Of a stretch of DNA of 26,457 bases, positions 1-26,457 are shown piece by piece (position 1 is the stretch's first letter; each line of letters begins with the position of its first letter). The DNA is taken from positions 1 through 26,457 of IMG/VR virus record IMGVR_UViG_3300020437_000389; one strand, 5' to 3'. Origin of the DNA: a virus. The notes beneath the pieces are model-generated. The model was not told where the DNA came from. It searched no databases and worked only from the letters and a program-made list of their open reading frames with translations. The translations under genes were made by a program, and so were the position numbers.

Positions 1-652
1 TACTTTGTAGCATACCATAACCTGAGCCTACATCATTTGTTTCTATAACTTGAATGGCACCATTTACTGATGCATTTTGAACGGCAAGTTGATTAGTTTG
101 TTCTGCACTACCATCACTAGATATTAATGTTTGTACTGGCATATGTGATGCTGTCAAGAACTTACTTGCAAGTCCTAAACTGATAGTATACATATACTTC
201 CAAGTATAACCATCTGATGTAGTAAAAGGTGTTGTTGAGAAACCAGCTGGCTTCACAGTTGACTGCCCGCCTTTATTATTGTATAGACATTTATACACGT
301 TGTTTTGATCAGTCAACACATAAAAATCTGATTCGTATAAATTTATATTTGTATGCTTGTACATAGGATAAACTGTACCTGTAGTCCAATCATGTCTAGG
401 AACAACATGACTTATATCTGTTGTGTTTATCTTTTTAGCTCCTATAGCATCTTTCCAAATAGTGTAATGTTTGTCTTTGATTGTTTCAGTAGCTGTAGGT
501 GAATTTGGTTCGTTGGGCCAATGTGTACTTTTACCTAGAACTGCATAAAGTATTGTAGAATTTTTTGTGCTTCTTCCGTCAGACTCATTTACAGAATCTA
601 CAAAAGCTTTTGCACCCATGATATTCATTTCTTTACTAGAATAAGAAGTCAT
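1..652 (-). CDS. 8: Baseplate wedge protein, T4 gp8-like (3' end outside window)
   Basis: Baseplate wedge component. About 217 codons from the ATG at 652 run off the window edge; T4 gp8 is about 334 residues, so roughly the N-terminal two thirds is visible. Seen in the translation: HVVPRHDWTTGTVYP near residues 74-88, NNVYKCLYN near 113-121 and SDGYTWKYMYTI near 140-151. These match T4 gp8 segments (VIPRRDW, VYRCL, DGYVWEYLFEI) in the same order, which is the main reason for the call. The start overlaps the stop of the upstream gp7-like gene (TAATG), so the two are translationally coupled. Position after 6 and 7 matches the T4 order 6-7-8. The last visible part cannot be judged for completeness. 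Confidence 0.85.
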   Translation of the reverse strand, partial: MTSYSSKEMNIMGAKAFVDSVNESDGRSTKNSTILYAVLGKSTHWPNEPNSPTATETIKDKHYTIWKDAIGAKKINTTDISHVVPRHDWTTGTVYPMYKHTNINLYESDFYVLTDQNNVYKCLYNNKGGQSTVKPAGFSTTPFTTSDGYTWKYMYTISLGLASKFLTASHMPVQTLISSDGSAEQTNQLAVQNASVNGAIQVIETNDVGSGYGMLQS

Positions 653-3468
653 TATGATACCGTTCCCGAAAAATAATGAGCATTTGCTCCTGTTATATTA
701 CCATGCGTCCAATTTACTGCCAGATTGGCGCTGGTTGCACTGCTGACTATATTTAGTCGTGCTTGATAAAAGACATTGCTAATTGGACCTATTATTATTG
801 ACTGTCCGTTAGCAAATTCTGTAGTTAATTGTGTACCAGTTCCTGTTATTGTATTCGCATTATTATTGATAGCTATTGTACCTGTTGCTACTTTTCGTGT
901 TCTTATCAAACTTGTAGATACAGATTGACTCATAGCATTTGTAGAAACTTTAAATTTACCGAAAAACTTTTGTCCGGCAGGGTGTATTAATCTTAAAGCA
1001 ATATCTTTATATCGTGTCAATGCAATAGACGCTTCTACTTCGTAAGAAAACTCTTGATAGAAATTACTATCTTGTATAAAACCTCTAGCTGAAGATACGT
1101 GTCCTCTTGTCGATGCATAGTAACCTTCAGCATTTGCTATACCATCTATTGTAATTATACCTGTTGCTTGAATAGCATTCAATCTACCTGAAGAAGAAAA
1201 AGTTATTGTTTCTTTTGGTTTATAAGAGAAACCTGAATCAATAACTCTAGCACTTTTAATAGAACCATTAGCACCTATATCTGCCGTTATAACAGCATTT
1301 TCACCTAAAACACCTTCGTCTTGTATACTTACAATATTGACAGCACCTGTTCCTGCAAGAGTGCCTTGGCTTGCATCTGTAAAATGTTTAGTTGCTGTAG
1401 TACCTAATGCCCAATTAATATTTCCTGGTTTTCTTTGCAAATCATCTTGCCATACTCTAAGAACAGTTTCGTATGTAGTATTAGCGTGTTGTATTGTTTG
1501 CCCTACAGCCATGACATTTGCTTTTGCACCTGTAGATGCTTGCTCTAATCTATCGTTAGTATCAATGGCAATGATGCTATTAACACCCGTACCAAAATTA
1601 GCATTGTCATATTGCACAGTGAGATAAGCTTCACCAATACCTAAGGCGGCTACGTTTCTATGCTCTGCTACAACTTTAGGTGCAACTGTAAAATCTTGTC
1701 CACCTAATCTATTTGATAATCTTGCAATTGTGCCAACTGTGTTGTTGACAAATGTTAGCGAATCAGATAGTCTAGTATGAATATTTTCTATCTTATTGTT
1801 AGAAGTTTGCACAACATTATTTCCAACAATAACAGAACTATTAACTTTTCGTATACCTTCTTTTTCTATAAATGCTCTCATAGGACCAGCATCAAACTGT
1901 GAAGATACATTTGCAGTAGTGTTTGCTGTTACCTGCATGGTGATAATTTTTCTATCAGGAGTGCTATCGCCATCATGATCATATTGATTACTAGCTGTAA
2001 TATCTAATATTCTTTTTACAACACCAAAAGCACCTGATTTTATTCCTACAATCTCGTCACCTTGTGTTATACCTCCACCACCATCTGTGTTTGCAACTTG
2101 TACAACATGATAACCTATTGTGTTTGCAAAAAATCCGTTAGTTGCTTTTACTGTACCTACAGTAGTTCCTGTAGATGTTGCTTTCTTTACTGTTTCGTTA
2201 TCTTGAAAGTTTTTAAAAGTATCAACTGCAAGAATAACATTATCTACTGTGGCATCATATGTTCTTCTAATTCCTTTGACTATAGCATTAGCAGAAGAAG
2301 TTACACCAAACAAACTATCACCAACTACAACACCTGGATCACTAGTATTTTCAAGAACTATGACTGCGTTTGCATTTGTTCTAAAGTTTCTTTTCTCAGA
2401 AAGAGTTTCATCTGATTCTCTAAAACCAAAGTCTGGTGAACCTAGTAAAGTGTTTGCATGTGTGTTCATAATACCTAATGAACTATCTGCATATGCAACT
2501 CTAGGCGCAGTAGCACCAAAAACAGTATTAGCTATAAATTTATTTGTACATAAGCTTAGTGCAAATGTGTCAGTCAAATCACCAGCAAATATCCTAAAAC
2601 TTGCAGGTGCTGTTCCATCTCCACCAACATACTCTAATATTGTTCCTTCATTCTCTTCACTTGATACGTATCCTGAACCACCATCTACAAGATTGAAGTT
2701 AACTTTACTCTGTAAGTCTGACGTATCGGTGACAACTGCTTTTGCGAAAGCACCTGTTTTAGAAGATATAATATCTACGATATCACCTTTTCTATATTCA
2801 CCACCACCTGTTGCAACTGTAACTCTACGTATACCACACTCAACAATAGGTGCATAACTATTTGGTACACCTTTTAATTGTATTGCTTCTAAATGATTAA
2901 AAGAGCCTTTTACATTTGATAAAAGAATTTGATCAATGTCTCTATTTTTAGCTACAAGTCTTTTTACATCTTCTACTAAACCTTCAGCTTGACTATCACT
3001 TCCTTTTATTGTTTTTCCTATGAGAGTATATGCTCTAGGATCATGATGAGTAACTAAGTATCTGTCGATTCTAAAATCACCATCTGATACTTTAAGCATT
3101 TGATCAGCTGGAAAGTTTATCTCAACATCTTCATCATAAAGTATTTTAAATAATAACTTATACGAATCAATTGTACCTTTTGTTGTATATAAGTCTTTGA
3201 TACGTTTGGCAAGTAGTCTTTTATCAGCAAGAGCATCATCAGGTATTTCAGGCATCAACTCTGAACGAAAGTATTGTATATACTCATCTAGTGTGTCATC
3301 AATATCTTTGTAGCTTTTTAAGTTTCTCTGAATGTCCTGTTGTTTACCAGTTGTTTCTAAGTACTGATAGTACGCTTTAATAAAAGCAAGAAACTTCGGA
3401 CCTTCTTCTTTATAAAAAGCAGGAAACTGATTCTCTACTAGTGTTGATAGTTTTGCATCAAGTGCCAT
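652..3468 (-). CDS. 7: Baseplate wedge protein, T4 gp7-like
   Basis: A 938-residue protein between genes 6 and 8, where T4 has gene 7 (1032 residues, centre of the baseplate wedge). The N-terminal 140 residues are helix-rich and hold the segment YTTKGTIDSYKLLFKILYDE near residues 94-113, typical of wedge proteins of the gp7/gpI kind. The rest is rich in Gly, Thr, Asn and Val with repeated short beta-type modules such as GDxIVG and GxVVKGI, as expected for a large extended virion protein. Its ATG overlaps the stop of gene 6 and its stop overlaps the ATG of gene 8. Assignment rests mainly on order, length and the N-terminal pattern, as gp7 diverges strongly between phages. There are no catalytic motifs. 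Confidence 0.75.
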   Translation of the reverse strand: MALDAKLSTLVENQFPAFYKEEGPKFLAFIKAYYQYLETTGKQQDIQRNLKSYKDIDDTLDEYIQYFRSELMPEIPDDALADKRLLAKRIKDLYTTKGTIDSYKLLFKILYDEDVEINFPADQMLKVSDGDFRIDRYLVTHHDPRAYTLIGKTIKGSDSQAEGLVEDVKRLVAKNRDIDQILLSNVKGSFNHLEAIQLKGVPNSYAPIVECGIRRVTVATGGGEYRKGDIVDIISSKTGAFAKAVVTDTSDLQSKVNFNLVDGGSGYVSSEENEGTILEYVGGDGTAPASFRIFAGDLTDTFALSLCTNKFIANTVFGATAPRVAYADSSLGIMNTHANTLLGSPDFGFRESDETLSEKRNFRTNANAVIVLENTSDPGVVVGDSLFGVTSSANAIVKGIRRTYDATVDNVILAVDTFKNFQDNETVKKATSTGTTVGTVKATNGFFANTIGYHVVQVANTDGGGGITQGDEIVGIKSGAFGVVKRILDITASNQYDHDGDSTPDRKIITMQVTANTTANVSSQFDAGPMRAFIEKEGIRKVNSSVIVGNNVVQTSNNKIENIHTRLSDSLTFVNNTVGTIARLSNRLGGQDFTVAPKVVAEHRNVAALGIGEAYLTVQYDNANFGTGVNSIIAIDTNDRLEQASTGAKANVMAVGQTIQHANTTYETVLRVWQDDLQRKPGNINWALGTTATKHFTDASQGTLAGTGAVNIVSIQDEGVLGENAVITADIGANGSIKSARVIDSGFSYKPKETITFSSSGRLNAIQATGIITIDGIANAEGYYASTRGHVSSARGFIQDSNFYQEFSYEVEASIALTRYKDIALRLIHPAGQKFFGKFKVSTNAMSQSVSTSLIRTRKVATGTIAINNNANTITGTGTQLTTEFANGQSIIIGPISNVFYQARLNIVSSATSANLAVNWTHGNITGANAHYFSGTVS

Positions 3469-5231
3469 TAATTACTAACCTCTGCTTGTGTATCAATTAC
3501 TGCATCGGCAGAAGATATAATTATAATCTGTTCTCTCACAGGCACAATATCTTTGTTTACAGGATTGGCATTTACTTTTACTTCGATACCATCAAAGGCA
3601 GACACAACAAAACTATTTAACGATACTTTACCTGTGGTGTAATCTATTGCGCCAGCTTTAGAGTCAATAAACACTTGTTCTTTCTCTGTGTTAAATCTAA
3701 ACATTCTGATATTACCTAAACCATCATCATCTAACTGTGCTATAAAATTATTAAACGTAAATGTAGTAGATGTTATAGAGTTCTTTTCTATAGCGTTATG
3801 AAACTCTAACTCTACCAATGTTGCACTTGTTGTGCTAGGTACAAATCTTTTTTGCATTTTAAACTCTGCTTCATTATTAAGCACTGCGTCATTTGTATTA
3901 TCTAAATCACGCACGAATCTAGAATATCGTAGTTTCTTACCAAACTGTTCTAAACTATTGGTAGAATACTTGGTTATAGAATCTCTTACAAGTGCCTGTA
4001 TTGCAGAAGTACCTATATTCGCTTTGAGTGTGTCGTAGTAAGTTGTGATTGTAGGTATCACATACAGATAAGTAGGATCAATAATTATAGGATCAATACC
4101 TAACATTGTTCTACTCTTAATAGAGTTCTTTATTTCATCTTTGAGTGTAGCTGTTGGTATCAATTCACCTTGAGGTTTGATTGCGATGTAAACTTTTCCA
4201 TGAACGGCAGGAATAGCTTCTTCACCACCAAAAGCTACAACTGATGATAAATTAGTATTCTCATTTAATATTATTCTTTCAAAGTCTTTTGCAACAACTG
4301 CACGATTTTGAATCTTATAATTTCTTGGTGCGTTGAATTTTATACTATCAACACTTTCTATTTCTACTCCACCTCTCGCTACTGAATTTACTGAGAGATT
4401 AGTGCTTGTGTAACTAGGAGCAACTGATAAATTATCAATAGAGAAAGTATTAGCGCCGTTTGTCTGTATACCATGACATACCCTATATTCTACTTGTATT
4501 ACATTTCCATTCACTACAGGTTTACCTAGAGAACCAGTACCAAATAATATTTCATATTGCTTGTCATGTGTTTCTTGTAAGTAGTAAACAGCCGATTGAT
4601 TATTCACATCACGTATATTTGTTGCTTGTGTGTAAATGGTATTCGCTGAAGAAACAGAGGACTCTTTAACTGTAACACGAATACTTCTAGTATCTACATT
4701 CTCATTTGGTATAACATACTTAACAGGTGATGCATCATTCACTGTAAACTCTTGTGTGACTGGTGTACCTTCTGTTATTGTTATTGCTTTTGAAAATGTG
4801 TTTGATATATTCTTTATTATGTTTGTTTCAGGTGTAACAAATGTAAATGTTCTATTGTTTATACTTGTTGTAAATGTTGTATTCTTTGGTAGTGCAAATT
4901 CTGATATTGCGTTTGATACACCTGTAAAAGTTATTGTAACATTTGCACTTGCGCCTCTTGCAGAACGTGTGATATAACCTAGCTCTTTTGCTCTAGATAC
5001 TACACTATCTCTTTGCTGTGCTGTATCAAGAAACATTTCGTTTGCAAGCATATTTGTATAAAATGCATTATAATGTGTATTGTATGATAATACGTCCAAC
5101 AAAACAGACATATTACTACCTTCGAAATCATAGTCGTTGAACTGTGTTTGAGATTGTAAATATGTTTTTAAATTAGATTTGATATCAGCAAAATCAACTT
5201 CGGTTATATTTAAGTATGTGTTAGCAGACAT
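3468..5231 (-). CDS. 6: Baseplate wedge protein gp6 (baseplate J family)
   Basis: A 587-residue protein; T4 gp6 is 660. Gp6 dimers form the ring that holds the wedges together around the hub. Seen: an N-terminal segment on the pattern of baseplate J-like proteins (VLLDVLSYNTHYNAFYTNM near residues 45-63, then NEMFLDTAQQRDSVVSRAKE), a central beta-rich region, and the RNYKIQNRAVVAKDFERI segment near residues 303-320, the usual J/gp6 landmark for the start of the C-terminal domain. It follows gene 25 with one base between and runs straight into gene 7. The 25-6-7-8 order and these landmarks make the assignment firm. Confidence 0.9.
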   Translation of the reverse strand: MSANTYLNITEVDFADIKSNLKTYLQSQTQFNDYDFEGSNMSVLLDVLSYNTHYNAFYTNMLANEMFLDTAQQRDSVVSRAKELGYITRSARGASANVTITFTGVSNAISEFALPKNTTFTTSINNRTFTFVTPETNIIKNISNTFSKAITITEGTPVTQEFTVNDASPVKYVIPNENVDTRSIRVTVKESSVSSANTIYTQATNIRDVNNQSAVYYLQETHDKQYEILFGTGSLGKPVVNGNVIQVEYRVCHGIQTNGANTFSIDNLSVAPSYTSTNLSVNSVARGGVEIESVDSIKFNAPRNYKIQNRAVVAKDFERIILNENTNLSSVVAFGGEEAIPAVHGKVYIAIKPQGELIPTATLKDEIKNSIKSRTMLGIDPIIIDPTYLYVIPTITTYYDTLKANIGTSAIQALVRDSITKYSTNSLEQFGKKLRYSRFVRDLDNTNDAVLNNEAEFKMQKRFVPSTTSATLVELEFHNAIEKNSITSTTFTFNNFIAQLDDDGLGNIRMFRFNTEKEQVFIDSKAGAIDYTTGKVSLNSFVVSAFDGIEVKVNANPVNKDIVPVREQIIIISSADAVIDTQAEVSN

Positions 5232-5232
5232 G

Positions 5233-5628
5233 TTATCGTACTCTTTCTAAAATTACATCTAGAACAATTGCTTGAGGATCATTTACGATTTCGAATGCAA
5301 CTGTTATTGATATAGCATTTAAATCTATTCTATCTTCTACTAAGCAATCGATAATATTGGCTCTTGGTTCATAGTTGCGTATTGTAGTAAAGACGGCTTC
5401 TTTTATTTGATCTTGTAGATACGCAGTAAAAGGTTCGAATAGATATCCTCTAATACTACAACCAATGCCTGCATTAAAAGGACGTTCTCCGAAATCAGTC
5501 AATATCAAGTTCTTTACAGCTTGTTTAACTGCATCTCTATTAGTCTTTTTATTTAAAGACTTTGTGATAGGATTTGTGATAAACTGATTATCGAAATCGC
5601 TGTATATGACTTGACTGGTTTCAGGCAT
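5233..5628 (-). CDS. 25: Baseplate wedge protein gp25 (GPW/gp25 family)
   Basis: A 131-residue protein, almost exactly the length of T4 gp25 (132). It carries the family hallmark GERPFNAGIGCSIRGYLFEPF around residues 47-67, the lysozyme-like-fold core of GPW/gp25 proteins, followed by a helix and strand. In T4-type and related contractile systems this protein joins the wedge to the first sheath disc. The ATG at 5628 lies inside the end of the upstream 56-residue H1-like gene (8-base overlap), so translation is probably coupled. Assignment is secure from motif, length and neighbours. Confidence 0.95.
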   Translation of the reverse strand: MPETSQVIYSDFDNQFITNPITKSLNKKTNRDAVKQAVKNLILTDFGERPFNAGIGCSIRGYLFEPFTAYLQDQIKEAVFTTIRNYEPRANIIDCLVEDRIDLNAISITVAFEIVNDPQAIVLDVILERVR

Positions 5629-5791
5629 TCTTCTTCTCTTGTATCTCTTTTCTTCTCATAGTACAGATTTTAGATATTTCTGCCAAAGCTTTTCTTGCTC
5701 TTGTACCAGCAGATTTATTTCCTTTTTCAAACTTTTCACTCTCTCTTACATATGTTTCAAAAAGATTTAACAAACTATCATGATAATTCAC
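5621..5791 (-). CDS. Histone H1/Hc1-like small basic protein, GTG start
   Basis: A 56-residue gene easily missed because it is short and starts with GTG. The start is supported by a Shine-Dalgarno run (AGGAAGAG) about 5 bases upstream. Seen: an acidic and aromatic N-terminal helix, then KGNKSAGTRARKALAEISKI at residues 23-42 and a basic tail (MRRKEIQEKKN). The GNKxAGTRxRKxLxEIxK pattern is that of the bacterial Hc1/histone-H1-like family (chlamydial Hc1 and short bacterial relatives), whose members bind DNA. It lies 39 bases behind a perfect TATAAATA late-type element and overlaps gene 25 by 8 bases, so it should be made late with the baseplate wedge proteins. The function in a phage (packaged-DNA or host-nucleoid binding) is inference. 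A gp25-linked scaffold helix is an alternative. Confidence 0.7.
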   Translation of the reverse strand: MNYHDSLLNLFETYVRESEKFEKGNKSAGTRARKALAEISKICTMRRKEIQEKKNA

Positions 5792-5829
5792 TTGACTCTT
5801 CCTTCATATAATGATAAAATACTATTGTC

Positions 5830-5837
5830 TATTTATA
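5830..5837 (-). promoter_or_regulatory. T4-type late promoter -10 element TATAAATA
   Basis: A perfect TATAAATA on the minus strand in the gap between the PAAR stop (5842) and the H1-like GTG start (5791). It would drive the H1-like gene, 25, 6, 7 and 8. In an AT-rich genome several such octamers are expected by chance per window, so the intergenic position with a leader of suitable length is what supports it. Confidence 0.6.
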
Positions 5838-5841
5838 ACTA

Positions 5842-6144
5842 TTAATCACCATTTACAAATACATTTTCAGAACCTGTTTCTGCTTTACTTGGTAGAAACT
5901 TATCGTGCCCTTTTGTAGCATCGTCTTTTCTATGCACGGCTTTACCATTAATAAAGACGTTAGGAGAACCAACGAGTGCTTCATCACCACATTCTGTTTT
6001 ATCACCTACAACAATTGCAGGTTCACCATTGACAAACACATTAGCACCAGATTTAGTGTAGGGTGTTTGATGAAGAGGTAATGGTGTAAAAGGATCCTCA
6101 TGTTTGACATTCTTGTCTAATGTTGCTCGAACTACACCTGGCAT
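5842..6144 (-). CDS. 5.4: PAAR-repeat spike tip protein (T4 gp5.4-like)
   Basis: A 100-residue protein made of the PAAR fold: short repeats NVFVNGEPAIVVGD, NVFINGKAVHRKDD and a final NVFVNGD, with candidate metal ligands H15, H25, C52, H71 and H80. PAAR proteins cap the beta-helical spike of contractile tails and bind a single metal ion at the tip. In T4 this is gp5.4 on the gp5 needle. The start ATG overlaps the stop of gene 5 (TAATG), exactly the partnership expected. The family is clear; which of the five residues bind the metal cannot be told from sequence alone. Confidence 0.9.
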   Translation of the reverse strand: MPGVVRATLDKNVKHEDPFTPLPLHQTPYTKSGANVFVNGEPAIVVGDKTECGDEALVGSPNVFINGKAVHRKDDATKGHDKFLPSKAETGSENVFVNGD

Positions 6145-7646
6145 TATATTGCACTAGATGTTGGAGCTGGTGTGGTACCATCGTCACATGCTACCGCTCT
6201 TCTGACTGTTCTTAATCTCCAGAAAAAACCACCTCTAAGTTTATATCTCTTTTGTGTAATACTATTACTTTGATTACCACCGACAACTTCTATATGTGTA
6301 TCTGTAAAGTTACCTGTAGCAAACGCAACGTGTCCTGTTCCTTTCGCTGAACCACCTCTTTGAAATACCAATATATCTCCTCTTTTGAGATTTGTCAAAT
6401 CTATTTTATCACCTTGTGCTGTAGCTACTTCTGTACCATAGTTTGCATATGCTTGTGATGATGCTGTTTGTATGTACTTATTACCTGAACGCTTGAGTAC
6501 TGCACCAGCAAACACAGCACACCATGCTGTTCTATCTGCATATTGAGAACCATTATAACCAATCTCGTCCCAAAGAAACTTAATTTTAGGATTACTACCT
6601 GTTTCTTTCCAACCACCTTCGTTCATAAGTTCTATTGCAACATCAATTGGATTTCTGTGTGGATTATCAGGCGAACCGCAAGTAGCAGGTGTCTTCTCTG
6701 GATATTTTACGTCTTCTGGATTTTTACCATCAGTTTGTTCTACTTGTTCTGGATTATCTGGATATTCTACACCTGCTTCTATTTGTGTTTCTTCAGGCTT
6801 GAGTTTTATAATATTGGTTTCAAATAATATAGCATCATCAATCAATTCAGGTGTGTATAAATCTCCTGTCGTACTATTTAAATCAATTCGTTTTGATTTG
6901 ATATCAACATTATTAAATGTTGTAACATTGAAGTTACCTCTTGTATTAAAGTTTATATCACCATCAACAAAATAATTTAAGTTACCAGTTGTGTGTATAT
7001 TGTTATTACCAGATATGGTTTGAAAATTATTCTTTTGTTGTATAACTACATCACCACTAGGTTGTATTTCTATTACTGTTCCTGATTTATGAAAGACTTG
7101 TATACGTTCTGCATTCGGTGTATCATCAACTTCAATGACATGTCCGCTCTCAGTTTCTGTTACATGATTGTAGGGGTACTCGGCTTTATAAGACGCTTCA
7201 GGCGCTCCAATAGTGCCATCACTATCAATCGTAATAGTAGGAGTGCCTCTCGCAAGTTTGTTAACATCACTCTCATCAACATATAAAGGATATTTACCAT
7301 TTGGATCATTGAAACCTCTTGAACTGTCTGCTGAAAACTTAGGCGCTCCAGCTATTGTTCCCATTATGTATGGTTGTTGTGCTTTCTTTCCGTCTGCAAA
7401 GAATCCAATAACCCACGATCCTTCAAGGATTCCCGTAGGCGATTTACCTTTTCCACTGACGCCTGCGGAAGTGACATCTTGGATAGGTATTGCCCATGGA
7501 AGACTGTCAGTAGGTATTTCGTTCTTATCATCGGTGTGCCAACCATAACACCTGACACGCAACCTTCCGAGTTGTACAGGATCATTACGGTCTTCGACAA
7601 CCCCGAAGAACCATATAAAATCATTTATCCCTAGGAAGTTTTTCAT
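6144..7646 (-). CDS. 5: Baseplate hub spike gp5 with C-terminal CHAP/NlpC-type peptidase domain
   Basis: A 500-residue spike protein. The ATG at 7646 is preferred over TTG at 7652 because AGAGGA lies about 9 bases upstream. Domains by eye: an OB-fold (gp5/VgrG type) at residues 1-105 with FFGVVEDRNDPVQLGRLRVR; a linker; a repetitive beta-helix at about 160-260 (IEIQPSGDVVIQ, NNIHTTGNLNYFVDGDINF); and a C-terminal domain at about 330-480 resembling CHAP/NlpC amidohydrolases, with C376 in RTAWCAVFAGAVLKRSG, GDILVF, H439 in GHVAFATG and VVGGNQ. T4 gp5 instead carries a lysozyme domain between OB-fold and helix. The enzyme would cut peptidoglycan during DNA entry. It overlaps the small upstream ORF and is followed directly by its PAAR tip. 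Confidence 0.9.
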   Translation of the reverse strand: MKNFLGINDFIWFFGVVEDRNDPVQLGRLRVRCYGWHTDDKNEIPTDSLPWAIPIQDVTSAGVSGKGKSPTGILEGSWVIGFFADGKKAQQPYIMGTIAGAPKFSADSSRGFNDPNGKYPLYVDESDVNKLARGTPTITIDSDGTIGAPEASYKAEYPYNHVTETESGHVIEVDDTPNAERIQVFHKSGTVIEIQPSGDVVIQQKNNFQTISGNNNIHTTGNLNYFVDGDINFNTRGNFNVTTFNNVDIKSKRIDLNSTTGDLYTPELIDDAILFETNIIKLKPEETQIEAGVEYPDNPEQVEQTDGKNPEDVKYPEKTPATCGSPDNPHRNPIDVAIELMNEGGWKETGSNPKIKFLWDEIGYNGSQYADRTAWCAVFAGAVLKRSGNKYIQTASSQAYANYGTEVATAQGDKIDLTNLKRGDILVFQRGGSAKGTGHVAFATGNFTDTHIEVVGGNQSNSITQKRYKLRGGFFWRLRTVRRAVACDDGTTPAPTSSAI

Positions 7647-7827
7647 CACCAACTATCCTCTTCCCATCTTTGATTGTTACTTGTGTAACATGTCTATCTT
7701 TTGGTTTATTTCCTGGTTTGAAAATATCTATTTCAATATATCCATCAAGAGAATCTTTACCTACAGAGTCATGAGGATCATCTGTGTGTTTTGGTTCTTT
7801 TATCTCTTGTAAAAATTCTTCTGCCAT
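7621..7827 (-). CDS. Small acidic/charged protein of unknown function in the hub operon
   Basis: A 68-residue protein with no recognised family. It is highly charged (DDPHDSVGKDSLDGYIEIDI, then KPGNKPKDRHVTQVTIKDGKR) and has no cysteine, signal peptide or membrane segment. A strong Shine-Dalgarno (AGGAGC) lies at the end of the upstream nuclease gene, 8 bases from that stop. Its 3' end overlaps the start of gene 5 by 26 bases, which argues for real, coupled translation. Position between the nuclease and gene 5 suggests a hub assembly factor or a partner of the nuclease; neither can be shown from sequence. Confidence 0.7.
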   Translation of the reverse strand: MAEEFLQEIKEPKHTDDPHDSVGKDSLDGYIEIDIFKPGNKPKDRHVTQVTIKDGKRIVGDEKLPRDK

Positions 7828-7835
7828 TTTTGCTC

Positions 7836-9116
7836 CTATGAGTCAATTGCTAAATCAAATAAAACTGGTCCTGCTTCTACTATATTTCTGAAATAGCACT
7901 TATACTCTTTTCTTGATTTCTTTGTGACTGGATCTTTTACATTTGTACTTTCGAATGTAAACTTACCTCTAATCTTAAATATTAAGGCTTCTCCTTTTTC
8001 GCCTGTTGGATCTAAAGCTTTATCAAAAACTTTAAGTATTGGATCTGTGTTGTTTATTCTAAAATATTTAGCTTCAAACTTGGTAGAGAAAAACTCTACA
8101 GCTTTTTCAAACTGAGGTCCAAACTTAGCTTTCTTATATGAACCTTTATCTAGTTTCACCATTTCTATAGTGTCATCACCTTTTGTAATACCACCTTTGA
8201 GAAAACGTGCAATCACTTTCAAAGACTCAGCATCACCTTTTTTAAATATAGCTTGTAATTGTTTTGCCGCCTCTTTATATGCCGGCTCACTTGCATCTCT
8301 CATGTTCTTTGCAATTGCTGAACCTTCTAAATTCTTTGACTCTTCTCTTGATATAAATCTCTTTGTCATGTCCATAGATTGAAATATTTTATCATAATCT
8401 TTTCTTTTAGAACTTACATCTAAGCTTAACTTTTTAAATATTTTAATCTGATGATCGAATGTAATACCTGCTACCTGATCAAACTGCTCACCACCTGTAG
8501 TCTTCAATGATATCTGTTGATCTAATGGCTTACCATCTATTGTGAGTTTGATATCAGCTTTTGTTCCTTTTTGATCACCTGTACCATCTGAGTTTACAAA
8601 AACACTATTGATGACACGATTGATATGGGTGCCTATGGCATGATACTTTAGACGCTTATCATTATTTGCATACTTCATAGAACTCTGAAATATCTTTTTG
8701 ACTTTAGGATCACCGTCCCAGTTTTTCATGTCTGAGATATATTCCCATGATGGCGCTGGTATTGCTACACGAAACTTTATCTTATCGGTTATGTTAACTG
8801 TAACACCTGTCTCTTTTTTATCTTTTCTTTTGAGTTCTATTTCTTTTGGTAGCTTACCTCTTGCTATGATAAGTTTCTTTAATATTGTTTTTATATTTGC
8901 TATTTTTACTTCTTTTTCAGGTAACATGAAACGTGCAACAACCGCCGCCCCTAATATGGGCTCTGATATATCACCATAGTTTTTCTTTTTTTCTTCTGCT
9001 ATGAAAGATTTGAAAGTTTTTCTTTCAGAAATGTATTTCTCATATTTGTTATTAAATACAAATCTATCAGGCTTTCCTATCTTCTGATATTCTTTTAGTT
9101 GCTGAAAAGTTTTCAT
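7836..9116 (-). CDS. Putative PD-(D/E)xK-like nuclease with capsid-targeting-like N-terminus
   Basis: A 426-residue protein of unassigned family. Seen: two N-terminal stretches, MKTFQQLKEYQ (1-11) and KTFKSFIAEE (33-42), resembling the capsid-targeting sequence of T4 internal proteins (MKTYQEFIAEA); IAE at 39-41 fits the T4 gp21 protease rule (I/L-x-E). A central segment, KADIKLTIDGKPLDQQISLK (186-205), has D188 followed by a strand ending in S-L-K205, a layout found in type II restriction enzymes and other PD-(D/E)xK proteins in which the middle acid is altered. It is preceded by helix GTHINRVINSVF. The rest is basic. It lies between the kinase gene (TAATG overlap) and a small ORF in the hub operon. 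Being packaged and ejected, and cutting DNA, are both inference; a structural role is the main alternative. Confidence 0.55.
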   Translation of the reverse strand: MKTFQQLKEYQKIGKPDRFVFNNKYEKYISERKTFKSFIAEEKKKNYGDISEPILGAAVVARFMLPEKEVKIANIKTILKKLIIARGKLPKEIELKRKDKKETGVTVNITDKIKFRVAIPAPSWEYISDMKNWDGDPKVKKIFQSSMKYANNDKRLKYHAIGTHINRVINSVFVNSDGTGDQKGTKADIKLTIDGKPLDQQISLKTTGGEQFDQVAGITFDHQIKIFKKLSLDVSSKRKDYDKIFQSMDMTKRFISREESKNLEGSAIAKNMRDASEPAYKEAAKQLQAIFKKGDAESLKVIARFLKGGITKGDDTIEMVKLDKGSYKKAKFGPQFEKAVEFFSTKFEAKYFRINNTDPILKVFDKALDPTGEKGEALIFKIRGKFTFESTNVKDPVTKKSRKEYKCYFRNIVEAGPVLFDLAIDS

Positions 9117-9979
9117 TATAGTTTAAACCTTTTCTTTAAAGCACTTACACTTTGAGGTGATAGTGGTGAGTTTGCTAGAACCCATCTTATAACAGTAGCT
9201 AATATATCAGCATCTTTTAAATAGTTTTGTCCGCTCTTCTTAATCGTAACATAAGAAAAGTCTTTGACAGCTTTGCCTTCATATCCTGGGTGAAAGATTG
9301 TTTTTTCTCTATTATTTAAAATAACATGTACTTGTCCATCTACATACTTTCTACCAATACCGGTTCTATTACCAAGAGCCATAGATTTAATTCTCTGTAA
9401 CATATTCATGGCAGCCTTTTGATGTGACTGAAAAAGTATTGCATCAGGTACAACTCTATCTCTTTCTTTGTTGGCTTTTGCCGCCTGTTTGTAACTTGTT
9501 AGTACCCATACTAGATGAATATTTTTAGGCTCATAACCAGCTTCTATGAGTTTAGGTGCAACATCACTTATATCATTACTATCTTTCATAGTGATATCAA
9601 AAAGTATGTTTGGTAATCTATCTTTCTTAGCACCTGTTAACAACATGTCAAGTGTTTTATTTTTGATACCTTTTTCTCTTACGATAGTGTGTAGCTTAAA
9701 TACATCTTCAGGATTTCTTAGATTCAGTTTAGCTAGTTCTGAATCACTGTCTTTCATTTTCGCAAGCTTGATAAGAGCCTTCTTCCACTCATCAACATCT
9801 CGTACCTTAAATTTCTCGCCTTGCATGAAATTCTGAATCGCAAAACCTTTACCTGAACCAGCACCACCAGCCATAAAAACAATTTGCCCATAATTTTTAC
9901 CATTGTTAAATAATATTAGTTTCTCTTCCAGTTCTTGAAAACTATTTAAAGTTTCGTACTCTGATTTTGTTAGTATCAT
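9116..9979 (-). CDS. P-loop kinase, zeta-toxin-like
   Basis: A 287-residue protein starting at the ATG at 9979, which overlaps the stop of the upstream hub gene (TAATG); a longer in-frame start at 10006 is unnecessary. Seen: a Walker A motif GGAGSGKG at residues 38-45, then RDVDEWKK, LFDITMKD and HLVWVLTSYKQAAKANKERDR near residues 160-180, the arrangement of zeta-toxin/UDP-GlcNAc-kinase-like P-loop kinases, in which the Arg pair follows the nucleotide-binding core. The substrate is unknown. The gene sits among hub genes with a putative nuclease directly downstream, so it may be a virion-associated or host-acting enzyme. No antitoxin partner is seen, which argues against a classic toxin-antitoxin pair. 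The only GCWGC site found in the window is in this gene. Confidence 0.75.
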   Translation of the reverse strand: MILTKSEYETLNSFQELEEKLILFNNGKNYGQIVFMAGGAGSGKGFAIQNFMQGEKFKVRDVDEWKKALIKLAKMKDSDSELAKLNLRNPEDVFKLHTIVREKGIKNKTLDMLLTGAKKDRLPNILFDITMKDSNDISDVAPKLIEAGYEPKNIHLVWVLTSYKQAAKANKERDRVVPDAILFQSHQKAAMNMLQRIKSMALGNRTGIGRKYVDGQVHVILNNREKTIFHPGYEGKAVKDFSYVTIKKSGQNYLKDADILATVIRWVLANSPLSPQSVSALKKRFKL

Positions 9980-11346
9980 TATTCTATACCTGTATCTTTG
10001 ACACACTCTAAGACGGTATCATATATTTGTTTAGTTATAACGTGTCTACATTTAGTTATTAAATATTTACCACTTGTGTATTTATCTTCTTCCTTTCCTT
10101 CTTCAAACGATGTTGCAGGAGTAAACTTACACTCTATAGTATCGCCTACATTTAGTTCTGAGTTTCCTGGAATAGTAATAACTATTACATTATTTGTCAA
10201 GTGTTTTAAATAACTATCTCTGAAAGGATCTTTTAGAACATCTCTCTGAGCTAAAGGAGCTTCAGGTGCAAATACACTATCAACATCATGTCCTCTTCTT
10301 GATGTTTTCAAATGAACAATCGCATTGTCATCTGCACCACCAGGAATAGTTAAAGTATTTAATTTAGAAAATCTCTCAACTTCATCTTGATATTTGTAAA
10401 CTGTCTTATTAAAATCTTTTCTGAGAGGATCAAGTTCTATAGTTGTAGCAGAAAATAAACCATCTGTCATCTGCTCAGTTAAATCACTTTCTTTAACTCT
10501 ATCTACAGATTTTATAAAATATGCATTCATACCATCTTTGTATACATCAGTATTGTAAGATGATGGGTGGTAGAGAAACTCTTCACCTTTTGGTTCTTCT
10601 TTGATTAATTTACCTAAACTTCTAAACTGAAAGCCTAGAAAAGTTTCATAGAATAATAGTTTAGACGCAGTATCATCATCTACACCTTCGTCACATAGAT
10701 AACGAATAGCTTCTATAGGATTGTACATAGGAATCACACATTTATGTAAACCTGTAGTGGTTGTCAATCCTTGTATGCCAGTCTTCGATACTTCTCTACC
10801 TTCGTTTTTGTACAAGTTATATACTGATTTTAGTTCAGGCGTCATAATGTGTTCATCGAATATTATTTGTACGATTTCGTTTATCTTTTTACCTGAGCCT
10901 GTACCAAATGCTTTTGATATCTTTTTATCGATGGTATTGAAGTGTTCTAGTGAGTAACCTTCTATGACATATGTTTCATTACCTGTAGTATTTCTAACTC
11001 TTTCTTTTACACCATTTACTGCAAATAACATTTTATTCATAACAAATTCTGGATCGGCAGTTTTGAAAGAAACGTATATAATTTCACCACCAGATAATCC
11101 ATTTGACACAGCATTTATAAATCCAGCTGAGTCATTTACTGCTATTTCTATTTGCATGAAAGGTAAAAATAAATCTTGAAGTATGTTTACTTCTAAACTT
11201 AACGCTGATATATCTGTTGGTACACCTTCTTTATCAATAAGTTCTAGACGCTCTAGTATAAAGTCACCAGGAAATCTATAGTTCTCTTTTGATGTATCGC
11301 CCCCTGATGCAGAAGCTTTACGCATTATTGCATCTTGATAAACCAT
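9979..11346 (-). CDS. 27: Baseplate hub protein, T4 gp27-like
   Basis: A 455-residue protein (T4 gp27 is 391). Seen: an N-terminal beta-barrel type region (FILERLELIDKEG, LPFMQIEIAVNDSAGF), a charged middle region with ISKAFGTGSGKKINEIVQII, and a C-terminal barrel with ELNVGDTIECKF and GKYLITKCRHVI, the usual end of hub/late-control D-type proteins. It would form the trimeric hub ring that carries the gp5 spike and contacts the tube. Its ATG overlaps the stop of gene 53 and its stop overlaps the kinase start. The call rests on fold-type motifs and operon position, as gp27 sequences diverge widely. Confidence 0.75.
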   Translation of the reverse strand: MVYQDAIMRKASASGGDTSKENYRFPGDFILERLELIDKEGVPTDISALSLEVNILQDLFLPFMQIEIAVNDSAGFINAVSNGLSGGEIIYVSFKTADPEFVMNKMLFAVNGVKERVRNTTGNETYVIEGYSLEHFNTIDKKISKAFGTGSGKKINEIVQIIFDEHIMTPELKSVYNLYKNEGREVSKTGIQGLTTTTGLHKCVIPMYNPIEAIRYLCDEGVDDDTASKLLFYETFLGFQFRSLGKLIKEEPKGEEFLYHPSSYNTDVYKDGMNAYFIKSVDRVKESDLTEQMTDGLFSATTIELDPLRKDFNKTVYKYQDEVERFSKLNTLTIPGGADDNAIVHLKTSRRGHDVDSVFAPEAPLAQRDVLKDPFRDSYLKHLTNNVIVITIPGNSELNVGDTIECKFTPATSFEEGKEEDKYTSGKYLITKCRHVITKQIYDTVLECVKDTGIE

Positions 11347-11912
11347 TATGCTAGTACCGATTTAACTTCTTTGACTAATTGATTTAGATATCTTCTGTCT
11401 AGTATTTTTAATTTTTTCTTATCATCATTTAATCTTTCTTCAAAATCATAAGCTGTTTCTGAATCACGATTAGACGCTGATAGAGTATTGTATGTTTTTA
11501 AATCTACAACTATTTGTCTTCTTGGTATTCTAGTTCCGTCAGTTAGTAGCTGTTCTTGTTCAATTATTTGAAAATAGTTTTTTGTAGTAGCTCTTGCTGT
11601 TGTGACTGAGCCATATTTTTCTACGATGTAGTCTGTGAACTCTTTACCAAACAAAGGTAAATCATAGTAAGGATCAACTATATCATTAAAATGCAATATC
11701 ACCCATGCTAGATTCGAATCGCCATAATATCTCTCTGCAATAGTGTCCATTCTATCGCCTTCATGCATTGTATAGTCATAGTATGTGCCAACAATATCTT
11801 TTACTTTTGTTTTAAATTTAAAACGTCTGAGTATATTTGTTACTTCGGTAACTCTATTGACATCTTTTAAATCATGTGATGTTGTAGGAAAGAATGAAAA
11901 GTAATTTGACAT
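11346..11912 (-). CDS. 53: Baseplate wedge protein gp53 (LysM-like)
   Basis: A 188-residue protein (T4 gp53 is 196). It has the gp53 signature: an N-terminal YFSFFPTTSHDL stretch, then a LysM-like core YYDYTMHEGDRMDTIAERYYG at residues 42-62, then LAWVILHFNDIVDPYYDLPL, and a C-terminal basic helix. Gp53 clamps neighbouring wedges at the centre of the baseplate. The gene is sandwiched with TAATG-type overlaps between 48 and the hub gene, a normal setting for this operon. Assignment is firm. Confidence 0.9.
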   Translation of the reverse strand: MSNYFSFFPTTSHDLKDVNRVTEVTNILRRFKFKTKVKDIVGTYYDYTMHEGDRMDTIAERYYGDSNLAWVILHFNDIVDPYYDLPLFGKEFTDYIVEKYGSVTTARATTKNYFQIIEQEQLLTDGTRIPRRQIVVDLKTYNTLSASNRDSETAYDFEERLNDDKKKLKILDRRYLNQLVKEVKSVLA

Positions 11913-13033
11913 TAGAAGAAATCTCCCATTTCTCTAGATGTTCTTGTTCTATACTCATCACCACCTTGTGCTTGTGAGTATTCAGTAAAACCATCTCTAG
12001 TTTGAAGCTTGACTTCTTGAAACTGTAATGTTATTTGAATAGAAACTGGTGCGCCTGTGTTCTCAAAGAATATAGGTAAGTTCTCACCATTATAAGTTAC
12101 TTGCATATTCTTTAACACACAAGTACCTATCTCATATAAGTTTGATCTTATCTTATCACTAAAAGCTATTTCAAATTCATCAGGATAATCGAAAGCTAAA
12201 CCTGCGGTAGTGCCAGAACCACCTATTGCATTTGATGGTAACATATGAAATCTAAACGCTTCTATGATACTTTTTATTGTGTTACTTTCTGTTTGATCTC
12301 TTGCAACAAACTTATATGTAAAAGAATGATCTCTGAAGTTTATACCTCTAAACACAACTGCAAGATGAGGATTAATTGCAACACCTTCTTGCAAAAGTGT
12401 GCCTGTTGTGACGGCTGATATTCCTCCAGCACCTATGATAAATGCTCCTAATGCACCACCAACTTTACCACTCAATGCAGTAGCACCTGTTACAACTCCT
12501 GCCGCCCCTATTTCTGTTATACTTTGATCATCTACACCTAATGTATTAAATTTATTTACAATTCTACCAGCGATATCTGATACAGCACCTGCTCCTTGAC
12601 TCAAAGCACCTAGTCTACCGGCGGCGGCACCACCTATGATACCTAATGATTTGTTTTCGTAGTCTGCTTGATATTGTACTTGTAGATTTCCTGGTATAGG
12701 TAACACGATAGAAGATATTATTTCTTTTTTACCTTTGGGTTCTTTTATAGTTTGCTTGCTTCTTTTTACAGCATCTATTTTCATATAATGTTCATCATCT
12801 ATATCAGCAGGATATACTAAGCTTGCAGTGTTCATACTTTTTGGCATTAAACCTGCGATGTGTCCTTTTGGTAGTCTATTGGTAACTTTTTTCAGAAACA
12901 TCTCTCTTGCAGATATTCTTACATTACTACCATCAAATTGTATACCTGTTTTAGCTAGTTTACCTTGTATATCTGTAATGGCTTTGAAGTCTGTGTTTAT
13001 ATTGACGTTGCCGTTACCTATTGTTATAGCCAT
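11912..13033 (-). CDS. 48: Baseplate tail-tube cap gp48
   Basis: A 373-residue protein (T4 gp48 is 364). The C-terminal half has the tail-tube-like pattern: FRDHSFTYKFVARDQTES, then EIGTCVLKNMQVTYNGENLP and a final strand APVSIQITLQFQEVKL, like the end of T4 gp48. The centre (about residues 125-210) is a Gly/Ala-rich segment with GGAAAGRLGALSQG and GGALGAFIIGAGG, probably flexible or membrane-seeking. Gp48 sits on the hub and starts the tube together with gp54, whose gene lies nearby on the other strand. It is the first gene of the minus-strand baseplate operon; its ATG is 13 bases from the plus-strand gene 4 start. Confidence 0.8.
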   Translation of the reverse strand: MAITIGNGNVNINTDFKAITDIQGKLAKTGIQFDGSNVRISAREMFLKKVTNRLPKGHIAGLMPKSMNTASLVYPADIDDEHYMKIDAVKRSKQTIKEPKGKKEIISSIVLPIPGNLQVQYQADYENKSLGIIGGAAAGRLGALSQGAGAVSDIAGRIVNKFNTLGVDDQSITEIGAAGVVTGATALSGKVGGALGAFIIGAGGISAVTTGTLLQEGVAINPHLAVVFRGINFRDHSFTYKFVARDQTESNTIKSIIEAFRFHMLPSNAIGGSGTTAGLAFDYPDEFEIAFSDKIRSNLYEIGTCVLKNMQVTYNGENLPIFFENTGAPVSIQITLQFQEVKLQTRDGFTEYSQAQGGDEYRTRTSREMGDFF

Positions 13034-13046
13034 TATACATATCCCT

Positions 13047-13496
13047 ATGAGTTATAAAGGTAAGTTCTATCCTAAGTTTCCTAAGAAATACAAAGGTGAT
13101 CCTACAAATATTATTTATCGTTCTTTGTGGGAAAGAAACTGTATGGTTTACTTTGATCAAAACCCAAATGTACTTAAATGGGCTTCTGAAGAGTTAATCA
13201 TACCGTATAAGTCTGCACTTGATGGACGTTGGCACAGATACTATCCCGACTTTGTTATTCAAGTAAATAATAAACATAATAAAAAAGAAACGATTGTCGT
13301 TGAAGTAAAGCCTTACAAAGAAACCAAAGAACCTACTCCACAAAAAAATCTAACTAAGAAGTATTTATACGAGGTAAAGACATGGAGTATAAATAAGAGT
13401 AAATGGAATTATGCAATAGAGTATTGTAAAGACAGAAACTGGAAGTTTATGATACTCACAGAAAAAGAACTATTCAAGAATGGCAACAGTTTTTGA
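13047..13496 (+). CDS. 4: Head completion protein gp4, PD-(D/E)xK/TnsA-like
   Basis: A 149-residue protein, matching T4 gp4 (150). The ATG at 13047 is chosen because the open frame upstream is antisense to gene 48 and the family begins with M-x-Y-K-G-K-F. Seen: YRSLWERNCMVYFD (E29), SEELIIPY, then RWHRYYPDF (D68) and VVEVKPY (E86, K88), a complete PD-(D/E)xK pattern of the TnsA N-terminal type. In T4, gp4 acts after DNA packaging to finish the head before tail joining. It is the first gene of the plus-strand unit; the next gene starts inside its 3' end (17-base overlap). Confidence 0.9.
   Translation: MSYKGKFYPKFPKKYKGDPTNIIYRSLWERNCMVYFDQNPNVLKWASEELIIPYKSALDGRWHRYYPDFVIQVNNKHNKKETIVVEVKPYKETKEPTPQKNLTKKYLYEVKTWSINKSKWNYAIEYCKDRNWKFMILTEKELFKNGNSF
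13388..13395 (+). promoter_or_regulatory. Candidate late promoter TATAAATA inside gene 4
   Basis: A perfect TATAAATA on the plus strand, 85 bases before the ATG at 13480. It would serve the plus-strand unit from the second gene on. A TATAAATA on the other strand lies at 13362-13369, pointing towards gene 48. Both are within coding sequence and could be chance. Confidence 0.4.
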
Positions 13497-14094
13497 CGAT
13501 ATACTACTGAGAGGTGTTCGTAGAGGTGAACTACCAGGACGTACACAACGCTCTAGAGATTGGTTTAGACAACAAGCTAAGACATCAAGTGTTGGTAAAC
13601 TGAAAGCTGGTGATGTAACTGACTTCAATAAAAACGTAGGACTCAGAGATTACGATAGGTTTAGAAATCGTACTAGTATAGGTGAAATGTTTTTCTTTAA
13701 CTATGATCCTAAAAACAAGTCAACATTACCATACTATGATAGATTTCCTTTGATATTCAAAGTGCAGAACTCTCCAGGAGGGTTTGAAGGACTGAACTTA
13801 CATTATCTACCACATGTGTTACGTGCTAGACTTATGGACGCACTATACACAACAGCAACTAACAAACGATATGATGCGTCTACCAAGCTAGGCATATCAT
13901 ATGGATTATTACGCTCGGCGGCTAAATACAAAGAGTTTAAACCAACGTATAAAAAATACTTAACTAAACATGTTCGTTCTAGATTTATTAAGATAAACGC
14001 TTCAGAATGGGATATAGCATTATTCTTACCTGTTGAAAGATTTGAGAAAGCAAGTAAGAGTAAAGTATGGGGAGAAAGCAGGCGTGCCATTTAA
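13480..14094 (+). CDS. Conserved T4-like structural/head-tail completion protein
   Basis: A 204-residue protein with the conserved core GEMFFFNYDPKNKSTLPYYD (about residues 68-87), RFPLIFKV and GFEGLNLHYLPHVLRARLMD (about 101-120). I recognise this as a domain shared among marine and other T4-like myoviruses, placed beside gene 4, but cannot name it with confidence. A DNA-terminus protector (gp2-like) or a baseplate component are possibilities. The protein is basic with no signal peptide or membrane segment. It overlaps gene 4 by 17 bases and the next gene by 11, so it belongs to the same translation-coupled unit. Confidence 0.7.
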   Translation: MATVFDDILLRGVRRGELPGRTQRSRDWFRQQAKTSSVGKLKAGDVTDFNKNVGLRDYDRFRNRTSIGEMFFFNYDPKNKSTLPYYDRFPLIFKVQNSPGGFEGLNLHYLPHVLRARLMDALYTTATNKRYDASTKLGISYGLLRSAAKYKEFKPTYKKYLTKHVRSRFIKINASEWDIALFLPVERFEKASKSKVWGESRRAI

Positions 14095-14779
14095 CGTACA
14101 AAATTTTACAGCTACATTAAATAAAACTGGTGTCGCACACGCTTCGCATTTTGAAGTGCAGATAACTGGACCAGTTAGCACAGGTGCAGAGCAAAATCTA
14201 ATGTTACGTTGTGATACTGTTGATATTCCAGGAAGAGCAATATCTACGACAGAATATAGAATATATGGACCTCTAAGAAAAGTTCCTTATGGTGCCATAT
14301 ATACCGATATTGCTTGTCAGTTTTTATTAAGTGAAGACTTACAAGAAAAGAAATATTTTGACGCATGGCATGATAAGATAATTAATCATGGTGCTTTCGG
14401 TTCTAGTAGAGGATCACATAATGTTAGTTACTATAATGATTATGTGGGTAATGTTACGATTAGACAATTCAATTCAGCAGGCGATGTGATGTCTGTTCAT
14501 ACATTACAAGAAGCATATCCTGTAACAGTTGGTGCTATACAAATGAATTGGAATGCAAACGAGTTTGCAAAGTTAGCTGTTGCTTTTGCATATAGAGATT
14601 ATAAAGTAGTATATGGTGATTCAAACCAACCAGGACTCGGCGCTTCTTTTGGATTCTCTTTTGGTGAAAACGGCTTTGGATTATCTGGTTCGCTACCAGG
14701 AATAGGAAACATATCTGTTGGCTCAACAGGATTAACAGGTGCATTACAGACACCATTTGGATTGATAAGAAAATTATAA
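14084..14779 (+). CDS. 54: Baseplate tail-tube initiator, T4 gp54-like
   Basis: A 231-residue protein from a GTG at 14084, chosen because GGAG lies about 10 bases upstream and the conserved region starts soon after; a TTG at 14033 is the longest alternative. Seen: HASHFEVQITGP, LRCDTVDIPGRAI near residues 41-53, YGPLRKVPYG, then DIACQFLLSEDLQEKKYFDAW and FAKLAVAFAYRDYKVVY. This is the tail-tube (gp19-type) fold used by gp54, which primes tube polymerisation on gp48. The C-terminal 40 residues are Gly/Ser/Phe-rich. T4 gp54 is longer (320). Tail tube gp19 itself is less likely because of the baseplate/tape-measure neighbours. Confidence 0.75.
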   Translation: MPFNVQNFTATLNKTGVAHASHFEVQITGPVSTGAEQNLMLRCDTVDIPGRAISTTEYRIYGPLRKVPYGAIYTDIACQFLLSEDLQEKKYFDAWHDKIINHGAFGSSRGSHNVSYYNDYVGNVTIRQFNSAGDVMSVHTLQEAYPVTVGAIQMNWNANEFAKLAVAFAYRDYKVVYGDSNQPGLGASFGFSFGENGFGLSGSLPGIGNISVGSTGLTGALQTPFGLIRKL

Positions 14780-14792
14780 TTGAGGAGTTATT

Positions 14793-15491
14793 ATGGCTTT
14801 ACCAGCACTCTCGTCTCCAGAGTTTATTACGGAGATACCTTCAACAAAACAAAAAATTAAGTTTCGTCCTTTTCTAGTTAGAGAAGAAAAAATTCTATAC
14901 ATGGCTTTAGAAGGACAAGATGCAGTAGAAATTCAAAATGCCACAATAAAGGTATTGAATGATTGTATACTAACACCTAATGTAAATGTAGGTGACTTAC
15001 CAACTTTCGATGTAGAGTATCTATTTTTACAACTCAGAGGTAAATCTGTTGGTGAAACTGTAGAAGTTATATTAAGACACAAAGATAGTCCATGTAAAGA
15101 ATCAGTAACGCTTTCAATAAATCTAGACGATATAAAAGTACAAGGTGAGATATCTGATGGTAAAATTATGCTTACTGATACCATAGGCATAGCAATGAAA
15201 TATCCTCGTGCTGGCGATTTAAATAAATTACAAGTTCAGGAAGGTGTGAATATATTCCATAGTATAGCACACATGGTAGATTTTATCTATGATAAAGAAA
15301 ATGTTTATAATGATTATTCTGTAGACGAGATTGCTGAATGGTTAGAACAACTAAATCAAAAGCAATTTACATTGATAACAGAATTTATGAACAATATGCC
15401 TAAGTTAAGTCATACTGTAGAATGGACATGTAATGCTTGTGGAGAGAAAGAAACTATATTGCTGGAGGGCTTACAAAGTTTTTTTACTTAG
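14793..15491 (+). CDS. 26: Baseplate hub / tail assembly chaperone, T4 gp26-like
   Basis: A 232-residue protein with a good ribosome site (GAGGAG 7 bases upstream). T4 gp26 is 208 residues. Seen: FITEIPSTKQKIKFRPFLVREEKILYMA at residues 11-38, the start pattern of the T4 gp26-type baseplate family, and CNACGE (a lone CxxC) near the C-terminus. It lies just before the tape measure gene, the place of G-type tail chaperones. The last codons AGT TTT TTT ACT TAG contain a perfect T_TTT_TTT slippery heptamer; a -1 shift there would extend the protein by 59 residues (see 15479-15664). Chaperone function for the tape measure protein is inferred from this arrangement. Confidence 0.8.
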   Translation: MALPALSSPEFITEIPSTKQKIKFRPFLVREEKILYMALEGQDAVEIQNATIKVLNDCILTPNVNVGDLPTFDVEYLFLQLRGKSVGETVEVILRHKDSPCKESVTLSINLDDIKVQGEISDGKIMLTDTIGIAMKYPRAGDLNKLQVQEGVNIFHSIAHMVDFIYDKENVYNDYSVDEIAEWLEQLNQKQFTLITEFMNNMPKLSHTVEWTCNACGEKETILLEGLQSFFT

Positions 15492-15664
15492 GGTTGGTAC
15501 ATAATTCGCTAAGTAATTACTATCAACTCAACTTTTCACTTATGCATCATCATAAATACTCCTTGTCCGAACTGGAGAATATGATACCTTTTGAACGTGA
15601 TATCTATGTGACATTATTGAAACAACACTTAGAAGAAGAAGAGGAAAGAAGGAAACAAAAATGA
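15479..15664 (+). CDS. 51: Tail chaperone extension (gp51-like), read by -1 frameshift from gene 26
   Basis: The reading frame one base back from gene 26 stays open through the slippery site and continues 59 codons to the TGA at 15662-15664. It ends HHHKYSLSELENMIPFERD, then a Lys/Glu-rich tail, the usual look of GT-type tail chaperone C-termini. After a slip on T_TTT_TTT (15479-15485) the fusion would have 231 + 59 = 290 residues. A free start at ATG 15542 would give only 40 residues and has no Shine-Dalgarno, so frameshifting is the better reading. A perfect 8-bp stem (15484-15491 with 15509-15516) starts at the slippery run; its spacing is too short for a classic stimulator. The stop overlaps the next ATG (ATGA). 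Confidence 0.7.
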   Translation, partial: FFYLGLVHNSLSNYYQLNFSLMHHHKYSLSELENMIPFERDIYVTLLKQHLEEEEERRKQK

Positions 15665-15990
15665 CAGCAAAGAAGTTAGAACCACAGTCTAAGTATGCTG
15701 ACATGGATACAAACTCTGACGGAGTAGTATCTGATGCTGAAATAGATAACTGGCAACAAACTGAAGAAGTGAAGAGATTAAATAGAAAACAAATGCATCA
15801 AAGAAACATGGCATGGACTGCTTTAGTATCTATGCTATTATTCACAGTGATAATGTTTACACCATTTGTACCAGATGAAAGAATTAAATTACTCACAGAC
15901 ATATCAAATCTCTTTTACTTAGCACAAGCAGGTATCGTAGGTGCTTTTATGGGATTTGCCGCCTTTGATAAATCAGGAATGAAAAAATAA
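15661..15990 (+). CDS. EF-hand membrane protein of unknown function
   Basis: A 109-residue protein. Seen: a textbook EF-hand calcium loop, DTNSDGVVSDAE at residues 16-27 (D1, N3, D5, G6, S9, E12 of the loop); a basic stretch (EVKRLNRKQMHQRN); then two hydrophobic segments, residues 51-70 and 84-102, joined by a short charged loop. The likely topology is both termini on the same side. It lies between the tail chaperone pair and the tape measure gene, with ATGA and TAATG overlaps on either side, so it is co-translated with tail genes. A role in the tail tip meeting the inner membrane, or as a holin-like protein, would fit; neither is shown. A single EF-hand is unusual, as they normally pair, so it may dimerise. 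Confidence 0.8.
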   Translation: MTAKKLEPQSKYADMDTNSDGVVSDAEIDNWQQTEEVKRLNRKQMHQRNMAWTALVSMLLFTVIMFTPFVPDERIKLLTDISNLFYLAQAGIVGAFMGFAAFDKSGMKK

Positions 15991-17831
15991 TGGCTGAACA
16001 AGGTCCTCTACCCAGACTCAATCAATCTACCAATAGAGCCGCCCAAGCCAAGATGGAAGAAAGATCACAACTTAGCTTAGCCGCCCAAGGTAAGATAGCA
16101 CTTGATGGTGCTTTTCGAAATAGTCTTCTATCAGAAAATAATACACATCTAAAAGATATAGTAAATCTATTAGCGATGGCTGAAGAGATGAGAGCCAGAG
16201 ATGCTCAGATGGAAGCAGAAGACAGACTTGAGATGAAGCGTAAGCTTAACGCTCAAATGGAAATGGACAAAAAAGAGCAAGCTGAACAAGTAGAACTTGA
16301 TCCTTTTGGTATAGGTGCATTTCTTGCAGGTGTAACAGCAATAGCTGGTGCTTTTGTAGGACTCAGAGGTTGGGAAATGGGAGCTATAAGAAGACTAGGT
16401 GAGTTGCGTGTATTTTCTAAAACTATACCTGATAGCGTTAAAGCGATTAGAGAGGCTATACGCTTCAATCTATTTGGTACAAACACAAGACTTACACCTG
16501 ATAAAATAAAAGGTATCTTTGTGGAACAGAAACCTTTTATAATGACAATAAGAGAAAGAATAAGTGCTATAAGACAAGGTATAACTAACGCACTATTTGG
16601 TGCTTTACGAGGCGGACCTCAAGCACTGGCACCTTTATTAGATCCTCAAGGTAGAGTAGCTACTGTTATAGAGTCTATTAAGAAAGTTGGTGGTGGTGCG
16701 TTCACATTTATATCAGAGTCAGCTAAAACAATATTTAAACCTTTCAAAGATATCTTCACTGGTATCAAAAACTTCATGTCAGGTGATGGAGCAGGTGGTA
16801 AATTTTTAGGAGCAATAGGTGGTACTGTTGGTGCATTTCTGAAAATGGTTGGTAGAATATTCAAACCCATAGGTATTTTATTTTCTTTTGGTGAAGGTGT
16901 CATGGAGTTTATGAAAACTGAAGGCAATATATTTAAAAAACTCAATGCAGGCGCCGCCAGATTTTTAGCAGATTTTATAGGTGCACCACTTGATTTGTTA
17001 CTTGTGAAACTACCAGCTAAAGTTATGGAGTTATTAGGTTTTGAGAGTGCATCTAAGTGGATAAAAGAAAATGTTAGATTTGAAGATGCTTTATTTTCTA
17101 TACTAACATTCCCAATGCAAGTTATCGAAAAACTACTTGAAGCAGGAAAGAAATTGTTGTCAGGTGATTTTGCAGGGGCGGCAAAAGTTATTGTTGATCC
17201 TATACTAAAACTATTCAAAGCCATAAGTAACGCTTTCATGAATTTTATAAGAAGTATACCTGTAGTTGGTAGATTGTTTAAAGATGAGAACGAAAAGATA
17301 GAAGAAGATATTGAAAAGAACAGAAAAGAAAAAGATAGATTAGCTGAACTAGAACTTAAAAATGTAGAAAGACAAAAAGCTAATGCAGAAAGAATAGTAG
17401 AAATACAAGAAGAGATTGAAAAGAAATTAGCAGGTAGAGAACTAGACGATTTAGGATTCTTTGAAAAAAATAGCGTGAAAGGTATGATGAGAGAAATAGC
17501 TTTACTTAATAATGATAGTGAAAGAGCAAGAGAATTAAATGAATTACAGAAAGAGAAATTAGCAAAACTAGAAGAAGACAATAAAGTTTTACTTGCTAGA
17601 TTAAGAGAAGGAACTATTGACTTTGAAACTGCTACTGGTACTCCTTCAGGTAATGGCAGTGCTGATATGCTAAGTGCTTTAGCTAATTTTTCTGGTGATG
17701 GCTTTGGTGCTACTAGACTAACAGACAACTCTACAATTGTTGGTGACTCTAACTCTATCGCTATAAACAATCAATCTTTTCAAACAGGTGCTAGAGTAGG
17801 ATCTCAGTTCCGAAATTACTTCGCTACCTAA
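15990..17831 (+). CDS. 29: Tail tape measure / hub protein, T4 gp29-like
   Basis: A 613-residue protein; T4 gp29 is 590. Seen: a charged helical N-terminus (about 1-100), long alternating hydrophobic stretches (GIGAFLAGVTAIAGAFVG near residues 106-123 and others at 260-350), and a long charged coiled coil at about 430-520 (EDIEKNRKEKDRLAEL and EIQEEIEKK). This is the tape measure pattern. It follows the gp26/51 chaperone pair, the normal order chaperone-tape measure. The protein sets tail length and is expected to be ejected with the DNA. The Ala-Ala pairs are all written GCC GCC or GCG GCA. Last gene of the plus-strand unit; no plus-strand T-run terminator follows it. Confidence 0.85.
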   Translation: MAEQGPLPRLNQSTNRAAQAKMEERSQLSLAAQGKIALDGAFRNSLLSENNTHLKDIVNLLAMAEEMRARDAQMEAEDRLEMKRKLNAQMEMDKKEQAEQVELDPFGIGAFLAGVTAIAGAFVGLRGWEMGAIRRLGELRVFSKTIPDSVKAIREAIRFNLFGTNTRLTPDKIKGIFVEQKPFIMTIRERISAIRQGITNALFGALRGGPQALAPLLDPQGRVATVIESIKKVGGGAFTFISESAKTIFKPFKDIFTGIKNFMSGDGAGGKFLGAIGGTVGAFLKMVGRIFKPIGILFSFGEGVMEFMKTEGNIFKKLNAGAARFLADFIGAPLDLLLVKLPAKVMELLGFESASKWIKENVRFEDALFSILTFPMQVIEKLLEAGKKLLSGDFAGAAKVIVDPILKLFKAISNAFMNFIRSIPVVGRLFKDENEKIEEDIEKNRKEKDRLAELELKNVERQKANAERIVEIQEEIEKKLAGRELDDLGFFEKNSVKGMMREIALLNNDSERARELNELQKEKLAKLEEDNKVLLARLREGTIDFETATGTPSGNGSADMLSALANFSGDGFGATRLTDNSTIVGDSNSIAINNQSFQTGARVGSQFRNYFAT

Positions 17832-17857
17832 AAAAAAAGGGCGCCGTAAGACGCCCT
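17830..17857 (-). terminator. Intrinsic terminator for gp32
   Basis: A GC-rich hairpin (AGGGCG at 17838-17843 with CGCCCT at 17852-17857, 8-base loop), which read on the minus strand is followed by nine T. It ends the gp32 transcript 24 bases past its stop. On the plus strand no T-run follows, so it is at best a weak stop for the tape measure unit. Confidence 0.9.
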
Positions 17858-17880
17858 AGTGTAAGAGAGAAAAAGAAAGA

Positions 17881-18780
17881 TTAATCTTCTTCTGCTAGTT
17901 TCTCAAAGAACGATAAGTTCTCGTCATCACTATCTGAAGATTCAATCTTAGGTGCTGACGCCTCTTTCTGAACAGGCATTTCTACCACATTCTCTTCAGC
18001 AGTTACTACTGAAGGCGCAACTGTAGCACCGGCTAAACCTAATACCATATCAAGTTTTTCTTGAAGTTCGGCGTAGGTTTTGAAATGCTTTCTATCAAGG
18101 AACTCTTGAAGAGAAAACATAGAGTTGTAAACTGTTTCCAGTTTAGCATCATCACCATCAAGTAATGGTGACACCTCTGCAAATTCAGACTTATCATAAT
18201 TACGATAGCCTTCAACATTACGAATTTTCAATTTTAAGTCTGCACCTTCCCAGAAGTCAAATGGGTTAGTAGCAGTTTCATCTTCAAATTCAGGATTCAT
18301 TTTCTCGTTAAGCTTGTCGAATATTTTCTTTCCAAACTTATAAAGTTTCACTTGTCCTTCATTTTCTGGATTTGCAGGATCTTTTACTACATAGATATTT
18401 GCTATGTAAGAAAGTCTTCTCTTTTGCTTTCGTGCTTGCTCTTTACCAGCATCTGTACCATTATTCCACAAAGAACTATTGTATTCACTTACTGGATCTT
18501 TTTCGTTGAAAGTTGTAAGTGAGTTTTCGATGTACCATTTACCAGCTGGTCCTTGAAAGCCATGTGAGAACACACGAACCCAAGGTAAGTCTTCACCTTT
18601 TGGTTCAGGTAAAAAACGAATTACTGCATAGCCATTACCAGCTTTATCAACAGAGGGTGTCCAGAAACGATTGTCTTCGTTTGAACCTTCCGCTGGTGCA
18701 TTTATTTTTGCTGTTTCGGTGACTAACTTGCTCAAAGAACTTGAGCGAGATTTTTTTAAGGCGGCGAATGATTGTGCCAT
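17881..18780 (-). CDS. 32: Single-stranded DNA-binding protein gp32
   Basis: A 299-residue protein (T4 gp32 is 301). Seen: a basic, Ser-rich N-terminal cooperativity region (LKKSRSSSLSKL, residues 8-19), the OB core with AVIRFLPEP, HGFQGPAGKWYIENSLTTF and RRLSYIANIYVVKDPANPEN, and a strongly acidic tail ending FFEKLAEED. Gp32 coats single-stranded DNA and organises the replisome with gp59, encoded three genes upstream. The zinc site of T4 gp32 (H-C-C-C) is gone: the protein has no cysteine at all. It has its own promoter (18845-18874), a Shine-Dalgarno AGGAGA 8 bases upstream and its own terminator, consistent with high and separately controlled expression. Confidence 0.97.
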   Translation of the reverse strand: MAQSFAALKKSRSSSLSKLVTETAKINAPAEGSNEDNRFWTPSVDKAGNGYAVIRFLPEPKGEDLPWVRVFSHGFQGPAGKWYIENSLTTFNEKDPVSEYNSSLWNNGTDAGKEQARKQKRRLSYIANIYVVKDPANPENEGQVKLYKFGKKIFDKLNEKMNPEFEDETATNPFDFWEGADLKLKIRNVEGYRNYDKSEFAEVSPLLDGDDAKLETVYNSMFSLQEFLDRKHFKTYAELQEKLDMVLGLAGATVAPSVVTAEENVVEMPVQKEASAPKIESSDSDDENLSFFEKLAEED

Positions 18781-18844
18781 TAGCGTATCTCCTGTATATT
18801 TGTGTATTTAATTTTGTCCACTCGAATCATAATATAATGTATCT

Positions 18845-18874
18845 AATATAACATAACAAACTAGTATATGTCAA
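18845..18874 (-). promoter_or_regulatory. Sigma70-like promoter for gp32
   Basis: On the minus strand: TTGACA (18869-18874), an 18-base spacer, and TATATT (18845-18850); TTATAT with a 17-base spacer is an equivalent reading. It lies at the end of the upstream coiled-coil gene and 65 bases before the gp32 ATG, giving gp32 a host-polymerase promoter separate from the upstream late-type one. Confidence 0.7.
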
Positions 18875-19080
18875 GTACCTAATTTAAATTTATCCTTAGG
18901 ACGATTATAACTATAATTATGTACTGAAGCATTAATGTTAGCTTGATGTGACATATACTCTCCGTATTTAGTTCTCCATTCTAACTCACTCTCTAAGTTT
19001 TTAATTCGTAGCTTCATTGTCTCAACTTGCTCACGTAACTCTCTGAGTTCGCCCACATATTTTTCTACTTCATGATTCAT
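18871..19080 (-). CDS. Small coiled-coil protein between gp59 and gp32
   Basis: A 69-residue protein of no recognised family. Residues 3-37 are a heptad-like charged helix (VEKYVGELRELREQVETM, then KLRIKNLESELEW), followed by a polar Asn/Tyr/His-rich tail. It overlaps the end of gp59 by 11 bases, and its stop falls within the -35 box of the gp32 promoter. The place between two replication genes suggests a replisome accessory or a small structural helix; nothing in the sequence decides. The length and overlap make it a plausible real gene. Confidence 0.6.
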   Translation of the reverse strand: MNHEVEKYVGELRELREQVETMKLRIKNLESELEWRTKYGEYMSHQANINASVHNYSYNRPKDKFKLGT

Positions 19081-19672
19081 TGAAAACCTCCAATATAGTT
19101 TGTTTACATTTAGTCTCGTCTACACTGACATAACTATAAAGGAATGGAGTATATTTTTTTAGTATAAAAACGAAATCGTTAAGCATAGTGTTCTCTTGTC
19201 TACTCCAAACACCACTATAGTTAATCAATTTATTTAATACTACTAGAGTATTTATGTTTATCTTCTCTCTCAAATACAGTTTGAATGCAAACGGGTGTAT
19301 TTCACCATCTGCACCTATAATAAACAACGAATCAAACTGTGGGTGATATTCTTTCAAAGTTTGTATATCTTCTTTGAACTGATAGTTAAATGATTCTATA
19401 TTCTTTTGCCACTTCTTGTGATTCATCATTGCACGTCCTTGTGACGTACCAAATACATAATCTTCTTCGTTCACAAAGTTAGCAACGAGATATTGAACAA
19501 ACTTCTCTCTATCGTAGATACGTGCCATTTTCTCAAACTGGTAATGATCTCTACGAGTACGAAACTTATCTTCATTTACTTTTATCTTACCATTATATTT
19601 AAAATAATCATAGTCTGTTTTGAAATGATTACGTACTGCTAGATAAGAGCCATATGCTTCAAGTCCGTTCAT
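19070..19672 (-). CDS. 59: Helicase loader gp59
   Basis: A 200-residue protein (T4 gp59 is 217). The N-terminus MNGLEAYGSYLAVRNHFKTD followed by YDYFKYNGKIKV at residues 21-32 and RRDHYQFEKMARIYDRE is the gp59 signature; later HPFAFKLYLREKININTLVVL and DFVFILKKYTPFLY continue it. Gp59 loads the gp41 helicase onto gp32-coated DNA at forks and recombination intermediates. It starts inside the end of gene 33 (ATGA, 4-base overlap) and lies just above gp32, its binding partner. Assignment is firm. Confidence 0.95.
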   Translation of the reverse strand: MNGLEAYGSYLAVRNHFKTDYDYFKYNGKIKVNEDKFRTRRDHYQFEKMARIYDREKFVQYLVANFVNEEDYVFGTSQGRAMMNHKKWQKNIESFNYQFKEDIQTLKEYHPQFDSLFIIGADGEIHPFAFKLYLREKININTLVVLNKLINYSGVWSRQENTMLNDFVFILKKYTPFLYSYVSVDETKCKQTILEVFNES

Positions 19673-19899
19673 ATAGGTAGTTTAGAACCTTTCGGTGTTG
19701 ATAGAAAATTTAAATCAATTGCTTCTGCTTCAATCTTTGCTTTTATAATACCGTTTAAAAGCTTGGCGGCAACTTCTACTTCCATTTCATTTCTCTCACA
19801 ATACCAGACAATAGCGTCCATATATGGTATCTTTTTATCAATAACAACTTCTTCAATAATCTTAGAGAACTTACTCACGTTCATAATTTCAAGCGACAT
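19669..19899 (-). CDS. 33: Late transcription coactivator gp33
   Basis: A 76-residue protein, shorter than T4 gp33 (112) but with the conserved part: DAIVWYCERNEMEVEVAAKL near residues 28-47 and IKAKIEAEAIDLNFL. Gp33 bridges RNA polymerase (beta flap) and the sliding clamp to activate late promoters, together with the sigma-like gp55, which is not in this window. Its presence agrees with the TATAAATA elements seen here. It begins directly after the endolysin stop and overlaps gene 59 by 4 bases, so it is translated as part of a late or middle operon. Confidence 0.88.
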   Translation of the reverse strand: MSLEIMNVSKFSKIIEEVVIDKKIPYMDAIVWYCERNEMEVEVAAKLLNGIIKAKIEAEAIDLNFLSTPKGSKLPI

Positions 19900-20340
19900 T
19901 TACTTTTCCCATCTATAAAAAATATGCTTTTCTATTCTTGTTGTTCTAGTTTTAGTTTTAGCCCATGCAGGACGTACATACGTTGCATGATAGTGTGTAG
20001 CACCTTCCGTCACATCTAAGTTTATTTTATTATATAAAACTAGAAATGCAACATCTTGTGCTTTTTTCCATGCTTTCTCATTCTTAGGAACATCAGGTTT
20101 ACCATCGCAATACCAACTAAATTGGCATCGGTGTTTAATTGGATATTCCTTCGCTGGATCTTCCCAAGAAGGACGTGTTGGACCTTGCTTGACTACTTCA
20201 CAAATTGTGCTAGGATATCTATCATCTGCAACTCGGTTCATAACTACTTGTGCTGTAGCAATCTGCCCTACCAATGATTGATTCTTAGCTTCATGGTAAG
20301 TATTGAGTGCTAGGCATATAAATGCTGTTTCTAATAACAT
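19900..20340 (-). CDS. SleB-type cell wall hydrolase (probable endolysin)
   Basis: A 146-residue single-domain protein of the Hydrolase_2/SleB family: NTYHEAKNQSLVGQIATAQV at residues 13-32 contains the catalytic Glu of ExE type (E17), followed by VVMNRVADDRYPSTICEVV, QFSWYCDG and ATHYHATYVRPAW. The family cleaves peptidoglycan glycan strands. No signal peptide is evident and there is no separate wall-binding domain, so it would need a holin or other export route. It lies in one operon with a secreted Cys-rich protein and a membrane-anchored protein, probably the lysis set. Its stop directly abuts the gene 33 ATG. Confidence 0.9.
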   Translation of the reverse strand: MLLETAFICLALNTYHEAKNQSLVGQIATAQVVMNRVADDRYPSTICEVVKQGPTRPSWEDPAKEYPIKHRCQFSWYCDGKPDVPKNEKAWKKAQDVAFLVLYNKINLDVTEGATHYHATYVRPAWAKTKTRTTRIEKHIFYRWEK

Positions 20341-20376
20341 GGTTACACCTTATATGATTAGTTGTTGATTGTCAAG

Positions 20377-20799
20377 TTATTTTTTAAACTTATCGTTTAA
20401 TGAGTCAACTACACTATCAATATTAGGTTCAGAACCATGAGGATCATACTTGCATTGGTATTCATTGGGACACTGCCCCTCGACTACTAATGTATATGTA
20501 TTGTTTGCACCCTTGTATATGCAAACTTGTTGTCCATTCTTAGCTGTTTTTCTTTTATATCGTCTACATGTTATGTACTTAGGATCCTCTCTCTTACCCA
20601 ATCTCTTTTCTTGTTCCCATGTCCAGTCACTGAAATTCTTTAGAAAACAAGAAAAGCATTGTATGATATTATCAGGTTGTTTACGTTCCTCACGTCCAAA
20701 GGCATAATTTGGAATGAGAAAGGTTAACAGTAAAATTATTTTTATTGAAAGTATTAACGAAAGCCTGCGAATAAGTAACTTGTTTGAAAAACGAACCAT
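20377..20799 (-). CDS. Exported cysteine-rich protein of unknown function
   Basis: A 140-residue protein from the ATG at 20799, chosen over a longer frame (20847) because a signal peptide starts there: basic MVRFSNKLLIRR, a hydrophobic core of about 17 residues, and a probable cleavage site after NYAFG. The mature part has six cysteines (QCFSCF, ITCRR, QVCIY, GQCPN, YQCKY), suggesting disulphides in the periplasm. There is no lipobox, so it is not a standard outer-membrane spanin. Its first 46 bases overlap the end of the upstream membrane-protein gene in another frame. A lysis or superinfection-exclusion role is possible from its place next to the endolysin, but is inference. Confidence 0.75.
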   Translation of the reverse strand: MVRFSNKLLIRRLSLILSIKIILLLTFLIPNYAFGREERKQPDNIIQCFSCFLKNFSDWTWEQEKRLGKREDPKYITCRRYKRKTAKNGQQVCIYKGANNTYTLVVEGQCPNEYQCKYDPHGSEPNIDSVVDSLNDKFKK

Positions 20800-21248
20800 G
20801 CGAACCAACCTAATAGTGCTACTATAAGTCCAATACCTATAGTGCATATGATAATATTAATTATTTTTTCTCTTTGCTTTTGTCTTGCATAAATCATCTG
20901 TTGACGTTCTTTACGTATCTTTCCTTGCATACGAATCAATTCGTCCCATGCAGATGCTCCGTGTGTAAACATGATATATTGTTTGAGTTCATATTCCATC
21001 TCCTCTGCCTTTTTCTTGGCGGCAAAGGCATTCATTGCTTCTTCTTCTATTGATGAACCATTAAATACTTTTTTATAGAATGGCGGATTCTTTGCATCTT
21101 TCTCTGCTTGATTAACATCAGAGATTGCACCCATCCACCTACCAATATCACCATACATAGACTCGACATCTTTACCGAGTTGTATGCCTTTCTTGATTGC
21201 TGAGAATGCAGTGCCTGCTACAGCCATTGCCGATACTGGATCTATCAT
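20754..21248 (-). CDS. Conserved phage protein with a C-terminal membrane anchor
   Basis: A 164-residue protein of a type I have seen in marine T4-like phages (starts MIDPVSAMAVAGTAFSAIKK). Seen: an amphipathic Ala/Gly-rich N-terminus, a charged helical middle (SIEEEAMNAFAAKKKAEEME, then KIRKERQQMIYARQKQREK), and one hydrophobic membrane segment at about residues 129-155 (IINIIICTIGIGLIVALLGW). A cytoplasmic coiled coil anchored by a C-terminal helix is the likely form. It is the first gene after the late-type promoter at 21332 and precedes the secreted protein and the SleB lysin. It could be a holin-like or virion protein. Confidence 0.75.
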   Translation of the reverse strand: MIDPVSAMAVAGTAFSAIKKGIQLGKDVESMYGDIGRWMGAISDVNQAEKDAKNPPFYKKVFNGSSIEEEAMNAFAAKKKAEEMEYELKQYIMFTHGASAWDELIRMQGKIRKERQQMIYARQKQREKIINIIICTIGIGLIVALLGWFAWFVFQTSYLFAGFR

Positions 21249-21331
21249 TACTTTACCTTGACTAATTAAAACGATTATAATGAAACAATCTTAAATGTCA
21301 CGATACGTAATAATATAATACAATCTAGTAG

Positions 21332-21339
21332 TATTTATA
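21332..21339 (-). promoter_or_regulatory. T4-type late promoter TATAAATA
   Basis: A perfect TATAAATA on the minus strand just behind the terminator at 21342-21376 and 84 bases before the ATG at 21248. It would start the unit membrane protein, secreted protein, endolysin, 33, 59. The intergenic place right after a terminator makes it one of the better candidates here. The rest of 21249-21331 shows no gene. Confidence 0.6.
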
Positions 21340-21341
21340 AT

Positions 21342-21376
21342 AAAAAAAGAGTATCAGCGGTAACTGACACTCTTTT
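21342..21376 (-). terminator. Strong intrinsic terminator of the tmRNA/tRNA unit
   Basis: A 9-bp stem (21349-21357 with 21364-21372, one G-U pair, 6-base loop) flanked by A-runs and T-runs. Read on the minus strand it ends in seven T. On the plus strand it is followed by four T, so it may work weakly in both directions. It closes the RNA unit that starts at the 22078 promoter. Confidence 0.9.
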
Positions 21377-21396
21377 AAAATTCAAAAGAATTTAGT

Positions 21397-21576
21397 GTGG
21401 GAGGGACTCGCTTTTACCCTCAACTGACATCACAAGATAGCATATCTTCCATTTATGCCAGAACCTACTTTCATCTGGTATGATGATGTGAACTTGTTAA
21501 ACTAGCCCTTATTTCTAAGTATTCATTCTTCAAATCCTGGGTACCACCCCTAAGTAGTCAAGTTCGTCCCTCTTGT
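21397..21576. ncRNA. Structured RNA segment of unknown family between tRNA-Gly and terminator
   Basis: A gene-free stretch richer in G and C than its surroundings, with nested, perfectly matching arms. The outer stem is 21401-21407 with 21566-21572 (GAGGGAC/GTCCCTC). Stem A is 21490-21496 with 21559-21565 (GAACTTG/CAAGTTC), stacking directly on it. Stem B is 21427-21432 with 21484-21489 (ACATCA/TGATGT), adjoining A. Within B are hairpins 21434-21439/21443-21448 and 21458-21462/21474-21478; within A is a bulged stem 21501-21511/21551-21558. This forms a three-way junction. Several mismatches of the minus-strand RNA become G-U pairs on the plus strand, favouring a plus-strand RNA, yet the only clear transcription unit (tmRNA-tRNA to terminator) runs on minus. 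The T4 tRNA cluster also holds stable RNAs of unknown role. Strand left open. Confidence 0.5.
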
Positions 21577-21624
21577 CATCAGGACTCTTCCTTGCACCAC
21601 GTTTACTCCCGTCAGAGTAAATCT

Positions 21625-21698
21625 TGGAGCGAATGAGAGGATTCGAACCTCTGTCTTTTGGTTGGTAACCAAACATAATGCCATTATACTACACTCGC
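21625..21698 (-). tRNA. tRNA-Gly, anticodon ACC, CCA encoded
   Basis: A cloverleaf on the minus strand: acceptor GCGAGTG/CATTCGC (one G-U), a D-arm with GG in the loop (weak stem), anticodon stem TTTGG/CCAAA with loop TTACCAA, a 4-base variable loop, T-arm AGAGG-TTCGAAT-CCTCT, discriminator U73 and encoded CCA (21625-21627). U73 and the acceptor suit glycine, and the ACC anticodon reads GGU, a very common Gly codon in these genes. A34 in a Gly tRNA is very unusual in bacteria. It lies about 10 bases behind the tmRNA coding piece, so RNase P cutting its 5' end would also make the 3' end of the tmRNA. A 7-bp hairpin (21602-21608/21615-21621) follows. Confidence 0.9.
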
Positions 21699-21751
21699 AA
21701 ATTCTGTGAGAGTGTTTCTGTTCCCAAGTACACTCTCAAAACTCGGTGCGA

Positions 21752-21796
21752 TTAAGCCGCTAGTGCGTAATCCACAGGTGCAAAATCATCGTTTGC
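21752..21796 (-). other. tmRNA tag reading frame, ANDDFAPVDYALAA
   Basis: Resume codon GCA at 21796, then 13 more codons and TAA at 21752-21754: ANDDFAPVDYALAA. It begins AND, as alphaproteobacterial and E. coli tags do, and ends YALAA, the ClpXP degron of E. coli-type tags. The last two Ala codons are GCG GCT. Confidence 0.93.
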
Positions 21797-21982
21797 ATTT
21801 AGTTTAATGTTCTCCACTAACCTACTACCTACCTGTCGATCCTATTTCGCCCCCACAGGAATACTTGTTGATACGCCACTATCAAAAAACTCTAAAGTGT
21901 CTTACCACTCTTGTCTTCATCGAACTGTCTCAAGAACTGTCTCTTGTGAAGCTACGAAGGCGTTGAACTGAGCAAGCATTCT

Positions 21983-22043
21983 TGGTGGAGGCGATGGGTA
22001 CCGCCCCCATGTCCAGTCTAGTTTCATCTTAGTCTCAACGAAC
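21983..22043 (-). ncRNA. tmRNA acceptor piece (tRNA-like 3' half)
   Basis: From the predicted transcription start (about 22043) to the encoded CCA at 21983-21985, at most 61 nt. It carries a T-arm ATGGG-GGCGGTA-CCCAT (5-bp stem, 7-base loop), then CGCCTCC of the acceptor stem, A73 and CCA. The T-loop does not show the usual TTCRA. The exact 5' end is an estimate. Confidence 0.8.
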
Positions 22044-22047
22044 TCTT

Positions 22048-22078
22048 TATTTATAGCATATGATTCGTTAAAAGTCAA
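22048..22078 (-). promoter_or_regulatory. Promoter of the tmRNA/tRNA unit, sigma70-like with late-type -10
   Basis: Minus strand: TTGACT (22073-22078), a 17-base spacer, TATAAA (22050-22055). The same -10 reads TATAAATA (22048-22055), the T4 late element, so the unit may be transcribed both early by host polymerase and late by the gp33/gp55 system. The -35 lies directly beyond the stop of the 22080-22469 gene. Confidence 0.75.
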
Positions 22079-22079
22079 G

Positions 22080-22469
22080 TCAAAACTTAAACATTTTTTC
22101 ACCAGTATCTGCATAAATTTCTAATCCCCAACCATTACCAATAAAACAAGCCCAATCTTCATCTATGAACTCTACTAAACTCCATGTGCCTGTTTTTTTA
22201 TTTAAACCAAATGCTATTGTGGTTTTCATGAGTTCACCATTTTCACGTACAGAAACATTATTCCATGTCATGATTGGTTGCTCTCCCCATTCATCTGTGA
22301 GAACTTGTACAACATAATCGGGGTGCTGACACACAATAGGTTTTTGTGCATTTGCTACTTCATCTTTAGAAAACATTTTGTGTAGCTTTGTTATGTCTTG
22401 TTCTCCCCATGACATACTACCACAACTGACATAAAACACAAACACCAATAAACTAAGATATTTTATCAT
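22080..22469 (-). CDS. Exported protein of unknown function (signal peptide)
   Basis: A 129-residue protein. The first 20 or so residues are a signal peptide (MIKYLSLLVFVFYVSCGSMS); the C at residue 16 could be a lipobox cysteine but Y in the -3 position makes this doubtful. The mature part has two further cysteines (VCQHPDY and DWACFIG), which may form one disulphide, and a beta-rich pattern ending WGLEIYADTGEKMFKF. It starts inside the end of the upstream nuclease gene (17-base overlap). Similar small exported proteins occur in marine myoviruses; the role is unknown. Confidence 0.75.
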   Translation of the reverse strand: MIKYLSLLVFVFYVSCGSMSWGEQDITKLHKMFSKDEVANAQKPIVCQHPDYVVQVLTDEWGEQPIMTWNNVSVRENGELMKTTIAFGLNKKTGTWSLVEFIDEDWACFIGNGWGLEIYADTGEKMFKF

Positions 22470-23121
22470 AATACTCTCCGTATAATTTTATCTTTTTCTG
22501 TGTAGATAGTATCCAATTGTCTCTCTTTTCTATAAATACTTGAGGACTTTCACCATCTACTGCGACAACTATTACAACTTGATCGATTGGTGTTTTTGTT
22601 CTTTCTTCATACATAACACAATAGGCAGAACCTTGTTGAAAATAATTCGTAATATATTCTTTCTTTTTAAGTTTTCTGGAAGTCTTAAAATCGATAACGG
22701 AAAGCCTATTATTCCAGTCAGCGATACAATCTACCCGTCCAGCGACTCTTAAATAGTCTGAGTACAGAGTAGCTTCTTGAACTCTAACATTATTTATATT
22801 CTCTGAAAGTATATTTTTGATACTATTGAAAGTTTCTCTATCAGATGGCATGAACTTCTTTTCATCAAGTTCATTGTTGATAAAGTCTTCACACATCTGA
22901 TGTACTTTAGTACCTCTGCGTGATGCTTGAGTGGAGACTTTGTTGGCTTCTTTTTCACCAACTCTTTGTCTCCACTCCCATATTGCTTTCTTATTGAAAT
23001 GTCCTAGAACTGTTGTAATAGATGGATACTTCTCACCTGTAGGTGTTACATAGTATCTTTTACCATCTATTGTTTCAGTATTGATTTCAGGTATATCAAT
23101 CCCTAAATGAGTAAACGTCAA
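22453..23121 (-). CDS. PD-(D/E)xK exonuclease, MGME1/RecB-like
   Basis: A 222-residue nuclease. Seen: PSITTVLGHF, then RRGTKVHQMCEDF (H74, E78), VQEATLYSDYLRVAGRVDCI (E116, D131) and VIDFKTS (D144, K146), then a Q/Y helix FQQGSAYCVMY. This is the full RecB-like motif set, in the order of mitochondrial MGME1 and phage relatives, which degrade single-stranded DNA ends. It likely works in replication or recombination. The start is TTG at 23121, overlapping the phoH stop (TTGA), with GGAATGAG as a possible ribosome site; no ATG or GTG is available near the conserved start. The weak start may keep it low relative to PhoH. Confidence 0.88.
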   Translation of the reverse strand: MTFTHLGIDIPEINTETIDGKRYYVTPTGEKYPSITTVLGHFNKKAIWEWRQRVGEKEANKVSTQASRRGTKVHQMCEDFINNELDEKKFMPSDRETFNSIKNILSENINNVRVQEATLYSDYLRVAGRVDCIADWNNRLSVIDFKTSRKLKKKEYITNYFQQGSAYCVMYEERTKTPIDQVVIVVAVDGESPQVFIEKRDNWILSTQKKIKLYGEYYDKIS

Positions 23122-23858
23122 CTCATTCCAAGATCGAGTTTAGAAATAATATATTCTTTCACCAAATCACTCCTTACAATATCATGTTTATCAAATTCTA
23201 TAAAATCAAATGACTTCATTCTTTTAATTACTTTCATAAATTCTATTACACCATTTCTTTCATCTTGAAATCTAAAATCACTTTGTCTAAAGTCACCACA
23301 AAATACTATTTTACAATTATCACCTAATCGTGTGATTATACTATCTAACTCATGATATGTCATATTCTGACATTCATCTACTATAACAACTGCATCGTTG
23401 ATAGTCAAGCCTCTTATAAACGATGTTGTTGTAAAGTGTACTTGCTCACGTCCTTTGAGTATCTCATAAGCATCACCTCTTTCAAACAGTTCAGTAAAGA
23501 TTGCATAGTAAGGTGCTTCATACACTTTTGATTTTTCTCTTTGATTACCAGGAAGAAATCCCATGTCTCTTGTTGGTACTACACTTCTTATAATATGTAA
23601 ACTGCGTGTGTCATTATAATTACTCAATACTTCTTGTGTTGCTAGATATGTTGCGATAAATGTTTTACCTGTTCCTGCTACACCGTGACACATTATATTT
23701 TTACCACTATAATATGAATTAAATACTCTCTCTTGCGTTTTCGTCATGGGTTCTATTTCTTTTATTCTTAAACCCGTATTTACTTTCTTTAGTCTTCTCT
23801 TTTGTTTATTCGTTAATGTTACTATATTGTTTTGAAAAAATGAGAGATTGTGAGACAT
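23118..23858 (-). CDS. phoH: PhoH-like P-loop ATPase
   Basis: A 246-residue PhoH-family ATPase: Walker A GVAGTGKT at residues 59-66, SVVPTRDMGFLPG near 92-104 (the PhoH loop), Walker B VVIVDECQN at 157-165 and a sensor GDFRQSDF near 188-195. PhoH genes are widespread in marine phages; the cellular relative is phosphate-regulated in E. coli, while the biochemical role (possibly RNA or DNA helicase) is open. No pho-box was recognised upstream. It is preceded by AAGGAG and overlaps the nuclease start by 4 bases, so the two enzymes may cooperate. Confidence 0.95.
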   Translation of the reverse strand: MSHNLSFFQNNIVTLTNKQKRRLKKVNTGLRIKEIEPMTKTQERVFNSYYSGKNIMCHGVAGTGKTFIATYLATQEVLSNYNDTRSLHIIRSVVPTRDMGFLPGNQREKSKVYEAPYYAIFTELFERGDAYEILKGREQVHFTTTSFIRGLTINDAVVIVDECQNMTYHELDSIITRLGDNCKIVFCGDFRQSDFRFQDERNGVIEFMKVIKRMKSFDFIEFDKHDIVRSDLVKEYIISKLDLGMS

Positions 23859-23870
23859 TTAAACTCCTTG

Positions 23871-24206
23871 TTAATCGTTTGCTGACAATGGCTTCTCCTT
23901 TATATTTGAGTATGTACCCTTTCTCACACCATGTCTTTCTAGAGTTGACATAGATTTAGCATGTTTAGTAGTTCTACCACCAAGCTTATCTGCTAGTGCT
24001 GAGTTAGGGTGTGCTTCTGCTATTCGGGAGAGGTTTTCGTTCCACCCTCCATCATTTTTTAGTCCAGTGCCACTTACCATATTAACTTTCACAATTTGTT
24101 GGGTGATGTTTGGATTCTGCGAAAGATATTCTTCTCTTTGAGAGATAGACATCATTTCGGTAAAGACTTCATCTGTGTCTTTGTTCATAAATGTATATAA
24201 AGGCAT
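23871..24206 (-). CDS. FmdB-like small regulatory-type protein without zinc cysteines
   Basis: A 111-residue protein starting MPLYTFMNKDTDEVFTEMMS, the start of FmdB-type zinc-ribbon proteins (normally MPxYEYxCxxC), but with no cysteine anywhere, so no zinc ribbon can form. The C-terminal part is Gly/Lys/His-rich (GGRTTKHAKSMSTLERHGVR). It is common in marine T4-like phages as an unnamed gene. A good Shine-Dalgarno (AAGGAG) precedes the ATG. It lies upstream of phoH in the same direction with a 12-base gap. The function is unknown. Confidence 0.7.
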   Translation of the reverse strand: MPLYTFMNKDTDEVFTEMMSISQREEYLSQNPNITQQIVKVNMVSGTGLKNDGGWNENLSRIAEAHPNSALADKLGGRTTKHAKSMSTLERHGVRKGTYSNIKEKPLSAND

Positions 24207-24230
24207 TAATACTCCTTGTTCATCATATCA

Positions 24231-24238
24231 TATTTATA
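24231..24238 (-). promoter_or_regulatory. Candidate late promoter TATAAATA before the FmdB-like gene
   Basis: TATAAATA on the minus strand overlapping the hesB stop, 24 bases before the ATG at 24206. The leader is short but holds AAGGAG. The match could be chance in this base composition. Confidence 0.35.
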
Positions 24239-24515
24239 CTGCGAAGGACTCACCACAACCGCAACTCGCCTTTGCATTAGGGTTAATTACTTTTAAATAG
24301 CTACCACCAAGTTCTTCTACATAATCTATTGTACAACCAAACACAAACATTTCTGCTATAGGGTTCAACCATAGATTAGCAACTGTAGCTGGTTCATCTG
24401 TTACGCCCCATACATATTGAAAACCTGAACAACCACCACCTTTCACAGTGAGTGATACATTAGGTTTACCAACTTTTTTGAGATATTCTTTTGCTCTATC
24501 TGTTAGTTCTATCAT
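24234..24515 (-). CDS. hesB: A-type Fe-S cluster carrier (HesB/IscA family)
   Basis: A 93-residue protein. The start is ATG at 24515 (ATGA overlap with the upstream SufT-like gene, GGGGT just upstream) rather than GTG at 24521. The three conserved cluster ligands are present: C29 in KGGGCSGFQY, and C85 and C87 in ASCGCGESF near the C-terminus, with an extra C61. A-type carriers receive Fe-S clusters and pass them to apoproteins. Phage copies occur in marine myoviruses. It is directly coupled with a SufT/PaaD-like gene, making a two-gene Fe-S maturation module. Confidence 0.93.
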   Translation of the reverse strand: MIELTDRAKEYLKKVGKPNVSLTVKGGGCSGFQYVWGVTDEPATVANLWLNPIAEMFVFGCTIDYVEELGGSYLKVINPNAKASCGCGESFAV

Positions 24516-24829
24516 GTCCACCCCATTATGATTTTAGTATCTTCTGGTACCATATCCATACTAAATGGTGGATTAAATACTAATTCTCTTTTAACAGATT
24601 TTACACCGACAACACCTTTTGGTGCTTCTTCTATATCTTTACATATTTGATCAGCGAAAGGACACATCATACTTGTCAGAGTATGTTGAATATAAACATC
24701 ACCATCTTCTGTAACTTCTAACTCATATATGAGTCCAAGATCCAGAACGCTTATACTAGGTATTTCTGGATCATGAACGCAACGTAAGGCGTCTATTACT
24801 TTTTGTGTTAATGGGCTAATTGATACCAT
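24512..24829 (-). CDS. SufT/PaaD-like Fe-S maturation protein (MIP18 family, DUF59)
   Basis: A 105-residue protein from ATG 24829; a GTG at 24853 would add 8 residues, but the conserved region starts after the ATG. Seen: the MIP18 pattern VHDPEIPSISVLDLGLIYEL at residues 18-37, TLTSMMCPFAD (C56, the conserved Cys) and a C-terminal NPPFSMDMVPE. MIP18/SufT proteins help deliver Fe-S clusters to client proteins. It overlaps the following HesB gene by 4 bases and the preceding gene by 22, so the pair is co-translated. It probably supports Fe-S enzymes of host or phage during infection. Confidence 0.88.
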   Translation of the reverse strand: MVSISPLTQKVIDALRCVHDPEIPSISVLDLGLIYELEVTEDGDVYIQHTLTSMMCPFADQICKDIEEAPKGVVGVKSVKRELVFNPPFSMDMVPEDTKIIMGWT

Positions 24830-25362
24830 GATGGGACACTTCTCTTTGTCCACTTTGCAAACGAGTTCTTTGCCTCTATGTAATAGTTGTGATATGACTT
24901 CAGCGAGTCGCCTTCAACAATACAATCTGGATAATGACTCATCGCAGGTGTGGGTTGTGTAAATGCTTTCTCTGGTATATTTATAGGTTTCATAGCTAAA
25001 GCAACTCTAAGCTTTTCATCTGTAGAGTGTCTTTTACCATATCGATATGTATACTCGTCACACAATGCAACAAACAAATCATAGAGCCATCTATAGTTTA
25101 GTGATGATTGTCTAGCCCATACGGCTGATGGGTGGCTAATGTGACAAGCAAGATAATAAGTAGCTTCTTTGTAGTTGTCATCAAATCGATATCTCTTGAC
25201 TTTACGTCCATTCTTAGATAGTTCTATACTCTCTCTACCATCTAATACTCTATGTGCTGTAGAAAGTAATTGTGCATATTCTACAATCATTTTTACCACA
25301 TGTTTATCAACATGCATTCTAGCACATTTTACTGGATCTGGATCTAAATAAAATATATTCAT
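24808..25362 (-). CDS. Conserved phage protein with FYLDxDPxKCA motif
   Basis: A 184-residue protein of a family widespread in T4-like and other marine phages: MNIFYLDPDPVKCARMHVDK at residues 1-20, HVVKMIVEYAQLLSTAHR, a central PSAVWARQSSLNYRWLYDLF, and a C-terminal WTKRSVPSWY. Conserved His, Lys, Asp and Trp residues suggest an enzyme, perhaps nucleic-acid related, but I know of no proven activity. There is no signal or membrane segment. It starts at the ATGA overlap with the small membrane-protein gene upstream and overlaps the SufT-like gene downstream. Confidence 0.8.
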   Translation of the reverse strand: MNIFYLDPDPVKCARMHVDKHVVKMIVEYAQLLSTAHRVLDGRESIELSKNGRKVKRYRFDDNYKEATYYLACHISHPSAVWARQSSLNYRWLYDLFVALCDEYTYRYGKRHSTDEKLRVALAMKPINIPEKAFTQPTPAMSHYPDCIVEGDSLKSYHNYYIEAKNSFAKWTKRSVPSWYQLAH

Positions 25363-25529
25363 AAATTACCTCTCATAATATAATCAATCAATTGGTAGAA
25401 CCATACTTGTTCTATACCTAGTATAAACTCTTCTGTAAGCTTTGTCAAGATAAAACACACCAGTGCTGATAGCATGGTTAGTTTGAATAATAGCTTTTTT
25501 AACTGTGCAGATTCTTTTATCTCATACAT
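25359..25529 (-). CDS. Small single-span membrane protein (56 residues)
   Basis: A short gene from ATG 25529 to a TGA at 25359-25361 that overlaps the next ATG (ATGA). The protein starts MYEIKESAQLKKLLFKLTML, has a hydrophobic helix at about residues 12-29 and a second moderately hydrophobic C-terminal stretch (EQVWFYQLIDYIM). No strong Shine-Dalgarno is seen, so it may be translated by coupling to the gene ending 6 bases upstream. No family is recognised. The stop/start overlap and fitting gap are the main reasons to accept it. Confidence 0.55.
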   Translation of the reverse strand: MYEIKESAQLKKLLFKLTMLSALVCFILTKLTEEFILGIEQVWFYQLIDYIMRGNL

Positions 25530-25535
25530 TAATTG

Positions 25536-25751
25536 TTATGGTAGTCGCAGAACTTTATGAGCGAACCATTTCAGAACTTTTTTAATTTTTTCTTTTATCC
25601 AGTTATTAAAAAAGTGTCGTAATATTCTTATTACAATTAATATAGGTGAAGTAATAACATCAAGAACTAATAATAAAAAGTCAACTACAATGTCGATAAT
25701 TGTATCAACATTCCATAAACTTCTAACTCGCTTCTTTAGTCTCTTCCACAA
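25536..25751 (-). CDS. Small basic membrane-active protein, TTG start
   Basis: A 71-residue protein from TTG at 25751, supported by GGAG 9 bases upstream; no ATG or GTG is available in frame. It is strongly basic at both ends (MWKRLKKRVRSLW and WIKEKIKKVLKWFAHKVLR) around a hydrophobic centre at about residues 16-44 (IIDIVVDFLLLVLDVITSPI). The C-terminal part is a basic amphipathic helix, like membrane-disrupting or membrane-anchoring peptides. It overlaps the upstream gene by 29 bases. The function is unknown; a membrane-perturbing early protein is possible. Confidence 0.6.
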   Translation of the reverse strand: MWKRLKKRVRSLWNVDTIIDIVVDFLLLVLDVITSPILIVIRILRHFFNNWIKEKIKKVLKWFAHKVLRLP

Positions 25752-26337
25752 CTACTTGTTCTCCGTAGTGTTTATTAAAATTGTTCATAGACATACCAAA
25801 ACAATTATCAACATCTAAACCTATATTAAACAATTGTGTTTGTTCAGGAATAACAAAAGTAAATCTAACATCAGGATTGTTTTTCATGAACCAGTTTAGA
25901 TAATTTACTCTATGCTTACTATCTTCATATGTAGCATGAGTTTCTTCACCATAACCATCGCTACCTTTATATATGTTATCTGTATTTTTCTCTTCATCTA
26001 CTAAAACAAAATCAAAACCTAAACAAAATAACTTTGTAGCACCATGCCGTATAGCTTCTCGCATTGCATTCATACCTGCGTTTGAGCGTCTGCCTGTAGT
26101 TTCTTCTACACACTCTTCATCTGGTGGTAATATGAGTTTAGTGTTTTCAACAAAGCCTTCTTTACCACCCATTTCTATGAGTTTCTTAAACTGTTCATCA
26201 ATTACCACAAGATAATCAAACTTATCAAAATCTCTATAGAGTGCGTTACACCCATATATTTTACCTTTGCCTACTAAATCATGTAGATTTACATTTAATC
26301 TAGTAGGTCCATTTCCAATTATAAAAGCAGTACTCAT
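25723..26337 (-). CDS. Rossmann-like conserved protein (IGNGPTRL motif)
   Basis: A 204-residue protein. Seen: MSTAFIIGNGPTRLNVNLHD at the N-terminus, a nucleotide-binding-like glycine turn, then KIYGCNALYRDFDKFDYLVV, GRRSNAGMNAMREAIRHGAT and LFCLGFDFVLVD. The GNGPSR-type start with a following GCNALY and D-Y-L-V-x-I-D pattern resembles DUF115/sialyltransferase-like glycan enzymes and some marine phage proteins. The acidic centre (PPDEECVEETT) is variable. A sugar-nucleotide or glycan role is plausible but not shown. A ribosome site (GAGG) precedes the ATG. Confidence 0.65.
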   Translation of the reverse strand: MSTAFIIGNGPTRLNVNLHDLVGKGKIYGCNALYRDFDKFDYLVVIDEQFKKLIEMGGKEGFVENTKLILPPDEECVEETTGRRSNAGMNAMREAIRHGATKLFCLGFDFVLVDEEKNTDNIYKGSDGYGEETHATYEDSKHRVNYLNWFMKNNPDVRFTFVIPEQTQLFNIGLDVDNCFGMSMNNFNKHYGEQVVVEETKEAS

Positions 26338-26338
26338 T

Positions 26339-26457
26339 TTATTCCTCTATCAGTTCTATTGGTTTTTCTAATTCATTTATTCTTTTTTCAAGTTCATTAA
26401 TTTTATCAGCCATTCTCTGCATCTCATGTCGTATAGCGTGATCAGTTGTAGATGTAA
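26339..26457 (-). CDS. C-terminal end of a coiled-coil protein (5' end outside window)
   Basis: The last 38 codons of a minus-strand gene whose start lies beyond the window. The end is a heptad-type charged helix (HEMQRMADKINELEKRIN, then ELEKPIELIEE) with TAA at 26339-26341. The stop is one base from the next ATG, so the two genes are in one operon. Nothing more can be said of its function. Confidence 0.6.
   Translation of the reverse strand, partial: TSTTDHAIRHEMQRMADKINELEKRINELEKPIELIEE

Follow-up and report, generated by a model that had tools for sequence, protein, structure and literature searches.

Two-piece, circularly permuted tmRNAs are known from alphaproteobacteria (Rfam model RF01849) and from phages. 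Among the latter, the closest described system is that of the T4-like Methylophilales phage Melnitz (MZ577097), which encodes a two-piece tmRNA (PMC9004378). In 2022, 53 two-piece phage tmRNAs were counted, 50 of them from marine or aquatic phages (PMC9004378), and a 2025 database that covers all forms has 79 unique sequences of phage tmRNAs (PMC11915505); earlier examples are listed in PMC4131195. The only RNA elements named beside phage tmRNAs in PMC9004378 are glutamine riboswitches, and the occurrence of both together was judged to be rare in the group of Melnitz. Another structured RNA, the manA RNA (RF01745), is known from marine and T4-like phage sequence (PMC2864571) and is reported to lie frequently beside tRNAs (PMC3692125). 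Mycobacteriophage DS6A also encodes a tmRNA-like RNA, which comprises little beyond the tRNA-like domain (PMC4131195), whereas the copy described here has a full, conserved tag frame. While two-piece phage tmRNAs as such have already been published, the locus described below adds a manA neighbor and a broad comparative case for functional genes.

The stretch of DNA that we analyzed (here, the window) is a 26,457-base IMG/VR record with 34% G+C that encodes T4-type baseplate proteins, gp32, gp59, PhoH, an exonuclease, and the late-transcription coactivator gp33. Its gene order is PhoH - exonuclease - tmRNA - gp33 - gp59 - gp32, with ssrA located between the genes for the exonuclease and gp33. 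Melnitz shares this order, including the permuted tmRNA in a marine T4-like phage, and in Melnitz, too, the tmRNA is closely followed on its 3' side by a structured regulatory RNA. The two differ in that Melnitz has a glutamine riboswitch (RF01739) 8 nt behind the tmRNA, while the lineage of the window has a manA RNA at this place, optionally preceded by a tRNA-Gly(ACC). A DNA search of named phages gave one 112-bp match only, to S-BM3, and no close cultured relative; the Melnitz ssrA was reached by a distant DNA search, in which only 20% of the 711-nt query was aligned by blastn. To collect relatives, we used a pattern scan of viral contigs, which returned at least 119 stretches, and searches with the neighboring proteins for syntenic loci. 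Of 70 related loci that extend at least 2 kb past this exonuclease gene, 54 have a permuted tmRNA on the same strand and at most 1.5 kb downstream based on ARAGORN; the tmRNA in L133 was missed in this count and recovered using Rfam. A permuted tmRNA in a T4-type genome had originally been called unusual. The gene is complete and real, but Melnitz has its tmRNA at the same locus, and in view of the 2022 count and the syntenic loci, the description as unusual is correct only in part. Copies from alphaproteobacteria share only short core stretches with the phage copy, and therefore no host can be assigned from the tmRNA. Elsewhere, the window encodes two adjoining Fe-S cluster assembly proteins at 24234-24853 on the minus strand (Fe-S_biosyn, PF01521, and FeS_assembly_P, PF01883), here in a T4-like phage, and has a weak Pfam match to a kinase-like Zeta toxin amid the baseplate genes (9116-10006, minus strand; 24.2 bits versus a cut-off of 22.3).

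Two Rfam models matched the minus strand of the window, both across their full length: RF01849 (alpha_tmRNA) at 22082-21707 with 98.5 bits (cut-off 50, E value 4.8e-26) and RF04321 (tmRNA_permuted) at 22033-21752 with 84.4 bits (cut-off 47). ARAGORN called a permuted tmRNA on the same strand with the same tag, ANDDFAPVDYALAA. Thus, both models and ARAGORN returned the complete, circularly permuted ssrA of the original prediction, and the absence of a tmRNA model match that would have refuted it did not arise. Based on Rfam and ARAGORN, the acceptor piece lies 5' of the coding piece with the spacer in between (Table 1). The acceptor piece ends with CCA at 21985-21983, and G1 of the coding piece is at 21854, the same positions as those predicted. 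Between the pieces, a 7-bp acceptor stem (GGGGGCG / CGCCUCC) can be formed with seven of seven positions paired, G3-U70, and A73, exactly as claimed, and this stem is retained in the minimum-energy cofold predicted for the two pieces. The proposed extent of 21699-22078 held nearly base for base; only its lower end shifts, in that the coding piece ends at about 21707 in the Rfam match, and position 21699 belongs to the gap before the tRNA-Gly at 21698. An open reading frame at 21917-22114, which overlaps the acceptor piece and the spacer, was judged to be spurious. The phage RNA resembles the alphaproteobacterial two-piece tmRNA in piece order, inter-piece stem, G3-U70, CCA, and a tag of the form AND...AA, and differs from it in locus and promoter and in scoring lower with RF01849 than the host copies listed, which have 240-312 bits. 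This low score suggests that the phage RNA is shorter than, or has diverged from, the model. Altogether, sequence analysis confirmed that the window carries a complete two-piece tmRNA gene with its own predicted promoter in an uncultured marine T4-like phage.

Table 1. Predicted features of the tmRNA locus in the window
Feature	Position	Strand	Basis
Promoter, TTGACT - 17 nt - TATAAA(TA), sigma-70 type	22048..22078	-	Sequence, pattern search
tmRNA acceptor piece: T arm and 3' half of acceptor stem, CCA end	21983..22042	-	Rfam, ARAGORN; 5' end inferred from promoter
Spacer between pieces, 128 nt, expected to be cut out	21855..21982	-	Between CCA and G1
tmRNA coding piece, G1 of acceptor stem to 3' hairpin (21737-21708)	21707..21854	-	Rfam
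Tag reading frame, resume codon GCA to TAA, ANDDFAPVDYALAA	21752..21796	-	ARAGORN
tRNA-Gly(ACC) between tmRNA and manA, not present in all relatives	21625..21698	-	ARAGORN; Rfam 64.7 bits
manA RNA (RF01745)	21392..21619	-	Rfam 65.1 bits (gathering cut-off 55.2); same place in relatives
Intrinsic terminator, 14-bp stem, 4-nt loop, T run; ends noncoding unit	21345..21376	-	z -4.0 for 91-nt stretch

The promoter had also been part of the original prediction, and its hexamers span 22078-22050 on the minus strand. At the same place, 26 of 31 distinct relatives have TTGAC-N17..19-TATAA, and the bases between the hexamers differ. In the window, as in most of the relatives listed, the -10 element has the sequence TATAAATA, and it includes the T4-like late motif, for which we used the form given in PMC9004378. 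Because the -10 element also contains this motif, it is possible that the predicted promoter serves early and late expression alike.

The comparison of relatives provided two lines of evidence for selection on the tmRNA. First, we scored the acceptor stem between the pieces in 103 distinct viral copies, with the arms located without reference to pairing. In total, 719 of 721 cells were paired, compared to a maximum of 691 in 2,000 shuffles; most of these copies come from a pattern search in which much of the G1 arm, but not position 5, was prescribed. Pair 5 varies among G-C, U-A, C-G, A-U, and G-U, while G3-U70 is present in all 103 copies and A73 is invariant; pair 6 is a C-A mismatch in the near relative L201. 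Second, we determined the proportion of variable columns in ten near relatives. The end of the upstream gene (69%), the spacer (38%, with indels), and the promoter (28%) vary most, followed by the tag frame (13%), the acceptor piece (5%), and the coding piece outside the tag frame (~2%). Among the six variable positions in the tag, five are synonymous and one is non-synonymous (Phe/Ile). Spacer length ranges from 3 to 369 nt across the viral copies, and the drift of the spacer beside conserved pieces is consistent with processing of a precursor into two RNAs. With near-invariant pieces next to a drifting spacer and upstream gene, the relatives support that the tmRNA is a selected gene.

Downstream, the tRNA-Gly(ACC) begins 8 nt past the tmRNA. 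It has been gained or lost between near relatives, being present in L124, L125, L130, and L201 and absent in L127, L128, L206, and L210. In L125 and L130, the anticodon stem has compensating changes and the anticodon is kept, and for this reason the tRNA appears to be functional. The anticodon ACC, with A at position 34, is not known to be common in bacteria. A literature search returned nothing on a phage tRNA-Gly(ACC) and nothing on a tmRNA adjoining a manA RNA. The manA RNA follows the tmRNA and the tRNA in L125, L130, and L201 and lies directly 3' of the tmRNA, with a gap of ~11-16 nt, in seven relatives (L127, L128, L131, L132, L211, L214, and L055). In the window, RF01739 gave no match at the gathering score. 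A terminator follows manA also in L127, L130, and L131, in the latter two with a sequence different from that in the window. The tmRNA is predicted to head a short and, based on our literature search, new noncoding unit of tmRNA, optional tRNA-Gly(ACC), manA RNA, and terminator. In contrast to the known manA RNAs, the one described here lies after a tmRNA, is closed by a terminator, and has no clear role as leader to a metabolic gene; in the window, it appears to be part of the noncoding unit rather than a leader, while it abuts an open reading frame instead of a terminator in L132 and L214.

This arrangement raises the possibility that the unit is regulated, i.e., that manA senses a metabolite and, by acting on termination, processing, or stability, determines the level of the tmRNA or read-through into the next gene. 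The short and recurrent distance between tmRNA and manA, the riboswitch at the corresponding place in Melnitz, and the terminators behind manA are in agreement with such control. However, inspection by eye revealed no anti-terminator pairing around manA, the two relatives in which manA abuts an open reading frame do not fit, other phage tmRNAs that we scanned have neither manA nor a glutamine riboswitch, and the next gene has its own promoter-like site (21301-21274). We therefore consider this regulation doubtful.

We consider it likely that the window encodes a functional-type two-piece tmRNA of a marine T4-like phage that is transcribed, processed, and rescues ribosomes by means of host factors. 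The gene, its structure, the promoter, the selection on the tag, and the synteny are read from the sequence; expression, processing, charging, rescue, and a benefit to the phage are inferred along the following lines. Transcription from its own promoter would place the tmRNA at the head of a unit with the tRNA-Gly, the manA RNA, and the terminator; the spacer would be removed by tRNA-processing enzymes of the host; and the acceptor stem would hold the two processed pieces together. The host alanyl-tRNA synthetase would then charge the tmRNA via G3-U70. SmpB was absent from ten large related phage contigs, and therefore host SmpB would have to be used; together with the phage tmRNA, it would rescue stalled ribosomes, and ANDDFAPVDYALAA would be added as a tag for host proteases (use of the host SmpB, alanyl-tRNA synthetase, and protease is assumed). 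The likely gain is that ribosomes stay available during the breakdown of host DNA and mRNA and the loss of the host ssrA gene. Rescue during the destruction of host genes and mRNA is the most likely benefit. The original idea of rescue during mRNA decay, along with proteolysis redirected by a phage-specific tag, is plausible and resembles what has been speculated in the literature.

A different role has been suggested for the DS6A tmRNA, which has only the tRNA domain: the phage RNA could be a decoy or inhibitor that blocks trans-translation in the host through binding to its SmpB or ribosomes. Inhibition of tmRNA by phage tRNA-domain RNAs is possible (PMC4131195, PMC11915505), and a phage without its own SmpB would compete for that of the host. 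Yet a decoy needs neither the full tag frame, in which resume codon and stop are kept and changes are mainly synonymous, nor the LAA ending, which 58 of the 66 distinct viral tags share. Given this selection on the tag, we regard a decoy as improbable. It is far less probable still that the gene is a functionless fragment recently acquired from a host by transduction, imprecise excision, or contig chimerism, since, although ssrA is a common integration site and ssrA fragments occur in prophages (PMC9004378), the gene is complete, lies between T4-type genes at a locus common to dozens of contigs and Melnitz, and has stayed conserved between diverging flanks. Rather, the covariation in the stem, the selection on the tag, the promoter footprint, and the conserved locus point to phage two-piece tmRNAs as working genes that are not relics. 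A tmRNA with an adjoining structured RNA appears to be regular in this lineage, as opposed to the rarity judged for the group of Melnitz, and a single conserved locus would make the reason for ribosome-rescue RNAs in phages testable.

The tag in the window, ANDDFAPVDYALAA, starts with AND, ends with YALAA, and varies mostly synonymously in relatives. Endings of the form [FY]A[LI]AA were found in 37 of 66 distinct viral tags, which come from relatives that are not independent, versus none of 35 distinct tags (YALAA included) in a general alphaproteobacterial sample, which may not include the true host. The Caulobacter tag ends similarly, with FAVAA. We treat the phage-typical ending relative to this general sample as a lead only. 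Considering tag and locus together, a modular noncoding unit of marine T4-like phages could link a tmRNA to an RNA that senses a metabolite, either manA or a glutamine riboswitch, and thereby adjust ribosome rescue or read-through to the nutrient state of the host, with the phage-typical tag ending steering degradation in a manner unlike that of the host tag; we offer this as a speculative and rather unlikely scheme. Six more distant phages with the same locus (L152, L161, L173, L174, L190, and L197) have far shorter tags of 10 residues, e.g., ANDAQFALAA and ANDELFALAA. Finally, NHBR02000136.1 (L234 and L246), labeled Muricauda sp. TMED12 and binned as Bacteroidota, has an alpha-type permuted tmRNA with the phage-style tag ANDNFAPSGYALAA and is probably a misbinned phage contig.
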